Shown here: piece by piece, positions 1-64,000 of the stretch
Layout: each line of letters begins with the position of its first letter
Numbering within the stretch: the first letter of the stretch is position 1
Position numbers and translations under genes: made by a program
Source: Levyella massiliensis
GTDB taxonomy: Bacteria; Bacillota; Clostridia; Tissierellales; Peptoniphilaceae
NCBI RefSeq assembly: GCF_000308275.2
Contig: NZ_HG529490.1
Location: 1-64,000 of the forward strand
Direction: 5' to 3'
DNA length: 64,000 bases
The notes under the pieces: model-generated
What the model was told of the DNA's origin: nothing
The model's database searches: none
What the model saw: the letters and a program-made list of their open reading frames with translations, nothing else

Positions 1-383
<383 letters not shown>

Positions 384-501
384 AGAAATACCTATTACGA
401 TTGGGAAATGGCTAAACAAGCGAATTGCTTGGAAGTTGTTTCGACCGCCTATAGAATAGGTGAGTCATTGTTATGGAGAGGACTTGTTCCAACGACAAGT
501 C
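384..501 (+). other. 23S-5S internal transcribed spacer
   Basis: About 118 bases separate the 23S and 5S genes. The stretch has short inverted repeats such as ACTTGTT/AACAAGT-like halves at about 483-500, compatible with rRNA processing stems. No tRNA gene is seen in it. Confidence 0.6.
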
Positions 502-618
502 AATATGGTGACGATAGCGCAGGGGATACACCTGTTCCCATCTCGAACACAGAAGTTAAGCCCTACATCGCCGATGGTACTTGGCTGGAAACGGCCTGGG
601 AGAGTAGGTAGTCGCCAA
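502..618 (+). rRNA. 5S ribosomal RNA
   Basis: The conserved 5S core ACACCTGTTCCCATCTCGAA at about 528-547, followed by CACAGAAGTTAAG and a CGCCGATGGTACT block, identifies it. The terminal halves at about 502-510 and 609-618 can pair. Length, about 117 nt, is normal for 5S. Confidence 0.95.
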
Positions 619-623
619 TTAAT

Positions 624-653
624 TGAAAGGACACGTTTCGTGTCCTTTCTTTA
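624..653 (+). terminator. Intrinsic terminator after 5S rRNA
   Basis: A hairpin AAAGGACACG / CGTGTCCTTT with a three-base loop is followed by a short T-rich stretch. It directly follows the 5S gene and precedes the tRNA. Confidence 0.75.
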
Positions 654-656
654 TAA

Positions 657-728
657 CGCGGGGTAGAGAAGTGGCATCTCGTCGGGCTCATAACCCGGAG
701 ACCGCAGGTTCGAATCCTGCCCCCGCAA
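657..728 (+). tRNA. Initiator tRNA-fMet (CAU)
   Basis: A complete cloverleaf can be drawn. The acceptor CGCGGGG pairs with CCCCGCA except for the C1-A72 mismatch that marks bacterial initiator tRNA. The anticodon stem has the three consecutive GGG:CCC pairs typical of initiator tRNA around the loop CTCATAA, giving anticodon CAU. The T arm is GCAGG-TTCGAAT-CCTGC. CCA is not encoded. Confidence 0.96.
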
Positions 729-734
729 TGAAGA

Positions 735-774
735 AGCAAAAAGGACAGCACAACGTGCTGCCCTTTTTGCTTGT
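735..774 (+). terminator. Terminator of the tRNA-fMet transcript
   Basis: A long hairpin GCAAAAAGG-ACAGCAC / GTGCTG-CCCTTTTTGC lies 7 bases after the tRNA and is followed by TTGTTTGT. The A-run before and T-run after the stem could also let it act on the opposite strand. Confidence 0.7.
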
Positions 775-810
775 TTGTAAAAGTAGGGGGCAGGATGAGA
801 ACCCGGTGAG

Positions 811-1068
811 ATTGCCAGAGCTCCCGCAAGACCAAGCGCCGAAGGCGCGCAGGTCGAGCGGCGAGCGAGGCATCCAGAGGCGCGAAGCGCCGTGGGATTG
901 CCAGAGCTCCCGCAAGGCCAAGCGCCGAAGGCGCGTAGGTCGAGCGGTGAGCGAGGCATCCAGAGGCGCGAAGCGCCGTGGGATTGCCAGAGCTCCCGCA
1001 AGGCCAAGCGCCGAAGGCGCGTAGGTCGAGCGGTGAGCGAGGCATCCAGAGGCGCGAAGCGCCGTGGG
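811..1068. repeat. Three tandem copies of an 86-bp GC-rich repeat
   Basis: Copies begin at 811, 897 and 983, each with ATTGCCAGAGCTCCCGCAAG and ending CGCCGTGGG. Copies two and three are almost identical; copy one differs at a few bases. Each unit holds two small hairpins, GCGCCGAAGGCGC and GGCGCGAAGCGCC. All six frames over this block contain open reading stretches only because of the repeat composition, and I do not support a gene here. The bases just after the last copy repeat the 3' end of the upstream tRNA gene (see findings). Confidence 0.9.
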
Positions 1069-1199
1069 AATCCTGCCCTCGCAGGATATTTTTTTTGCGC
1101 ACACCCATTATTGTGTTATGGTAGAACCATCAGATTTGGGCCCTTAGGTGTGGCGCCGGGGCATATAGGAAAAGGTTATCTATTTCAAAGGAGTGTGGC

Positions 1200-2633
1200 A
1201 TGGAGGAAGTGTATAGAGTCGAGCACGATTCGCTCGGCGAGATGAAGGTCCCTGCGGGCGCTTATTATGGGGCGAATACATTGCGTGCGGTGCAGAATTT
1301 TCCGATTACAGGAAACCCCGTGGATCGGGAGTTTATCAGAGCCATGGTGGAAGTGAAGAAGGCTGCAGCGCTGATGAATCTGCAAGTGCATCAGCTGAAT
1401 GAAGAACGAGCACACGCGATTGTTAATGCCTGTGACCGTATTTTAGCGGGTGAGAATTTGGATCAGTTTGTAGTGGACCCGATTCAGGGCGGCGCCGGTA
1501 CGTCTTTTAATATGAATACCAATGAAGTCATTGCAAATATGGCAACGGAAGCGCTAGGGGGTAAACTGGGAAGCTATGATCCGGTGCATCCGAATGATCA
1601 CGTGAATGAGGGACAATCGACGAACGATGTTATTCCGACGTCGGGTAAGATTGCGATGATTCGGTACTTTATGGAGCTGAAAGACGAAGCGACGAAGTTG
1701 AATGCGTCGTTTGACAAGAAGAGCCGCGAGTTTGACAGCTACATTAAAATGGGGCGCACGCAGAATCAGGATGCTGTGCCGATTCGTTTGGGACAGGAAT
1801 TTGCAGCGTATACGGCGCTATTGAAACGAGATGTGAAGCGTTTTGATGCGGCGATTGATGCATTGTCCGTCGTTAATTTGGGCGGTACGGCCATTGGTAC
1901 GGGGTTGAATGCGGATGTCAATTATGTGAAGAATATTGTGCCGAAGCTGAACGAAGTAACGGGATTGAAGTTGAAGCAGAATGAAGATCTTATTGACGGG
2001 ACGCAAAACCTGGATGGCTTTTTAGTGGCGTCGTCGGTATTGAAAAATTATGCGTTGTCTTTATCGAAAATTGCGAACGACTTGCGCTTCTTGAGCTCCG
2101 GGCCTCGCTCGGGGATTCATGAGATCACGTTGCCGGCGCGCCAGGCCGGGTCATCAATTATGCCGGGCAAGGTAAATCCGGTTATTCCGGAAGTCGTGAA
2201 CCAGATGGCGTTTGCTGTGGTCGGTAATGATATGACCGTAACCATGTGCGTGGAAGGTGGACAGCTGGAGCTGAATGCCTTTGAACCGGTTTGCTTCTAT
2301 AAAATCTTTGAATCGCTGCGAGGTCTGAAGGGAGCTATTTATACTTTCCGAGTGCATTGTATCGATGGCTTGACAGCGAACAAGAAGAATTTGGAAGAAG
2401 AAGTGCATCGAAGTGTCGGCATCGTGACGGCCCTGGCGCCGCATATCGGCTACATTACGGCGTCGCGTCTGGCAAAGACCGCTTTAGCAACGAATAAATC
2501 CTTGCGCGATTTGGTGCTCGAAGAAAAATTGATGACGGAAGAAAAATTGGACCGCATCTTTAATCCGTATGCCATGACGCATCCGGGCATTGCCGGAAAG
2601 GATAGCGATGTAGAGGAAAAAAGCGAAAAGTAA
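1200..2633 (+). CDS. aspA: Aspartate ammonia-lyase (aspartase)
   Basis: The enzyme interconverts L-aspartate with fumarate plus ammonia in the cytoplasm; it belongs to the class II fumarase/aspartase superfamily and works as a homotetramer. The protein of 477 residues is of the usual length. The three conserved blocks are visible: GTSFNMNTNEV near residue 100, NEGQSTND near 136, and the signature loop GSSIMPGKVNP near 317-327 with the catalytic serine. The start is fixed by AAAGGAG placed 6-7 bases before ATG 1200. It is monocistronic, followed by a strong hairpin terminator. Fumarase is the main alternative; the aspartase assignment rests on overall resemblance to AspA sequences. Confidence 0.93.
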   Translation: MEEVYRVEHDSLGEMKVPAGAYYGANTLRAVQNFPITGNPVDREFIRAMVEVKKAAALMNLQVHQLNEERAHAIVNACDRILAGENLDQFVVDPIQGGAGTSFNMNTNEVIANMATEALGGKLGSYDPVHPNDHVNEGQSTNDVIPTSGKIAMIRYFMELKDEATKLNASFDKKSREFDSYIKMGRTQNQDAVPIRLGQEFAAYTALLKRDVKRFDAAIDALSVVNLGGTAIGTGLNADVNYVKNIVPKLNEVTGLKLKQNEDLIDGTQNLDGFLVASSVLKNYALSLSKIANDLRFLSSGPRSGIHEITLPARQAGSSIMPGKVNPVIPEVVNQMAFAVVGNDMTVTMCVEGGQLELNAFEPVCFYKIFESLRGLKGAIYTFRVHCIDGLTANKKNLEEEVHRSVGIVTALAPHIGYITASRLAKTALATNKSLRDLVLEEKLMTEEKLDRIFNPYAMTHPGIAGKDSDVEEKSEK

Positions 2634-2654
2634 AAACGTAAGTGCCAATAAGGC

Positions 2655-2704
2655 GAAATTGACCGTGCCTCTTGTTAAAAACAAAGAGAGGCACGGTCAA
2701 TTTG
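2655..2704. terminator. Bidirectional terminator between aspA and the transglycosylase
   Basis: The near-perfect hairpin has arms TTGACCGTGCCT and AGGCACGGTCAA (about 2659-2670 and 2691-2702), flanked by AAA and TTT on either side. It can serve both convergent genes. The inner ten-base arms are almost the same as those of the array at 39706-40191 (see findings). Confidence 0.85.
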
Positions 2705-2720
2705 CTTTGTCGTTCGTTTT

Positions 2721-3299
2721 TTAGCGATACTCTTTATAATAGTCCAAGACTTTTTTTACATAGTTGCGCGTTTCGGCATAGGGAATGGTGTGCAAGGTTT
2801 TGCCATCGCTACTGTAGGAGGAATCCTTCAGCCAGGCGGAGACCGCATTGGGACCGGCATTATAGGCGGCAAGCGCCGTAGCGGTTTCGTTTTGAAAGCG
2901 ATCCAAGAGATAGCGAAGATAGGTGGTGCCGTAGAGAATATTGGTGGCCGGGTCGAATAAATTATCTTTAGAAATATTGCGCTTGGCCATGCGCGCAATG
3001 TCCGGGGCGGTCGAGGGCATGATTTGCATGAGCCCTTTTGCACCCACGTGAGAGACGGCTTGCGGATCAAATTTGCTTTCTTGGCGCATCACGGCAGCAA
3101 CCAGAGCGGGATCCAGATGATGCGCTTGGGCCTGTTTTTGTATTTCCGAATAATATCGCACATGGGTAAGATCGCTGTTCTTCTTACCGTTGAGAAGCAA
3201 TACCAGACAAAACAAAGCGAAGAGCAAAAAGACAAAGAAGACATAGGAGGAGCATGTCGCTTGCTTTTTGGTTTGTCGATGCTTTCGTTGTTTGGCCAT
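2721..3299 (-). CDS. Membrane-anchored lytic transglycosylase (Slt family)
   Basis: The product should cleave the MurNAc-GlcNAc bond of peptidoglycan outside the membrane, forming anhydro-MurNAc ends. Residues about 17-36 form one hydrophobic anchor after a lysine-rich start, with no lipobox cleavage motif. The rest is a goose-lysozyme-like SLT domain: RQESKFDP with the catalytic glutamate at residue 74, GAKGLMQIMPS at about 86-96, and AAYNAGP at about 144-150. At 192 residues it is a short, single-domain form. It runs convergent to aspA with a shared terminator and divergent from the ABC operon. Confidence 0.88.
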   Translation of the reverse strand: MAKQRKHRQTKKQATCSSYVFFVFLLFALFCLVLLLNGKKNSDLTHVRYYSEIQKQAQAHHLDPALVAAVMRQESKFDPQAVSHVGAKGLMQIMPSTAPDIARMAKRNISKDNLFDPATNILYGTTYLRYLLDRFQNETATALAAYNAGPNAVSAWLKDSSYSSDGKTLHTIPYAETRNYVKKVLDYYKEYR

Positions 3300-3444
3300 G
3301 GAAGCTCCTTTCTAGAGAAAACTACTTCTAGAATACATGCCCTTCGGCGAGGATACAAGGTGCAACTTTAACGAAATTTTAAGATTTGTGACTGGAAAAG
3401 GCGCAAGCGTCGTTTATACTAAAAACAAAGGGAAGGAGGCAGCT

Positions 3445-4221
3445 TTGGAGAATCCGTTTATCAGCGTGCGCCATTTGACCAAAGTTTTTAGCATGGGCGA
3501 TGATAAAGTCTATGCGTTACGCGACGTCAATTTGGAGATTGCACGCGGAGAAATCATCTGTTTACTGGGTCCCTCGGGCTCCGGAAAATCGACATTGCTT
3601 AACGCATTGGCAGGACTGGAAAAGCCAACCAAGGGCGAGATTATTGTTGGCGGCATTCATTTGGAACAATTGAATGAAGCGCAGGTCACTCTCTTTCGTA
3701 GCTTGAATGTCGGATTTGTATTCCAATCCTATAACCTCATTCCCACGCTCAATGCGATGGAAAATGTAACGTTGAGTCTGATGGTAAAAGGCGTGCCCAA
3801 GAAGGAATATGAAGCGGCGGCCAAACGCGTGTTATCGCTGGTGGGACTGGGGGATCGACTCTATCATCGCCCGAATCAGCTTTCCGGCGGGCAACAGCAA
3901 CGCGTCTCCATCGCCCGTGCGTTGGTGGGTAAACCGAAGATCTTGTTTGCCGATGAACCGACCGGCAACCTGGACACCAAGACAAGCTTTGAAGTGATGG
4001 ATCTGATAAAGCGCATTGCCAGAAAAGAAAATATTACGGTCATTATGGTGACGCATGATGAAGAAATGACCGTCTATGCGGATCATATGTTGCATATGCG
4101 TGATGGCGCAATTGAGCGTCATACACGAAAGAACGAAGGAACGAACAGTTCGGCGGCCGAAAGACAAGAAGTAAGGGAAATCATAGCAGCCGCTTCGCAG
4201 GGAGGGAGAGACAATGATTAA
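3445..4221 (+). CDS. ABC transporter ATP-binding protein (MacB/LolD type)
   Basis: This ATPase should drive the downstream FtsX-like permease. Walker [10 protein letters not shown] near residue 42, signature LSGGQQQR near 146 and Walker B ILFADEP near 167 are intact, with the H-loop in VTHDEE. The insertion-free layout and neighbours place it in the MacB/LolD/SalX group. I choose the TTG at 3445 because GGAAGGAGG lies 5-6 bases before it and the protein then begins [15 protein letters not shown], the normal beginning of the family; the frame is open further upstream (to 3337) without family similarity. Its end overlaps the next gene by 8 bases. A 30-residue polar tail follows the ATPase domain. 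Confidence 0.88.
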
Positions 4222-5308
4222 CAGCACAAATCTGCCGCAGATGCTGACGGGTGGCAATGATGGCAATGGAAATGGCAATCTTGGCATGGGAGTTACGGTG
4301 GCAAACAAGCCGAAACTGATCGTTTCCAATTACCGCTTAAGCCCGGAGATGCCGCAAGCAGGACAGGAATTTGAACTGTCGCTCACCTTTACCAATACGA
4401 ATGCGGAAAAATCCGTGCGCAATATTAAAATCAGCCTGGGGGGCGGCGAAAGCGGAGCGATTCCCACAGCATCGCAGATGGGAAAGGACACCGCAGCCAT
4501 GATGCCGTCGGGGAGTGCCTCGGTCTTTACACCGGTAGGCTCATCCAACACCTTTTACATTGCTAAAATTCGTCCGCAAGACACGGCAAGAAAGACCATT
4601 CATTTGAAAACAGCACCGACCTTGGCCGCGCAAAACTATTCCATTAATGTGGCTTTTGAATATGAGGATTTGCTCGGCAATGAATTTACGGCGACGGAAA
4701 CCATTGGTATTCCCGTCGTACAGACGGCGGATATTCTCCTTGGCGATGTGCAAATCAAAGGGTCCTCCGGTGAAGAAGATCTGTCGGTGGGCACACCGGT
4801 TAACGTGGACCTGGACCTTTACAACACCGGCAAAGATCCGCTGACCAATTTCATGGTTACGATTCAGGGAGATGGCTTTAAAGTGAGCGGCTCGCCTCGC
4901 TACTATGTGGGCAATTTCAATCCTGGTGCTTCAGATCATTTTTCAGGAGAGATTGTACCTGAAGATAATCAAATGAATGGCACGATTTTGATTACCTATG
5001 AGGATTCGACGGGACAAAAGCATGAGAAAAAGCAGACCTTCCAAAAGACGGCAACGGGAAAAGTCGGCGAAGGAAAAGTCGATCGCAACAAGCTCCAAAA
5101 CGATGCAAAAACCGGATTGTTGGTGAACCCGGAAACCAGTCAATACTATGATCCGAAGACATTGCAGCCCAAGGACGTTGAGCAACCTTCACATTTTCCG
5201 TGGCTACCGGTAGGAATCTTCGCGATTGCTGTGGTCGTGGCCATCTTGCTCATTCGTCGCCATAATAAAAAGAAACGGCAGGAAAAGGAGCTGGACTTGG
5301 ATGCGTAA
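4214..5308 (+). CDS. CARDB/COG1361-like adhesin-type protein with C-terminal membrane anchor
   Basis: The 364-residue protein has a Gly/Asn-rich start, then two beta-rich regions resembling the NEW3/CARDB-type domains seen in S-layer-like COG1361 proteins (for example VSNYRLSPEMPQAGQEFELS and DVDLDLYNTGKDPLTNFMVT). Near residues 326-347 there is one membrane segment followed by a lysine/arginine-rich tail, a layout that puts the large domain outside the cell. It lies between an ABC ATPase and an FtsX-like permease, overlapping both by 8 bases, so it is probably the third component of that transporter. Oddly, no signal peptide is present: a TAG stop at 4184-4186 prevents an extended start. GGAGGGAG supports ATG 4214. 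The function is not known to me. Confidence 0.7.
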   Translation: MINSTNLPQMLTGGNDGNGNGNLGMGVTVANKPKLIVSNYRLSPEMPQAGQEFELSLTFTNTNAEKSVRNIKISLGGGESGAIPTASQMGKDTAAMMPSGSASVFTPVGSSNTFYIAKIRPQDTARKTIHLKTAPTLAAQNYSINVAFEYEDLLGNEFTATETIGIPVVQTADILLGDVQIKGSSGEEDLSVGTPVNVDLDLYNTGKDPLTNFMVTIQGDGFKVSGSPRYYVGNFNPGASDHFSGEIVPEDNQMNGTILITYEDSTGQKHEKKQTFQKTATGKVGEGKVDRNKLQNDAKTGLLVNPETSQYYDPKTLQPKDVEQPSHFPWLPVGIFAIAVVVAILLIRRHNKKKRQEKELDLDA

Positions 5309-6674
5309 TCTTGACCTTATCCCCCTGGCGTGGCGCAATTTATTGCGTCGCAAATCGCGTACGATCCTGACGGTGATCAGCGTGATAATCGGCGCTGTGG
5401 CCATTATTCTCATGTTATCGTTTGGCTATGGGATGCAGGAGAGCACGCGTAAGCAGATGGAGGATTTTGCACAACTGAATTCCATTACGGTGACGCCGAC
5501 AAAAGCCTCGGATAGCACTTCGAAAGGCGGACAGAGGGGCTATTTGCGCGAGCAAGAGGTAGAAAAGATACGTCGTATCCCGCATGTGAAAGCGGTTTTG
5601 CCCAGCAAGTACGTGCCCTACACGCTGGAATTTCAAGATGCGGATTTGCATGCACCAGGCAATATGCAAGCCATCGATTTTGACGAACTGCGCAAAAGCA
5701 ATATCAAGATGAAACGCGGGGCCATTCCGCAATCGACCAATCGGGACCCTTTCATCGTGAGTCCGTCGCTGCGCGTGCTTCGCTATGATGCCTCTAAGAA
5801 CATCAGCGTTATGAAGCCGGAGAAAGATTTTGACTTTGCAAAGGCGAGAGTCTTCGTGAGCATTATGGATTTTGGCCAAGAGAACGCGATCACGATCGGT
5901 AACGGCCCGGCGCAAAATCGCCACATGCTCACGTATGCCGGCACGTTCGAAAAGTCGGATCTCTTATCGCCGCGCGGCGTCTATATTTCCTTTGATACCT
6001 TGGATCGCCTGGATCAAAAAAGCCATCGCTTAAACGCTTCTGTCGCAGATGATGCCTCAAAGGGTGGACAATCCGTTTCATCCTCTGCGGCCTCCGGCAA
6101 AGCGAAAAATCGCCATTATGATGTTGCTACCGTAACGGTGGATGACCTGCAGAATATCAAGTCGGTCATTGATGCGATTTCGGAGTTGAAGCTCTCCGCA
6201 TACTCGAATGAAGATTTCATTAAGAGTCAGCAGGAAGGCATCCGCGTCGTACAGATGATATTTGCCGGCATCGGCTCAATTTCACTTCTCGTGGCCGCCA
6301 TCGGCATTGCTAATACTATGCTTATGTCCATCCATGAGCGAACCCGCGAGATCGGTGTGATGAAGGTCATTGGTGCGCAGGTCAGCGATATTCGCAAAAT
6401 GTTTCTCATCGAAGCGATGCTGATCGGTATCATCGGTGGCATCTTCGGTGTGATTGTGTCGTATTTGTTCTCCATGGGTGCCAATCATATGTTCGCTGAG
6501 TTTTTGCGGCAGCAGGATCTTGGCGGCGATGAAGAAATTCTCATCAGCATCATCCCATTCTGGCTGCCGTTTGCCGCGTTTCTTTTCTCCGCCTGCATCG
6601 GTCTTCTGGCGGGGTATTTGCCGGCTCGTCGTGCCACCCGTATTTCCGCGATCGAAGCAATACGCACGGAATGA
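5301..6674 (+). CDS. FtsX/MacB-like ABC transporter permease
   Basis: The protein has a first membrane helix (about residues 18-42, after LAWRNLLRRKSRTILTVISV), a large extracellular MacB_PCD-type domain to about residue 325, and three more helices at the C-terminus, with the typical FtsX motif ERTREIGVMKVIGA between helices. Such permeases act as mechanotransmission or export machines for lipids, peptides or lipoproteins. I choose ATG 5301 (457 residues) because GGAAAAGGAG precedes it and the product begins like the family; an open frame continues upstream inside the previous gene. It is the last gene of the three-gene operon. Confidence 0.87.
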   Translation: MRNLDLIPLAWRNLLRRKSRTILTVISVIIGAVAIILMLSFGYGMQESTRKQMEDFAQLNSITVTPTKASDSTSKGGQRGYLREQEVEKIRRIPHVKAVLPSKYVPYTLEFQDADLHAPGNMQAIDFDELRKSNIKMKRGAIPQSTNRDPFIVSPSLRVLRYDASKNISVMKPEKDFDFAKARVFVSIMDFGQENAITIGNGPAQNRHMLTYAGTFEKSDLLSPRGVYISFDTLDRLDQKSHRLNASVADDASKGGQSVSSSAASGKAKNRHYDVATVTVDDLQNIKSVIDAISELKLSAYSNEDFIKSQQEGIRVVQMIFAGIGSISLLVAAIGIANTMLMSIHERTREIGVMKVIGAQVSDIRKMFLIEAMLIGIIGGIFGVIVSYLFSMGANHMFAEFLRQQDLGGDEEILISIIPFWLPFAAFLFSACIGLLAGYLPARRATRISAIEAIRTE

Positions 6675-6827
6675 CGGTTGACAGCGTCAAAGAAAGAATG
6701 CAGATCCCAAGTCGTCCCAGCTGTGCGCTAATTTTCTTCGACAGTCCAACCGTTCTGCCTTCACATTCTCACCTTTTTATGTTCCTCTGAGTGTGTTAAG
6801 ATTGAGGAAGGAATGCGGAGGGTACGG
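6675..6827 (+). promoter_or_regulatory. Intergenic region before ispD
   Basis: The 150 bases between the exporter operon and ispD probably carry the ispD-ispF promoter. I see no consensus -35/-10 pair of good quality, and no clear terminator for the exporter operon. The AT-rich part is at about 6757-6805. Confidence 0.3.
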
Positions 6828-7550
6828 ATGCAAAGACCGTTTATTACAGCCATTGTGACCGGCGCGGGCTTGGGCACGCGCATGGGACATATGAAAAACA
6901 AGATGCTTATTGAAATCGACGGCGGTCGTGTGCTGCAACGCACCCTGCGTGCACTGCATCGCTCGGGCGTTATTGATGCCTATGTGGTTGTAGTGAAAGA
7001 AGACATCCTGCCGACAGTGAAGAAAGACATTCTCCCCCAAGTATTCGGGGAGAATTTTTCACGTGTTTGCGTTTGTCTGGGCGGGGCGACCCGACAAGAT
7101 TCTGTAAAAGAAGGCCTGAAGCATCTTCCGCCGGAAACCGATTATATTGCCGTGCATGACGGTGCTCGTCCCTTTATTGCCCCTGCTGTGGTTAAACGCT
7201 GTTTAGCGCGTTTGCTCAAAGGGGATGTGGACGGCACCATTTGTGTGTTACCCATGAAGGACACCATTAAATTTGTGAACGAAGCCGGCATTATCGAAAA
7301 CACCCCCAACCGTGAGCATCTGTTCGGCGCACAAACGCCGCAGATGTTTAAGAAGAAAGCGCTGCTGGAGGCGTACGAAAAGGCAATCTGGGAAGAAATT
7401 CCCATTACCGATGATGCGCAGATGGTGGAGATATTTGGCGGCAGGGTAGCCACCGTTGAGGGAGATGAAGCCAATATTAAAATAACGACGCCGATGGACT
7501 TGCTTTTTGGCGAACGTATTTTGACAGAACGGGAGGATTTGGATGAATAA
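6828..7550 (+). CDS. ispD: 2-C-methyl-D-erythritol 4-phosphate cytidylyltransferase
   Basis: IspD joins CTP and MEP to form CDP-ME in the MEP isoprenoid pathway. The nucleotide-binding loop TGAGLGTRMG and the following conserved lysine (KNKMLIEIDG), the GGATRQDSVKEGL block and VHDGARPF are all present. Two in-frame ATGs compete, 6813 and 6828. I prefer 6828 because GGAGGG sits about 5 bases before it, while the putative ribosome site of 6813 is too close. The product is then 240 residues, normal length. The gene overlaps ispF by 8 bases, so the two are translationally coupled. Confidence 0.92.
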   Translation: MQRPFITAIVTGAGLGTRMGHMKNKMLIEIDGGRVLQRTLRALHRSGVIDAYVVVVKEDILPTVKKDILPQVFGENFSRVCVCLGGATRQDSVKEGLKHLPPETDYIAVHDGARPFIAPAVVKRCLARLLKGDVDGTICVLPMKDTIKFVNEAGIIENTPNREHLFGAQTPQMFKKKALLEAYEKAIWEEIPITDDAQMVEIFGGRVATVEGDEANIKITTPMDLLFGERILTEREDLDE

Positions 7551-8037
7551 GTTGCCCTTCCGCACCGGCATGGGCTTTGATGTGCACGCCTTTGCGGAGA
7601 ATCGAAAGCTGGTGTTGGGCGGCGTATGCATTCCCTATGAAAAGGGGCTGGAGGGACATTCCGATGCGGATTGTCTTGTACATGCCATAAACGATGCTCT
7701 GCTGGGCGCTTTAGCCATGGGAGACATCGGCGGGCATTTTCCGGATACGGATCCCCTCTATAAAGACATCTGCTCATTGCGGATGATGGAGGACGTGCTG
7801 GCCTTGGTACACGAAGCCGGCTACGTCGTTGGCAATGTGGACAGCGTCATTATGGCGCAAAAGCCCAAAATGGCACCCTACATTCAAGCGATGCGCGAAA
7901 CCATCGCTAAGACGCTGGCTTGCGAAACGGAACAGATTTCCATCAAAGCTACCACGACAGAGCATTTGGGCTATGTCGGACGCGAGGAAGGCATCGCCTG
8001 CCTGGCAAATGTTTTATTAGTACGATCAGAAGAATAG
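7543..8037 (+). CDS. ispF: 2-C-methyl-D-erythritol 2,4-cyclodiphosphate synthase
   Basis: IspF converts CDP-ME 2-phosphate to MEcPP, two steps after IspD. The metal-binding residues Asp13 and His15 (GFDVHAF) and His47 (DADCLVHA) are visible, as is the C-terminal [15 protein letters not shown] block. At 164 residues it has the usual length for this trimeric enzyme. Adjacent ispD and ispF genes are a frequent bacterial arrangement; ispE, which acts between them, is not in the window. Confidence 0.95.
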
Positions 8038-8096
8038 TGGCGGGCTTGAAGCCGCAGCTGCTTGGAACAAGTGATTCGAGCCATAGGAGAGGAAAC

Positions 8097-9293
8097 ATGG
8101 AAGAAATCAAAAAAGGACGCATTCGCACGGCGGAGTCCGTGACCGAAGGGCATCCGGATAAAATCTGCGATCAGATTGCGGATTCAATATTGGACGAAGT
8201 GCTAAGGCAGGATCCCGCATCGCACTGCGCTTGTGAAGTCATGGCGTCAACGGGCATCATTTTTGTGATGGGCGAATTGAGCACGAAGGCGGATGTAGAT
8301 ATCAATGCCATTGTGCGCCAAACATTAAAAAAGATCGGGTACACGGACGCGGACAGCGGCATTGATGCCGAACATTGTGCCGTGATTACGACGATTCGCG
8401 AGCAGTCACCGGATATTGCTTGTGGCGTGGATCGTTCGGAAGAGGCACGCTTAGGCGAAGAAGAAGCGCTGTCGGAAGAGGGCGCTGGGGATCAGGGCAT
8501 CGTGTTCGGTTATGCAACCAATGAAACGCCCGAGTACATGCCCATGCCGCTGATGCTGGCTCATCGCTTAGCAAAACGCCTGGCCAAGGTGCGTCGGGAG
8601 AATATCGTGCCCCATCTGCGTCCGGACGGCAAAACGCAGGTATCGATAGAATATGACGAAGCCAATCGCCCGAAGCGCATTGATGCGATTCTGATTTCGA
8701 CGCAGCACGATGCCCAAGCGGATCAGAAAGAGATTAAAGAGCAATTGTGGGATCGCGTGGTGAAGGAATGCTTGGATCCGTTGATGATTGACTCACAGAC
8801 CAGATTCTACGTGAATCCGACGGGACGCTTTGAAATGGGAGGACCCAATGCGGATACGGGGCTGACCGGCCGTAAGATTATTGTAGACACCTATGGTGGC
8901 GAAGGACATCACGGCGGTGGCGCATTCTCCGGAAAGGATCCATCCAAGGTGGATCGCTCCGGGGCATACTATGCCCGCTATGTGGCCAAGAATATCGTAG
9001 CGGCAGGCCTTGCTGACAAGGCAGAGATTGCTGTTGCCTATGCCATCGGTCGTGCGGAGCCTTTTTCCATTGCCATTGATACGTTCGGCACGGGGAAATT
9101 GTCGGATGAAGCCTTACTGCAGATTATTCAGGAAGTCTTTGATTTTCGTCCGGGCGCTATCATAAAGAAATTGGATTTGCGTCGTCCCATTTATGCGCAT
9201 ACAGCGACATACGGGCATTTTGGACGTACCGATGATCGCTATTCTCGGGAAGAACTGGATCAGGTGGAAACCTTAAAGAAATATTTGGAGTAG
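8097..9293 (+). CDS. metK: S-adenosylmethionine synthetase
   Basis: MetK makes S-adenosylmethionine from methionine and ATP in the cytoplasm. GHPDK at residues 18-22, the flexible-loop region [12 protein letters not shown] near 129-140, and the phosphate-binding [16 protein letters not shown] near 276-291 are intact. The frame is open upstream to 7920 within ispF, but ATG 8097 has GGAGAGG 4-5 bases before it and gives the usual 398 residues. It follows ispF by 59 bases and is followed by the MreB-like gene after only 3 bases. Confidence 0.95.
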
Positions 9294-9296
9294 AGC

Positions 9297-10355
9297 ATGG
9301 CCTGGTTACGGAAAAATTTAGCAGTGGACCTGGGCACCACCAATGTGCGTGTCTTCACGAGGACGGAAGGTGTGAAGTTTCAGGAGCCGTCTGTGGTGGC
9401 GCTGGATTTGTATAAGGACTCCATCGTTGCCGTCGGAGAAGAAGCCAAAGACATGCTGGGCCGTACGCCGGGCAATATCGTGGCACGGCAACCGTTGCAG
9501 GGTGGCGTGATTTCCAATTATCGAGCCACGGAAAAAATGTTGCGCGTTTTTTTGCAACGTAGCATGGATAAAAGTCTGTTGCATCCGGACGTGATCATCA
9601 CCGTCCCCACTTTGGCGACGCAGGTGCAGAAGCGTGCGGTGGTACAGGCGGCCTCGGCGGCCGGCGCGCATCAGACCTTCCTCATCGAAGCCCCTTTGGC
9701 GGCAGCCATGGGCGTTGGCGTGGATATCATGGATCCAAGCGGTACTTTACTGGTGGATATCGGTGGCGGTGCAACGGATGCAGCGCTTATTTCCGCCGGC
9801 GGTATTGTGGTTTCGGAAGCGATTCCCGTTGCCGGCGATGCCATGGATGCTGCCATCGCTCGCTTTATCAGGGATAAACATCATGTGATGATTGGCGAGC
9901 GGACCGCAGAGACGGTAAAAATCCGATTGGGCTCTGTGTTGGATACGGAAGTGCCGGAGCGCGTGGAAGTGAAGGGACGCAATATGGCGGACGGTTTACC
10001 TGCCCGCGTGTACTTGACGCGTGATGATCTGGCACAGGCGATTGCGCCGGTGCTGCAGAAGATTGCAGATACCGTTCATCGCCTCTTGGCAGAAACGCCG
10101 CCGGAATTGTCCGCCGATCTTTTTGACAAGGGCATAATACTGACGGGCGGCGGTTCTCTGGTGCGCGGCTTGGGTCCCCTCATCGAAGAAGAAAATGGCA
10201 TTCGCGTGCGCTATGCGGAGCAGGCCGTCAGTTGTGTCGTTCGCGGCGCGGGAAAAGCGTTGTCTTGGATTCGTCGCTTCCAAGCGACGGATGCGATGCT
10301 TTCCGATACGACGCGACAGCAGACCATGAATCGAGAAATATTGCGGAAGCGATGA
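9297..10355 (+). CDS. MreB/Mbl-like actin-family protein
   Basis: Actin-like ATPases of the MreB group form membrane-bound filaments that guide lateral wall synthesis. The phosphate-1 loop DLGTTNVRV (about residues 11-19), phosphate-2 loop VDIGGGATDAAL near 158-170 and adenosine motif LTGGGSLVRGL near 282-292 are present. At 352 residues it fits MreB (335-350). It sits alone after metK, without mreC/mreD, so it may be an Mbl/MreBH-like paralogue. The GGAG before ATG 9297 overlaps the metK stop. Confidence 0.88.
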   Translation: MAWLRKNLAVDLGTTNVRVFTRTEGVKFQEPSVVALDLYKDSIVAVGEEAKDMLGRTPGNIVARQPLQGGVISNYRATEKMLRVFLQRSMDKSLLHPDVIITVPTLATQVQKRAVVQAASAAGAHQTFLIEAPLAAAMGVGVDIMDPSGTLLVDIGGGATDAALISAGGIVVSEAIPVAGDAMDAAIARFIRDKHHVMIGERTAETVKIRLGSVLDTEVPERVEVKGRNMADGLPARVYLTRDDLAQAIAPVLQKIADTVHRLLAETPPELSADLFDKGIILTGGGSLVRGLGPLIEEENGIRVRYAEQAVSCVVRGAGKALSWIRRFQATDAMLSDTTRQQTMNREILRKR

Positions 10356-10371
10356 TCCAAGGGAGGATAAG

Positions 10372-11619
10372 ATGGCAAATTTGTACCAAGAGCTCGTAGC
10401 ATGTGAAAAGGAAGGACATCCGATTCGCGTGGGCGTCATAGGCGCCGGGCAAATGGGAACCGGTATGATTTCCCAGATTGCAACGATTCCCGGGATGCGC
10501 GTGACCGGTATTTGCGATATGCAGTTGGAACGCGCCGAAAAAGCGAAAGCCATTTATTTGCAGGCGTCTCAAGATCAGCATAATATCGTCACGAGCAAAG
10601 AGTATCGCGACGTCATCAATGCGAAAGATGTAGATGTGGTGGTGGAAGCTACCGGCCTGACGGAAATCGGTGCACGCGTTTCCATGGCCACGCTCCTGGC
10701 CAAGAAACACCTTGTGCTATTAAATGTCGAGATCGACATCACCATTGGTGTGCTCATGAAGAAGCTCTATGACGCCGCCGGCCTGATGTACACAGGTTCG
10801 GATGGCGATGAGCCTGCAGCAACATTCAGCCTTTTCAATTTTGCGCGTTCCATGGGCATGGAAGTGCTTGTTGCCGGCAAGGGCAAAAACAACAAGCTCA
10901 AGCCCTACGCCAACCCGGATACCGCCCGCCAGGAAGCGGAAGAGCGCGGCATGAACCCGCATATGCTTGCCTCCTTCCAGGACGGCACCAAAACAATGGC
11001 AGAGATGAATCTTCTTTCCAACGCCACCGGCTTTATCCCCGACATTGACGGTATGCATGGCATTGCCGGCGACTTAGATGCAACGGTGGAACAGTTGGAC
11101 CTCGTCCGTAACGGCGGCATTCTCAATCGATTTGGTGTTGTCGAGTACGTGGACGGCATTGCCCCCGGTGTTTTTGTTATCGTCAAGGGCCAGAACGCCG
11201 AAGTAATCGGTGAAATGAATTATATGCTCAACAAGAAGCGAGACCATCAGATTCTGTATCGTCCGTTCCATCTGGGCAGCCTCGAAACACCGCTCACCAT
11301 CGCGCGCGCGGTGCTCCACAAGCGTGCCGCCATCGTGCCGTTGGATACCCCCATTTCGGAAACCGTCGCTGTCGCCAAGAAGGACATTGCCGAAGGCGAA
11401 GCTATCGATGGCATTGGCGGCTTCTGTGTCCGCGGTTGCCTTGAAACGCATGCCGCCCAAAAAGAAGCTCGTCACATCCCCATCGGCCTCATCGTCGGCA
11501 ACGCCGTTGCCAAACGCGCCATTGCTAAGGACACGGTTTTGACGGAAGACGATATTGCCCTAGATACCACCACGCAGGTCTATCGCCTACGCAGCCTGCA
11601 GGATTCTCTGATTGGTTAA
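10372..11619 (+). CDS. NAD(P)-binding SAF-domain dehydrogenase (COG4091 type)
   Basis: The N-terminal Rossmann domain contains GVIGAGQMGTGM near residue 23, and the fold around VVVEATGLTEIGA resembles homoserine dehydrogenase. The C-terminal part, from about residue 335, is a SAF domain (KKDIAEGEAIDG, then the AKDTVLTEDDI segment). Proteins of this architecture are annotated as predicted homoserine dehydrogenases, but the real substrates are sugar acids or polyols in the few studied relatives, so I leave the reaction open. No pathway genes lie beside it. The start has GGGAGG 7 bases upstream. No clear terminator follows. Confidence 0.8.
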   Translation: MANLYQELVACEKEGHPIRVGVIGAGQMGTGMISQIATIPGMRVTGICDMQLERAEKAKAIYLQASQDQHNIVTSKEYRDVINAKDVDVVVEATGLTEIGARVSMATLLAKKHLVLLNVEIDITIGVLMKKLYDAAGLMYTGSDGDEPAATFSLFNFARSMGMEVLVAGKGKNNKLKPYANPDTARQEAEERGMNPHMLASFQDGTKTMAEMNLLSNATGFIPDIDGMHGIAGDLDATVEQLDLVRNGGILNRFGVVEYVDGIAPGVFVIVKGQNAEVIGEMNYMLNKKRDHQILYRPFHLGSLETPLTIARAVLHKRAAIVPLDTPISETVAVAKKDIAEGEAIDGIGGFCVRGCLETHAAQKEARHIPIGLIVGNAVAKRAIAKDTVLTEDDIALDTTTQVYRLRSLQDSLIG

Positions 11620-11645
11620 TCGGCTAATCGGCGTAGCGAAAGTGG

Positions 11646-11792
11646 ATGCTGGTGCGCGAGGTAGTGCCTCGCTTCGACGTGGCACTGCGAAAGAAAGTGC
11701 TGGTGCGAGGAGACTGTGACGCTGGTGCAAGAGGAAGGGCCTCACTTCGATGCGGTGCTGAGAAAGCGAGCGTCGTTGTGCGGAGACTGTGA
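11646..11792. repeat. Two diverged tandem copies of a 73-74-bp repeat
   Basis: The segments 11646-11719 and 11720-11792 align along their length, both containing CTGGTGC, a CCTC(G/A)CTTCGA block and the shared end GGAGACTGTGA. They have diverged by many substitutions. I see no gene in the 226 bases between the SAF-domain gene and the tRNA. Confidence 0.65.
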
Positions 11793-11806
11793 TTTGGATA
11801 GTAATA

Positions 11807-11843
11807 AAGAAGCCGTCGGAAGTTTTCTTCCGACGGCTTCTTC
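11807..11843 (-). terminator. Terminator of tRNA-Pro (UGG)
   Basis: The hairpin GAAGCCGTCGGAA / TTCCGACGGCTTC, with a four-base loop, lies directly 3' of the minus-strand tRNA gene. On the minus strand it ends in TTCTTTATT, fitting an intrinsic terminator. It may also stop plus-strand readthrough. Confidence 0.85.
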
Positions 11844-11845
11844 TA

Positions 11846-11919
11846 TCGGGGTGACAGGATTCGAACCTGCGACCTCATGGTCCCAAACCACGCGCGCTAC
11901 CGAACTGCGCCACACCCCG
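11846..11919 (-). tRNA. tRNA-Pro (UGG)
   Basis: On the minus strand a full cloverleaf forms: acceptor CGGGGTG/CACCCCG, D arm GCGCAGTTCGGTAGCGC, anticodon loop TTTGGGA giving UGG, T loop TTCGAAT. Discriminator A; CCA is not encoded. Confidence 0.96.
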
Positions 11920-11979
11920 AAAAGTAGAATCATTTTATCACATTTTTTTACACCTGCACAGGAGGGGATTGCTAAAGGG

Positions 11980-12592
11980 AGCTAGGTAAAAACGATATAT
12001 GGGAAAATACCTAGTCGCCAGCGCCCCGGCGGGCGCCATTTGCGACTAGGTAAAATTGCTATATGGGAAAATACCTAGTCGCCAGAGTCCCGGTCGGCGT
12101 CATTTTCGACTAGGTAAAAACGCTAAATGGAAAAATACCTAGTCGCCCAAGTCCCAGTGGGCGTCATATGCGGCTAGGTAAAAATGCTATATGGAAAAAT
12201 ACCTAGTCGCCAGCGCCCTGGTCAGCGTCATCTGCGACTAGGTAAAAACGCTGTATGGGAAAATACCTAGTAGCCAGCGTCCCGGCAGGCGCCCTTTTCG
12301 GCTAGGTAAAAACGCTATATGGGGAAATACCTAGTCGCCCAAGCCCCGGTCGGCGTGTTTTGCGGCTAGGTAAAAACGCTATATGGAAAAATACCTAGTC
12401 GCCCAAGCCCCGGTCGGCGTCATTTGCGACTAGGTAAAAACGCTATATGAAAAAATACCTAGTCGCCAGCGTCCCGGTCGGCGTGTTTTGCGGCTAGGTA
12501 AAAACGCTATATGGGAAAATACCTAGTCGCCAGCGCCCTGGTCCACGCGTTTTGCAGCAAGGTAAAAACGCTATATGGGAAAATACCTAGTC
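11980..12592. repeat. Palindrome array A: ten 37-bp elements at exactly 64-bp period
   Basis: The CTAGGTA of successive left arms begins at 11982, 12046, 12110, 12174, 12238, 12302, 12366, 12430, 12494 and (as CAAGGTA) 12558, an unbroken 64-bp period. Each element has a left arm GACTAGGTA (or GGCTAGGTA), a core AAAACGCTATATGGGAAAA with few changes, and a right arm TACCTAGTC. The 27-bp spacers are themselves similar to one another (CCAGCGCCCCGGTCGGCGTC is typical). The last left arm has decayed. Arms never carry a T-run, so these are not ordinary terminators. No promoter or coding frame is evident. Confidence 0.95.
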
Positions 12593-12844
12593 GGCAGAGC
12601 CCCCCTCACCTTTTCTGAACCCTGTATTTGCTAACCCCACGTGTCAAGCACTAATGCGCAATAAGCTTCTTCGCCAAAAAATGAACCGTTCCTACGATTT
12701 TATCGACTTGAAATGCGAATGGGACGAGGCGAGACAAAAGCCCTGAAGAATGGGACACAGGCGCACCTTGTTTTTTGAAATAATGGAATTGTCGAGAAGA
12801 GGTGATGTGGAGCCATCTTTGTAGGGCAGGAATGGAGGGAGCGC
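12593..12844. other. Intergenic stretch before the putative nuclease gene
   Basis: The 250 bases after array A hold no supportable gene. A plausible promoter lies in the AT-rich part near 12768-12795 (TTGTTTTTTGAAATAATGG), but the spacing between candidate boxes is not good. A ribosome site GGAGGG precedes the TTG start at 12845. Confidence 0.35.
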
Positions 12845-13669
12845 TTGGAAAAAGGTCGGATGGAAATTAAAACGTTATGTTTAGATTTGATGAAAAAGTA
12901 CCAGGGCCTGTTAAAAAAATTGAAGCCTTCCCGCGAACGGGTTCCGGGATTCTTGGAAATTGATGATCGTCATCATACGCCACAATATTATCATTGCAAA
13001 ACCGAGAAAGGCGGGAAGCAACGACAACGAAAGTATTTAGGAACAGCGGAATGGAGTAGCGCCAAAAAGTTGGCGCAACAATCGTATGATCGGAAAATTG
13101 CGGGGCTGTTAGGAAGGCGATTACAGCAGTTGCAAGAGTGGAATCTTGATTTTAGCGATGATGAAATTGATGCCGTTTATGAAACGATGAAGCCGTCGAG
13201 AAGGGAACTGGTAACGCCCATTGCTCCAACGAAGCGGCAAAAGTTAGAAGATTGGCTGTCACAGCCCTTTACACCGTTGTATTTTTCCGCGGACGCGACG
13301 TCTTATGGGTCGAAGAATGGCGAAAGAGTGCGTTCAAAAAGTGAAAAGATTTTAGCGGATTTATTTTATGATCGAAAAATTGTATATAAATATGAATGTC
13401 CGTTATACATCGAAAATCAGGTATACTATCCGGACTTTACTTTTTATGATGCGATGCATGAGAAGGAAATATATTGGGAGCATTTTGGCATGATGGGGGA
13501 CCCCGACTATTCAAACCATGCGCTAAAGAAGCTTCAATTTTATGAAACGCATGGTATTTGCATTGGCGATAACTTAATTGTTACCTTTGAATCGGACACT
13601 TGCTCATTGGCCTTTGAAGTGGCCGAAATGCGTATCGATCTCTATTTGCAGCATTCGTCGCTATATTAA
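12845..13669 (+). CDS. Putative PD-(D/E)XK-type nuclease, function unknown
   Basis: The 274-residue protein has a basic N-terminal half with the segment YYHCKTEKGGKQRQRKYLG and a helical linker. The C-terminal half looks like a restriction-endonuclease fold: SEKILADLFYDRKIVYKYE (helix with a conserved Glu), then VYYPDFTFYD (the PD motif) and EIYWEHFGMMGDPDY, where E/H could complete the E-x-K-type centre. It has no signal peptide and no membrane segment. TTG 12845 is chosen for GGAGGG about 5 bases upstream; ATG 12860 is the alternative start. It stands alone after palindrome array A. Genes of this look recur as orphans in clostridial genomes; no substrate is known to me. Confidence 0.6.
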   Translation: MEKGRMEIKTLCLDLMKKYQGLLKKLKPSRERVPGFLEIDDRHHTPQYYHCKTEKGGKQRQRKYLGTAEWSSAKKLAQQSYDRKIAGLLGRRLQQLQEWNLDFSDDEIDAVYETMKPSRRELVTPIAPTKRQKLEDWLSQPFTPLYFSADATSYGSKNGERVRSKSEKILADLFYDRKIVYKYECPLYIENQVYYPDFTFYDAMHEKEIYWEHFGMMGDPDYSNHALKKLQFYETHGICIGDNLIVTFESDTCSLAFEVAEMRIDLYLQHSSLY

Positions 13670-13723
13670 GCGATTAAGCGTGTTTTGACGGCCAATCGGG
13701 GCATGTCCGGGGCGGCGAATGGG

Positions 13724-13729
13724 TATAAT
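13724..13729 (+). promoter_or_regulatory. -10 box of the transaldolase promoter
   Basis: A perfect TATAAT preceded by GGG lies 79 bases before the transaldolase start. The hexamer 17 bases upstream (GCATGT region) is a poor -35, so activity may depend on another factor. Confidence 0.45.
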
Positions 13730-13807
13730 GACAGCAACAGGAATAATAATCGACACATTGTCGCAACGTAACCATCGGATTATGCAATCCATTCGGAAGG
13801 AGAAACT

Positions 13808-14524
13808 ATGTTTAAAGAGTTGAAAGTGCAGATTTTTGCGGATGGTGCCGTACCGGAGACGATGAAAAAACAGTATGAAAGCGGCCTTGTGGATGGCTTT
13901 ACGACTAATCCGTCTCTGATGAAAAAAGCGGGCGTGGAGAATTACACGGCCTATGCCAAGAAAATGGTGGAAGCCATTCCGGATCGATCGCTGTCGTTTG
14001 AGGTGTTCGCCGATGATGCGGAAGGGATGGAACGTGAAGCGCGCATCATTGCTAAACTCGGGAAGAATGTGATGGTAAAGATTCCTGTGGTGAACACGAA
14101 GGGGGAGAGCATGTTGCCGCTGATTCAAAAGTTATCGGCGGAAGGCGTGAATATCAATGTGACAGCGGTGTATTCGGTGGCGCAGACGAAGGCGATTGTG
14201 GAAGCGGTCAGTCCGAAAGCCCTGACCTATGTGTCCATTTTTGCAGGGCGTTTGGGAGATAATGGACTGGATCCGATTCCGGTGATGCGAGAAGCGTCAG
14301 AAATTTGTAAGAAATATGAGGCCGTGCGCTTGTTGTGGGCATCGACGCGGGAAGTATGGAATGTGTTCCAGGCAGAGGCACTGGGCGTTGATATCATCAC
14401 GTGCCCGGACGGCGTGTTGCAAAAACTTGCCAAGATTGATGGAAAAACGCCGGAAGACTTATCCGTTGCTACGGTGGTCGGCTTTAATCGCGATATTGCC
14501 GATCTGGGATTTACGATCGAGTGA
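13808..14524 (+). CDS. tal: Transaldolase-family protein
   Basis: The class I aldolase barrel should transfer dihydroxyacetone units between sugar phosphates in the nonoxidative pentose phosphate pathway. The FTTNPSLM block near residue 31 and VMVKIPVVN with the Schiff-base lysine at 91 are present, as is the C-terminal TCPDGVLQKL. At 238 residues it belongs to the short TalC/fructose-6-phosphate aldolase-like subgroup, and fructose-6-phosphate aldolase activity cannot be excluded. GGAAGGAG lies before ATG 13808. The dtd gene follows after 4 bases, so the two are likely cotranscribed. Confidence 0.88.
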   Translation: MFKELKVQIFADGAVPETMKKQYESGLVDGFTTNPSLMKKAGVENYTAYAKKMVEAIPDRSLSFEVFADDAEGMEREARIIAKLGKNVMVKIPVVNTKGESMLPLIQKLSAEGVNINVTAVYSVAQTKAIVEAVSPKALTYVSIFAGRLGDNGLDPIPVMREASEICKKYEAVRLLWASTREVWNVFQAEALGVDIITCPDGVLQKLAKIDGKTPEDLSVATVVGFNRDIADLGFTIE

Positions 14525-14528
14525 AACC

Positions 14529-14975
14529 ATGCGAGCGATACTACAAACTGTGAAAAGTGCATCGGTAACTATCGATGGAAAAATTGTCGGAGCGATTGAT
14601 CGCGGATATTTGATTTATCTAGGGGTTGGGCCGGAAGATACGACGGACGAAGTGGTTAAACTTTGGAACAAGATTCGTAAATTACGGGTATTTATGGATG
14701 CGTCGGGGAAAACCAATTTGGATTTGGCGGCTGTGGAGGGCAATGTGCTCTTAGTGTCACAATTCACCCTTTTTGCATCGATAAAAAAAGGCAATCGTCC
14801 GAGTTTTGCGACGGCAGCGCCCCCGGCGATGGCAAAAAAGTTGTATGATACCATGGTGGACTTAGTCAAGAAGGATCTGCCGGATTTACAGACCGGCCAA
14901 TTCGGGGCGGATATGCTTGTTGCTTCGGTAAACGATGGCCCCTTTACGTTGTGGATTGATACGGACGAACTGTAG
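14529..14975 (+). CDS. dtd: D-aminoacyl-tRNA deacylase
   Basis: Dtd removes D-amino acids (and glycine mischarged to tRNA-Ala) from tRNA. The SQFTLFAS block near residue 77 and the NDGPFTLWID block near the C-terminus are the two motifs of the cross-subunit active site. The second is usually GPVT; here it reads GPFT, a conservative change next to the cis-proline. With ATG 14529 the protein has 148 residues, the normal length. The frame is open upstream inside the transaldolase gene but without similarity. Ribosome site is weak, suggesting coupling to transaldolase. Confidence 0.93.
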   Translation: MRAILQTVKSASVTIDGKIVGAIDRGYLIYLGVGPEDTTDEVVKLWNKIRKLRVFMDASGKTNLDLAAVEGNVLLVSQFTLFASIKKGNRPSFATAAPPAMAKKLYDTMVDLVKKDLPDLQTGQFGADMLVASVNDGPFTLWIDTDEL

Positions 14976-15055
14976 GTGTCTCTGATGACAGGAAGCACAT
15001 TGGCTGAGAGTTTGAGCGCATTTTCTCACAGAGCGTACGTCTCCTGCAAAAGAGC

Positions 15056-15092
15056 AAAAAAAGAGACCGGAAACATGCGTTTCCGGTCTTTA
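15056..15092 (-). terminator. Terminator of tRNA-Pro (CGG)
   Basis: The hairpin AAGACCGGAAA / TTTCCGGTCT (read on the minus strand) ends in a TCTTTTTTTG-like run at the minus-strand 3' side. It directly follows the minus-strand tRNA gene. Confidence 0.8.
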
Positions 15093-15093
15093 A

Positions 15094-15167
15094 TCGGAGT
15101 GAGAGGATTTGAACCTCCGGCCTCCTGCTCCCGAAGCAGGCGCGCTACCGAGCTGCGCTACACCCCG
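15094..15167 (-). tRNA. tRNA-Pro (CGG)
   Basis: On the minus strand the cloverleaf has acceptor CGGGGTG pairing with CACTCCG (one G-U), D arm GCGCAGCTCGGTAGCGC, anticodon loop TTCGGGA giving CGG, and T loop TTCAAAT. Discriminator A, CCA not encoded. It is close in sequence to the tRNA-Pro (UGG) 3.2 kb upstream. Confidence 0.96.
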
Positions 15168-15267
15168 TTGTCGATTGCTGACTAAGGCATCATACCACAG
15201 ATTGGACAATTTAACAAATTTTTTCTGAGGGATTTAAAAACAAAGAAAAGCGAAGGCAGGGAAAAGG

Positions 15268-15804
15268 ATGGAGAAAACAGTGGATTTAAAGAAGAAGATG
15301 CGTGTGATTGAAGGATTCCCGGGACCGGGGATCAGCTACAAGGATATTACGACGATTTTGTCGGATCCGGATGCCTTGCGAGCCATGGTGCAGCAATTAG
15401 CGGATGCCGCGGATGGTCTGGATTTTGACTATGTGCTGGGGACGGAATCGCGTGGATTTATCGTGGGCGTGCCTGTAGCAGCCAAATTACATAAAGGCTT
15501 CATCATGGCCCGCAAGCCGGGCAAATTGCCTGGCAATTTGGTCAGAAAATCGTACACGCTCGAATATGGAGAAGCCTCCATCGAAGTGGATCGCGATTCC
15601 ATTCCGAATGGCGCTCGCGTATTGGTGATGGACGACTTGCTGGCTACCGGCGGCACGGCCAAAACCGCTTGTGAATTGGTCGAAGCGGCTGGCGGCGTTG
15701 TAGCCGGCACACTGTTTTTAACCGAATTAACCGAACTTGGCGGTCGCAAAGCGTTGGAAGACGCCGGTTATGAGGTACGTGCACTGTTGACGTGGACCAA
15801 CTGA
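15268..15804 (+). CDS. apt: Adenine phosphoribosyltransferase
   Basis: Apt salvages adenine to AMP with PRPP. The start-region motif FPGPGISYKDITTIL, the TESRGFIVG block and the PRPP-binding loop VLVMDDLLATGGT near residues 119-131 are intact. At 178 residues it is of normal length. The start is supported by AGGGAAAAGG just before ATG 15268. In many Firmicutes relA follows apt; here only a tiny open frame with a good ribosome site follows (see next entry). Confidence 0.95.
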   Translation: MEKTVDLKKKMRVIEGFPGPGISYKDITTILSDPDALRAMVQQLADAADGLDFDYVLGTESRGFIVGVPVAAKLHKGFIMARKPGKLPGNLVRKSYTLEYGEASIEVDRDSIPNGARVLVMDDLLATGGTAKTACELVEAAGGVVAGTLFLTELTELGGRKALEDAGYEVRALLTWTN

Positions 15805-15819
15805 AAAATAGGAGGCGGT

Positions 15820-15873
15820 ATGTCCTATCAAGAAACTTACGCAGAAACGATGGATCGTGCTATAATGCCCTAG
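15820..15873 (+). CDS. Possible 17-codon small ORF after apt
   Basis: AGGAGG lies 5 bases before ATG 15820, and the frame reads 17 codons (MSYQETYAETMDRAIMP) to TAG 15871-15873. It may be a remnant of a gene that once followed apt, or chance. Its end overlaps the -10 box and start region of the fluoride riboswitch transcript. The ribosome site is its only support. Confidence 0.25.
   Translation: MSYQETYAETMDRAIMP
15837..15866 (+). promoter_or_regulatory. Promoter of the fluoride-riboswitch transcript
   Basis: A perfect -10 TATAAT at 15861-15866 is preceded at 18 bases by TTACGC (15837-15842) as a weak -35. Transcription would start a few bases before the riboswitch. Confidence 0.65.
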
Positions 15874-15926
15874 GGAATGAAGTTCTCCCTTGGGAAACCT
15901 AAACCGCTTATTAAGCTGATGACTTC
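15871..15926 (+). promoter_or_regulatory. Fluoride riboswitch (crcB motif)
   Basis: The sequence fits the crcB aptamer: an opening stem GGGAATGAAGTTCTCCC, then the conserved AAACCGC loop strand (about 15900-15907) and the closing GCTGATGACTTCT strand (about 15915-15927). The gene behind it is a cation/proton antiporter, one of the known regulon classes. Fluoride binding would keep CTGATGA in the aptamer and prevent formation of the terminator that follows. Confidence 0.85.
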
Positions 15927-15960
15927 TGTGAGTACGATCGCAGAAGCATCAGCTTTTTTG
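15915..15960 (+). terminator. Expression-platform terminator of the fluoride riboswitch
   Basis: GCTGATG-CTTCTG pairs with CAGAAG-CATCAGC and is followed by TTTTTT. The first strand overlaps the aptamer's conserved CTGATGA, giving the mutually exclusive fold of a transcriptional ON switch. Confidence 0.85.
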
Positions 15961-16020
15961 CGCGCGATGTGATCAAATTCGGTTTGTACGAAATCAGTCA
16001 ATATAAGAAGGAGGAATATT

Positions 16021-17253
16021 GTGTTACCATCTCTTGCGTGGGTGTTCTTGGTCGGTATGGCGATGGCCGCCCTGTGTGAAAAAATTAAGTTGCCGCGCAT
16101 TGTCGGCATGCTCGTCACGGGGATACTGCTCGGCCCCTATGTGTTGAACTGGCTCTCGCCCAGTTTACTGGCGATTTCGGCCGATTTGCGCAAACTGGCC
16201 CTCATTATTATTTTGCTGAAGGCGGGCTTATCCTTAAATTTGAGCGATCTCAAAAAAGTCGGTCGTCCGGCGATCTTGTTGTCGTTTTTGCCGGCGACGT
16301 GTGAGGTGCTTGCCTTTGTGCTGTTTGCGCCGTTTTTCTTTGGGATTTCGCGTGTCGATGCTGCTGTTATGGGCGCCGTGTTGGGTGCTGTTTCGCCCGC
16401 AGTTGTCGTGCCGCGCATGGTAGCATTGATGGAGAAAAAAATCGGTACGGACCAAGGGATTCCCCAGATGATCATGGCAGGTGCTTCCTGCGATGATATA
16501 TTTGTCCTCGTTCTTTTCTCCACGTTTTTGGGCATGGCACAGGGAAGCGGGGTACACCTGCTGGATTTTGCCGCCATTCCCGTCTCCATCGCGCTTGGCG
16601 TCATCATTGGCGCTGTGGTCGGACTGCTTTTGAGCCGCTTCTTCGAAACCGCCTATTCGCGTGAACATTATGTCCGCAACAGCGCTAAAGTCATCATCAT
16701 CCTGGGCGTCTCCTTTTTATTAATGGCCATGGAGGAGGTGCTGAAGGGGAAGGTTGCGGTTTCAGGACTGCTGGCCGTGGTGAGCATGGCGTGCGTGTTG
16801 CGCATCAAAAGCATTGATAGCGTCTCCAACCGCCTCTCCGAGAAATTCGGCAAACTCTGGATTGCCGCCGAAGTCGTTCTTTTCGTTCTCGTCGGTGCGG
16901 CTGTGGACATTCGCTACACGCTGCAAGCCGGCCCCATGGCGATACTCATGATCGTCTTGGGCCTCCTCTTCCGCTCCATTGGCGTCGTCTTCTCGGTTTC
17001 GGGCACATCGCTCTCCCAACGGGAGCGACTCTTCAGCATCATTGCGTATTTGCCGAAAGCGACTGTGCAGGCTGCTATCGGCTCCGTTCCCTTAGCAATG
17101 GGCTTATCCTGCGGGCCGATTGTGCTCTCAGTAGCTGTGGTGGGTATTCTGGTTACGGCGCCGCTCGGCGCCCTCGGCATGGATGCGACATATCAACGAC
17201 TGTTGAAGCCGGCAAAAACATCGCTAAAGCTTGCGTCCGCGCGGAAGTCATGA
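16021..17253 (+). CDS. Cation:proton antiporter (CPA family), fluoride-regulated
   Basis: The 410-residue protein is almost wholly hydrophobic, with about eleven to twelve membrane segments, starting MLPSLAWVFLVGMAMAALCE and including GMLVTGILLGPYV and the paired acidic motif GASCDDIFVLVLF that fits the CPA Asp-Asp ion site near residue 160. Na+/H+ or K+/H+ exchange is the family role. The upstream fluoride riboswitch links it to fluoride or the pH stress it causes. The start is GTG 16021 with AAGGAGG 6-7 bases before. It is followed by a hairpin with a T-run at 17264-17292. Confidence 0.88.
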   Translation: MLPSLAWVFLVGMAMAALCEKIKLPRIVGMLVTGILLGPYVLNWLSPSLLAISADLRKLALIIILLKAGLSLNLSDLKKVGRPAILLSFLPATCEVLAFVLFAPFFFGISRVDAAVMGAVLGAVSPAVVVPRMVALMEKKIGTDQGIPQMIMAGASCDDIFVLVLFSTFLGMAQGSGVHLLDFAAIPVSIALGVIIGAVVGLLLSRFFETAYSREHYVRNSAKVIIILGVSFLLMAMEEVLKGKVAVSGLLAVVSMACVLRIKSIDSVSNRLSEKFGKLWIAAEVVLFVLVGAAVDIRYTLQAGPMAILMIVLGLLFRSIGVVFSVSGTSLSQRERLFSIIAYLPKATVQAAIGSVPLAMGLSCGPIVLSVAVVGILVTAPLGALGMDATYQRLLKPAKTSLKLASARKS

Positions 17254-17262
17254 TACACTAAT

Positions 17263-17291
17263 GAAACGTATCCGTCGGGATATGTTTTTTG
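17263..17291 (+). terminator. Terminator after the antiporter
   Basis: The hairpin ACGTATCC / GGATATGT, with an imperfect stem and a 3-4-base loop, is followed by TTTTTT. Confidence 0.7.
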
Positions 17292-17370
17292 AGTGCGCAA
17301 AAATTCCCGACAGAGAATTCTTTCGTTGGCAGGCGGAGGAAGGATGCGATTTTGGGAGTAGGAGGAAACA

Positions 17371-17520
17371 ATGGCTGATAAAGTTAAATTAGCTTGCACG
17401 GAATGCAAGAACAGAAACTACGATACCACCAAAAACAAGAAAACAAATTCTGAGCGTATTGAGCTGAACAAGTACTGCCCGTTCTGCAAAAAGCACACCC
17501 TGCATCGCGAAACGAAGTAA
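17371..17520 (+). CDS. rpmG: 50S ribosomal protein L33
   Basis: The 49-residue protein has two zinc knuckles, CTEC near residue 9 and CPFC near 36, typical of the zinc-binding (C+) form of L33, and ends HRETK. ATG 17371 has GTAGGAGG 6 bases upstream. It opens the rpmG-secE-nusG-rplK-rplA gene order common in Firmicutes. Confidence 0.95.
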
Positions 17521-17529
17521 GGAGGATCT

Positions 17530-17715
17530 ATGGCAGAGAAGAAGGCGCCAAGCCGTATGGACGGTATGCGCGCGGAAATGCGAAAGATCCAGTGGCCCAC
17601 TGTGCCGGAAGTCGTTCAGTATACATGCATTGTTCTGGTGATTGCCGCGGCTGTCGCGGTATTCGGTTGGATACTTGATCTGATTTATGGTTGGTTTGTC
17701 GGTCTTGTTATTTGA
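17530..17715 (+). CDS. secE: Preprotein translocase subunit SecE
   Basis: SecE clamps the SecY channel in the membrane. The 61-residue protein is the short one-helix form: a basic amphipathic stretch with KIQWPTVPEV, the family signature, followed by one membrane helix. It lies 9 bases after rpmG with AAGGAGG before the ATG, and 21 bases before nusG. Confidence 0.95.
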   Translation: MAEKKAPSRMDGMRAEMRKIQWPTVPEVVQYTCIVLVIAAAVAVFGWILDLIYGWFVGLVI

Positions 17716-17736
17716 TTCGTAGAAAAGGGGGAAAAC

Positions 17737-18276
17737 ATGTCGGAACAGGAAAAAGACACCCTGGAAGGAAAATGGTATGTCATCCATACTTATTCCGGAT
17801 ACGAAAACAAAGTGAAAGATAAGATCGAAAAAATCATCGAGAACCGTCAGGATGAAGATGTTTTTGACGTACGGGTCCCGATGGAAAAGTACACAGAGGT
17901 TCGTAATAACGAACGCGTAATCAAGGAACGCAAAATTCTGCCGGGCTATGTGCTGGTGAAAATGAATGTCACCCCGAAGTCCTGGTTCCTGATTCGCAAC
18001 ACAAACGGAGTCACCGGTTTCGTTGGTCCCGGATCAGATCCGATTCCACTCACCGCACGAGAAGTCGCACAGTTCGGCGTACGTGAGCAGACAACGCAGC
18101 GAGAGATACACGTTGCCCCGGGCGACCAGATCGAAATCATTTTTGGACCTTTTGCGGGTTTTTCCGCGGAAGTCGAAGAAGTTCAATCGGACAAGCAGAC
18201 GATCAAAGCCCTCATCAATATGTTTGGGCGTGAGACGTCCGTAGAATTGTCCTACGACGATATTGAAACTCTATAG
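17737..18276 (+). CDS. nusG: Transcription elongation factor NusG
   Basis: NusG binds RNA polymerase and modulates pausing and Rho. The NGN domain begins WYVIHTYSGYENKVK, contains the conserved ILPGYVLVKM, and a KOW domain follows from about residue 120 (PGDQIEIIFGPFAGFSAEVEE). The length of 179 is usual. GAAAAGGGGG precedes the ATG. Confidence 0.96.
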   Translation: MSEQEKDTLEGKWYVIHTYSGYENKVKDKIEKIIENRQDEDVFDVRVPMEKYTEVRNNERVIKERKILPGYVLVKMNVTPKSWFLIRNTNGVTGFVGPGSDPIPLTAREVAQFGVREQTTQREIHVAPGDQIEIIFGPFAGFSAEVEEVQSDKQTIKALINMFGRETSVELSYDDIETL

Positions 18277-18300
18277 CAATATCGTCCGCAATAGTCGTAA

Positions 18301-18332
18301 GTGGGAGGGGGAGAGTCCCCGCTCTGACCACG
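18301..18332 (+). promoter_or_regulatory. GTGGGAGG...ACCAC leader hairpin before rplK
   Basis: GTGG and CCAC, with GAG/CTC inside, can close a small stem over 32 bases just ahead of the rplK ribosome site. A similar block (GTGGGAGGAATTTCCGCTCG then TACCAC) occurs before rplA at 18787-18812. Similar sequences precede these two genes in other Firmicutes; the function is not known to me. Confidence 0.5.
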
Positions 18333-18354
18333 ATAGAAATCCCAGGAGGATACT

Positions 18355-18780
18355 ATGGCTAAAAAAGTAAGCGCAATTGTAAAATTGCAAATTCCCGCCG
18401 GTTCTGCAACGCCGGCACCGCCGGTTGGTACCGCGCTCGGTCCCCACGGCGTCAACATTATGGAGTTTGTAAAGGCTTTTAATGCTCAGACCGCTGATAA
18501 ACAGGGCCTGATCATCCCGGTAGTCATGACCGTCTATCAGGATCGCTCCTTTACATTCATTACGAAAACCCCGCCGGCTGCCGTCCTGATCAAAAAGGAA
18601 CTGGGCTTACAGTCTGCTTCGGGTGAACCGAACAAGAAGAAAGTCGGCAAGATCACCAAAGCGCAGTTACAGAAGATCGCAGAGCTGAAGAAGCCGGATC
18701 TGAATGCCGCTTCTCTGGAAGCAGCAATGAGCATGGTTGCCGGAACAGCGCGTTCGATGGGAATTACAGTCGAAGAATAA
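18355..18780 (+). CDS. rplK: 50S ribosomal protein L11
   Basis: The 141-residue protein has the proline-rich GTPase-centre segment [20 protein letters not shown] and a C-terminal RNA-binding domain ending [19 protein letters not shown] precedes the ATG. It is followed by rplA, the usual order. Confidence 0.97.
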
Positions 18781-18786
18781 TAGAGC

Positions 18787-18812
18787 AGTGGGAGGAATTT
18801 CCGCTCGTACCA
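18787..18812 (+). promoter_or_regulatory. GTGGGAGG...ACCAC leader hairpin before rplA
   Basis: The block GTGGGAGGAATTTCCGCTCG-TACCAC can pair GTGG with CCAC. It is the second copy of the element before rplK, again just ahead of AAGGAGG. Confidence 0.5.
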
Positions 18813-18825
18813 CAAGGAGGATCTT

Positions 18826-19533
18826 ATGCCGAAAAGAGGCAAAAAGTATATTGAGGCAGCCAAACTCATCGATACGACGAAGTCGTACTCCATTGAGGAG
18901 GCAGCTGAATTATTGAAGAAAACTGCAACGGCCAAGTTTGATGAAACCATCGAGCTGCATGCTCGCTTGGGCGTTGATTCCCGTCATGCGGATCAGCAGG
19001 TGCGCGGCACCGTCGCTCTGCCGCATGGCACCGGTAAAGCGGTTCGCGTTGCTGTTTTTGCAAAGGGTGGAAAGGCTGATGAAGCTCTTGCCGCAGGCGC
19101 AGACTTTGCTGGAGAAGATTTGATCGAAAAGGTGCAGAAAGAAAACTGGATGGATTTTGATGTGGCCATTGCTACCCCGGACATGATGGGTCAGGTCGGA
19201 CGCATTGGTCGTGTCCTCGGTCCCCGTGGCTTAATGCCGAACCCGAAGGCCGGTACGGTCACGATGGACGTGGCACAGGCTGTTAAGGACGTCAAAGCCG
19301 GTAAGGTTGAGTACCGTACGGATAAGCAAAACATCATCCACGTTTTGGTAGGTAAGGCTTCGTTCGATGCCAACCAGATCAGCGATAACCTTAAAGCGTT
19401 GATGGCGGCGATCGTTAAGGCGAAACCGGCTTCCGCGAAGGGCAAGTACCTGAAGTCCGTTACGGTGGCTAACACCATGGGCCCCGGCATTGCCTTGGAG
19501 ACAACATCTCTGATGGAATTGGGCAAGCGCTAA
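18826..19533 (+). CDS. rplA: 50S ribosomal protein L1
   Basis: The L1 protein of the stalk base, 235 residues. Conserved blocks include the nucleotide-binding-like [20 protein letters not shown] near residue 125 and [17 protein letters not shown] at the C-terminus. AAGGAGG lies 6 bases before the ATG. In the family L1 represses its own messenger. Confidence 0.97.
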
Positions 19534-19597
19534 GCCTGCTAAGCCAAGCGCGAAGTCTGTTATCAGCCAAGCGCTACAATCACAATAATAAGAAACG

Positions 19598-19628
19598 CAG
19601 GGAGCGTCTTGCATAGAGACGCTCCCTG
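19598..19628 (+). other. Stable hairpin at the start of the rplJ leader
   Basis: CAGGGAGCGTCT pairs with AGACGCTCCCTG with a short loop. No T-run follows, so it is not a plain terminator; it may be a stem of the L10 leader or an RNA-processing site. Confidence 0.5.
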
Positions 19629-19647
19629 TGGTATTCTAATAGTCGGC

Positions 19648-19712
19648 TACCGAAGACCACAGGTGCTTCGCTTTTGCGAAACTTAATTTCCTGTCGAGGT
19701 GCGAAGATGAAT
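19648..19712 (+). promoter_or_regulatory. L10 leader (ribosomal protein L10-L12 binding site)
   Basis: The sequence has the conserved CCGAAGAC-ACAGGTGC (about 19650-19666) and CCTGTCGAGGTGCGAAGATG (about 19690-19709) of the Firmicute L10 leader, with a stem between. The L10(L12)4 complex binds it and favours the attenuator downstream. Confidence 0.85.
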
Positions 19713-19716
19713 TTGC

Positions 19717-19750
19717 AACTCTCGGTCGCTCTCTGCCCGAGAGTTTTTTC
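19717..19750 (+). terminator. Attenuator of the rplJL operon
   Basis: AACTCTCGG pairs with CCGAGAGTT and is followed by TTTTT. It stands between the L10 leader and rplJ, so it is a regulated terminator rather than an operon end. Confidence 0.85.
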
Positions 19751-19777
19751 AATGTGTAGCCGAAGGAGGTGAATGGA

Positions 19778-20317
19778 ATGAAAGAACAGACGTTGCAAAA
19801 GAAGCAGGCGGTCGTTGATGAAATCAAGGAAGCCATTCAGAATGCAAAGTCGGTTACGATCGCTGCCTACAACGGCATTACGGTTGAAGATATTACCGAT
19901 TTGCGCAACCAGTTCCGTGAACAAGACGTTGTTTACAAAGTCTACAAGAACACGATGGTACGTCGTGCGTTCAATGATCTGGGAATGACCGATTTGGATG
20001 AAATCCTGAACGGACCGAACGCCTTCATTTTCTCCAATGGCGAGATGGTCGAAGGCCCGAAGATTGCTGCTAAATTTGCGCAGGATCACAAAGAGCAATT
20101 CCAAATCGTCGCCGGCTACATGGATGGTCATGCGATGACGTCGGATGAAATGGTTGCTCTTTCGAAACTCCCGTCGAAGGATGTCCTCCTCAGCATGGTG
20201 CTGCGCGGACTCCAGGGACCGATCTCCGGTTTCGCGAATGCATCGCAGGGAATTTTGCGCAAAGCGGTTTATGCTTTCAATGCAATCAAAGAGAAGAAGG
20301 AAAACGAAGCCGCGTAA
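19778..20317 (+). CDS. rplJ: 50S ribosomal protein L10
   Basis: L10 anchors L7/L12 dimers. The 179-residue protein contains YNGITVEDITDLRNQFRE and KVYKNTMVRRAF, both typical. I choose ATG 19778 because AAGGAGGTG ends 6 bases upstream; a GTG at 19769 lies inside that ribosome site and is an unlikely start. Confidence 0.95.
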   Translation: MKEQTLQKKQAVVDEIKEAIQNAKSVTIAAYNGITVEDITDLRNQFREQDVVYKVYKNTMVRRAFNDLGMTDLDEILNGPNAFIFSNGEMVEGPKIAAKFAQDHKEQFQIVAGYMDGHAMTSDEMVALSKLPSKDVLLSMVLRGLQGPISGFANASQGILRKAVYAFNAIKEKKENEAA

Positions 20318-20371
20318 TCATCTGTATTATTCGGTACTGCAATTTTAGTAAAACCTTATAGGAGGAATATC

Positions 20372-20758
20372 ATGGCATCTGAGAAAGTTACTGCATTAGT
20401 TGATCAAGTAAAAGAATTGACCGTTTTGGAACTGTCTGAACTGGTTTCCACGTTGGAAGAAGAATTTGGCGTATCCGCTGCTGCTCCGGTAGCTGCTGTT
20501 GCTGCTCCGGCTGCTGGTGGTGCTGCTGGCGCTGCTGAAGCAGAACAGACTGAATTTGACGTTATCCTGAAGAGCGCTGGTTCTTCCAAGATCAACGTTA
20601 TCAAAGTCGTTAAAGAGATCTCCGGTTTAGGCCTGAAGGAAGCTAAGGCTCTGGTTGATGAAACCCCGAAGGCTGTCAAAGAGAAAGTTTCCAAGGACGA
20701 AGCAGAATCCATCAAAGCGAAGCTGGAAGAAGCTGGCGCAGAAGTCGAAGTTAAGTAA
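20372..20758 (+). CDS. rplL: 50S ribosomal protein L7/L12
   Basis: The 128-residue stalk protein has an N-terminal dimerization region, an Ala/Pro/Gly hinge (about residues 35-55) and a C-terminal domain with [20 protein letters not shown]. Strongly biased codons fit very high expression. ATAGGAGG precedes the ATG. Confidence 0.97.
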
Positions 20759-20779
20759 GTTTCGCTTGCGACTTGTCAG

Positions 20780-20834
20780 TTGACATCGGATGGCCGGCAA
20801 AAAGCCGACGCCAGATGGCGCCATGCGATGTCGA
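20780..20834 (+). other. Long-range hairpin structure after rplL
   Basis: TGACATCG (about 20781-20788) pairs with CGATGTCG (about 20826-20833). Smaller stems (GCCGGC...GCCGAC, GGCGCC) lie between. The intervening T-run is absent; it may protect the 3' end of the rplL messenger. Confidence 0.45.
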
Positions 20835-20860
20835 CACATGAAAATCTCAATTTTAGAGTG

Positions 20861-20894
20861 AAGACTGTATCGGTTCTCGATACAGTCTTTTTTT
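20861..20894 (+). terminator. Terminator of the rplJL operon
   Basis: AAGACTGTATCG pairs with CGATACAGTCTT around a five-base loop and is followed by TTTTTT. Confidence 0.92.
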
Positions 20895-20928
20895 TGTGTG
20901 GTTAGCGATGGGCGTTGTCGCGTGTCTT

Positions 20929-21275
20929 CCCCATGTTATATGCGAATCTTAAAAATAACATGGGGTAAAAACTCCTTCGAAACGAAGAACCGCCCCATGT
21001 TATATCGCTATTTTAAAAATAACATGGGGCGAGATTGCTGCAAAAACGCAGATTTATCCCATGCTAAAACGCGATATTAAAAATAACATGGGGCGTTGCC
21101 GCGTGTTTTACCCCATGTTAAATGCGAATTGCCATAATTACATGGGGTAAAAACGCTTTTGAAACGAAATATCACCCCATGTTAAAACGCTATTTCAAAA
21201 ATAACATGGGGTAAAGGCGCCTTCCAGGCACAAATCCACCCCATGCTAAATTGCTATTTTAATATTAACATGGGG
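20929..21275. repeat. Palindrome array B: six 37-bp elements
   Basis: Elements start at 20929, 20993, 21057, 21111, 21175 and 21239, that is, steps of 64, 64, 54, 64 and 64. Each is exactly 37 bp: left arm CCCCATGTTA (CCCCATGCTA or TCCCATGCTA in copies), a 17-base core with CGC, GCG or TGC at positions 14-16, and right arm TAACATGGGG. Spacers of 17 or 27 bp differ among themselves but often contain AAACG or CGAAAC. The array lies between the rplL terminator and the CoA-transferase gene. Confidence 0.95.
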
Positions 21276-21640
21276 TGCTAAGCCTTCATCGCCAAGCGGA
21301 GTCGACCTGGCGAGCGACGATTAAAAAATAAGGAGCGCCGCTTGCGCGTCGCGGTTGGTATAGGCGGTTGGCGGCCCTCCGGGCCGCCTTCCTTATTGTT
21401 CATCTCGCTACATGGCTATTCATCAGTTCCATACATCATTATGGTAAAGTGTAGAGTAGAAAATGGATAGTATCCTACTAAAGTAGGGTAAAAGAGTAGC
21501 AGTTGGGGCATCGCCCTTGCGGCGGCATATCGTCAATATAGGGTCGACATGCAACAGGGTGGAAAACGTCACCACAGAGGAAGACTATTGCGAAGGCAGA
21601 ATAGGCCAATGGATGAGAGTGTGGAGCGGAGGGAGTTTTC
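21276..21640. other. Intergenic stretch before the CoA-transferase
   Basis: The 365 bases hold no supportable gene. A GGCGGCCCTCC/GGGCCGCC hairpin at about 21369-21389 could be a terminator facing either way. The AT-rich region near 21430-21500 may hold the promoter of the CoA-transferase, but I find no well-spaced consensus pair. Confidence 0.4.
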
Positions 21641-22993
21641 ATGATTGATTACCAGAAGCAATATCAGGAGAAGCTGACGACGCCGGAAGAGGCGGTCAAG
21701 ATCGTCAAGGACGGGATGTGGCTGGATTATGCGCATGCGATGTCGGTGCCAAATTTGCTGGATAAGGCATTGGCTGCACGGGCAGAGGAATTGAACGAGG
21801 TATTTGTTCGTGGGTATCTGATCTATCACCCGATTCAGATTTTGGAAGCCAATGTGAAGCTGGGAAGAGATGTGTTCGTATGGAACAGCTGGTTCATGCA
21901 GAGCCAGGATCGCCGTCTGTCAAGAGAAAGCCGTGCGTTCTTCATTCCGATGCGTTACGCGGAACAGCCGGAGATGTATCGTCGCCCTGAGGACGTGGAA
22001 ACGGTGGACGTGTTGTTCTTGCAGACATGCCCGATGGATGAAAACGGCAACTTTAATTTGGGACCGTGCATTGCGCAGACAAGAGAAGTCATTAATCGCG
22101 CCAAGTACGTGGTGGTGGAAGCCAATAAAAATATGCCGGTGGTGCAGGGCTTGAGCGATGACTACATCAATATTAAAGAAGTGCATGCCGTTGTGGAATC
22201 CGATGAGCCCATCGATACGATTCCGACGATTCAACCGGATGAGACGGATGAAAAGATTGCGGACATGTTGATCAAAGAGATCGTGGACGGTGCAACGCTG
22301 CAGCTGGGCATCGGCGGTATGCCGAACGCACTTGGCTATAAGATTGCCGAATCGGATTTGAAGGATTTGGGCATCCATTCCGAGATGTACGTGGATTCCA
22401 TGATGGCCATGACAAAAGCAGGCGTCGTGACGGGCATGCAGAAGGAATTGAATCGCGGCAAGCAGGTATTCTCGTTCTCACTGGGATCGAAAGAACTCTA
22501 TGATTGGATGGACCATAACCAGGCGTTAGCAACGGCGCCGGTGGATTATGTCAATGATCCGTACGTCGTTTCGAAGATGGATAATTTTATTGCCATCAAT
22601 AACTGCGTAGAAATCGACTTATTCGGGCAGGTCAATGCCGAAACGGGCGGCTTCAATCAGATTTCCGGTACGGGCGGACAGTTGGATTTCGTGATGGGCG
22701 CCTATATGTCGAAGGGCGGAAAATCCATAACGGCGTTCCAGTCGTCGCGTATCGATAAACAGGGTAAGATGCAAAGCCGTATTGTTCCGACGTTGAGTCC
22801 GGGTACCATTGTAACGGATCCGCGTACAACGACCCATTATGTGGCTACGGAAAATGGCATTGTGAACCTGAAGGGCAAGTCCACATGGCAGCGTGCAGAA
22901 GCTTTAATCAGCCTGGCGCATCCGGATGCACGTGAAGAATTGATCAAAGAAGCGGAACGGCTGCACATCTGGAGAAACAGCAATAAGCGCTAA
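21641..22993 (+). CDS. Butyryl-CoA:acetate / 4-hydroxybutyrate CoA-transferase family protein
   Basis: The enzyme moves CoA between an acyl-CoA and a carboxylate such as acetate, the last step of butyrate formation in many gut anaerobes. The 450-residue protein has the acetyl-CoA hydrolase/transferase fold: PNALGYKIA with the preceding GIGGMP glycine turn, a candidate catalytic glutamate at residue 247 in HSEMYVD, and LFGQVNAE...GTGGQLDFV in the second half. It is close to the 4-hydroxybutyrate CoA-transferase subgroup, so substrate is not certain. It leads the butyrate cluster; thl follows 129 bases later with its own promoter. Confidence 0.85.
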   Translation: MIDYQKQYQEKLTTPEEAVKIVKDGMWLDYAHAMSVPNLLDKALAARAEELNEVFVRGYLIYHPIQILEANVKLGRDVFVWNSWFMQSQDRRLSRESRAFFIPMRYAEQPEMYRRPEDVETVDVLFLQTCPMDENGNFNLGPCIAQTREVINRAKYVVVEANKNMPVVQGLSDDYINIKEVHAVVESDEPIDTIPTIQPDETDEKIADMLIKEIVDGATLQLGIGGMPNALGYKIAESDLKDLGIHSEMYVDSMMAMTKAGVVTGMQKELNRGKQVFSFSLGSKELYDWMDHNQALATAPVDYVNDPYVVSKMDNFIAINNCVEIDLFGQVNAETGGFNQISGTGGQLDFVMGAYMSKGGKSITAFQSSRIDKQGKMQSRIVPTLSPGTIVTDPRTTTHYVATENGIVNLKGKSTWQRAEALISLAHPDAREELIKEAERLHIWRNSNKR

Positions 22994-23021
22994 GACGTGA
23001 AGCAGAGTCATTGTGAATGAT

Positions 23022-23049
23022 TTGACAACTTTATGGAAAGCGGTAGAAT
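23022..23049 (+). promoter_or_regulatory. Promoter of the thiolase gene
   Basis: TTGACA (23022-23027) and TAGAAT (23044-23049) are separated by 16 bases, 74 bases ahead of thl. This is one of the clearest sigma-A-type promoters in the window. Confidence 0.75.
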
Positions 23050-23122
23050 GAAGTGGTGGCATGGTGGCACTTGTGCCGTCAGGAAAGTGACCAATGCATC
23101 CATTCGGAGTGAAGGGGGAAAC

Positions 23123-24310
23123 ATGACACGCAAAATTTTTATTACAGGCGCCGTACGTACGGCCATTGGTACAATGTCGGGTGTATTAAAAGATACGCCG
23201 GCTGTTAAGTTGGGCGAAGTGGCTGTTCGCGAGGCATTAAAACGTTCCGGTGTGAAACCGGAGCAGGTGGATTTCGTATACATGGGTAACGTACTGCAGG
23301 CGGGTTTGGGCCAAAACGTTGCTCGTCAGATTTCCGTAAATTCGGGCATTCCGGTAGAAACGCCGGCAGTGACCTTAAACGTTGTGTGCGGCTCCGGCCT
23401 TGAAGCAGTCAACACTGCGGCACGCATGATTCAAACCGGTGAAGCCGACATCGTGGTAGCCGGCGGGGCAGAGAATATGGCTATGGCACCGTATGCGTTG
23501 ATGAAGGGACGTTTCGGTTACCGCATGAACGACGCTACCGTCGTGGATACGATGGTGCATGATGCTCTGTGGGATGCCTTTAACGATTATCATATGGGCA
23601 TTACGGCAGAGAATGTCGCTGAAAAATACGGCATTACGCGTGAAGAACTGGATAAATTCTCGGCACGCAGCCAGAACCGTGCAGAAGAAGCACGCGACAG
23701 CGGCCGTTTCAAAGACGAAATTGTTCCGTTCGAAGTGAAGGTGAAAAAGGATACCATCACTTTTGATACTGATGAAGGCATTCGTTCAGGACAGACACCG
23801 GAAATTTTGGCAAAACTGCGTCCGGCATTCAAGAAAGACGGTATTGTGACCGCGGGTAACAGCTCGGGCATCAATATTGGTGCTTCTGCCATGGTGTTGA
23901 TTTCTGAAGAGAAGATGAAAGAATTGAACATTAAACCGCAGGTCGAGTGGGTCAGCGGAACCATGGCGGGTGTTGAACCGTCCATCATGGGTGTTGGTCC
24001 GATCGAAGCCACGAAGAAGATCTGCAAACGTCTGAATATCAAGCCGACGGACTTTGATTTGGTTGAATCCAACGAAGCCTTTGCCGCACAATCGGTTGCT
24101 GTGGTGAAGGAGTTGAAATTGGACGAAGAGAAAGTCAATGTCAACGGCGGCGCCATTGCTTTAGGCCATCCGGTCGGATGCTCGGGCGCACGTATTTTAA
24201 CCACCTTGATTTACGAGATGCTGCGCCGTGATGATGCAAACTTAGGCTTAGCTACCTTGTGCATTGGCGGCGGCATGGGCTGCGCTGCCGTGGTAAAGAA
24301 AGCCGAGTAA
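23123..24310 (+). CDS. thl: Acetyl-CoA C-acetyltransferase (thiolase)
   Basis: It condenses two acetyl-CoA to acetoacetyl-CoA, the entry step of butyrate synthesis. The nucleophilic cysteine is Cys89 in NVVCGSGLEAV. The catalytic histidine lies in NGGAIALGHPVGCSGARI, and the second cysteine in CIGGGMGCA near the C-terminus. At 395 residues it is normal. ATG 23123 has AAGGGGG before it; the frame upstream to 23033 is open but without similarity. crt starts one base after its stop. Confidence 0.95.
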   Translation: MTRKIFITGAVRTAIGTMSGVLKDTPAVKLGEVAVREALKRSGVKPEQVDFVYMGNVLQAGLGQNVARQISVNSGIPVETPAVTLNVVCGSGLEAVNTAARMIQTGEADIVVAGGAENMAMAPYALMKGRFGYRMNDATVVDTMVHDALWDAFNDYHMGITAENVAEKYGITREELDKFSARSQNRAEEARDSGRFKDEIVPFEVKVKKDTITFDTDEGIRSGQTPEILAKLRPAFKKDGIVTAGNSSGINIGASAMVLISEEKMKELNIKPQVEWVSGTMAGVEPSIMGVGPIEATKKICKRLNIKPTDFDLVESNEAFAAQSVAVVKELKLDEEKVNVNGGAIALGHPVGCSGARILTTLIYEMLRRDDANLGLATLCIGGGMGCAAVVKKAE

Positions 24311-24311
24311 G

Positions 24312-25091
24312 ATGGCATTGATCGAAAGTGAAAAACAAGGTGCGGTGCAAATTCTCAGAGTGCATCGCCCGGAAGCATTAAATGCTTTAAATAGCAATGT
24401 GCTGGAAGCGTTGGACAAAGCGCTTGATGCGATTGACCTTGACCAGGTACGCACGTTGATTATCACCGGTACCGGCGAAAAAGCTTTTGTTGCCGGAGCG
24501 GACATTGCACAGATGAAAGATCTGGGCGAAGAGGAGGCGCAAGCATACGCCTCCCTGGGACACAAGGTGATGCGCAAGATCGAAACGCTCCCGATCCCGG
24601 TCATCGCTGCTATCAATGGCTACGCGCTGGGCGGTGGTAATGAACTGGCCATGAGCTGTGATATTCGTTATGCTTCAGAAAATGCCGTTTTCGGGCAACC
24701 GGAAGTGGGACTGGGCATTACGCCGGGCTTTGGCGGTACGCAGAGATTGGCAAGACTCATCGGTTCGCGCTCTAAAGCCAACGAGATTATCTTAAGTGCG
24801 AGAAATATTGAGGCTGATGAGGCCTTGCGCATCGGTTTAGTCAGTGCGGTTTTCCCGCCGGAAGAACTGCTGCCGCAAGCCATGAAACTCGCCGAACGCA
24901 TTGCGAAAAATGCGCCCATTGCGGTGCGGGCCTCTAAGCGCGTATTGCAGGAAGGGCTAGATGATTCTCTTGAAGAGGGGCTGAAAAAGGAAGTAAAAGC
25001 GTTCTCGCATTGCTTCACGACCCAGGACCAAAAAGAGGGCATGAGCGCCTTTTTGGAAAAGCGAAAAGAGAAAAAATTTACCAATCAATAA
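24312..25091 (+). CDS. crt: 3-hydroxybutyryl-CoA dehydratase (crotonase)
   Basis: It dehydrates 3-hydroxybutyryl-CoA to crotonyl-CoA. The 259-residue crotonase-fold protein shows the oxyanion-hole segments AFVAGADIAQM near residue 58 and ALGGGNELAMSCDIRYAS near 102, and the glutamate-bearing GQPEVGLGITPGFGGTQRL. It follows thl directly, so the two form a unit. The usual hbd gene (3-hydroxybutyryl-CoA dehydrogenase) is missing between them. Confidence 0.93.
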   Translation: MALIESEKQGAVQILRVHRPEALNALNSNVLEALDKALDAIDLDQVRTLIITGTGEKAFVAGADIAQMKDLGEEEAQAYASLGHKVMRKIETLPIPVIAAINGYALGGGNELAMSCDIRYASENAVFGQPEVGLGITPGFGGTQRLARLIGSRSKANEIILSARNIEADEALRIGLVSAVFPPEELLPQAMKLAERIAKNAPIAVRASKRVLQEGLDDSLEEGLKKEVKAFSHCFTTQDQKEGMSAFLEKRKEKKFTNQ

Positions 25092-25097
25092 GCTCGG

Positions 25098-25124
25098 GTG
25101 AAGAGACCCGTTTCGGGTCTCTTC
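25098..25124 (+). terminator. Hairpin after crt
   Basis: AAGAGACCCG pairs with CGGGTCTCTT around TTT. Only a short pyrimidine tail follows, so termination may be partial and bcd may still be reached. Confidence 0.55.
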
Positions 25125-25307
25125 TCTTAGCGCTTATGGGATAAAAATTTAACGAGCGGGAGAAATGCGGACGCACAAGTAGGAGAGGATGCGTCCAAGC
25201 GTTTGCCTCTGAGGATGGTTTGTTGTAAGGGGGAGAAGCCCACGTTAAACAGGATTGGCAGACTTTCCGGTGGGAAAGTAGGAACCATGTGAATGAAGGA
25301 GGAAAGA

Positions 25308-26447
25308 ATGGATTTTACTTTGAGTGAAAAGCACAAGATGGCGCAACAGCTGTTTCGTGACTTTGCTCTGGCGGAGGTGAAACCACTCGCCCAGGAAATC
25401 GATAAGGAACATCGCTTCCCGGACGAAACCGTCGAGAAAATGGCAAAATACGGATTTTTGGGCATTCCTTTTGCAAAGGAATTCGGTGGACAGGGTTGCG
25501 ATACGCTTACATATGCGATGTGCGTAGAGGAATTGTCGCGTGTCTGCGCTTCGACCGGCGTTATCGTTTCGGCACATACGTCGCTTTGCGCGAGCCTGAT
25601 CGAAAAATTCGGTTCGAAGGAACAGAAGGAAAAATACTTAGTACCGCTGGCAAAGGGAGAAAAGCTGGGTGCCTTTGGTCTGACCGAACCGGAAGCCGGT
25701 ACGGATGCAGCGGGTCAGCAGACAACCGCCGTATTGGATGGCGATGAATACATCATCAATGGTTCCAAGATCTTTATCACAAACGCCGGTAAAGCCGACA
25801 TCTACTGCATTTTTGCCATGACGGACCGCAGCAAGGGTAACCACGGCATTTCCTGCTTCATTCTGGAAAAAGGCATGGAAGGGTTCTCCTTCGGCATCGC
25901 CGAAGACAAGATGGGCATTCATGCTTCCTCCACGCGCGAGTTGATTTTCAATAACGTACGCGTGCCGAAGGAAAATTTGGTCGGTAAAGAAGGCAAGGGC
26001 TTCGGCATTGCTATGGGCACACTGGACGGCGGCCGTATCGGTATTGCTGCACAGGCTCTGGGCATTGCACAAGGCGCTTTGGATATTGCGAAAGATTACG
26101 TCAAAGAACGTAAACAGTTTGGTCGTCCTTTGGCTAAATTCCAAAACACCCAGTTCAAGCTGGCGGAGATGGAAATTGAAGTACAAGCTGCTCGCTTGCT
26201 CGTGTATCGTGCAGCGATGGCTAAAGATACGCAGAAACGCTACAGCGTAGAAGCAGCAACGGCTAAACTGAAAGCTGCTCGCGTGGCTTCTTGGGTAACG
26301 AACCGCGCCGTTCAGCTGCTCGGCGGCTATGGCTACATGGTGGATTACGACGTCGAACGTATGATGCGTGATGCCAAGATCACAGAGATCTACGAAGGAA
26401 CGTCGGAAGTTATGCTCATGGTGGTCGGTGGCGACCTGTTGAAATAG
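25308..26447 (+). CDS. bcd: Butyryl-CoA dehydrogenase
   Basis: This FAD acyl-CoA dehydrogenase reduces crotonyl-CoA to butyryl-CoA together with EtfAB. The motifs GAFGLTEPEAGTDA, FITNAGKADIYCIFAMT and the C-terminal ITEIYEGTSEVM with catalytic glutamate near residue 363 are intact. I choose ATG 25308 since AAGGAGG lies before it; the ATG at 25293 is inside the ribosome-site region. The length of 379 is exactly that of clostridial Bcd. etfB begins 8 bases after its stop. Confidence 0.95.
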   Translation: MDFTLSEKHKMAQQLFRDFALAEVKPLAQEIDKEHRFPDETVEKMAKYGFLGIPFAKEFGGQGCDTLTYAMCVEELSRVCASTGVIVSAHTSLCASLIEKFGSKEQKEKYLVPLAKGEKLGAFGLTEPEAGTDAAGQQTTAVLDGDEYIINGSKIFITNAGKADIYCIFAMTDRSKGNHGISCFILEKGMEGFSFGIAEDKMGIHASSTRELIFNNVRVPKENLVGKEGKGFGIAMGTLDGGRIGIAAQALGIAQGALDIAKDYVKERKQFGRPLAKFQNTQFKLAEMEIEVQAARLLVYRAAMAKDTQKRYSVEAATAKLKAARVASWVTNRAVQLLGGYGYMVDYDVERMMRDAKITEIYEGTSEVMLMVVGGDLLK

Positions 26448-26455
26448 GAGGGATC

Positions 26456-27241
26456 ATGAATATCGTAGTATGCATTAAACAAGTGCCGGATACTAACGAA
26501 GTCCGCATTGATCCGGTTAAGGGAACCCTCATTCGTGACGGTGTGCCCTCGATCATGAATCCGGATGACAAAGCGGCGTTGGAATTCGCGTTAGCCATTA
26601 AAGATAAAACACCGGATGCGCACGTTGATGTCGTATCCATGGGACCCCCGCAAGCGGAAGCCATTCTGCATGAAGCTCTGGCCATGGGCGCCGATGATGC
26701 GTTCCTGGTTACGGACCGTGCGTTCGGTGGCGCTGATACTTGGGCAACTTCTTCGACCATTGCCGGTGCCGTCTCCAAGATCGATTACGATCTGATCATC
26801 TGCGGCCGTCAGGCTATCGATGGCGATACTGCGCAGGTTGGCCCGGAAATGGCTGAGCACCTGGGCATCCCCAACATTTCCTACGCTGCCAGCTTGGATG
26901 TGGATGGCGACAGCATCGTGGTCAAACGTCACTATGACGACGGTTACCATATCGTTCGTGCCAAAATGCCGTGCCTCGTCACTGCATTGGCTGAAGCCGT
27001 TACCCCGCGCTATATGACGCCGGGTGCCATCTTTGACTCCTTTGATAACTATGAAATCACCCGCTGGACCCGCTCGGAAGTTCCGGTAGAAGATGATAAC
27101 ATCGGCTTAGCCGGCTCTCCGACGCGCGTTGCACAGTCTTTCCCGAAGGCGGTTAAGGCGCCGGGCATGAAGATTGAAAAAGGTGTCGATGAATCGGTCC
27201 AGTTCATTTTGGATCGTCTGCATGAGAAGTACGTACTGTAA
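26456..27241 (+). CDS. etfB: Electron transfer flavoprotein beta subunit
   Basis: With EtfA and Bcd it forms the flavin complex that couples crotonyl-CoA reduction by NADH to ferredoxin reduction in anaerobes. MNIVVCIKQVPDTNEVRID opens the protein, and the ETF-beta signature ICGRQAIDGDTAQVGPEMAEHLG is at about residues 121-143. Length 261 is typical. AGGAGGGATC precedes the ATG. It is followed by etfA after 12 bases. Confidence 0.95.
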   Translation: MNIVVCIKQVPDTNEVRIDPVKGTLIRDGVPSIMNPDDKAALEFALAIKDKTPDAHVDVVSMGPPQAEAILHEALAMGADDAFLVTDRAFGGADTWATSSTIAGAVSKIDYDLIICGRQAIDGDTAQVGPEMAEHLGIPNISYAASLDVDGDSIVVKRHYDDGYHIVRAKMPCLVTALAEAVTPRYMTPGAIFDSFDNYEITRWTRSEVPVEDDNIGLAGSPTRVAQSFPKAVKAPGMKIEKGVDESVQFILDRLHEKYVL

Positions 27242-27253
27242 GGGAGGTCAGGG

Positions 27254-28273
27254 ATGAATTTACAGGATTATAAAGGGGTCATGACCTTCGCCGAACAAGT
27301 AGAAGGTAAACTGACCAACGTATCGCTGGAACTTTTGGGTAAAGGCCAAGAGCTGGCGAAGGATTTGAACACGAACGTTACGGCTGTCCTGATCGGCGAA
27401 AACATGGCCGAGCTTGCACAGACGCTCGTGGAATACGGTGCAGATCGCGTCATCGTTGCGGATGATCCGGAACTCAAGTACTATCGCACCGAGCCGTACA
27501 CACAGGTGCTCGCTAACGTGATTAACGAATATAAACCGGAAGCGATGCTGGTTGGCGCAACCGCTATCGGCCGTGACCTCGGTCCGCGTCTGGCCGGCCG
27601 CATTCACACCGGTCTGACCGCTGACTGCACCAAATTGGAAATTGACCCGGAAAACAAAGAGTTGCGCATGACCCGTCCGGCTTTCGGCGGCAACCTCATG
27701 GCTACCATTCTTTGCTCCAATTTCCGTCCGCAGATGGCCACCGTCCGTCCGGGCGTTATGGTTAAGCAGCTGCGCGACAAGACTCGTAAGGGAGAAATCA
27801 TTCCTTACGGCAAGCCGATTGAAAAGAACAAGTGCTTTGTCGAGATCGAAGATGTCGTCAAAGAAGTTAAAGAAAAAGTGGACATTCAGGACGCCAAGAT
27901 CCTGGTTTCCGGCGGCCGTGGTTTAGGCGCTCCGGAAAACTTCAAATTGCTCGAAGAACTGGCAGCCGCCATCGGTGGTGAAGTGTCCAGCTCTCGCGCT
28001 GCTGTAGATGCCGGTTGGGCACCGAAAGACATTCAGGTTGGTCAGACCGGTAAAACCGTTCGTCCGACCCTCTACATTGCCTGCGGCATTTCTGGTGCAA
28101 TCCAGCACTTGGCCGGTATGGAAGAATCCGACTACATCATTGCCATCAATAAAGATCCGGATGCCCCGATCTTTAACGTGGCCGATGTCGGTATCGTCGG
28201 CGATCTGTTCCAGATCGTGCCGAAGCTGGCCGAAAAGATCAAAGAAGACCGCGCAAAGAGCGCAGCACAGTAA
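27254..28273 (+). CDS. etfA: Electron transfer flavoprotein alpha subunit
   Basis: The FAD-binding C-terminal domain is recognisable from SGGRGLGAPENFKLLEELA, the VGQTGKTVRPTLYIACGISGAIQH stretch (broken here into its parts GQTGKTV and GISGAIQH) and IAINKDPDAPIF. Length 339 is usual. AAGGGAGG precedes ATG 27254. Together with Bcd and EtfB it makes the electron-bifurcating complex. A strong terminator follows. Confidence 0.95.
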   Translation: MNLQDYKGVMTFAEQVEGKLTNVSLELLGKGQELAKDLNTNVTAVLIGENMAELAQTLVEYGADRVIVADDPELKYYRTEPYTQVLANVINEYKPEAMLVGATAIGRDLGPRLAGRIHTGLTADCTKLEIDPENKELRMTRPAFGGNLMATILCSNFRPQMATVRPGVMVKQLRDKTRKGEIIPYGKPIEKNKCFVEIEDVVKEVKEKVDIQDAKILVSGGRGLGAPENFKLLEELAAAIGGEVSSSRAAVDAGWAPKDIQVGQTGKTVRPTLYIACGISGAIQHLAGMEESDYIIAINKDPDAPIFNVADVGIVGDLFQIVPKLAEKIKEDRAKSAAQ

Positions 28274-28295
28274 ACCATCACCAATCTCGTATACG

Positions 28296-28325
28296 AAAAG
28301 CCGCCCCCATGGGCGGCTTTTTTTG
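28296..28325 (+). terminator. Terminator of the bcd-etfBA operon
   Basis: AAAGCCGCCC pairs with GGGCGGCTTT around a four-base loop (CCAT) and is followed by TTTT. Confidence 0.93.
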
Positions 28326-28377
28326 TATCAAGAACGCCTCTAAGAGAACGTTTCGGCTGTTGTGCGGCAAACGGGGG

Positions 28378-28500
28378 TGACCTCTTCTGGGCACAATGAG
28401 GCTGACTCTTTTCTGCACCGCACGGCGACCCATTTCCGACGCCGTGAGACGGACTTTCTCGGGCGTCGCGCAGCGACTCCTTTCCGCACCGCGACGCCGC
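28378..28500. repeat. Degenerate GC-rich tandem repeat of about 24 bp
   Basis: The repeated opener GAC(C/T)... occurs at about 28379, 28404, 28427, 28452 and 28475, steps alternating 25 and 23, each followed by a CTTTTC/TTTCC-type run and a GC-rich part. Copies are quite diverged. No gene is seen here. Confidence 0.5.
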
Positions 28501-28504
28501 GATA

Positions 28505-28908
28505 CCCATGTTATTTCTCATATAGCGATTTAGCATGGGCCGTCCGTTTCGCATTACCCCATGTTATTCTTACGATTCGCGTTTTAACATGGGGTAATTT
28601 TTTGTCCTTGTGGCGCTTATACCCCATGTTCTTTTTAATAATTGCGAAATAACATGGGGTGAATTTTTGTTTGCAAGGCGTCTTTACCCCATGTTATTTT
28701 TGCGATTGACAATTTAACATGGGGTAGACAGGTGGCGACAACCCCATGTTATTTTCACAAATCAGAATTTAACATGGGGTAAATTTGCTTTTTTGTGACG
28801 CTGATGCCCCATGTTATTTTTACAATTCGCTTTTTACATGGGGTAGAACGACGATTTTAGAGATTTTTTACCCCATGTTATTTCGACAATTTGCGTTTTA
28901 ACATGGGT
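28505..28908. repeat. Palindrome array C: seven elements, inverse orientation of array B
   Basis: Elements begin (cccc of the left arm, or equivalent) at 28504/28505, 28557, 28622, 28687, 28742, 28807 and 28871; steps are about 53, 65, 65, 55, 65 and 64. They are 37-38 bp with arms CCCCATGTTA and TAACATGGGG as in array B, but the core reads in reverse: on the minus strand it starts AAAACGC or a variant. The first, degraded element read on the minus strand has CGCTATATGAGAAA, close to the core of array A. The array separates the etfA terminator from the fructokinase promoter. Confidence 0.94.
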
Positions 28909-29002
28909 CCACAGCAAATCGGCTTACCCGCGGGTCTGCAGCAAGTCGGCCTACATGGGGCCGTAGGAAACGGCGAATGCCGCGAGCATCGCGCCTTCTC
29001 TA

Positions 29003-29031
29003 TGGACAGCGCCGGACCCATTCAATATACT
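29003..29031 (+). promoter_or_regulatory. Promoter of the fructokinase gene
   Basis: TGGACA (29003-29008) and TATACT (29026-29031) are separated by 17 bases, 39 bases before the start codon. Confidence 0.6.
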
Positions 29032-29069
29032 GATAGCAACAACGCTGGACAGTGGGAAAGGAACTTTTT

Positions 29070-30173
29070 ATGTGGGACATTACAGCAATAGGGGAATTGC
29101 TCATGGATATGGCACCGGTTGCCATGGAGAATACGCGGAATGACGATCTTGCCTACCTTCCCAAGCCGGGTGGAGCGCCCGCCAACTGTGTGGCGCAGTT
29201 AACACGATTGGGCCGTAAGGGCGCGATGATCGGACGCGTAGGCAACGATGTGTTCGGCAATAAAATTTTGAAAAGTCTGGAAAAAGCAAACATGGATGTT
29301 TCTTGCGTCCAAAGGGATGAGGAAGCGCCCACTACGCTGGCCTTTGTCTCCCTGGATGAACAGGGCGATCGGGAATTTACGTTTTATCGCAAAGCGAGCG
29401 CAGATCTGCGTCTCGTCTGGAATCGAGCGATGAAAGAACAGATCGAAAATTCACGCATTTTCCACATCGGTACTCTTTCCATGGCGGACGATCCGTCACG
29501 TACCACGACACTAGAAGCGTTGGCGTGTGCACAAAAAGCGGGTGTCATGATCTCTTTTGATCCGAACTTCCGGCTTAATCTGTGGCCTTCTTTTGATGCG
29601 CTGCACGCCGTAACCGCTCTCATTTTCCCCTATGTCGATGTGGCCAAGATCAGTGGCGATGAATTGCTTGCGTTTTGTCATCCGCAGCTGGTGCGCAAAG
29701 CGATGAATAAAAAAGGCATGGTCGACTATCAGTTACCGCCCGCAGCACCCGACGACGAAGCGCTACAGCAGGCCATTACTGACATTCTGAATCGCTACCC
29801 CAACCTCAAACTCTTAGCCGGTTCTTTCGGCTGTCAAGGTTCTATCCTTGCGGTACGAGGAAAAACGGTATTTATCCCCGCCTTTTCGGTGCAAGCTGTC
29901 GATACCACCGGCAGTGGCGATGCGTTTATGGGTGCGATTCTCTATAGCCTCTTAATCGAGACCGACCGCATCGCTATGGATAAGGGGATTACGCCCCTTT
30001 CTGAGCCTTGCGCTCTCGCCCAGATCTCATGGGAGAATCTCCCTCTGCAGGACATGGGTACCTTTGCCAATGCCTGCGGGGCATACGCGGCCATGAATTA
30101 TGGGGGAATTCCGTCGCTAGGGAAGAGAGAGGAAGTGGAGAAGATGATGAGAGAGGTACGAAACGCACAATAA
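29070..30173 (+). CDS. PfkB-family carbohydrate kinase (fructokinase-like)
   Basis: The kinase should phosphorylate a sugar such as fructose. It begins MWDITAIGELLMDMAP, has GGAPANCVAQLTRLG at about residue 31, and the anion-hole/catalytic TTGSGDAFMGAIL near residue 280. At 367 residues it is longer than typical fructokinases (about 320); an insertion sits around residues 208-233 (the stretch ending KGMVDYQLPPAAPDD) and in the C-terminal part. ATG 29070 has GAAAGGA before it; a GTG at 29052 in frame is less likely. It is not part of the AT-rich operon that follows; a terminator separates them. Confidence 0.87.
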   Translation: MWDITAIGELLMDMAPVAMENTRNDDLAYLPKPGGAPANCVAQLTRLGRKGAMIGRVGNDVFGNKILKSLEKANMDVSCVQRDEEAPTTLAFVSLDEQGDREFTFYRKASADLRLVWNRAMKEQIENSRIFHIGTLSMADDPSRTTTLEALACAQKAGVMISFDPNFRLNLWPSFDALHAVTALIFPYVDVAKISGDELLAFCHPQLVRKAMNKKGMVDYQLPPAAPDDEALQQAITDILNRYPNLKLLAGSFGCQGSILAVRGKTVFIPAFSVQAVDTTGSGDAFMGAILYSLLIETDRIAMDKGITPLSEPCALAQISWENLPLQDMGTFANACGAYAAMNYGGIPSLGKREEVEKMMREVRNAQ

Positions 30174-30182
30174 AGTTTAGAT

Positions 30183-30216
30183 CGCTATCGCCCCTTTGCG
30201 ATAGCGTTTTTTTGTA
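30183..30216 (+). terminator. Terminator of the fructokinase gene
   Basis: CGCTATCGC pairs with GCGATAGCG around a five-base loop and is followed by TTTTTTT. Confidence 0.92.
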
Positions 30217-30355
30217 TTCAAATGCTTTTTGTCATTTCATTTCAGATGTTTTCTGGAATTTTTTATAGTCTACGATTTCAATAGGAAAAAGTTTTACTAT
30301 CAAATATTGGCTAATTGATGAGATTTACATGCTGTTTAAGAAAATCTAAAAAACG

Positions 30356-30384
30356 TTTGCATTTTCGCTTGACATGTATATAAT
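30356..30384 (+). promoter_or_regulatory. Promoter region of the fructosamine operon
   Basis: A perfect TATAAT (30379-30384) with an upstream TG-type extension is preceded at 17 bases by TTTGCA (30356-30361). AACGTTTGCA just at the -35 partly resembles a catabolite-responsive element, and GACGT is repeated at about 30393 and 30404, 11 bases apart, just downstream of the -10. The GntR regulator of the operon probably binds in this region. Confidence 0.5.
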
Positions 30385-30436
30385 GAAATAAAGACGTCAG
30401 CAGACGTAATGTTTTTAGAATATAAGGAGGGTAAAA

Positions 30437-31414
30437 ATGAGCAATCATCAGGAACAAATCAATGCGGTTGTAACGGCGGTAAAGGAGGCGGAATTAGAAA
30501 CCATCTATCTTGTCGGATGCGGCGGATCAATGGCCGCGTTAGCTCCCATGGAATATTTCTTTGATACGGAGTGTGATGTTCCTGTTAAAGTATATTCTTC
30601 GAATGAATTTGTACATCGTAAGCCGGCACACTTGAACAAAAATTCCTTAGTCATTACACGCTCTCATTCTGGCACAACTCCGGAAACCATCGCTGCGACA
30701 AAAATGGCGACAGAGTCAAGCGCTATCAGCGTAGCAATTTCTATGGATGAGAATAGTGATCTTTGCAAAGAAGCAAAGTACATTATTCATTATGACTACA
30801 GCAAGGAAAAGAAGATTGATCCATATGAAGGCGATACCAGCGTCGGTGTACGCTTAATGGTTAGTCTTCTTAATGCAATCGCGCCTAAGGAAAAATATGA
30901 GCGAGTGTTAGAGCAAATCAAAAATATCGATACTTTGGTAGAAATGAACAGAGAGCTCTATAAAGAGCGCGCAGAGGAGTTTGGAAAGAAGTTAAAGAGG
31001 GATCGCATCATCTATACGATGGCAAGCGGCCAATACTATCCGGAAATGTATGCTTGGACGAGCTGCTTAATGATGGAGATGCAGTGGGTGCATTCTCACC
31101 ATATTCACTCCGGTGAATATTTCCATGGCCCGTTTGAAATCACGGATTATGACGTCCCATTCTTAGTGGTTCGCTCCAACGGAAAGACAAAGTATCTTGA
31201 TGATCGTGCACTGGATTTTGTCAAAAAGTATTCGGAGATGGTATATGTGGTTGATACCAATGAATTCGATTATAAAGGTGTTGACGAAGATATTCAGGAG
31301 TATTTCGGTGGTATTATTGCCGGAAAGATTTTGAGAGATTATGCGGAGCGCTTAGCTGATCATCGTGGACATCCGATGTCCGTAAGACGTTATATGTGGC
31401 GTATGAAATATTGA
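30437..31414 (+). CDS. Fructosamine-6-phosphate deglycase (FrlB-like SIS protein)
   Basis: The SIS-domain enzyme should split fructosamine 6-phosphates (for example fructoselysine 6-phosphate) into glucose 6-phosphate and an amine. Two SIS domains are visible: the first has IYLVGCGGSMAA near residue 28 and the SHSGTTPET serine loop near 82; the second has HSHHIHSGEYFHGPFEI near 218, typical of the FrlB branch and different from GlmS. At 325 residues it has the FrlB length and lacks the glutaminase domain of GlmS. It opens an operon whose gene order mirrors B. subtilis frlB-O-N-M-D. The exact amine is open (lysine, asparagine and others). AGGAGG precedes the ATG. Confidence 0.85.
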   Translation: MSNHQEQINAVVTAVKEAELETIYLVGCGGSMAALAPMEYFFDTECDVPVKVYSSNEFVHRKPAHLNKNSLVITRSHSGTTPETIAATKMATESSAISVAISMDENSDLCKEAKYIIHYDYSKEKKIDPYEGDTSVGVRLMVSLLNAIAPKEKYERVLEQIKNIDTLVEMNRELYKERAEEFGKKLKRDRIIYTMASGQYYPEMYAWTSCLMMEMQWVHSHHIHSGEYFHGPFEITDYDVPFLVVRSNGKTKYLDDRALDFVKKYSEMVYVVDTNEFDYKGVDEDIQEYFGGIIAGKILRDYAERLADHRGHPMSVRRYMWRMKY

Positions 31415-31426
31415 GAGAGGTGCACC

Positions 31427-32725
31427 ATGAAAGCCAAGAAAAAGATATTTGTTGCGTTACTATTCCTTTTAACGCTTGTATTCGCAGCATGCGGAAAGAA
31501 AGCGAACACTGATTCTAAAGAAGCGGATGCCGGGAAGACAGGAAAAGAAGTGGAAGTCTATTTCTTCCATCGCTGGCCGAATGAGCCGAAAAAGACCTAT
31601 TTCGATGAAATGGCAAAAAAATTCAGCGAAAAGCATCCAAATGTAAAGATCCGAATTGAACGAGTTATTAATGACTCTTACAAGGAAAAAATCGGAGTTC
31701 TGGTTTCCAGCAATGACATACCGGACATCTTCGTATCTTGGTCCGATTCCTTTGCAAAAAACTTGGTGAAGTCGGGGAAAGTACGTGAGCTTGATGATCT
31801 TTATAAAGAAAATACCGAGTGGTCAAGTAATATCATGGAATCTCAGAAAAAAGGATTTACCTTTGACGGAAAGTGCTATGGCGTACCTTTGACCATTGAT
31901 GGAAAGGCATTTTTCTATAATAAAGACATTTTCCAGAAGCTTGGTCTGGAAGCTCCGAAAACCTATGACGAACTGATTAGTGTTTTGGATAAGCTTAAAG
32001 ATGCCGGTTATAAAGAACCACTGGTATGCGGCTTAACAGAGCCTTGGGTAGTTTCGCACTACTTGGGACCGATTTTTGATCGTGTCGTACCTAAGGAAGT
32101 TCGAGAAAAGGATTACAACACGGATACCGCTGAATTTACCGATCCGGGATACGTAGAAGGGCTTAACATCTTTAAGAAGCTTACGACGTATATGGGCGAA
32201 GTATCCTCATCGATTGATCATGAAACCTCACGTAATATGTTCATGAGTGGAAAATCGCCGATTGTTTATCTGCAACTCGCGGAAATCCGTTACCTGGAAC
32301 AAGTGGATAAACCGATTAACTTCGGATATTTCAATTTCCCTGCCGTGAAAGATGGAAAGGGAGAGCAGAATACGCTTGAAGGCGCTCCGGAAGGCTTCAT
32401 GCTTTCCAAAGACGCCCCCAAGGAAGCCATCGAATTCTTGCAATTCCTGACTTCTTCAGAAGCAGCCGGGAAATTCACGAAAGATACGGGCGAATTGACC
32501 GCGATCGAAGGCGGCGTAACGGAAAAAACCGCCTCTAAAGCCAGCTGTGAAGCGTATAACGTGATTAAGTCAGCTAAGTCGATTACGCCATGGTTTGACA
32601 ATGCTGTCGATATCAATGTAGGTGATGTCTTTATGAGAGGCGGACAATCCTTAGCTATCGATCAAACGACGCCTGAACAAATTATGAAGGATGTCCAGGC
32701 GGCAGCAGCAAAACTTAAGAAATAA
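31427..32725 (+). CDS. Sugar ABC transporter substrate-binding lipoprotein (FrlO-like)
   Basis: The 432-residue protein has a lipoprotein signal with a lipobox ending Cys22 (LVFAAC), then a bilobal solute-binding domain of the sugar family (YFFHRWPNEPKKTYFDEMAK, YGVPLTIDGKAFFYNKDIFQKLG). It should bind a fructosamine outside the membrane for the permeases that follow. Ending LAIDQTTPEQIMKDVQAAA is typical. The following stem before the first permease gene may lower permease expression relative to binder. Confidence 0.87.
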   Translation: MKAKKKIFVALLFLLTLVFAACGKKANTDSKEADAGKTGKEVEVYFFHRWPNEPKKTYFDEMAKKFSEKHPNVKIRIERVINDSYKEKIGVLVSSNDIPDIFVSWSDSFAKNLVKSGKVRELDDLYKENTEWSSNIMESQKKGFTFDGKCYGVPLTIDGKAFFYNKDIFQKLGLEAPKTYDELISVLDKLKDAGYKEPLVCGLTEPWVVSHYLGPIFDRVVPKEVREKDYNTDTAEFTDPGYVEGLNIFKKLTTYMGEVSSSIDHETSRNMFMSGKSPIVYLQLAEIRYLEQVDKPINFGYFNFPAVKDGKGEQNTLEGAPEGFMLSKDAPKEAIEFLQFLTSSEAAGKFTKDTGELTAIEGGVTEKTASKASCEAYNVIKSAKSITPWFDNAVDINVGDVFMRGGQSLAIDQTTPEQIMKDVQAAAAKLKK

Positions 32726-32744
32726 TCCGTTGGTGGAGCAGGCA

Positions 32745-32780
32745 AAGGGATAAAGGAGGTTTTTCCTTCCTTATCCCAAA
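32745..32780 (+). terminator. Hairpin between binding-protein and permease genes
   Basis: GGGATAAAGGAGG pairs with CCTTCCTTATCCC around TTTTT. Such hairpins often cause partial termination or protect the upstream messenger, making binding protein more abundant than permease. No T-run follows the stem. Confidence 0.55.
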
Positions 32781-32800
32781 GCCTTAGGCAGGAGTTTAAA

Positions 32801-33688
32801 ATGAGAAGAATATTTAAAAATAAACACCAGATTTGGTTTGTTTTACCACTCTTGCTGTTAATGATATTTTTTATTTTCGGACCGCTGATCCAAAATATTA
32901 TTAATAGCTTTTACGAATTTTCTTCCTTTTCTCCGGTCAAGAATTTTGTGGGATTAAAGAATTATCAAGATATGCTTAAGGACGGCAGTATATCCGTGGC
33001 ATTGATGAACAATGTACGCTATGCTGTCATTTCTGTGATTTGCCAAGTGGGATTCGGATTGATTCTGGCAGCGATACTGGAACAAAAATTTCTCCGAAAA
33101 ATTGCACCATTCTTTAGAGTCGTTTATTTTATGCCTGTGATGATATCGATTTCCGTTATAGCTCTCTTGTTTGGGTTTATTTATAATCCGCAAATGGGAC
33201 TTTTAAATGGATTCTTAGAGGCGATTGGCTTGGAAGGGCTGAAGAGAACGTGGCTGGGAAATCCTTCGACAGCCATTTATGCAACGATTGCGATGAGTCA
33301 ATGGCAGAGCACCGGTTATATTATGATGCTTTTCATTGTAGCCATGCAGAAGATTCCACGCGAATTATATGAAGCAGCGGAAATTGATGGAGCCGGCAGC
33401 GTTTTGCAGTTTTTACATGTTACGGTACCGCAAGTCAGAGAAACCATTTTCGTAAATATTTTGATTACGATTTCGGGCTCTATGTTGGTTTTCAATGAAC
33501 CCTATATCCTGACCAAAGGAGGAGGACCTGGAATTTCTTCAATAACCTTAGCGGTTCACATGTATCAAGAAGGGTTTATGAAGAATAATATGGGCTACGC
33601 TTCAGCATTGGCGGTTCTCATATTTGTCATAACAGCAGTAGTATCCATTATTCAGATCGTAATTTCTAGAACAGGAAAGGATGCGTAA
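32801..33688 (+). CDS. Sugar ABC transporter permease (FrlN-like)
   Basis: The 295-residue protein has about six membrane helices starting FVLPLLLLMIFFIFGPL, and the EAA loop YEAAEIDGAGSVLQFLHVTVPQVRETI (in the segment EAAEIDGAGS...) that docks the ATPase. It belongs to the MalF-like branch of carbohydrate permeases. It is preceded by a hairpin and overlaps the next permease gene by 8 bases. Confidence 0.9.
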   Translation: MRRIFKNKHQIWFVLPLLLLMIFFIFGPLIQNIINSFYEFSSFSPVKNFVGLKNYQDMLKDGSISVALMNNVRYAVISVICQVGFGLILAAILEQKFLRKIAPFFRVVYFMPVMISISVIALLFGFIYNPQMGLLNGFLEAIGLEGLKRTWLGNPSTAIYATIAMSQWQSTGYIMMLFIVAMQKIPRELYEAAEIDGAGSVLQFLHVTVPQVRETIFVNILITISGSMLVFNEPYILTKGGGPGISSITLAVHMYQEGFMKNNMGYASALAVLIFVITAVVSIIQIVISRTGKDA

Positions 33689-34523
33689 TAGTATGAAAAA
33701 ACAAAAATTAAGTTTTACGCGCTTGTTAACCGTACTATTATTAGTGCTTCTCGCCATCTCCATTTTGTATCCTTTGTTCTGGATGTTTATGTCATCGTTT
33801 AAATCGTATGACGAAATATATAACGCAACTTGGCAACTGCCGGAAGGCTGGCTTTGGAAGAACTATGTGAATGCCTGGAATGAAGGGGTTGCAAGTTACT
33901 TCCTTAATTCGTTGATTGTGACCGTAGCAACAGTTGTATTGGTTCTGTTTATCGGGTCATTGGGAGCTTATGCATTATCCAAGTACAAATCGAGATTCAT
34001 CGATGTCGTATTTTTGCTCGTAACAGCAGGAATCATGATCAATCCACAAGTTTGTTTGGTACCGTTGTTTAAGATGCTCAATAGCTTAAACCTCTTGGAT
34101 ACGAAATTAGCGCTTATTTTACCGTATGTCGCTTTCCGGCTACCCTTAATTACGTTGTTTCTGCGCTCCTATTTTCTATCGATTCCAAAAGAAATCAATG
34201 AGTCAGCATTAATTGACGGTTGTAATGAGTTTCAAATCTACGCACACATTTATCTGCCGATGAGCAAACCGATGCTCACAACGGTAACCTTGTTGACCGC
34301 CTATTATGCATGGAATGAATTCCTGTTTGGCATTATCTTTGTTTCTTCGGATTCGCAGAAAACAATACCGGCAGGCTTAATGAATTTTCGAGATGCCCTT
34401 GCAACAGACTGGGGAACCTTATTGGCTGGCATGGCGATTGCTTCTTTACCGATGATCCTGTTGCTCATCGTGTTTCAGAAGCAATTAGTACGAGGAATGA
34501 GCGAAGGATCGGTGAAAGGATAA
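33681..34523 (+). CDS. Sugar ABC transporter permease (FrlM-like)
   Basis: The 280-residue MalG-type permease has about six membrane helices, first at residues 14-35. The EAA motif ESALIDGCNEFQIYAHIYLP is present near residue 174. The ATG at 33681 overlaps the previous stop with AGGA near; ATG 33693 is an alternative start that removes four residues. The last gene codons are followed after one base by the kinase gene. Confidence 0.9.
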   Translation: MRNSMKKQKLSFTRLLTVLLLVLLAISILYPLFWMFMSSFKSYDEIYNATWQLPEGWLWKNYVNAWNEGVASYFLNSLIVTVATVVLVLFIGSLGAYALSKYKSRFIDVVFLLVTAGIMINPQVCLVPLFKMLNSLNLLDTKLALILPYVAFRLPLITLFLRSYFLSIPKEINESALIDGCNEFQIYAHIYLPMSKPMLTTVTLLTAYYAWNEFLFGIIFVSSDSQKTIPAGLMNFRDALATDWGTLLAGMAIASLPMILLLIVFQKQLVRGMSEGSVKG

Positions 34524-34524
34524 T

Positions 34525-35346
34525 ATGAAAATCATTTGTGTTGGGGATAATGTCTGTGATTGCTATATGTACGAGCACACTTTTTATCCCGGAGGAAATT
34601 GTGTTAATGTTGCCGTCAATGCCAAGAGAAATGGAGCAGAAGAGGCTGCATACTTAGGAATATTTGGAACGGATGAGAAAGCGGACCATATCAAATATTC
34701 CTTAGAGCAAGAAGGCATTTCCTATTCTTTCTCAAGAACCATGTTGGGTAAGTCAGGGCAGCCGGGTGTTAACTTAACGCCGGAAGGCGATCGTGTATTT
34801 GTAAGAAGAGAAACCAATACGGTTCAAACCATGGCAAAACTTCGTCTCGTTCAAAGTGACTTAGAGGCGATTGGCAACTATGATCTGATGCATACCAGCT
34901 GTTACTCTTTTTTGGAAGAAGAATTGCCGAAACTTCACGGAAAGACGAAAATTTCGTATGACTTTTCAACCATAGAAGACGATACTATAATAGACAAAGT
35001 TGCTCCATATATTGATTTTGCTTTCATCTCGGCTTCGAATGTCGAAGAAGAGGAAAGAAAAAAGTTAGCCGAATCTTTACTCAATCATGGTGTAGAGATT
35101 GTCTGTATAACGCGCGGGGAAAAACCGGCGGAGTTGTATCATGGAAGTGACATCTATTATCAAGAGCCGCTGCAAACAACCGTTGTGGATACTATGGGGG
35201 CAGGTGACAGCTTTATCAGTGGTTTTTTAGTTGCCTATATGGATGGTAAAACCATAAAGGATTCCTTATATTCCGCTGCGCTAAGTGCAAAAAAGACCTG
35301 TAAAATAAAGGGAGGATATGGTTACCCCAAACCGCTATTAGACTAA
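34525..35346 (+). CDS. Fructosamine 6-kinase (FrlD-like, PfkB family)
   Basis: The enzyme should phosphorylate imported fructosamine at C6. The protein begins KIICVGDNVCDCYMYEHTFYPGGNCVNVAVNAKRNG, of which GDNVCDCY and GGNCVNVAVNAKR are close to FrlD (the GDN block near residue 7). The catalytic GAGDSFISGFL is near residue 226. Length 273 is that of FrlD, shorter than fructokinases. It works between the importer and the deglycase of the same operon. The start at 34525 is preceded by AAAGGA. Confidence 0.87.
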   Translation: MKIICVGDNVCDCYMYEHTFYPGGNCVNVAVNAKRNGAEEAAYLGIFGTDEKADHIKYSLEQEGISYSFSRTMLGKSGQPGVNLTPEGDRVFVRRETNTVQTMAKLRLVQSDLEAIGNYDLMHTSCYSFLEEELPKLHGKTKISYDFSTIEDDTIIDKVAPYIDFAFISASNVEEEERKKLAESLLNHGVEIVCITRGEKPAELYHGSDIYYQEPLQTTVVDTMGAGDSFISGFLVAYMDGKTIKDSLYSAALSAKKTCKIKGGYGYPKPLLD

Positions 35347-36099
35347 ATGGCAGACTACACATTAGAAAGAAATACAGGCTCATTTTTGTATGAGCAGATT
35401 GCACGTTTATTTATTAATAAGATTCATAATGGAGAATTGCATGATGGTGAAAAAATACCGTCAGAAAATGAGCTCTGTATTCTTTTTAATACCAGTAGAC
35501 CAACAGTACGCCGGGCAATCAAAGAACTGGAAGTGCATGGGTTTGTCAACGTGAAGCATGGGATAGGAACATTTGTGGCCATTCCCAAAGTAAAAGATAT
35601 GCGAATTTTGGATTTTAGCGGCTATACCGATGATATGAGTCAGGAGAATACAAAACGGCGCAAAATTATTTTGGAAAAACGCATACGCATTGCCAAACCG
35701 GTCGAATGTCAGATATTTGAACATGCAGAGCGCTTTAAATTACTGGAACTTGTCCGAGGCGTCTATGAGGACAGCACTCCTATGTCCGTTGACTACGCTT
35801 ATTTCCCTCTGTATCTCTATCCGGGCATACAAGAGAAAATTTTTGAAGATACATCGACGTATCGCCTAATTCGACAGGACTATGGCGTAGTCTTCAAAAA
35901 AGTCTACAAGAGTATTGAATTTACAGATGAACGAATCAGTCCCAAAGGCGCAGCGTTTTTGATGCAAGGAGAACTTTCACCTCTAGTTTCGGTGAAGAAA
36001 AAGATCGAAGACGATGAACAGAGAATTATTCATTTTTCGAACTTCTTCCTTCTTCCTAACGCAGTAAAGTTTTCAATAGAACTTGATATTGAAAGTTGA
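35347..36099 (+). CDS. GntR/HutC-family regulator (FrlR-like)
   Basis: The N-terminal winged helix (YEQIARLFINKIHNGELHDG, then SENELCILFNTSRPTVRRAI) is typical GntR, and the rest, about residues 85-240, is a UTRA effector domain as in FrlR or NagR. It probably represses this operon and is released by a fructosamine phosphate. The gene directly touches the kinase stop and shows no clear ribosome site, so it is probably translationally coupled. Length 250 is typical. Confidence 0.88.
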   Translation: MADYTLERNTGSFLYEQIARLFINKIHNGELHDGEKIPSENELCILFNTSRPTVRRAIKELEVHGFVNVKHGIGTFVAIPKVKDMRILDFSGYTDDMSQENTKRRKIILEKRIRIAKPVECQIFEHAERFKLLELVRGVYEDSTPMSVDYAYFPLYLYPGIQEKIFEDTSTYRLIRQDYGVVFKKVYKSIEFTDERISPKGAAFLMQGELSPLVSVKKKIEDDEQRIIHFSNFFLLPNAVKFSIELDIES

Positions 36100-36109
36100 G
36101 GTGCAGACT

Positions 36110-37216
36110 ATGGCAGATGTAACATTGAACAACGTTACAAAGATATATGGCGATGATGTTGTTGCAGTAAAAGATTTCTCGCTGAAAATCCGTAATGAAG
36201 AGTTTGTTGTTTTCGTAGGTCCATCCGGATGCGGAAAATCGACGACATTAAGAATGATAGCCGGTCTTGAAGAAATTACAGATGGTGACATTTACATTGG
36301 TGACAAAAGGGTCAACGATGTCAGCGCTAAAGATCGGGACATCGCTATGGTCTTTCAATCATATGCGCTATATCCGCATATGACCATATACGAGAACATG
36401 GCATTTTCACTTAAACTTTCTAAAGTACCGAAAGTAGAAATTGAAGAGAAAATCAAAAAAGCCGCGGAGATTCTCGGACTGACTGACTACTTAGACAGAA
36501 AACCAAAGAATTTATCCGGAGGGCAGCGCCAAAGAGTAGCGTTAGGTCGAGCGATTGTTCGCAACCCTAAGGTTTTCCTCATGGATGAACCGCTTTCAAA
36601 CCTGGACGCTAAGCTGCGTGTGCAGACGCGCACAGAGATAACGAAATTGCACAAGCAACTGAATACGACATTTATTTATGTCACCCATGATCAAACTGAA
36701 GCTATGACCATGGGAGAACGTGTTGTTGTTATGAATAATGGCGTGATTCAGCAGGTGGACACACCAAAGAGAATCTATGACAATCCGATCAACCAATTTG
36801 TCGCAGGTTTTATTGGCAGCCCCAGAATGAATATGTTAAAGGCTGATCTGATGAAAGAGGGAGAAACGTACTGTATTAGTTATATGGGTAATAGGATTGC
36901 TCTCTCGGATGCCATTAATCAACGTCTCGCTGATAAACAGATATTGGAACAAGAAATTTTCTTTGGTTTTCGTCCGGAAAATTGCAATTTAACGTCCGAC
37001 AAGGAAGGAGATTTTCGCGTAACGGTGGATCAGGTCGAGATGCTTGGCTCGGATAATTACAACTATTTAGTGGCACCAACGGGCGAAAAGCTGATCACGC
37101 GTTCTTCTTCGGATGAATTATTTACCTCGGGTGAGAAACTCGGAGCAAATCTGGATGTGAATAAGATCCATATCTTTGATGCGAAGACGGGTAAATCCTT
37201 AACCTTTGAAGACTGA
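36110..37216 (+). CDS. Sugar ABC transporter ATP-binding protein (MsmX/UgpC-like)
   Basis: The MalK-type ATPase has Walker A GPSGCGKST near residue 38, signature NLSGGQRQRVALG near 135, Walker B VFLMDEPLSNLDAK and the C-terminal TOBE/OB regulatory region. At 368 residues it matches MsmX, which serves several sugar importers in other Firmicutes. Being in the operon it may serve only this one, as FrlP/YurJ in the Bacillus frl operon. ATG 36110 with GAGGTG 5-6 bases upstream is chosen; the frame upstream is inside the regulator gene. Confidence 0.92.
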   Translation: MADVTLNNVTKIYGDDVVAVKDFSLKIRNEEFVVFVGPSGCGKSTTLRMIAGLEEITDGDIYIGDKRVNDVSAKDRDIAMVFQSYALYPHMTIYENMAFSLKLSKVPKVEIEEKIKKAAEILGLTDYLDRKPKNLSGGQRQRVALGRAIVRNPKVFLMDEPLSNLDAKLRVQTRTEITKLHKQLNTTFIYVTHDQTEAMTMGERVVVMNNGVIQQVDTPKRIYDNPINQFVAGFIGSPRMNMLKADLMKEGETYCISYMGNRIALSDAINQRLADKQILEQEIFFGFRPENCNLTSDKEGDFRVTVDQVEMLGSDNYNYLVAPTGEKLITRSSSDELFTSGEKLGANLDVNKIHIFDAKTGKSLTFED

Positions 37217-37238
37217 TTTGGAGAAGCGAGACGAGGAG

Positions 37239-37901
37239 ATGATGACGATAAAAAATATTATTTTTGATATGGATGGTGTTCTTATTGACTCGGAACCCAT
37301 GTATTATCACCGTCTTCGAAGGTTCATGAAATCCTTTGGCATTACTTTAACACGAGACGAATCAAACAGCATGGTTGGAAGCTGCTTTAAAGAAGACATC
37401 GAATTTTTAAAGGAGAAGCTGAACTTTGAGTTTTCCAGCGAGCAGATTTTGGAAAGGTATCAAAGTTTTACCGTAGAAGATAAAAAGCATTCTCCGGAAT
37501 TTCGAGATATTGTTATGCCATACGCAAAATTTCTTCTAACGAAACTGAGGGACTTGCATTTAACTATGGCTATTGCCAGCAGTTCACGCCCGGATATCAT
37601 TGAAATGTTTTTACAGCAATGTGACCTTCAGTACTATTTTAGCGTTGTAGTGTCCGGATATGAATTTGAGAAAAGTAAACCGCATCCGGAAATCTACAAC
37701 AAAACCATGGAAAGACTATGCGCTCTTCCAGAGGAGACATTGGTCATAGAAGATTCGTATTATGGCATTGCAGCAGCAAAAGCAGCAGGCCTTACTGTAG
37801 TAGCGCGAAAAGATGACCGCTTTGGCTTCGACCAAAGTGCAGCAGATTACATCGTTGATTCACTTTATGAGTCTTTATTGGTGATTCAAACGTTGTTATA
37901 G
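37239..37901 (+). CDS. HAD-superfamily phosphatase (beta-phosphoglucomutase-like)
   Basis: The HAD motif I is FDMDGVLIDSEP near residue 9-20, motif II includes IASSSRP near 110, motif III is K-P-H-P at about 150, and motif IV is VIEDSYYGIAAAKAAG near 172. The cap domain is of the small helical type, as in beta-phosphoglucomutase or YhcW/Gph-type phosphatases. The substrate is open; it may dephosphorylate sugars that build up in the pathway. ATG 37239 or 37242 follow GAGGAG; the ATG at 37206 lies in the ATPase gene. It ends the operon, followed by a strong terminator. Confidence 0.82.
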   Translation: MMTIKNIIFDMDGVLIDSEPMYYHRLRRFMKSFGITLTRDESNSMVGSCFKEDIEFLKEKLNFEFSSEQILERYQSFTVEDKKHSPEFRDIVMPYAKFLLTKLRDLHLTMAIASSSRPDIIEMFLQQCDLQYYFSVVVSGYEFEKSKPHPEIYNKTMERLCALPEETLVIEDSYYGIAAAKAAGLTVVARKDDRFGFDQSAADYIVDSLYESLLVIQTLL

Positions 37902-37916
37902 AATAAAACTTTCCTT

Positions 37917-37958
37917 TCGACTGAGTCCCTGACCTTGTTCGGTCAGGGACTCAGTCGT
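37917..37958 (+). terminator. Terminator of the fructosamine operon
   Basis: A 16-17-bp perfect stem, CGACTGAGTCCCTGACC with its complement, closes a six-base loop. The tail is TTCTCG, so the T-run is poor but the stem is very stable. Confidence 0.75.
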
Positions 37959-38120
37959 TCTCGCAACGATCGAAAAAGTGATAAATGTCTTCGTTACAGG
38001 AGATAAAAAAGAAAAATAGGTTACACTGTTACTGGTAAAACCTTTGCCCGACATATTGACCGAACACCTTAGTCATTGTGTGCCGTGTCGGCACAGAATA
38101 CATAGAAAAAGGAGCACCCG

Positions 38121-39431
38121 ATGGAACCATCCCTGTATCGTAATCATTTAGCGATTTTAAAAGATGAACTTCTTATTGCGATGGGCTGCACCGAGCCGAT
38201 TGCCATTGCGCTCGCCGCTGCAAAAGCGCGAGAAGTTCTCGGCACGATGCCCGAACATTGTGTATTATCCTGTTCGGGAAATATCGTGAAAAATGCCAAA
38301 AGCGTTGTGGTTCCCAATTCCGGCGGCATGCATGGCATGAAAATTGCCGCCATACTCGGCATTCTTTCCAATAATTCGTCGGCCAATTTAGAGGTTTTAG
38401 CGGCGATTACTGACAAGCAGCGAGCCTTAGCTAAGCAATTGCTCGAGGAAAATTTCTGTGACTTTAAAATTTCACCAAAAGAAGAACCACTGTTTATTTC
38501 AGTGACTGTTTCGCGGGGCGAGGAAACGGCCTCAGCGGAAATTTCAAAACGACATACGAATTTTACAAAAATTGTGAAAAATGGCAAAATCCTGCTGGAT
38601 ACATCGACAGAAGACACACCTGCCACAGCAACGGCAGAAATCCCCGATTTTTTAACGGTCAAAAACAGCATCGCCTTTGCACAAGAGGCCGATCTTAGCG
38701 ATTTGCACAGCATATTTGATAAACAGATCGAATATAATCTAAAAATTGCAGAAGCCGGTCTCACCGGCGACTGGGGCGCCAACGTTGGTAAAACGCTGCT
38801 GAAACGGCAGGTTCCCCTCACTGTGAATGTGGAGGCTCGCGCATACGCCGCCGCTGGCTCCGATGCCCGCATGGCCGGTTGCAGCTTGCCCGTTGTCATC
38901 AATTCCGGCTCCGGCAATCAAGGCATTACCGTATCGCTACCGGTTATTATTTATGCAAAGCAATTTGGAGCCACCCGTGAAACGCTGCTTCGTGCTCTAG
39001 CTCTCTCAAACCTGATTGCCATTCATCAAAAGCGATTCATCGGCAACTTATCCGCCTTTTGCGGCGTTACCTGCGCCGCCACGGGCGCCGCCTGCGGCGT
39101 GGCCTATCTACTTTTATCCCGTCAAGCCGCAGATAACGCTTCCCCAGATCTTTATGATGTGGTCAGTCGCACCATCACAAACAGCCTCGGTACCATCAGC
39201 GGCATGGTTTGTGACGGCGCCAAATCCTCCTGTGCATCCAAGATTGCCTGTGCCCTGGAATGCTCCCTCACCGCTCTTGAGATGAGCTTAGACGGTCTTG
39301 CCTTCCCTTCCGGCGAAGGCCTCACGAAAGACAACGTGGAAGACACGATTGCCGCCGTCGGTCAAATGGCGGCAAAAGGCATGAAGGCGACAGATGCGGA
39401 AATATTAAAGATTATGACGAGGGAGATGTGA
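38121..39431 (+). CDS. L-cysteine desulfidase-like protein (UPF0597/CyuA family)
   Basis: CyuA splits cysteine to pyruvate, ammonia and sulfide in anaerobes with a [4Fe-4S] cluster. Cys23 in MGCTEPIA is the conserved N-terminal cysteine; further cysteines are in FCGVTCAATGAACG near residue 313-326 and GMVCDGAKSSCASK near 368-381, which fit the cluster ligands. The 436-residue length fits UPF0597. AAAGGAG precedes ATG 38121. It stands alone between the fructosamine operon and palindrome array D. A serine dehydratase alpha-type reaction is the alternative. Confidence 0.85.
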   Translation: MEPSLYRNHLAILKDELLIAMGCTEPIAIALAAAKAREVLGTMPEHCVLSCSGNIVKNAKSVVVPNSGGMHGMKIAAILGILSNNSSANLEVLAAITDKQRALAKQLLEENFCDFKISPKEEPLFISVTVSRGEETASAEISKRHTNFTKIVKNGKILLDTSTEDTPATATAEIPDFLTVKNSIAFAQEADLSDLHSIFDKQIEYNLKIAEAGLTGDWGANVGKTLLKRQVPLTVNVEARAYAAAGSDARMAGCSLPVVINSGSGNQGITVSLPVIIYAKQFGATRETLLRALALSNLIAIHQKRFIGNLSAFCGVTCAATGAACGVAYLLLSRQAADNASPDLYDVVSRTITNSLGTISGMVCDGAKSSCASKIACALECSLTALEMSLDGLAFPSGEGLTKDNVEDTIAAVGQMAAKGMKATDAEILKIMTREM

Positions 39432-39705
39432 GGGGGGATTCCATTTATAGGTAACAACGTTATTAATGATTTCTGCGGCTGCGCTAGCTTTTTTGCGAAT
39501 TTGAGAGGCTAATTGGGTTAGGCGATAATGCCATCTTGAGAAGAATAGGGACAGGAAGATATACACTCCGAAAGTACCGTTGCGGCAAGTCCGATGTCGC
39601 GCCCTTCACGGGCGTGGTATAAAGATTATGGATGTCTAATCGAACATCTTACGAAAATCCTTTTTATAAAAGGATTGGTAACTTCTTTAATCCTCGGTGT
39701 CACTA
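39432..39705. other. Intergenic stretch between the desulfidase and array D
   Basis: No gene is seen. A small palindrome AATCCTTTTT/AAAAGGATT lies at about 39657-39677, and GCGCCCTTCACGGGCGT at about 39599-39615. These might terminate the desulfidase transcript, but T-runs are not well placed. Confidence 0.35.
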
Positions 39706-40191
39706 TACCGTGCCTAACCCCAATATTGCCAAAAGACACGGTAAATTTTTCGGCCCATATCACATTTTCTACCGTGCCTAATCGCAAAAATGGCAAAAGG
39801 CACGGTAAATTTTTCGGCCTGCGCCACATTTTCTACCGTGCCTAATCGCAAAAACGGCAAAAGGCACGGTAAATTTTTCTGTCCGCATCACATTTCCTAC
39901 CGTGCCTAATCGCGAAAACGGCAAAAGGCACGGTAAATTTTTCGTCCTGCGCCACATTTTCTACCGTGCCTAATCGCAAAAATGGCAAAAGGCACGGTAA
40001 ATTTTTCGTCCTGCGCCACATTTTCTACCGTGCCTAATCGCGAAAACGGCAAAAGGCACGGTAAATTTTTCGGCCCGAATCAATTTTCCTACCGTGCCTA
40101 ATCGCGAAAACGGCAAAAGGCACGGTAAATTTTTTGGCCCATATCACATTTTCTACCGTGCCTAATCCCCAAAACGCCAAAAGGCACGGTA
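39706..40191. repeat. Palindrome array D: eight 38-bp elements at exactly 64-bp period
   Basis: TACCGTG opens elements at 39706, 39770, 39834, 39898, 39962, 40026, 40090 and 40154, each 64 bases apart. Each element is 38 bp: left arm TACCGTGCCT, core AATCGCAAAAACGGCAAA (a G for A in some copies), right arm AGGCACGGTA. CGC at element positions 14-16 is kept in six of eight. Spacers of 26 bp are similar: AATTTTTCGGCCTGCGCCAC is typical. Each right arm is followed by AATTTTT, so on the plus strand each unit looks like a weak terminator. A decayed ninth copy (TACCATGGCT at 40219) follows. Confidence 0.96.
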
Positions 40192-40440
40192 TCAGCGCCA
40201 GCCCGCCCCTCTTTTTCCTACCATGGCTCAGCCCCCCCAATAGCCACGCTGCCAGCGCCAGCCCGCCCCCTTTGTCCTGGCATGCCCTCCACTCCCGAAA
40301 CCACGCAGAGGCACGCAAACAAGTCCAATATCGCCAGCCTAAAAACAAAACGCCCCAATTCTCTCAGCATCCCTTACAATGTCCTTAGAGTCCATCCTAG
40401 CCACAAAAGAACAATCTTATAACCACAGAAAGGTAAAACC
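40192..40440. other. Decayed repeat tail before the macrodomain gene
   Basis: The C-rich sequence has the block CAGCGCCAGCCCGCCCC twice, at about 40193 and 40253, and a degenerate palindrome at 40219-40250. It looks like worn copies of array D. No gene or good promoter is evident; the ribosome site AGAAAGG is at about 40426-40434. Confidence 0.45.
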
Positions 40441-40965
40441 ATGCGGATCCACACCATGCTTTCCGACATTACCACAGTTGACCATTTGGACGCGATCGTT
40501 AATGCGGCAAACCGTACCTTGTTGGGCGGTGGAGGCGTGGATGGAGCGATTCATCGGGCGGCGGGACCGGAATTGCTGGAGGAGTGCCGGGGTCTCCATG
40601 GCTGTGAGACGGGGCAGGCGAAGATCACGAAGGGATATCGTCTGCCGTGTCCGTATGTGATTCATACGGTGGGACCGATTTGGCGTGGAGGAACGAAAGG
40701 GGAAGAGGCGTTGCTCGCGAATTGCTATGAGAGTAGCTTGCAAGTGGCGGCAGAACATGGCTTGCGGCGCATTGCTTTTCCGTCGATATCGACGGGCGTG
40801 TATGGATATCCGGTCGAGAGGGCTGCGATGGTGGCAGTGCGGACGGTTGAGCGGCTGGCGAAGGAGCGGCCGGGGGCATGGGATGAAATTTTGTGGGTGC
40901 TTATTGACGAGAGAACGAAGGCAGCGTATGATGCGGCGCTGGAGAATGCGGGCATCGAGGCATAA
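40441..40965 (+). CDS. Macrodomain protein (ADP-ribose binding/hydrolase)
   Basis: Macrodomains bind ADP-ribose and often remove it from proteins or act on O-acetyl-ADP-ribose. The motif [26 protein letters not shown] (in it [20 protein letters not shown]) covers residues about 19-42, and [17 protein letters not shown] near 116 holds the second binding loop; both are of MacroD/YmdB type. 174 residues, one domain. A Sir2 deacylase gene lies about 6 kb downstream, which could share the O-acetyl-ADP-ribose product, but the two are not in one operon. AAAGG precedes the ATG. Confidence 0.88.
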
Positions 40966-41033
40966 AGTAAGCGATGGGTACGCTTTCAAAGTTTCGTGTG
41001 TTTTGCGAAATGAGAGAGTTAAAGGCAATACAA

Positions 41034-41063
41034 AAGAGACCGGAGCGCCGGTCTCTTTTTTTG
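41034..41063 (+). terminator. Terminator after the macrodomain gene
   Basis: AGAGACCGG pairs with CCGGTCTCT around a four-base loop, followed by TTTTTTT. AAAA lies before the stem, so it may also stop the minus-strand feoA transcript. Confidence 0.88.
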
Positions 41064-41098
41064 GAGGATTACGAGTGGCAAAATTTGATTCGTTTGGA

Positions 41099-41374
41099 TT
41101 AGCTTTCTTTATCGGCGCAGGGAATGGTCGGCATGATGGGTTGTGCATCACTGATTTCATTGGGAACCACATCAATCTTTTGTGCAAGCTCGCGACTGAT
41201 GCCGAGGCGGGTTTCTTTGACCACGACAATGAAGTTGCCATCCACTTCGTTCACCAGTTGAATGGTCGCATCGGGCACAAAGCCGAGGTTCATGAGTTGT
41301 TTCTGTAATTTTTCACGTCCGGCGATACGAATGATGCGATAGGACTTGCCGGATTCGCCTAAGAATAGTTTCAT
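41099..41374 (-). CDS. feoA: Ferrous iron transport protein A-like (FeoA domain)
   Basis: The 91-residue protein has an SH3-like FeoA domain: a start YRIIRIAGREKLQKQLMNLG, the motif LGFVPDATIQLV near residues 30-41, and FIVVVKETRLGISRELAQKI at 48-67. FeoA helps the FeoB channel import Fe2+. No feoB is beside it in the window. The C-terminus has an extra tail of about 20 residues with one cysteine. A perfect inverted repeat ahead of the gene suggests metalloregulation. Confidence 0.88.
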   Translation of the reverse strand: MKLFLGESGKSYRIIRIAGREKLQKQLMNLGFVPDATIQLVNEVDGNFIVVVKETRLGISRELAQKIDVVPNEISDAQPIMPTIPCADKES

Positions 41375-41435
41375 ATGCTTTCCTTTCTCGTTCTGAAAGC
41401 AACCTGCATAGTCGGCATCTGCCGACGAAGGGTAT

Positions 41436-41457
41436 GTAGTTAGCTTTATCTAACTAC
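41436..41457 (-). promoter_or_regulatory. Candidate metalloregulator operator before feoA
   Basis: GTAGTTAG and CTAACTAC form a perfect 8-bp inverted repeat around six bases. TTAG..CTAA halves resemble operators of the DtxR/IdeR/MntR family. It overlaps the likely promoter region of feoA, 62 bases before its start, and lies about 120 bases before the divergent RNA methyltransferase gene. Confidence 0.55.
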
Positions 41458-41574
41458 GATTTTAAGCGCCGAGGGGGTTTCCGTCAAGTGGAGTTTACCT
41501 GACATTAACAAGCCGTCGGCGTTTTCTCGGGCAAGCAAAGGCGCCTTGTGGCAAAATAGAAGGGGAGGGAAGAG

Positions 41575-42726
41575 ATGACACAATGGACGATACACGCGAC
41601 GGCGGCCTTCGGATTGGAGGCGGTCGTGCGGCGACAATGTGAAGCGCTGGGATTCGGACCTTGCCAGGTGGAAGCAGGACATGTGCTGTTTCCGGGATCG
41701 CTTACGACAATGCAAAAAGCAAATTTGTATCTGGCAAGCGCCGATCGGGTGCTGCTGGAGGTGGGGCGCTTTCCAACGGAGAGCTTTGAGAGCTTGTTTG
41801 ATGCCGTCGCGGCAATGGATTGGGCGGAGATTTTGCCGGAAAACGCGCGCTTTCCCGTACGCGCCAGGACGGTGAAGTCCAAGTTGGCCTCGCCTTCGGA
41901 TGTACAGAAAATTGTGAAAAAGGCCATCGTGACGTCTCTCCAAAAGCGGTATGCGATCGGCCATTTTCCTGAAGACGGCGCATTATTTCCCATCGATGTG
42001 ACCATTCGCCACGACGAATGCGTGGTGTGTTTGGATACAACCGGTGAGGGCTTGTTCAAGCGAGGCTATCGCCGGGAAAAAGGCGGAGCACCGCTGAAAG
42101 AGACGCTGGCAGCAGCGTTGGTGGACTTGAGCGTGTGGACGCCGGACCGAGCGTTTGCGGATGTCTTTTGCGGTTCGGGTACGATTGTGATTGAAGCCGC
42201 GCGGAAGGCACGAGGCATTGCACCGGGGCTGGATCGCTCCTTTTTATTTATGGATTGGCCGTGGGCGGACGCAGAAGGCTATAAGAAGTTGCGTCGGCAG
42301 GCGATGGGCCAAATTCGCATGGATTTAAAGACGGAGATGTTGGGTTTTGATATCGATCCGGCGATGGTAAGGATTGCGAAGCGCAACGCGGAGGAAGCGG
42401 GTGTAGCCGATATGGTGCATTTCCTATGCCGCGACATGCGGGAAGTGGGCTTGCAGGAGAATTTCGGTGTGATGATTTCGAATCCGCCCTATGGGAAGCG
42501 CTTGGAACCGGAAGAAGGCGTTAGAGAGTTGATGGAAAGTTTTGCCACAAGGTTTTTAAACTTGCGCAGTTGGTCGATCTATTTGCTGACGGCGATGCAA
42601 GAGTTTGAGAGCATCGCTTGGCAAAAGGCAGGAAAAAAGGCAACCCGGCGGCGTAAATTGTTTAACGGCGGGGAAGAAACCACATACTATCAGTTTGTCG
42701 GTCCGGACCCGAAATTATTCCGATAA
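41575..42726 (+). CDS. THUMP-domain RNA methyltransferase (RlmL/YpsC type)
   Basis: The protein has an N-terminal ferredoxin-like and THUMP region (to about residue 155; FPVRARTVKSKLASPSDVQKI at 93-113), and a Rossmann methyltransferase domain. The SAM loop DVFCGSGTIVIEAA is near residue 196, and the N6/N2 catalytic motif NPPYGKRL near 303. This matches the RlmL-like group that modifies guanine N2 in 23S rRNA; the exact site is not certain. Length 383 fits YpsC. It is divergent from feoA and followed by the phosphatase gene after 48 bases. Confidence 0.88.
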   Translation: MTQWTIHATAAFGLEAVVRRQCEALGFGPCQVEAGHVLFPGSLTTMQKANLYLASADRVLLEVGRFPTESFESLFDAVAAMDWAEILPENARFPVRARTVKSKLASPSDVQKIVKKAIVTSLQKRYAIGHFPEDGALFPIDVTIRHDECVVCLDTTGEGLFKRGYRREKGGAPLKETLAAALVDLSVWTPDRAFADVFCGSGTIVIEAARKARGIAPGLDRSFLFMDWPWADAEGYKKLRRQAMGQIRMDLKTEMLGFDIDPAMVRIAKRNAEEAGVADMVHFLCRDMREVGLQENFGVMISNPPYGKRLEPEEGVRELMESFATRFLNLRSWSIYLLTAMQEFESIAWQKAGKKATRRRKLFNGGEETTYYQFVGPDPKLFR

Positions 42727-42774
42727 AGTGCTGTTATGGTAAGATAGGAAGCGGAGAAGGCAAGGAGGGAGCCT

Positions 42775-43866
42775 ATGAAAAACAAGACAACCGAGCAAGC
42801 ATCCTTTCTTACCGAAACCGCTATTTTAAATGCCATGGAGGATTACGTCCGCATTGTGGACCGCCGTGGAAGAATACTATTTGAAAATGAAAGTTTAAAG
42901 CGTTTTGATCAATCGGAAAGCAAGGGGAGACCCATTTTCCCACTTTCCACTGCTACGGGTCCGTTTTTGGAAAAGACCATGACCATGACGGAATTTTGTG
43001 TGGCAGGGCATGTTTTTTCGGTGATGAATTCCCCCATGTATCAGGACGGGGAGGTAAACGCCGTTATTCAGGTATTTCGTGACACAACCATTCAGAACAA
43101 CATCACCGTGCAGCTGATGAATGTGAATCGTAAATTGCACAAGGAGATTAAGCTCGCGCGTACGATTCAGACCAAGATGTTGCCGCGCATGACGGGCTTC
43201 GGATCACTGCGGTTCGATTACGCGTATCTTCCCACCGAAGAACTTTCTGGAGATTTCTTTGATTTCATTCCGCTTGGCCAGGGAAGATTGGGCTTTTATA
43301 TTTCTGATGTCGTCGGACATGGGGTATCTGCCTCTATCTTAACGATGTTCGTGCGTCAAACCATGCGTTCGATTTTGGAAGAGGAAAAGATGCGGGAGCC
43401 GTCAAAGGTGCTCGGCACGCTGCGCGATCGCTTTTTGGAAATTCACATGGATGAAGGACAGTATTTTTCTCTGTTCTATGCAGTGTTTGATACAAAAAAT
43501 CATCTCTTGACGTATGCCAATGCCGGACATAACTGCTTGCCCATGGTGGAACAGGATGGCAACTTGGAGTATTTGAACGCTTCTGGGCGTCTTATTTCCT
43601 CTCTTGCGATCAAAGAGTATACCTATAGCGAACACAGCCGTCCGGTGAAAGAAGGCGACCGTTTCCTCTTTTATACGGATGGCGCGGTAGAAGCCAAAAA
43701 TGCGGCAGGAACGGAATATGGCGAAGAAAATTTGGAGCGACTCTTACTGAAGGGGCGTTCGAATACCTTACAAACGATTGTGCGCGATCTGCGTCACTAT
43801 ACGGGAGAGCAACTCCGGGACGATATCGCGATAGTATATGTAGAAAATCAAAGGAGGAAGGCATGA
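42775..43866 (+). CDS. PAS-PP2C (SpoIIE/RsbU-type) serine phosphatase
   Basis: A PAS-like sensor (about residues 15-110; [24 protein letters not shown]) is followed by a PP2C-type phosphatase: RTIQTKMLP near 131, metal-binding ELSGDFFDF near 154 and [11 protein letters not shown] near 178, then YANAGHN, GAVEAK and DDIAIVYV at the end. Such proteins dephosphorylate anti-anti-sigma factors in partner-switching stress pathways; no partner genes are beside it. No membrane segment is seen. AAGGAGGGAG precedes the ATG. It overlaps pgi by 4 bases (ATGA). Confidence 0.85.
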
Positions 43867-45149
43867 AGCTGGATGTCTCACAAGCAAGCCAACCGAAAGC
43901 GCTGGCCGATAAAAAAGAAGTGGTGTTGAAGGCACTGGAGACGTTGGTTGGTAAAACCGGTGCAGGCAATGATTTTCTGGGCTGGGTGGATTGGCCGGAA
44001 CAATACGATAAAAATGAATACGCCCGTATTAAGGACGCAGCCATGCGCATTCGTGAAGAGGTGGAAGCTCTGGTCGTTATCGGTATCGGCGGGTCATACC
44101 TCGGCGCACGTGCCGTGATTGAGGCACTTTCACCGTCGTATGACCGAAAAGGGCCGGAAATTCTCTTTGCCGGTAATCACTTGAGCGCACAGGAAATGGC
44201 CGAATTATTGGCGTATCTGCGAGGAAAGAGATTTGCCATCAATGTGATTTCCAAGTCCGGCACGACGACGGAACCGGCCATTGCGTTTCGCCATTGCAAG
44301 GCGCTACTCGAAGAAACGGTGGGAAAAGAGAAAGCCAAATCGCTCATTTTTGCCACAACGGATCGGGCGCGCGGCGCATTAAAGACATTGGCGGATTCCG
44401 AAGGCTACGAAACCTTTGTTGTACCGGACGATATCGGCGGTCGATTCACGGTGTTAACGGCCGTGGGACTCTTGCCCATCGCCTGTGCGGGTATTGATAC
44501 GGACGCCTTATTTGAAGGGGCACGCCGTATGCGAAGCATTGCCTTACAATCCGATTTCGAGAAGAATCCGGCGCTGCAATATGCGGCGTCGCGACTGGCG
44601 CAGATGGATGCCGGCAAGAGCATTGAAATTTTGGTTTGCTATGAACCGAAAATGCGCTATATGCAGGAATGGTGGAAGCAGCTGGCGGGCGAAAGTGAAG
44701 GAAAAGACGGAAAGGGCCTTTTCCCGGCTTCCGTGGGCAACACAACGGATCTGCATTCCCTCGGACAGTGGATTCAGGAAGGTCCGCGCATTCATTTTGA
44801 GACCGTGCTGTGGTTTGATGAAGCGGCTAACGATGTCAAGATCCCCGGCGATGCGGAGAATTTAGACGGCTTGAATTACTTGGCGGGCAAGACCATGCAT
44901 TACGTGAACGAGCAGGCGATGCTGGCTACGAAAAAAGCGCATGTGGACGGCGGCGTGCCCAATCATCTGTTGCGCTTCGAGCGTTTGGATGCGGAGCAAA
45001 TCGGTGAATTGCTGTATTTCTTTGAGGTGGTGATCGGCGTGTCGGGCTATGCGGCGGGGGTGAATCCGTTCAATCAGCCGGGTGTCGAATATTATAAGAA
45101 GAATATGTTTCATTTATTAGGAAAGCCGGGATTTGAAACCCTGGCGTAA
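43863..45149 (+). CDS. pgi: Glucose-6-phosphate isomerase
   Basis: It interconverts glucose and fructose 6-phosphates. The SIS-type [11 protein letters not shown] near residue 75 and [11 protein letters not shown] near 130, [14 protein letters not shown] near 193 and the C-terminal NPFNQPGVE confirm the family. Length 428 is a little below other Firmicute Pgi (about 450). It is coupled to the phosphatase gene by ATGA, and followed by deoD after 9 bases. Confidence 0.95.
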
Positions 45150-45158
45150 GGAGGAACA

Positions 45159-45866
45159 ATGGCAACCCCACACATCGGAGCGGAAAAAGGGGATATTGCA
45201 GAAAAAATTCTATTGCCTGGTGATCCCTTGCGTGCGCGCTTCATTGCTGAGAATTATTTGGAGGCGCCGGTTGCATTTAATAGTGTGCGCAACATGCTGG
45301 GCTATACCGGTACCTATCGCGGTGAGCCGGTTTCCGTCATGGGAACGGGCATGGGTATACCATCGCTATCGATCTATGCCTACGAACTGATCCATGCGTT
45401 TGGCGTGAAGCGTTTGATTCGCGTGGGTTCGGCGGGGGCGTTGCAGAAGGATCTGAAGCTGTACGATATCGTGCTGGCCCAAGGCGCTTGCACGGATTCG
45501 AACGTAGCCTTTCAGTATGACTTGAAGGGAACCTACTCGGCCATTGCTTCATGGGATTTGCTGGCAAAGGCGGCAGAAATGGCGAAAGAACAGGGGAAGA
45601 CGGTGCATGTGGGAAATGTCTTTTCCACGGATGTCTTTTATAATCCTTTGAACAGCGAACAGCACCATTTTGAAAAATGGGCGGGCATGGGTTGTTTGGC
45701 ACAGGAAATGGAAGCGTATGCGCTTTATGCCGTAGCCGCGGCTGCGGGAGCGGAAGCGTTGGCTATATTGACGATTTCAGACTCCATGGTATCGGGAGAA
45801 GAAACGACGGCGGAGGAACGCCAGAACAGTTTTCATGCAATGATGCAGCTGGCGCTCGCTATCTAG
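45159..45866 (+). CDS. deoD: Purine nucleoside phosphorylase (DeoD type)
   Basis: The enzyme cleaves purine (deoxy)nucleosides with phosphate. The signature [17 protein letters not shown] near residue 18, [14 protein letters not shown] near 66, RVGSAGAL, and the catalytic [11 protein letters not shown] with [16 protein letters not shown] at the C-terminal side are present; the aspartate in SDS is the N7 acid. Length 235 fits the hexameric DeoD. AAGGAGG precedes the ATG. Confidence 0.95.
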
Positions 45867-45896
45867 AGAATGAGCATGCGATAGAAAGAGGAAACT

Positions 45897-46559
45897 ATGC
45901 AGATCAATCGGATGATCGATCACACGTTACTGAAACCGGAAGCACAGCCGGAAGAAATTGAAAAATTGTGTGTGGAAGCGTTGCAGTATCACTTCTGGTC
46001 TTGCTGCGTGAACAGCTCTTTTGTGGCGCAGGTACACGGAAGACTCGCCGGTTCGGATGTAAAGACCTGTTGTGTCGTGGGCTTCCCCCTTGGCGCCATG
46101 TCTACACTGGCTAAGGCGGCAGAAGCACGCGATGCCGTAGCCAATGGTGCGGATGAAATTGATATGGTGATTCATATCGGCGCCTTAAAGCGCGGCGATA
46201 CGGAATATGTACGAGAGGATATTGCCCAGGTGAAGAAGGCTTGCGGCAATCGGACACTGAAAGTCATCTTGGAAACCTGTCTGTTGACGGATGAAGAGAA
46301 AAGCTTGGGTTGTGCGTTAGCCATTCAGGCGGGCGCCGATTTTGTCAAAACGTCGACGGGCTTTTCGACGGGCGGCGCGACGGTGGAAGACGTACGTCTC
46401 ATGAAGGACGCTGTGGGCGACAGCGCCGAAGTGAAGGCGTCGGGCGGCATTCATACGGCCGAGGAGGCTTTAGCTCTGATCAAAGCAGGCGCGACGCGCA
46501 TTGGAGCCAGTGCCGGCATTGCCATTGTGGAAGGTATGCCCAAAGAAGACGCTCAATAG
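45897..46559 (+). CDS. deoC: Deoxyribose-phosphate aldolase
   Basis: DeoC splits deoxyribose 5-phosphate to acetaldehyde and glyceraldehyde 3-phosphate. Motifs DHTLLKPEA near residue 6, VVGFPLGA near 62, KVILETCLL near 122 and the Schiff-base lysine in DFVKTSTGFS near 147-156 are visible. With DeoD it completes the use of deoxynucleosides (phosphopentomutase is not seen here). Length 220 is standard. Confidence 0.95.
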   Translation: MQINRMIDHTLLKPEAQPEEIEKLCVEALQYHFWSCCVNSSFVAQVHGRLAGSDVKTCCVVGFPLGAMSTLAKAAEARDAVANGADEIDMVIHIGALKRGDTEYVREDIAQVKKACGNRTLKVILETCLLTDEEKSLGCALAIQAGADFVKTSTGFSTGGATVEDVRLMKDAVGDSAEVKASGGIHTAEEALALIKAGATRIGASAGIAIVEGMPKEDAQ

Positions 46560-46593
46560 CAGCGCCTCCGGACGAAGCGAAAATGAGGCAGAC

Positions 46594-47061
46594 ATGCATC
46601 GCAAAGAAGAGGTACAGTTACTCAACATGATCCTATTGCAACGCGACAATGGGGACGTGTTGGTCTTGGATAAAGTGCGCAAAGAGGGCTGGGAAGGGCT
46701 CACCTTTCCCGGCGGAAAGGTGGAACCGGAGGAAAGCTTGTTGGATTCTGCGCGTCGTGAGGCGTGGGAGGAAACGGGATTACGTACCGGTGCCATGACC
46801 TTTGTCGGTGCGGTGCACTGGCTCCATCCACAAGAAAAATTTCGACAAGTGGGGCTACTGTATCGTTGCGAAGAGTTTACCGGCACCGTTGTAGAAAGCG
46901 ACGAAGGAACGCTGCAGTGGATGCCTTTTGACGACTTTTTGGCCACGGAACCAAAGAGCCTTTGTATGGAGGAAATATTAGAGATTTATCAGGGCCATGC
47001 GCGCGAAGTATTGATTGAAATGCACGGCAATGAAAAAGGGAACGTGACATTCATACCATAG
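46594..47061 (+). CDS. Nudix hydrolase (MutT/8-oxo-dGTP type)
   Basis: The Nudix box GGKVEPEESLLDSARREAWE then ETGL is complete, with all four conserved glutamates. GWEGLTFPGG just before it fits the MutT/YtkD-like 8-oxo-dGTP group, but other nucleotide diphosphate substrates are possible. I choose ATG 46594 with GAGG upstream, giving 155 residues; the frame continues upstream into deoC (from 46501) without similarity. It lies 34 bases after deoC and 25 bases before the Sir2 gene. Confidence 0.85.
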   Translation: MHRKEEVQLLNMILLQRDNGDVLVLDKVRKEGWEGLTFPGGKVEPEESLLDSARREAWEETGLRTGAMTFVGAVHWLHPQEKFRQVGLLYRCEEFTGTVVESDEGTLQWMPFDDFLATEPKSLCMEEILEIYQGHAREVLIEMHGNEKGNVTFIP

Positions 47062-47086
47062 AAAATTCGATAAGAAGGGAGCGCAA

Positions 47087-47830
47087 ATGGAAGCACAAGA
47101 AGCCATGCAACAAGCAAGAGAATGGGTGCAGAACAGCTCGAACATCGTATTTTTCGGCGGCGCAGGTGTTTCTACCGCTTCCGGCATTCCGGATTTTCGA
47201 TCGGAAAACGGCCTGTATCACACCATGAAGCGCGAGCATTCTCCCGAATATTATTTTAGTCACGAATTTAGCGTCGAAGATCCCGACGGCTTTGCGGATT
47301 TTGCACGCGAGTGCATTGATAGTTATCAAGTGGAGCCGAGCGGAGCGCACCTGGCCTTAGCAGAACTGGAGCGACAGGGCAAGCTGCAGGCCGTGATTAC
47401 GCAAAATATCGATTCCCTGCATCAGCGTGCCGGCAGTCGGCGTGTCTATGAAGTGCACGGCAACATGGCACGAATTTTATGTCCCGCCTGCGGTTATCAA
47501 ATGCCGACAGACGAATTTATGCAAAAGAAAGGGCACGTTGCGTGCCCGAAGTGTGGTAAAACCATGCGTCCCGACGTGGTGCTATATGGCGAGGCTCTGC
47601 CCGAAGATGTATTTATGGGGGCACTGCGGGCGATTTCTCAGGCGGAAACCCTCATTGTAGGCGGTACGTCTCTTGTGGTGTATCCGGCGGCGGGACTCAT
47701 TCAATACTATCGTGGGCATCATTTTATTTTAATCAACCAGGAGCCGACGCCTGCGGACGGGCAGGCGAATATTGCTCTTCATGGCAATATCGCTGAGATT
47801 TTACCCGCTCTGGTACGCTCGGAGGCTTAA
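47087..47830 (+). CDS. NAD-dependent protein deacylase, Sir2 family
   Basis: The enzyme removes acyl groups from lysine using NAD. GGAGVSTASGIPDFRS near residue 22 and TQNIDSLHQRAG near 105 hold the NAD site, with the catalytic His in VYEVHGN near 123. Zinc is bound by CPAC near 132 and CPKC near 151. VLYGEALP and GGTSLVVYP follow. At 247 residues it is a standard CobB. AAGGGAG precedes the ATG. It overlaps or abuts the long frame of dnaE but not the chosen dnaE start. Confidence 0.92.
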   Translation: MEAQEAMQQAREWVQNSSNIVFFGGAGVSTASGIPDFRSENGLYHTMKREHSPEYYFSHEFSVEDPDGFADFARECIDSYQVEPSGAHLALAELERQGKLQAVITQNIDSLHQRAGSRRVYEVHGNMARILCPACGYQMPTDEFMQKKGHVACPKCGKTMRPDVVLYGEALPEDVFMGALRAISQAETLIVGGTSLVVYPAAGLIQYYRGHHFILINQEPTPADGQANIALHGNIAEILPALVRSEA

Positions 47831-47889
47831 TGTGTCCCGTTGGCGGGACTTCTATAGAAACACAGGTCATGAAGCAGAGAGGAGGAATC

Positions 47890-50800
47890 GTGGCTTTTAC
47901 ACACCTCCATTTACATACTCAATACAGTTTGCTGGATGGCTTTTGCCGCATTGATCGCCTGATGGACGCGGTGCGCGAGGGCGGCATGGATGCCGTGGCC
48001 ATTACGGACCATGGCAATATGTTTGGCGCTATTCAATTTTATAAAGCGGCCAAGGAAGCGGGCATTCATCCCATTCTGGGCTGTGAAATTTATGTGGCGG
48101 ACGATCATCTGGATCGCCAGGATCGCGGTCGTTACCATTTAGTGTTATTGGCGGAAACGGAAGAAGGCTATCACAATCTGATGAAAATCGTCTCTACCGG
48201 CTGGGTGGAGGGCTTTTATTATAAGCCGCGCGTGGATTATGCCGTTTTGCGGGCACACCATGAGGGCATTATTGCGCTTTCTGCCTGTCTGGCAGGGGAG
48301 TGCGCGCAGCGTGCTTTGGATAGCGATTATGCCGTCGCACGGGATACGGCGCTTCGCTATGAGGCGCTTTTCGGTAAGGATAATTTTTTCTTGGAAGTGC
48401 AGAATCATGCTATGCGTGAGGAAGCCCAGGTGGCACGCGTGTTTCGTCGTATTCACGAAGAGACGGGCATCGGTCTTGTGGCCACGAACGATTGCCATTA
48501 CTTAAGAAAAGAGGATGCAACAGCGCATGATGTGCTCTTATGCATCCAGACGGGCGCTACGCTGCAACAGGAAAAGCGCATGCGCTTTCCGAACGATTCT
48601 TTTTATTTGAAATCGCCGGAGGAAATGGAAGAGATTCTCGGCGACTACGACGGAGCCATTGAAAACACGGAACGCATTGCCAAGCGTTGCCAAGTGGAAA
48701 TTCGCTTCCATGAACCGCATTTACCGAATTTCGAAGTTCCAAACGGTGAAGAGCATGAGGCGTTTTTGCGTCGCTTAGTCGCGAAGGGGCTGGCGGAGCG
48801 CTATCCCGATAACGATGATGCCGTGGCGCGTGCAGAGCATGAGCTGGATGTCATCAGTTCCATGGGCTTTGTGGATTATTTTTTGATCGTCTCCGATTTT
48901 GTGCATTTTGCAAAGAAAAACGGCATTGCCGTCGGGCCGGGGCGTGGATCAGCGGCAGGCTCCATCGTGGCGTATGCGCTGGGCATCACCGGCATTGATC
49001 CGCTGCGTTTCGATCTTCTCTTTGAACGCTTTTTGAATCCGGAGCGCGTATCCATGCCGGATATTGATATTGATTTTGATGATGTGCGCCGTGAAGAAGT
49101 GATTGAATACGTGAAGCGTCGCTATGGGAGCGAAAAAGTGGCACAAATTGTCACGTTTGGCACGCTGGCGGCAAAGATGGCCATCCGCGATGTCGGGCGT
49201 GTGTTGGATATTCCGTTGGCTACGGTGGATCGCATTGCGAAGGCCGTACCGGACGGCATTAAAATGACCCTCGACCGCGCGCTTAAAGAGAGTCCGGAGT
49301 TTCGCGCGCTTTATCAGGAAAATGAAACCGCTCACCGCTTAATTGATCTGGCACATGCCATTGAGGGGATGCCTCGCCATACCTCAACCCATGCGGCCGG
49401 CGTACTCATTGCCGGGGAGGCGGTGGAAAATCTCGTGCCGCTGTCGACGAGCAGCGGTCAGGTAACCACGCAGTACAATATGACGGAGCTCGAGGAATTG
49501 GGCCTCTTGAAGATGGATTTTTTGGGGCTTCGCAACTTAACTGTCATACAGGATGCATTAGACATGGTGGAGGCGCGGACGGGGAGCCGTCCGGATTTGG
49601 ATCAAATGGATCTCAACGATCCGCAGGTGCTGGCGCTCTTTCACAAGGCGGATACGGTAGGACTGTTCCAGTTTGAATCACCGGGGATGCGTCGCTTTTT
49701 GTCGCAATTGAAGCCGACGCGCTTTGAGGATTTGGTGGCAGCTAATGCGCTTTTCCGACCGGGCCCGATGGAACAAATTCCGACCTATGTGGAAGCACGG
49801 CATAATCCTACGCTCGTGCATTATTTGGATCCATCGCTGGAGCCGATCTTGCATAATACCTACGGCGTCATCGTGTACCAGGAGCAGGTCATGCAAATCG
49901 TGCAGCAACTGGCGGGCTATACCCTCGGGGGGGCAGATAATCTACGCCGCGCGATGTCCAAGAAAAAGATGGCAGTGATGGAGGAGAATCGACGGACCTT
50001 TGTGCAGGGTAAACCGGCGGATGCCGATTCTCCCGCAATAGACGGTTGTGTGGCACGCGGCATTCCTGCTGATGTGGCCAATGAAATCTACGATCAGATG
50101 ATCGCTTTTGCAAAATATGCCTTTAATAAATCCCACTCGGTGGCGTATTCCTATTTGGCGATGCAAACGGGATATTTGAAGTGCTACTATCCTTGTGAAT
50201 ATTATGCGGCGCTTCTCACGAGCGTGATGGGCGATTTTTCGAAGATGGCGCTCTATATCAAAGAGGCAGAGCGCATCGGCGTGGAATTGTTGCCACCGGA
50301 TGTGAATCGTTCCTTTGCAAAATTTTCCGTCGAGGATGGGAAGATGCGCTTCGGATTGCTTGGGATTAAGCATGTTGGGACAGGCATTGTGGAAGCCACG
50401 GTTAAAGGACGTGAAGAGGGAGAGTACACGTCGCTCGAAGAATATTTGCGACGAGTGTCGGTTGTGGATCGGACGGCGCTCAATCGCAAGGCGGTGGAAA
50501 GTCTGATTTACGCGGGAGCGCTGGATAGCTTTGGTGTGCCGCGTGCGCAGATGATGGCGGATCTGGAGATGTCGCTTGCGGGCATTCAAAATGCGCGCCG
50601 ACAAAATCTCAGCGGCCAGCAATCGCTTTTTGGTACGTTCCCGGATCTGGAAACGCCGAGCAGTTGGACCTCCCGTCGCTTGCCGGAATATCCGCAGCCG
50701 CAGAAGTTGGCCTATGAGAAGGAAGTGCTGGGCATCTATCTTTCCGGGCATCCCTTTGCGCCCTATGAGGCGGATTTTGCACCGTACCGCAATTTTACGA

Positions 50801-51318
50801 CGGAGGAGCTGCTGGAGACGGAAAATATGGCTGCGCTGGATAATCGTAAGGTGCGCTTTGCGGGGCTTGTGCGCGGGAAGCGCGATTTGCTGACAAAGAA
50901 GCAGGAAGCCATGTGCTTTTTGGAGGTAGAAGATCGTACAGGCAGTCTGCGTTGCGTGGTATTTCCGCGTGTCTATGCGACCTATCGCGAACGCATTCAT
51001 ATGGAGCGGCCGCTGCTGTTGAGCGGCACCTTGCAGGTGCGTGACGATGAGGTGAATCTTTTAGTGGACACGATTCTGGCCGCCGAGGATTTACCGAAAT
51101 CCACGCTGTATGTCCGCATGCGCTCGGATGAGAAAGATAAATTTTCCGCCTTGCAGTCTATTTTTACACAATATCCGGGAAAACTGTCTGTGGTATTCTA
51201 TTTTACGGATCAACAGCGAGCATTTTCGGGGCAACCGGGGTATCATTGTGACGGTTCTCCTGAACTTCTTTCCGCATGTCAGAAGCTTTTGGGACAGGAA
51301 AATGTGGTAATGAAATAA
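47890..51318 (+). CDS. dnaE: DNA polymerase III subunit alpha (DnaE)
   Basis: The enzyme is a C-family replicative polymerase. An N-terminal PHP domain begins FTHLHLHTQYSLLDGF. The palm has GPGRGSAAGS near residue 350 and the metal-binding PDIDIDFDD near 390. Later come the fingers (FNKSHSVAYSYLAMQTGYLK), helix-hairpin-helix and an OB domain (about residues 1000-1050, VRFAGLVRGKRD). GTG 47890 is chosen because AGAGGAGG lies 4-5 bases upstream and family proteins begin at this point; the frame is open to 47830 without similarity. The 1142 residues are normal. Another polymerase, PolC, is expected in Firmicutes but lies outside the window. Confidence 0.95.
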   Translation: MAFTHLHLHTQYSLLDGFCRIDRLMDAVREGGMDAVAITDHGNMFGAIQFYKAAKEAGIHPILGCEIYVADDHLDRQDRGRYHLVLLAETEEGYHNLMKIVSTGWVEGFYYKPRVDYAVLRAHHEGIIALSACLAGECAQRALDSDYAVARDTALRYEALFGKDNFFLEVQNHAMREEAQVARVFRRIHEETGIGLVATNDCHYLRKEDATAHDVLLCIQTGATLQQEKRMRFPNDSFYLKSPEEMEEILGDYDGAIENTERIAKRCQVEIRFHEPHLPNFEVPNGEEHEAFLRRLVAKGLAERYPDNDDAVARAEHELDVISSMGFVDYFLIVSDFVHFAKKNGIAVGPGRGSAAGSIVAYALGITGIDPLRFDLLFERFLNPERVSMPDIDIDFDDVRREEVIEYVKRRYGSEKVAQIVTFGTLAAKMAIRDVGRVLDIPLATVDRIAKAVPDGIKMTLDRALKESPEFRALYQENETAHRLIDLAHAIEGMPRHTSTHAAGVLIAGEAVENLVPLSTSSGQVTTQYNMTELEELGLLKMDFLGLRNLTVIQDALDMVEARTGSRPDLDQMDLNDPQVLALFHKADTVGLFQFESPGMRRFLSQLKPTRFEDLVAANALFRPGPMEQIPTYVEARHNPTLVHYLDPSLEPILHNTYGVIVYQEQVMQIVQQLAGYTLGGADNLRRAMSKKKMAVMEENRRTFVQGKPADADSPAIDGCVARGIPADVANEIYDQMIAFAKYAFNKSHSVAYSYLAMQTGYLKCYYPCEYYAALLTSVMGDFSKMALYIKEAERIGVELLPPDVNRSFAKFSVEDGKMRFGLLGIKHVGTGIVEATVKGREEGEYTSLEEYLRRVSVVDRTALNRKAVESLIYAGALDSFGVPRAQMMADLEMSLAGIQNARRQNLSGQQSLFGTFPDLETPSSWTSRRLPEYPQPQKLAYEKEVLGIYLSGHPFAPYEADFAPYRNFTTEELLETENMAALDNRKVRFAGLVRGKRDLLTKKQEAMCFLEVEDRTGSLRCVVFPRVYATYRERIHMERPLLLSGTLQVRDDEVNLLVDTILAAEDLPKSTLYVRMRSDEKDKFSALQSIFTQYPGKLSVVFYFTDQQRAFSGQPGYHCDGSPELLSACQKLLGQENVVMK

Positions 51319-51334
51319 GGTCGGAGGAGGCATT

Positions 51335-52294
51335 ATGAAGACCATTGGTATATTAACGTCGGGTGGCGATGCCCCCGGCATGAATGCGGCCATTCGCGCG
51401 ATTGCCCGCACGTCGTTTGCGGCGGGGCTGCGCGTGAAAGGCATTCGCTACGGCTATGACGGGCTCATGGCCGGTGATATCTATGAAATGAATGTATCAA
51501 GCGTGGCGGATATTATTCAAAAGGGCGGTACGATTTTGGGATCGGCTCGTTCGTCGGAATTTGCCACGAGTGCAGGGCAGGATAAAGCCGTGCGCATTCT
51601 CGAGCAATTCGGCATTGATGGATTGGTGGTCATCGGCGGCGATGGTTCCTTCCAGGGTGCAGCGCAGTTACATAACCGCGGTATTCGCACCGTCGGCATT
51701 CCCGGCACCATCGATAACGACTTGGGCTACACGGAATACACGATTGGTTTCCATACGGCCGTGGAGACCGTGATCGAATCCATCGGGAAATTGCGAGATA
51801 CTTCAAACTCCCACGGTCGTGCGAACATTATTGAAGTCATGGGGCGCCACTGCGGCGACATCGCTCTTTATGCGGGCCTTGCCGGCGGGGCGGAAAGCAT
51901 CATCGTGCCAGAGCACGCTTTCTCCATGCAGGAGATTACGGATCGTATTATTCGCGGGCGCAAGCGCGGCAAGCGCCATCACATCATCGTTTTAGCGGAA
52001 GGTACGGGGGAGCCGTACAATATGCGCGAGGAAATTGAAACAGTGACGGGCGTGGAGACCAAGCTCACAATTCTGGGGCACGTGCAGCGCGGCGGTAGCC
52101 CGAGCTTCACGGACTCGAAGCTTGGTTGCATGATGGGCTACTGTGCGGTGAAAGAACTGTTGGCCGGCTCGAGCTCCATCGCTATCGGTGTGCGCGGTGA
52201 AGAGATCTTTACGATGCCCATTTTGGAAGCCATTGCGGTCAAGCATACGTTTAATCAAGAGCTGTATGAAATGGCACAGGTTTTATCAAGTTAA
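51335..52294 (+). CDS. pfkA: 6-phosphofructokinase (ATP-dependent)
   Basis: It phosphorylates fructose 6-phosphate in glycolysis. The start KTIGILTSGGDAPGMNAAIR with GGD near residue 12, GGDGSFQGA near 102, the catalytic TIDNDLGYTEYTIGF near 126 and MGRHCGDIALYAG near 169 are present. Length 319 is usual. Ribosome site GGAGGAGG precedes the ATG. It is followed by pyk after 111 bases. Confidence 0.96.
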   Translation: MKTIGILTSGGDAPGMNAAIRAIARTSFAAGLRVKGIRYGYDGLMAGDIYEMNVSSVADIIQKGGTILGSARSSEFATSAGQDKAVRILEQFGIDGLVVIGGDGSFQGAAQLHNRGIRTVGIPGTIDNDLGYTEYTIGFHTAVETVIESIGKLRDTSNSHGRANIIEVMGRHCGDIALYAGLAGGAESIIVPEHAFSMQEITDRIIRGRKRGKRHHIIVLAEGTGEPYNMREEIETVTGVETKLTILGHVQRGGSPSFTDSKLGCMMGYCAVKELLAGSSSIAIGVRGEEIFTMPILEAIAVKHTFNQELYEMAQVLSS

Positions 52295-52405
52295 GGCGTA
52301 TTCCCGCACAATGCGGTAACAGGGAGACCATCTCTTATCGTGTGATCGCATTGTAGCGTAGTGACATGGCAGAGCGCCGGGGTGAACCATAGAAAGGGAG
52401 TTTCG

Positions 52406-54166
52406 ATGAAACGCACTAAAATTGTTTGTACGATCGGGCCTTCGTCTGAAGACCCCGCGATTCTGAAACAACTGGTGGCAGAGGGCATGAATGTGGCACG
52501 TTTGAATTTTTCACACGGCACACATGAAGAGCAAAAGAAAAAAATTGAGACGTTGAAGGCGTTGCGGCAAGAATTGCAGGTGCCGCTGGCCCTTGCTCTG
52601 GACACCAAGGGACCGGAAATTCGTCTGGGCACGTTTGAGAATGACGCGCCGATCGAATTGGCCATTGGCGATGCCTTTACCCTGACCACGCGCGACGTGG
52701 TGGGCACGAAAGAAATGGTGCACGTTTCCTATGAAGGCTTGCCTGCGGATGTGGCGCCGGGTACGCGCATCCTCATCGATGACGGCTTGGTTGAGCTGCA
52801 GGTGGTTTCGATAGAGAACGGCACAGAGATTCATTGCCAGGCCATGAATTACGGCGTGCTTTCGAACCGTAAGGGCGTCAATGTACCCGCGACCAACATT
52901 CAACTGCCCGCCATGACGGAGACGGATCGCAACGATATTCTCTTTGGTCTGGAAGAAGGCATTGATATAATTTTTGCTTCCTTCATTCGTTCAGCGGGGG
53001 ATATTCTGGCCATTCGTGCCCTTTGCGAGGAGAACGGCGGCGAGCGCGTGCAGATTTTTGCCAAGATCGAGTCGGAGCAGGGCGTCAACAATTTGGATGA
53101 AATCTTAAGCGTTGCCGACGGCATCATGGTAGCCCGTGGCGATCTGGGCGTGGAAATTCCCACGGAACGCGTGCCGCTCGTCCAGAAGTCCATCATTCGT
53201 AAAGCCAATCTGGCAGGCAAATCCGTCATCACGGCCACGCAGATGCTGGACTCCATGCAGCGTAATCCCCGTCCGACCCGTGCCGAAGTTAACGATGTGG
53301 CCAATGCCATCTTGGATGGTTCGGATGCCATCATGCTTTCCGGCGAAACTGCCGCAGGCAAATATCCTGTCGAGGCAGTGCGTCAGATGCGTGTCATCGC
53401 TGAAATGATGGAAAAGTCGCCGGATTTTCTACGCACCATCGAGAGTCGCGATTCCTGGGTGAGTGTGGATGTTTCCAGCGCCATTTCTCGCTCCACCTGC
53501 ATCATCGCCCAGCAGGTGCAACTTGCTGCTATCGTTGCTTCCACCGCCAGCGGCTTTACCGCACGTCAGATTTCGCGTTATCGTCCCGTCACGCCGGTCA
53601 TTGCCGTAACCCCTAGCGAACAAACCTACCATCAATTGGCCCTCGTCTGGGGCGTGATTCCGGTGCTCTCCACCGTTTCCAAAGAAACCGATGAACTCAT
53701 CGAGCGTTGCATTTTGGCTGCGCTTTCCACCGACTTCTGCCACGAAGGTGATCAGATTGTTCTCACCGCCGGCATTCCCGTCGGTCAGGGCGTTTCCACC
53801 AACTTCATCAAAGTCCATACCATCGGCGACATCGTCGTTTCCGGTACGGGTATTGGCGATGGCATTGTTGTCGGCAAGGCGGTTCATGGTTCCACGGCCG
53901 CCGAAGTGCAGGATCACTTCCATGATGGCGATATCCTTGTTTGCCATACCACCGGCCCCGACATGATCGGCTTCATCGAAAAAGCAGGCGCCGTCATTGT
54001 CGAAGAAGGTGGCCTTACCTCCCATGCGGCCATTGTCGGTCTCCACTTTGGCGTTCCCACCATCGTCGGAGCCACTAATGCCTGCCGCCTCATCGACGAA
54101 GGCGAAGCCGTCACCGTCGACGCCTCCTCCGGCGTCGTCTATAAGGGCATGCAGACATTCGCATAA
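52406..54166 (+). CDS. pyk: Pyruvate kinase with C-terminal PEP-utilizing domain
   Basis: It makes pyruvate and ATP from PEP and ADP. Sequence MKRTKIVCTIGPSSED opens the barrel. The active-site lysine is in IFAKIESEQGV near residue 220, and the metal/phosphate motif VARGDLGVEIP follows. Residues about 480-586 form an additional domain, with the histidine loop GGLTSHAAIVG of PEP-synthase-type swivelling domains, as in Bacillus-type pyruvate kinases. ATG 52406 with AAGGGAG upstream is chosen; the frame upstream to 52361 lacks similarity. Length 586 fits this extended type. Confidence 0.95.
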   Translation: MKRTKIVCTIGPSSEDPAILKQLVAEGMNVARLNFSHGTHEEQKKKIETLKALRQELQVPLALALDTKGPEIRLGTFENDAPIELAIGDAFTLTTRDVVGTKEMVHVSYEGLPADVAPGTRILIDDGLVELQVVSIENGTEIHCQAMNYGVLSNRKGVNVPATNIQLPAMTETDRNDILFGLEEGIDIIFASFIRSAGDILAIRALCEENGGERVQIFAKIESEQGVNNLDEILSVADGIMVARGDLGVEIPTERVPLVQKSIIRKANLAGKSVITATQMLDSMQRNPRPTRAEVNDVANAILDGSDAIMLSGETAAGKYPVEAVRQMRVIAEMMEKSPDFLRTIESRDSWVSVDVSSAISRSTCIIAQQVQLAAIVASTASGFTARQISRYRPVTPVIAVTPSEQTYHQLALVWGVIPVLSTVSKETDELIERCILAALSTDFCHEGDQIVLTAGIPVGQGVSTNFIKVHTIGDIVVSGTGIGDGIVVGKAVHGSTAAEVQDHFHDGDILVCHTTGPDMIGFIEKAGAVIVEEGGLTSHAAIVGLHFGVPTIVGATNACRLIDEGEAVTVDASSGVVYKGMQTFA

Positions 54167-54239
54167 AAGTCCCCTTGCGCGATAGCAAACGGGCACAGAT
54201 GGAGTGGAGCCCGCCTGCGGCGGGCGACTATAGGAAAAG

Positions 54240-54269
54240 CGAAAGGCGGCCTTTTGGGCCGCCTTTCCT
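54240..54269. terminator. Bidirectional terminator between pyk and tdk
   Basis: GAAAGGCGGCC pairs with GGCCGCCTTTC around TTTT. It can end both convergent transcripts. Confidence 0.85.
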
Positions 54270-54295
54270 CGCCGCGCTCGCTCCGTCAAGTTCTC

Positions 54296-54904
54296 TTACA
54301 GATTCCCCAGCGGCTTTTCGCCGAGCTTACGACGCTCCTTGAAGTAGCATTGCCCGCAGACGGCTTCGTATTCAACGGTGGCGTTGTTGTCGATGACAAC
54401 TTGGTCGCCTTCGAAGACGGGGATGCCGTTGACGCGGCGAATGTTCATCACGGCTTTGCGGCCGCAGTGGCAAATGGTCTTTAGCTCTTCAAGGGAATGG
54501 GCGAGCTCGAGAAGGCGCTTGCTGCCGGGAAAGCCTTCGCCGCGGAAGTCGGTGCGCAGGCCGTAGCAAATGCAGGGAATATTGTAGTCGATGACGGAAG
54601 CAAAGAGCTGGTCGACTTGGGCGGTGGACAGGAATTGCGCTTCGTCGACAAGAATGCAATCGAAGTGACGTGTAGCGATGGCATTGCCAATGAGCGTACG
54701 GCAATCGGTGTCGATACCGATCATGGCATCGACGGCACGACGGACGCCCAGACGACTCACGATTTCGTTGTCACCTTTGGTATCGATGCCGGGTTTCAGG
54801 AGTAGAACGTGCATGCCGCGTTCTTCATAGTTATAGGCCACCTGCAAGAGCAGGGTGGATTTTCCGGAGTTCATGGCTCCGTATCGAAAGTAGAGTTTTG
54901 CCAT
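54296..54904 (-). CDS. tdk: Thymidine kinase (type II)
   Basis: The enzyme phosphorylates thymidine for salvage. Minus-strand product starts MAKLYFRYGAMNSGKSTLLL with the P-loop GAMNSGKS near residue 9-16. VDEAQFLS near 87 is the Walker B with the catalytic Glu. The structural zinc cysteines are CHC near 145 and CGQC near 183. The start at 54904 has AAGAGGC upstream; the frame continues far upstream (to 55168) but without similarity. Length 202 is typical. Confidence 0.95.
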   Translation of the reverse strand: MAKLYFRYGAMNSGKSTLLLQVAYNYEERGMHVLLLKPGIDTKGDNEIVSRLGVRRAVDAMIGIDTDCRTLIGNAIATRHFDCILVDEAQFLSTAQVDQLFASVIDYNIPCICYGLRTDFRGEGFPGSKRLLELAHSLEELKTICHCGRKAVMNIRRVNGIPVFEGDQVVIDNNATVEYEAVCGQCYFKERRKLGEKPLGNL

Positions 54905-55024
54905 ATTGCCTCTTTTCTTCATGATACATACGTATGAACAATATACCATATTAAAATCTAAGACGGCAGGACGCCTCTCGTGCGCCTTGCATCGCGCCAT
55001 TCCCGCCGCAGGCGGGTTCCGTGT

Positions 55025-55030
55025 TATAAT
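55025..55030 (+). promoter_or_regulatory. -10 box of the protease-uvrB operon
   Basis: A perfect TATAAT lies 32 bases before the protease start. The -35 region (about 55002-55007) is GC-rich and not consensus. Confidence 0.5.
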
Positions 55031-55061
55031 GTATCGGTAGCCTTTGGTAAAGGAGAAAACA

Positions 55062-56264
55062 ATGAAAAAATTTGGAAAAGCACTTATTTTAGTTCTGCTT
55101 TTGGTGGCTGTCGGCGGCGGCGGCTTTATCTTGGGAAATAATATGCAGGCTGTGCCGGGAGCGAGCACGGAAGAGCAGGCGGCAGATCGCCGTATCTTGA
55201 AAAATATTAATCTATATCGTGAAGCGATTCAGAGCGATTATCTTTTCCCGTATAAAAAAGAGGATTTGGAAACGGGAATCTATAAGGGTCTCTTCTGGGG
55301 CTTGAAGGATCCGTATTCGGAATACTATACCGCAGAGGAATACAAGCGTCTGATGGAAGATACGACGGGTAAGTTTGCCGGTGTTGGTCTTGTCATTACC
55401 GCAGGGGAGGATAACCTGATAACGGTGGTATCGCCCATTGCGAATACTCCTGCTGCGAAAGCGGGTTTGAAGGCGGGCGATAAGATCGTCGAAGTGGACG
55501 GACAGGCGTATGCGGGTAAGGAATTACAGGAAGCCACCGAACACATGCGCGGAAAGCCAAAAACATCGGTGGAGCTCACCGTGCAGCGTGTGATCAATGG
55601 CAAAACGCAAACGTCTCATGTGAAACTCGTGCGTGAAATGATTGAAGTGGATACGGTAATCGGAAAGCTGATGCCGGACAATATCGGGTATTTGCAAATC
55701 AGCTCGTTTGAACAAGTGACGGCGCAAGACTTCAAGAAGGAATGGGAAGCGCTGGAAAAACAGGGCGCGAAAAAATTTATCATCGACCTGCGTAACAATC
55801 CGGGAGGCCTGTTGACTTCGTGCGAAGAGATCGCGGATGCACTGTTGGGCAAAGCAACAATTGTGACGACGGTGGATAACAAAGGCAAGAAAGACGCCAG
55901 CACATCGGACGAGGCGCAATACAAAGAGCCGCTGGTCGTCCTGGCGAATGGCGGATCCGCATCGGCATCGGAAATTTTACTGGGTGCGCTACGCGATAAT
56001 AAACGTGCGAAGTCCGTGGGTGAGAAGACTTTTGGCAAGGGCATCGTGCAGCAGATTTATCCTTTGGGCGAGAATGGAAAAGATGGCGGTTTCAAACTGA
56101 CCATGGCGGAGTACTTGACCCCGAATGGAGAGAAAATCCATGGAAAGGGCATTACGCCGGATATTGTGGTGAAGGCGCCGGAACAGGCGAAGGGCATGGG
56201 ACCGGATTTCCTGAAGGAGGATCCGCAATTGCAACGGGCTCTCCAGGAAGTGAAGGGGCTATGA
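55062..56264 (+). CDS. C-terminal processing protease (S41 family)
   Basis: The protein has an N-terminal signal-anchor (residues about 4-27, [19 protein letters not shown]), a PDZ domain (about 95-185; [20 protein letters not shown]) and the S41 protease core with catalytic serine in [15 protein letters not shown] near residue 297 and catalytic lysine in [11 protein letters not shown] near 322. It would process wall-located proteins outside the membrane. AAGGAG 7 bases before ATG 55062 decides the start. Length 400 is normal for CtpA. It overlaps uvrB by 4 bases (ATGA). Confidence 0.92.
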
Positions 56265-58255
56265 GCGACTTTCAACTGCAATCGAAGTTTCAGCCAACCG
56301 GCGATCAGCCGGAGGCGATTGCGGCATTGGTAGAAGGCGTCCGTCGCGGCGATCATTACCAGACGCTGCGCGGCGTGACCGGGTCGGGCAAGACGTTTAC
56401 GATGGCCAATATCATCCAGGCCATCCAACGTCCGACGCTGGTGCTGGCTCACAATAAGACGCTGGCCTCACAGCTGTGCTCGGAATTACGGGAATTTTTC
56501 CCGAACAATGCGGTGGAATACTTCGTCAGTTATTACGACTATTACCAGCCGGAAGCGTATGTTGCCGCAACGGATACCTACATTGCGAAGGATTCGTCGA
56601 TCAATGACGAAATTGATAAATTACGCCACTCGGCCACGATGTCACTCTTTGAACGACGGGATGTGATCATCGTGGCCTCTGTGTCGTGCATTTACGGCTT
56701 GGGCGATCCGGAAGACTACTTGGAACTGCGTATATCGCTACGCCCCGGTATGCAAATGGATCGCGACGATCTGCTGCGCCGTTTGGTGTCCATTCAATAT
56801 GTGCGCAATGATGTAGCTTTCCAGCGTGGGACGTTTCGCGTGCGTGGCGATGTGGTGGATATTTTTCCAGTGTCCTCCAATGAAGAGGCCATTCGGGTGG
56901 AATTTTTCGGCGATGAAATTGACCGCATTCTGGAAATTGACTCGTTGACAGGAGAGATTTTAAGAGGCCGCAGTTATGTCATGATTTTTCCGGCCAGCCA
57001 CTATGCCACAACGCCGGACAAAATGAAAAAGGCCATTGTGCGCATTGAAGAGGAATTGCAGCAACGCCTGCAGGTATTGCGCGAACAGAATAAATTAGTG
57101 GAAGCGCAGCGTCTGGAGCAGCGTACGCTCTATGATCTGGAAATGCTCACGGAAGTAGGCTTTTGCTCAGGCATTGAAAACTATTCGGCGCCTATGAGCG
57201 GTCGTCCGCCCGGATCGCGGCCGTACACGTTGATCGATTATTTTCCGAAAGACTTCTTATTGATGGTGGATGAGAGCCATCAGACGATTCCGCAGGTGCG
57301 CGGCATGTATAATGGCGACAGGGCGCGCAAGCAAAACCTGGTGGATTACGGGTTCCGCTTACCGTCGGCGCTGGACAATCGACCGCTGAAATTTGATGAA
57401 TTTGAAGCCCTGATTCCGCAGGCGATCTTTATGTCCGCCACACCGGGTCCCTATGAAAACGAGCATGCCTCGCAGACGGTGGACCAGATTATCCGTCCGA
57501 CGGGCCTGCTGGATCCGCTGGTAGAAGTGCGTCCGACCAAGCATCAGATCGATGATTTAATGGCCGAGATTCAAAAGACGACGGCAAAGGGCGAGCGTAC
57601 CTTGATTACGACCTTGACGAAAAAAATGGCGGAAGACTTGACCAAATATTTAGAAGAAGCCAAGGTCAAAGCCATTTATTTGCATTCGGATGTGGAAACC
57701 TTAAAGCGCATGGAAATTTTACGCGACCTGCGATTGGGTAAATACGATGTACTGATCGGCATTAACCTGTTGCGTGAAGGTTTGGATTTGCCGGAGGTCT
57801 CACTCATTGCTATTTTGGATGCGGATAAGGAAGGCTTTTTGCGATCGGAGACATCGCTGATACAGACGATCGGCCGCGCGGCGCGCAATGCGAACGGTCA
57901 CGTCATTTTGTACGGGGATCATGAGACGGATTCCATGAAGGCGGCGATGGAGGAGACGGAGCGTCGCCGTAAGATTCAACAGGCGTATAACGAAGAACAC
58001 GGTATTATACCGACGACAATACAGAAAGAAATCCATGCAGCAATATCGACGGAAATTGCGGCGGAGGAGCTGAAGGATTATGCCGATGATGCGCCGGTTC
58101 CCGAGAAGGAAGAGATCTCCAAGGAAGATCTGCAAGAGATGATTGTGAATATGGACGTGGAGATGCGTCGCGCTGCGGAGGAATTGGATTTCGAGCGGGC
58201 AGCCAGTATTCGCGATGCCATTCGCGCCATGAAAAAAGAGTACGGTCTGTCCTGA
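56261..58255 (+). CDS. uvrB: Excinuclease ABC subunit B
   Basis: UvrB is the helicase-like damage-verification subunit of nucleotide excision repair. Walker [14 protein letters not shown] near residue 40, the [15 protein letters not shown] beta-hairpin near 91-105, DESHQ, and helicase motif [17 protein letters not shown] near 536 are intact. The C-terminal UVR motif ([20 protein letters not shown]) is present near residue 625. Length 664 is usual. uvrA follows after 20 bases. Confidence 0.97.
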
Positions 58256-58275
58256 CGAAATGAGAAAGGATCCCT

Positions 58276-61227
58276 ATGACCCTGGAAAATATAGTGATCC
58301 GCGGTGCGCGGGTCAATAACTTAAAAAATTTAAATTTAACGCTGCCGCGCAACAAATTCATCGTTATGACCGGACTCTCCGGTTCTGGGAAAAGCTCGCT
58401 GGCCTTTGATACCATCTATGCTGAAGGACAGCGTCGCTATGTGGAAAGCTTATCCAGCTATGCGCGTATGTTTCTGGGGCAGATGGATAAGCCGGATGTG
58501 GATTTAGTAGAAGGGTTATCGCCGGCGATTTCCATTGATCAGAAAACGACCAACCGCAACCCGCGCTCAACGGTAGGAACGGTGACGGAGATTCACGATT
58601 ATTTGCGTTTGTTGTATGCCAAAGTGGGCAAGGCGATTTGCCCCGTTTGTGGGGAACCCATTCGGGCGATGGCCGTGGATCAGATCGTGGAAGAAGTGTT
58701 GCAATTTCCGGAGCGCACGCGCTTTCTGGTTTTGTCGCCGATTGTGCAGGACAAAAAGGGACAGCACGAGAAAATCTTTAAAAACCTGGAGCGATTGGGC
58801 TTTACGCGTGTGATGGTGGATGGCGAAATGTACGATTTGGGCAGCCAGCCGGCGTTAGAGAAAAATATCAAGCACTCTATTTCCATTGTGGTGGACCGCC
58901 TGGTCAACCGCGACGGCATCCGTTCGCGTCTTTCGATGTCGGTGGAAACGGCGCTTGAGCATGCGAACGGCACTTGCGATATTCAGGTGGTTGACGGCGA
59001 AAGACATCGCTATTCGTCCAAACTCGCCTGCCCGCATGGCCATATGGTCATCGATGAGATTGAACCGCGTCTTTTATCGTTTAACAGTCCGCAGGGCGCT
59101 TGCCCTGATTGCAACGGCATCGGCTATCACATTGCTGTGGATGCCAAGCTCTGCATTCCCAACCCCGATCTGTCCATCGACGAAGGGGCCATCGCGCCTT
59201 TTGCGACGTCGGCAAAGGGCACGTATTATTACGAAATGATTCATGCCATCTGCGCCGCCTGCCATTGGCCGACGGATCGCCCGATCGGCGAGGCACCCAA
59301 AGAGGTGATGGATGCCATTCTTTACGGCACAAAGGGCAAGAAAGTGCGTTTTCGCTTTGATTCGCATTTTTCGGGTCAGAAAACCTATTACGATGCCTGG
59401 GAAGGCGTCATTGCAAATCTGACGCGACGCTACCATCAGACGGGCTCAGATTTTATGCAGGAACGCATTCGCGAATATATGGCGGAAAATACGTGTGAAA
59501 CCTGCCATGGCGATCGGTTGCGTCCCGAAGCCTTGGCCATTCATATCGGCGATAAAAATATCGCAGAATTTAACCGTATGTCGATTCGGGAAGCGTTGAA
59601 GTGGACCGAAGGGCTGACCTTTACGGAAGCGGAATCCATCATTGCGACGCCGATTTTGAAGGAAGTGAAGGCGCGTTTGCATTTTCTGGTGGATGTCGGA
59701 CTGGATTATCTGACACTGGATCGCTATGCGGCAACGCTCTCCGGCGGCGAAAGTCAGCGCATTCGTCTGGCAACGCAGATCGGGGCCGGTCTGGTGGGCG
59801 TGGTCTATGTCTTGGATGAGCCGTCGATCGGGTTGCACCAGCGCGATAACGATCGCCTGTTGGGGGCATTGCAAAATTTACGAGATCTAGGCAATACTTT
59901 AATCGTTGTGGAGCATGATGAAGATACCATGCGTGCGGCGGACTGGATTGTGGACATCGGCCCCGGCGCAGGCGTGCAAGGCGGGCAATTGGTGGCGGAA
60001 GGCACTTTTGAGGACATCTGTGCCAATCCGAACTCCATCACGGGCGATTATCTGTCGCATCGGAAGTTTATCCCCGTGCCGAGCGAGCGTCGCGAACCGA
60101 CGGGTTGGATGGAAGTCTTGGGCTGCCAAGAAAACAATCTGAAAAATATCGATATCAAATTACCATTGGGCGTGTTGACGTGCATTACGGGCGTGTCGGG
60201 CTCTGGCAAGAGCTCGTTTGTGGAGGGCATTCTCTATAAAGTGCTCGCCAATCGCTTGAATCAGGCGCACCTGCGTCCGGGCGCGTATCGCTCCATTCGT
60301 GGCGATAAACAACTCGACAAAGTGATCGAAATTGATCAATCGCCGATTGGGCGCACACCGCGTTCCAATCCGGCCACCTACACGAAGGTGTTTGATCTCA
60401 TCCGCGATGTGTTTGCGCAGACCAATGAGGCGAAAATTCGTGGCTTCGATAAGGGGCGTTTTTCCTTCAATGTGAAGGGCGGCCGCTGCGAGGCCTGCAA
60501 GGGCGACGGTACGATCAAGGTGGAGATGCACTTTTTGCCGGATGTCTACGTTCCCTGCGAAGTGTGCCATGGGCATCGCTATAATCATGAAACGCTGCAA
60601 GTGCACTACAAAGGCAAGACCATTGCCGATGTGTTGGAGATGACGATCGAAGAGGGGCTGGAATTTTTCAAAAACCATTCCGGCATCCGTCGCAAGCTGC
60701 AAACTTTGGTGGACGTGGGCCTTGGCTATCTCAAGATCGGACAGCCTTCCCCGGAGCTCTCCGGCGGGGAAGCACAGCGTGTGAAGTTGGCAGCGGAACT
60801 GGGCAAAGTTTCCACCGGCAATACCATTTATATTTTGGATGAACCCACTACCGGTCTTCATGTGGCCGACATTGCTAAGCTGATCAAAGTCTTTCAGCGC
60901 CTCATCGACCAGGGCAATACGATTGTGGTGATTGAGCACAATCTGGATGTCATCAAGGTGGCGGATTATCTCGTGGATCTGGGGCCGGAAGGTGGCGATG
61001 GCGGCGGTACGATTGTGGCTGAGGGCACGCCGGAAGAGGTCTGCCGTGTCAAGGCTTCCTATACGGGCCAGTATTTGAAGGGCATTCTGGCGCGTGATCG
61101 CGTGGAGGCGTCGGAGCAGACGAAAATGACGCTGGATTCGGACAAGGCGAAGGCGTCAGGCAAGGCGAAGACTTCGGACAAGACGAAGGCGTCGAAGAAC
61201 AAAAAAGCAAAGCAAAATGAAGCATAA
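58276..61227 (+). CDS. uvrA: Excinuclease ABC subunit A
   Basis: UvrA dimers find bulky DNA damage. Two ABC modules are seen: Walker A GLSGSGKSSLAFDT near residue 34 and GVSGSGKSSFVEG near 640; signature motifs TLSGGESQRIRLATQ near 488 and ELSGGEAQRVKLA near 828. Zinc modules are CPVC near 117, CETCHGDR near 409 and CEACKGDG...CEVCHG near 738-766. The last 35-40 residues, KAKASGKAKTSDKTKASKNK, form a Lys/Ala/Ser repeat not usual for UvrA (total 983 rather than about 945). AAAGGA precedes the ATG. Confidence 0.97.
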   Translation: MTLENIVIRGARVNNLKNLNLTLPRNKFIVMTGLSGSGKSSLAFDTIYAEGQRRYVESLSSYARMFLGQMDKPDVDLVEGLSPAISIDQKTTNRNPRSTVGTVTEIHDYLRLLYAKVGKAICPVCGEPIRAMAVDQIVEEVLQFPERTRFLVLSPIVQDKKGQHEKIFKNLERLGFTRVMVDGEMYDLGSQPALEKNIKHSISIVVDRLVNRDGIRSRLSMSVETALEHANGTCDIQVVDGERHRYSSKLACPHGHMVIDEIEPRLLSFNSPQGACPDCNGIGYHIAVDAKLCIPNPDLSIDEGAIAPFATSAKGTYYYEMIHAICAACHWPTDRPIGEAPKEVMDAILYGTKGKKVRFRFDSHFSGQKTYYDAWEGVIANLTRRYHQTGSDFMQERIREYMAENTCETCHGDRLRPEALAIHIGDKNIAEFNRMSIREALKWTEGLTFTEAESIIATPILKEVKARLHFLVDVGLDYLTLDRYAATLSGGESQRIRLATQIGAGLVGVVYVLDEPSIGLHQRDNDRLLGALQNLRDLGNTLIVVEHDEDTMRAADWIVDIGPGAGVQGGQLVAEGTFEDICANPNSITGDYLSHRKFIPVPSERREPTGWMEVLGCQENNLKNIDIKLPLGVLTCITGVSGSGKSSFVEGILYKVLANRLNQAHLRPGAYRSIRGDKQLDKVIEIDQSPIGRTPRSNPATYTKVFDLIRDVFAQTNEAKIRGFDKGRFSFNVKGGRCEACKGDGTIKVEMHFLPDVYVPCEVCHGHRYNHETLQVHYKGKTIADVLEMTIEEGLEFFKNHSGIRRKLQTLVDVGLGYLKIGQPSPELSGGEAQRVKLAAELGKVSTGNTIYILDEPTTGLHVADIAKLIKVFQRLIDQGNTIVVIEHNLDVIKVADYLVDLGPEGGDGGGTIVAEGTPEEVCRVKASYTGQYLKGILARDRVEASEQTKMTLDSDKAKASGKAKTSDKTKASKNKKAKQNEA

Positions 61228-61777
61228 ATTTTGGCGTATGCGCCTGAAAAAACAGATGACAGGTCCGAAGGGACGGCAGCGACCCGTTGCCATGGTGCGC
61301 TTTCCACGTAACTTCGTGGATGCGTTTTACATGCGTCGCGCTTTGAAGCTGGCGCGAACGGCAGCAATGGCGGGAGAGGTGCCGGTGGCGGCACTTCTGG
61401 TGCGCCGCGGCTGTCTCGTGAAGGCTGCCGCCAATCGCGTCGAAGAGGACCATAACGGCTTGGCGCATGCGGAACTCTTACTCTTACAATGGGCAAGTCG
61501 CACTTATGAGCGACGCCTCACAGATTTTACCCTCTATGTGACGCTTGAACCCTGCATCATGTGTACGGGTGCGCTACTTCATGCCCGCATCGGCCGTCTG
61601 GTCTACGCCGCCGACGACCCCGAACGCGGCGGTTGTGGCTCCCAATTTGCCATTCCGCAACATGCCAAGAATTTGCATCGCCTGAAGATAACAAAGGGCA
61701 TTTTTGCGAAGGAAGCCAAGCAATTGCTACAAGATTTTTTTAGGGCGCGTCGCGCGGAAACGAAGGCCCGTTCCTGA
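61217..61777 (+). CDS. tadA: tRNA-specific adenosine deaminase TadA
   Basis: TadA makes inosine at position 34 of tRNA-Arg. The zinc motif is HAEL near residue 84-87 and PCIMC near 111-115, with the catalytic glutamate in HAE. The segment EVPVAALLVRRG fits the family. At 186 residues it has a basic N-terminal extension of about 35 residues; an internal ATG at 61292 would give a normal length of 161. The 61217 start overlaps uvrA by 11 bases without ribosome site, so the exact start is uncertain. Confidence 0.88.
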   Translation: MKHKFWRMRLKKQMTGPKGRQRPVAMVRFPRNFVDAFYMRRALKLARTAAMAGEVPVAALLVRRGCLVKAAANRVEEDHNGLAHAELLLLQWASRTYERRLTDFTLYVTLEPCIMCTGALLHARIGRLVYAADDPERGGCGSQFAIPQHAKNLHRLKITKGIFAKEAKQLLQDFFRARRAETKARS

Positions 61778-61828
61778 GAAAGATGGTGCTGTTGGTACGA
61801 GCAATGTCCGAAGGAGAGGAAAACGCTC

Positions 61829-62746
61829 ATGGATGATAAAAAAAGAAATTTTAAGCGCTTCGTCATTCTTTATGCCATATACATGCTTTTGATTGTGCTC
61901 AGTAATTTCATTTCCCATGGTATCGAAGGCCAATTTGGCGAGAATTCCCTGCCTTCGCGACTGACACAGCTCTTTAGCACGATTGTGACTGTATTTCTCA
62001 TTGGTGGCTTTGCCATCTATATTTTCGAAATTCCCTTTACTTCCTTCTTCCAGCAATCCCGTCATCCCGTCTCGCACTACGTGATCGGCTTTGGGCAGGG
62101 TTTCGTGCTCTTTTCTGTCCTGGTTGGTATCAATGTTGCCATGGGGACGATGCGCTTTGAAGGGTTCGGAACGATGCATCCTCTCCTGATGCTTCTGTTC
62201 TTAGCAGGTTTTATGCTTCAAAGTTACGCCGAGGAACTCATGATGCGTGGCTTTGTCCAACGCATCGCCCTGGAGCGTTTCGGCCTATGGATTGCCCTTT
62301 TCGTCCCTTCCGTGCTATTCAGCCTGCTGCATTTGGGCAATCCCCACATCTCCCTGTTGCCCATTCTCTCCACCACCTTTATGGGCCTTGCCTTTGCCCT
62401 CCAGACCTTCCTTACCGGTGATCTCTGGATGGCCTCCGGCACCCATTGCGCCTGGAACTTCTTTATGGGTGCCTTCTACGGCCTGCCCGTCAGTGGCATG
62501 AGCTTTGAGGCCTCCGCCCTGCACTTTTTCATCCATGAAAACGGACTTTGGACAGGCGGTGCCTACGGCATGGAAGCCTCATTGCCGGCAACCATTGCTA
62601 TTATTCTTTTTGCAGCGATGCTGTTTTGGCGCTTTTTTCGTTCCGGCGCGTATCGTGCCTATAGCGAGCCCGGTAGCAAAAAGCGCATGCTGCGCTTTTT
62701 CGGCTATGAAGGGGAGGCGAAAGAGAAGGCAGAAGAGAACGAGTAA
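61829..62746 (+). CDS. CPBP-family intramembrane metalloprotease
   Basis: The 305-residue protein has about seven to eight membrane segments. The CPBP (Abi/CAAX) motif EELMMRGFVQR near residue 134, FSLLHLGN near 168, and HCAWNF near 208 (the second and third metal-ligand motifs) are all present. Family members cleave membrane substrates or process peptides, for example in self-protection against bacteriocins; no bacteriocin gene is seen here. AAGGAGAGG lies about 10 bases before the ATG. It converges with the thioredoxin gene. Confidence 0.87.
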   Translation: MDDKKRNFKRFVILYAIYMLLIVLSNFISHGIEGQFGENSLPSRLTQLFSTIVTVFLIGGFAIYIFEIPFTSFFQQSRHPVSHYVIGFGQGFVLFSVLVGINVAMGTMRFEGFGTMHPLLMLLFLAGFMLQSYAEELMMRGFVQRIALERFGLWIALFVPSVLFSLLHLGNPHISLLPILSTTFMGLAFALQTFLTGDLWMASGTHCAWNFFMGAFYGLPVSGMSFEASALHFFIHENGLWTGGAYGMEASLPATIAIILFAAMLFWRFFRSGAYRAYSEPGSKKRMLRFFGYEGEAKEKAEENE

Positions 62747-62774
62747 GAGAGACGAGCCGCGCGATGCCGTGACG

Positions 62775-63773
62775 TTACTTTTTCGCGTTCCCCTTGTTGG
62801 CAGCGTCTTTATTTGCATCATTTTTCAATACCTGATTAATGCGTTCTTCCAAGGCTTTTTTGCCGTTTCCTTCCGCCACGGAGCCGAGAATCGGATCACC
62901 GACGATGTTGCCGTCGCGATCCACCACAACGGTGGTGGGGAAGGCCATGATATTTTTCACAAACTTGCCTGCCTCACTGTTCGAAGCAAAGGTAAGGTTC
63001 GGATACGTGGCATTTTTCTTTTGCAAAATGCTCTTGGCTTCTGCAATGGCATCTTTGTTTCCGTCCAGCGTGAAAGAGTTCACACCGACGACAATGCCGT
63101 CCTTATCCTTCAACTGTTTATGCAGTGCATCCAAATCGCCCAATTCACCGACGCAAGGCTTGCAGGTGCTGAACCAGAAATTGATGACGGTGACAGAATG
63201 CTGGCGGAAGATGCCGGAATCAACGTTGTTACCATCTAAATCCTTGCCGGTAAAGTCGGGGAAAGGCGTTGTGGCACCCTGCTTTGCGCCGCCTTTGTTC
63301 GATGCACTGTTGTCGGCGCTACCTTTTTTGTCCTTCGGCGCTTCTTTTTCCAGCGCAAGAATCTTTTCTTCAATGGCACGAATTTGCTGCGCGCCGGCTT
63401 TCAAGGTTTTCAGCTCTGCCTCCGTGAACTTGTCCTTTGCGCTCTCAATGGTTTGCAACAGGAAATCGCCGTAGTTGGAGCCATCCGAGATCATGCCGGA
63501 ATTCTTATTCGCCGACATGAAGAGTTTTTCCCATAACTTCTGGTCTTTACTGAAAATGGCGTTTTCTTCATCGCGCAATTTCGTAAGTTGCGCATCGACT
63601 TCCGAGCCGCCTTTTTTCGCAGTCGGATCCTTTTTCCCGGCTTCTGCCGCCGGCACACTTATGCCGCTTTCCGATGCTTGGCTGCTTTGTGCGGGCTTGT
63701 TTCCGCCGCAGGCGGCCAAACTGAAGGCGAGGCCGGTTGCTAACAAGAGTAAAGATGCTTTTTTCATGTTCAT
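62775..63773 (-). CDS. TlpA/ResA-like thioredoxin lipoprotein
   Basis: The minus-strand protein has a lipoprotein signal with lipobox LAACGG near residue 22 (Cys21-22). A low-complexity linker (AEAGKKDPTAKKGGSE) and helical spacer follow. The C-terminal thioredoxin fold, from about residue 165, has FWFSTCKPCVGEL with redox CKPC near 207-210 and cis-proline in AFPTTVVVDRDG. It would act outside the membrane in disulfide reduction. The start at 63773 has AAAGGAG upstream on the minus strand. The ferredoxin-type gene ends 17 bases upstream and is probably cotranscribed, supplying electrons. Confidence 0.85.
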   Translation of the reverse strand: MNMKKASLLLLATGLAFSLAACGGNKPAQSSQASESGISVPAAEAGKKDPTAKKGGSEVDAQLTKLRDEENAIFSKDQKLWEKLFMSANKNSGMISDGSNYGDFLLQTIESAKDKFTEAELKTLKAGAQQIRAIEEKILALEKEAPKDKKGSADNSASNKGGAKQGATTPFPDFTGKDLDGNNVDSGIFRQHSVTVINFWFSTCKPCVGELGDLDALHKQLKDKDGIVVGVNSFTLDGNKDAIAEAKSILQKKNATYPNLTFASNSEAGKFVKNIMAFPTTVVVDRDGNIVGDPILGSVAEGNGKKALEERINQVLKNDANKDAANKGNAKK

Positions 63774-63790
63774 GTGATTCTCCTTTACGG

Positions 63791-64000
63791 TTACTGCTGT
63801 TCATTTTGTGCGTCGCATCTAGTTACACGACGCTCTTCGCTTTTTCCACATCCCAGTCCGTAGCGGAAATGCAGGGCGCCGGTGGGACAGGCGTTGATGC
63901 ACATACCGCAGCGGATACATTCCGTGTGTGCCGGTGTTTTTAACACATCGACATCCATCTTGCAGGCCTTCGCGCATTTTCCGCAGGAAACGCAGCGGTG
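63791..64000 (-). CDS. 4Fe-4S binding protein, C-terminal part (truncated by window)
   Basis: The last 69 residues before the stop are readable. CVSCGKCAKACKMDVDV and CIRCGMCINACPTGAL are two [4Fe-4S] motifs of the ferredoxin type (CxxCxxCxxxC). A further cysteine-containing tail ends ...CDAQNEQQ. The 5' part lies beyond position 64000, so domains upstream are not seen. In related genomes such a C-terminus follows membrane helices (NapH/YccM-like) next to a TlpA-like gene; that is inference here. Confidence 0.85.
   Translation of the reverse strand, partial: HRCVSCGKCAKACKMDVDVLKTPAHTECIRCGMCINACPTGALHFRYGLGCGKSEERRVTRCDAQNEQQ

Follow-up and report, generated by a model that had tools for sequence, protein, structure and literature searches.

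Organization of the locus

The window, the whole stretch of 64,000 nucleotides that was analyzed, encodes an ABC ATPase of the MacB/LolD/FtsE type, a CARDB-type protein and a MacB/FtsX-type permease in overlapping genes (Table 1). The longest open reading frame of the ATPase runs from 3337, and its likely start, judged from the sequence, is the TTG at 3445 behind AAGGAGG. The nearest NCBIfam kin of the ATPase are YbbA, LolD and DevA, with every score below the family cut-off. The CARDB-type gene begins at an ATG with a Shine-Dalgarno match and overlaps the ATPase gene by 8 nt (ATPase stop codon at 4219-4221), while the permease ATG in turn overlaps the stop codon of the CARDB-type gene. An in-frame TAG lies 10 codons upstream of its start, just as the earlier sequence-only reading of this DNA had described. 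That reading had also placed the gene inside an ABC operon, and with a LolD/FtsE-like ATPase on one side and an FtsX/MacB_PCD permease on the other, the operon is indeed of the MacB/FtsX type. It does not encode a MacAB tripartite exporter, as its third gene is of the CARDB type and not an HlyD/MacA-type adaptor. In a whole-genome scan, the only MacB_PCD match adjoins the CARDB-type gene, and the only CARDB match is the gene itself (20.8 bits, below the cut-off). Elsewhere in the window, a GC-rich repeat of three tandem copies (86-nt period, 96% alike) stands behind a tRNA-Met gene.

Table 1. Features of the CARDB-type locus and of the upstream part of the window
Feature	Position	Strand	Basis
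tRNA-Met gene	657..728		
GC-rich tandem repeat	806..1069		
ABC ATPase, MacB/LolD/FtsE type	3445..4221	+	Pfam ABC_tran 5.3e-37
CARDB-type partner protein, signal-less, 364 aa	4214..5308	+	ORF, Pfam, AlphaFold2 model
Polar Gly/Asn-rich N-terminus, residues 1-30	4214..4303	+	aligns with Gly-rich pre-core linker of longer relatives
First beta-sandwich domain, residues 35-170	4316..4723	+	AlphaFold2 model
Second beta-sandwich domain, residues 174-280, CARDB match	4733..5053	+	Pfam, model
Transmembrane segment FPWLPVGIFAIAVVVAILLI, residues 328-347	5195..5254	+	hydrophobicity scan; model helix
K/R-rich tail RRHNKKKRQEKELDLDA, residues 348-364, and stop codon	5255..5308	+	sequence
MacB/FtsX-type permease	5301..6674	+	Pfam FtsX 1.2e-21, MacB_PCD 5.6e-12

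Pfam CARDB (PF07705) matches residues 178-273 of the protein with 26.9 bits against a gathering cut-off of 22.7; membership in the family is borderline, because the genome scan gave the same stretch only the lower score above. AlphaFold2 predicted two confident beta sandwiches and a helix at residues 331-360 (mean pLDDT 83.8), and the tail ends in a conserved (E/D)Lx(I/L)(D/E) motif. The beta domains, the C-terminal helix and the positive tail named by the sequence-only reading are thus borne out by Pfam, the model and the count of K and R residues. So is its claim that a signal peptide is missing: the best 12-residue Kyte-Doolittle mean within the first 45 residues is 0.73. The protein is accordingly not of type I, the class of single-pass proteins exported by an N-terminal signal peptide. 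A structure search returned many beta-sandwich proteins from either side of the membrane, among them transglutaminases, TRAP subunits and WxLIP, and the fold therefore does not reveal the compartment. A sequence search of solved structures gave four matches, with E of 0.036 or worse. The label "adhesin-like" in the sequence-only reading is a guess from the fold.

Signal-bearing and signal-less relatives

A profile search found the gene in 133 of the 249 genomes of the order; it is present in 89/130 genomes of the family and in 54/101 relatives. Gene models were rebuilt at 100 loci, the window and 99 other regions, and 97 were classified. A signal peptide is present at 57 of these and missing at 40, the latter from eight genera. 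The best N-terminal 12-residue hydrophobicity separates the two groups, as it is at most 1.63 in signal-less (n=40) and at least 2.17 in signal-bearing proteins (n=57). The three unclassified loci are L113 (masked start), L124 (no start near the ATPase) and L122, for which a wrong start was called and which on recheck has a signal peptide. All five searched genomes of the window's genus are signal-less, as are all 26 gene-carrying genomes of an Anaerococcus-like genus, g24 (five listed g24 genomes have no match), and six further genera contribute one to three signal-less genomes each.

Named signal-less records come from Murdochiella, Kallipyga, Helcococcus sueciensis and Anaerococcus, and named signal-bearing records with readable starts from Lagierella, Mediannikoviicoccus, Soehngenia and other clostridial and lachnospiral bacteria. 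Altogether 33 of 77 named loci, a set that overlaps the other sampled genomes and is not an independent sample, are signal-less. Seven further rows of the named set were flagged as signal-less, of which five proved signal-bearing and two lie at a contig edge; three additional rows are without a start.

The two groups also differ in length, with 52/57 signal-bearing proteins longer than 500 aa and 35/40 signal-less ones of 325-379 aa. The gene order ATPase-CARDB-permease is found at every classified locus except L086, which is without an ATPase hit, and L089, where the permease match is 782 bases off. At all 40 signal-less loci, the start has a Shine-Dalgarno match of at least 5 bases and lies at most 26 nt from the ATPase end, with a start-picking script that favours such matches. 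No conserved neighbour that would tell the function was found; the largest family among 374 flanking ORFs covers 20 loci of one genus-level group. No relative was found on viral contigs. Among the matches listed in a literature search, by titles and abstract openings, there was no published work on this protein family. A CARDB partner of such ABC systems is already known, and it is the signal-less, C-terminally anchored state that is new.

Evolution of the signal-less state

In a tree of the ATPase and permease, the signal state needs three changes, while shuffled labels need a mean of about 31. This tree has 96 rows: L086 and L089 (no nearby permease hit) are left out, L113 and L124 were not called, and L122 is included unlabelled. 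With 53 chosen rows, placing all signal-less rows in one clade was rejected (p-AU 2e-97), though weakly once L044 was taken out of this tree (p-AU 0.023). The number of changes is equally compatible with loss or with regain in L036, and loss is the simpler reading because the signal-bearing state is usual elsewhere. On this simpler reading, the signal peptide was repeatedly lost within one bacterial family while the rest of the build was kept. In 10 signal-less pairs, some with a member in common, dN/dS is 0.03-0.14 for the CARDB gene, comparable to its ATPase (0.01-0.09) and permease (0.03-0.15) neighbours. The signal-less CARDB genes are under purifying selection and are working genes.

The sequence-only reading had suggested a comparison with homologues for missing N-terminal sequence, and the longer relatives do have a signal peptide and, in most cases, additional outer domains. 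In the alignment, a Gly-rich linker leads up to their core, which begins near NKPKLI. It is this linker that lines up with the Gly/Asn-rich start of the window protein, and the gene therefore looks 5'-truncated. The N-terminus is most plausibly what remains of the linker after a truncation that would have removed the signal peptide and an outer domain. These two losses are separable, because three short signal-bearing forms of 362-398 aa (L109, L116 and L118) lack the outer domains and retain the signal peptide.

Other N-terminal parts precede the core in Kallipyga, Helcococcus sueciensis and L035. None matched a Pfam family over the cut-off, and profile comparison with the outer domains of signal-bearing forms gave nothing convincing (best probability 0.3%). 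Between Kallipyga and Helcococcus, these parts show at most a faint profile match (2.2%, E 0.02), and the Kallipyga model, with a mean pLDDT of 61.9, is poor in its N-terminal part; as evidence for a core on either side of the membrane, these parts were therefore rejected. In L035, a member of the window's genus, residues 1-90 form the extra segment, which contains a CPPCG motif and matches no Pfam family. In L107 (genome G014), a second signal-less CARDB-like gene (4733-5653, 306 aa) lies directly upstream of the ATPase-CARDB-permease operon, and its product has a C-terminal helix and a K-rich end without the usual motif. L055 (G133) is missing the conserved tail end and has one TAG inside the profile match, which may reflect a recent truncation.

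Conservation of the core, helix and tail

The two groups share 37 conserved core sites, each with the same residue in both, and a further five sites per group are conserved in that group only. A control split within the signal-bearing forms gave 43/43 identical sites and nine and five one-sided sites. Taken by clade, the Murdochiella-type proteins agree with the signal-bearing forms at 42/42 shared conserved sites and the Anaerococcus-type proteins at 38/41, with 15 sites conserved in the latter clade only. Between groups, the permease agrees at 72/74 sites with a rank correlation of 0.78 (control 79/79 and 0.85), and the ATPase at 86/86 sites (control 91/92), so that the permease, unlike the ATPase, diverges slightly more between the groups than within the control. 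The signal-bearing side of the core, permease and ATPase comparisons excludes L122, L128 and L129.

The C-terminus is constrained as well. A loose form of the tail motif occurs in 38/40 signal-less and 52/57 signal-bearing proteins, and two of the five signal-bearing exceptions, L128 and L129, have no C-terminal helix. In signal-bearing forms with the helix, the tail must lie inside. The tail behind the helix is 11-19 residues long in the 40 signal-less proteins (17 in the window protein), and the first 12 tail residues include 6-9 K or R in 40/40. The window protein has seven, compared with two in the 25 residues before the helix; this is the charge pattern of a reverse signal anchor, positive after the helix with few charges before it.

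On a manually entered scale, the tail hydrophilicity sum is 23.6-41.3 in the 40 signal-less proteins and 36.4 in the window protein. Tails that cross the membrane in E. coli typically stay at or below about 5-6, a threshold derived from multi-spanning proteins, and exceeding it abolished the insertion of two test proteins, according to PMC11589881. The window tail is thus far from the weakly hydrophilic tail expected of a protein whose C-terminus crosses. In raw medians, signal-less proteins have a more hydrophobic helix, fewer K/R before it and more after it than signal-bearing ones. Phylogenetic regression found no effect on these three measures (p 0.96, 0.82 and 0.61, respectively) over 93 rows (L122, L128 and L129 out) with only three independent pairs, and the idea that the helix or the charge bias grew stronger in adaptation to the loss of the signal was rejected on this ground.

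Cysteine content and translocases

Cysteine makes up 0.24% of the outer part of signal-less proteins (32/13,208 residues), about 2.5 times the 0.095% of signal-bearing ones. Its share is 0.94% in flanking soluble ORFs (318/33,669) and 0.19% in the cytosolic ATPases of signal-less loci (19/10,140). Because these ATPases are as poor in cysteine as the outer parts, cysteine content does not tell the two compartments apart. The ATPases beside signal-bearing forms have 130 cysteines in 14,486 residues, compared with 19 in 10,140 beside signal-less forms. A single Cys after Met occurs in the second beta sandwich of 18/26 Anaerococcus-type signal-less proteins (L045-L049, L051, L053-L056, L059, L061-L063, L065, L072, L077 and L082), where the window protein has valine. 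The extra N-terminal parts of L035, L037, L039 and L040 have 2-3 cysteines each.

A search for translocases covered 17 genomes, 10 signal-less and 7 signal-bearing, and in these no extra translocase was seen to accompany signal loss. All 17 have one full SecA match and one YidC match over the cut-off, and TatC is absent from all 17. The window's genome has a second YidC match, which is below threshold and has stops. A second, partial match to a SecA domain occurs in five genomes, over the cut-off in G006 and G049 (signal-bearing) and under it in G144, G033 and G014 (signal-less).

Discussion

The CARDB-type protein would be a single-pass partner that, with the ATPase and the permease, makes up a three-subunit ABC system of the MacB/FtsX type. 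Its ancestor was presumably an exported single-pass protein with a signal peptide, usually at least one outer domain, the two-domain core, the helix and a basic cytosolic tail. As the alignment suggests, the 5' part coding for the signal peptide and outer domain would then have been lost, with translation now beginning in the pre-core linker. Under this scenario, the core most likely still lies outside, beside the permease ectodomain, and the tail inside, beside the ATPase. The C-terminal helix would then have to serve as a reverse signal anchor and send about 320 residues out via SecYEG and SecA. With 17 residues between the helix and the stop codon, this anchor can act only once translation is over.

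Judged from sequence features, we give even chances to the view that the topology is unchanged (N-out, C-in) and that the C-terminal helix is the only export signal, used via SecYEG/SecA. The broader claim, that a commensal group sends out a folded N-terminal domain of some 320 residues without a signal peptide, with recognition of the finished protein at its C-terminus and passage through the Sec channel, is tentative and falls a little short of that. Against this view, such export with a C-terminal helix as the only signal is not known to have a bacterial precedent. YidC alone should not export the core, because insertases of the Oxa1 family prefer flanks that are short and unstructured and EMC is unable to move N-tails that are long or structured, as stated in PMC10155758. 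In its complex, the protein may relay ATPase movements to an external target or stand in for an adaptor, as the family would suggest. It probably shares the function of the family, in which the partner couples the movement that the ATPase drives in a MacB/FtsX-type permease to an external target.

The sequence-only reading had left two options for the large domain, outside by an unusual route or inside and acting on the ATPase. We find the former better supported, because the constraints on tail and core resemble those of exported relatives. The second option would make the protein a tail-anchored cytosolic subunit (N-in, C-out), with the core now at work in the cytosol, where it could act for instance on the ATPase or the permease's cytosolic face. 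The missing signal peptide fits this arrangement, as does the helix, which is single and followed by the short stretch of residues that defines tail-anchored proteins. It is likewise in favour of an inside core that the helix must insert post-translationally and that Oxa1-type insertases prefer short, unstructured flanks (PMC10155758); according to PMC6794478, synthetic proteins with an N-terminal reporter and a C-terminal helix insert N-in in E. coli. Some cysteine has also been gained, in the 18 Anaerococcus-type second sandwiches and in the N-termini of L035, L037, L039 and L040, and the Anaerococcus-type clade departs from the signal-bearing forms at 3/41 conserved core sites. However, a tail-anchored protein would place 6-9 K/R outside, contrary to the positive-inside rule, and its tail would be far more hydrophilic than the E. 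coli limit in PMC11589881 allows. Nor would a change of compartment predict that the tail motif and all 37 shared core sites are kept. We therefore consider this arrangement unlikely, if still a serious contender. The probability that these two readings leave goes to permease-coupled insertion, hidden signals and unforeseen possibilities.

A further proposal of the sequence-only reading, that the protein is exported by its own transporter, found no support. The overlapping coding regions suggest coupled translation, which could favour export or insertion by the ABC permease or jointly with it. However, signal-bearing relatives have the same operon, often with the same overlaps, and yet use a signal peptide. 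Systems of the MacB, LolCDE and FtsEX type transmit force or take up their substrates on the outer side, and they are not known to carry proteins across the inner membrane. Export by the permease is thus improbable.

A signal peptide might also be encoded nearby and joined to the protein through an unannotated start, a frameshift or read-through. When the forward frames between 400 nt before and 45 nt after the start were scanned, signal-like starts came up at 3/40 signal-less loci (the window, L049 and L055), but each ends at a stop codon before the gene, and that of the window is missing from its three closest relatives, L031-L033. The other 37 loci gave none, while the same scan recovered an in-frame signal at 19/20 signal-bearing control loci. 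The Shine-Dalgarno-matched starts close to the ATPase end at 40/40 loci, subject to the preference of the script, likewise speak against a hidden signal, and such an origin is very improbable.

Homologues with clear signal peptides do exist, which would fit a sequencing error, decayed gene or mis-assembly in the window, but of the error that the sequence-only reading had considered alongside them there is no sign, since the signal-less state is common to 5/5 genomes of the genus, eight genera and 40/97 loci, with conservation across species and purifying selection in the pairs (CARDB-gene dN/dS 0.03-0.14); we regard this explanation as next to impossible. Sequencing error, frameshift and decay were rejected by the locus counts, the hidden-signal scan and dN/dS.

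If the topology of the signal-less proteins is unchanged, a large N-terminal domain lies outside without a signal peptide, contrary to the working rule, and sorting tools based on signal peptides misplace such proteins. If the topology is reversed, sister lineages use one domain family on opposite sides of the membrane. Both outcomes would be surprising, and the signal-bearing and signal-less relatives form natural pairs that make the question directly testable.

Comparison with known systems

Bacterial tail-anchored proteins such as DjlC and SciP share with the window protein the lack of a signal peptide and a single helix that lies at most about 20 residues from the C-terminus. Tail-anchored proteins are N-in/C-out according to PMC6794478; by contrast, the window tail is strongly basic and hydrophilic. 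The reverse signal-anchor (N-out, type III) proteins have an N-terminal part exported without a signal peptide, like the state proposed here. Examples are ProW in E. coli and neuregulin in animals. The exported tail of ProW is about 100 residues long and is followed by its helices, whereas the helix of the window protein is at the very end. Among the Foldseek matches are the Ig-like domains of Enterococcus WxLIP (9i25 and 9i1y), with low overall TM-scores of 0.22-0.30. WxLIP has a signal peptide, two Ig-like domains and a C-terminal helix, and no ABC operon.

The ATPase and permease belong to the same families as those of MacAB, LolCDE and FtsEX, the type VII ABC systems. The partner here is a CARDB-type single-pass protein, in contrast to an HlyD-type adaptor such as MacA or to a peptidoglycan hydrolase. 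The closest counterparts are the signal-bearing CARDB (COG1361-like) partners of MacB-type systems in Tissierellales and other Clostridia, which have the same operon order and core domains and, in nearly all cases, the C-terminal helix, basic tail and end motif, and which differ from the window protein in their signal peptide and, for the most part, their additional outer domains.
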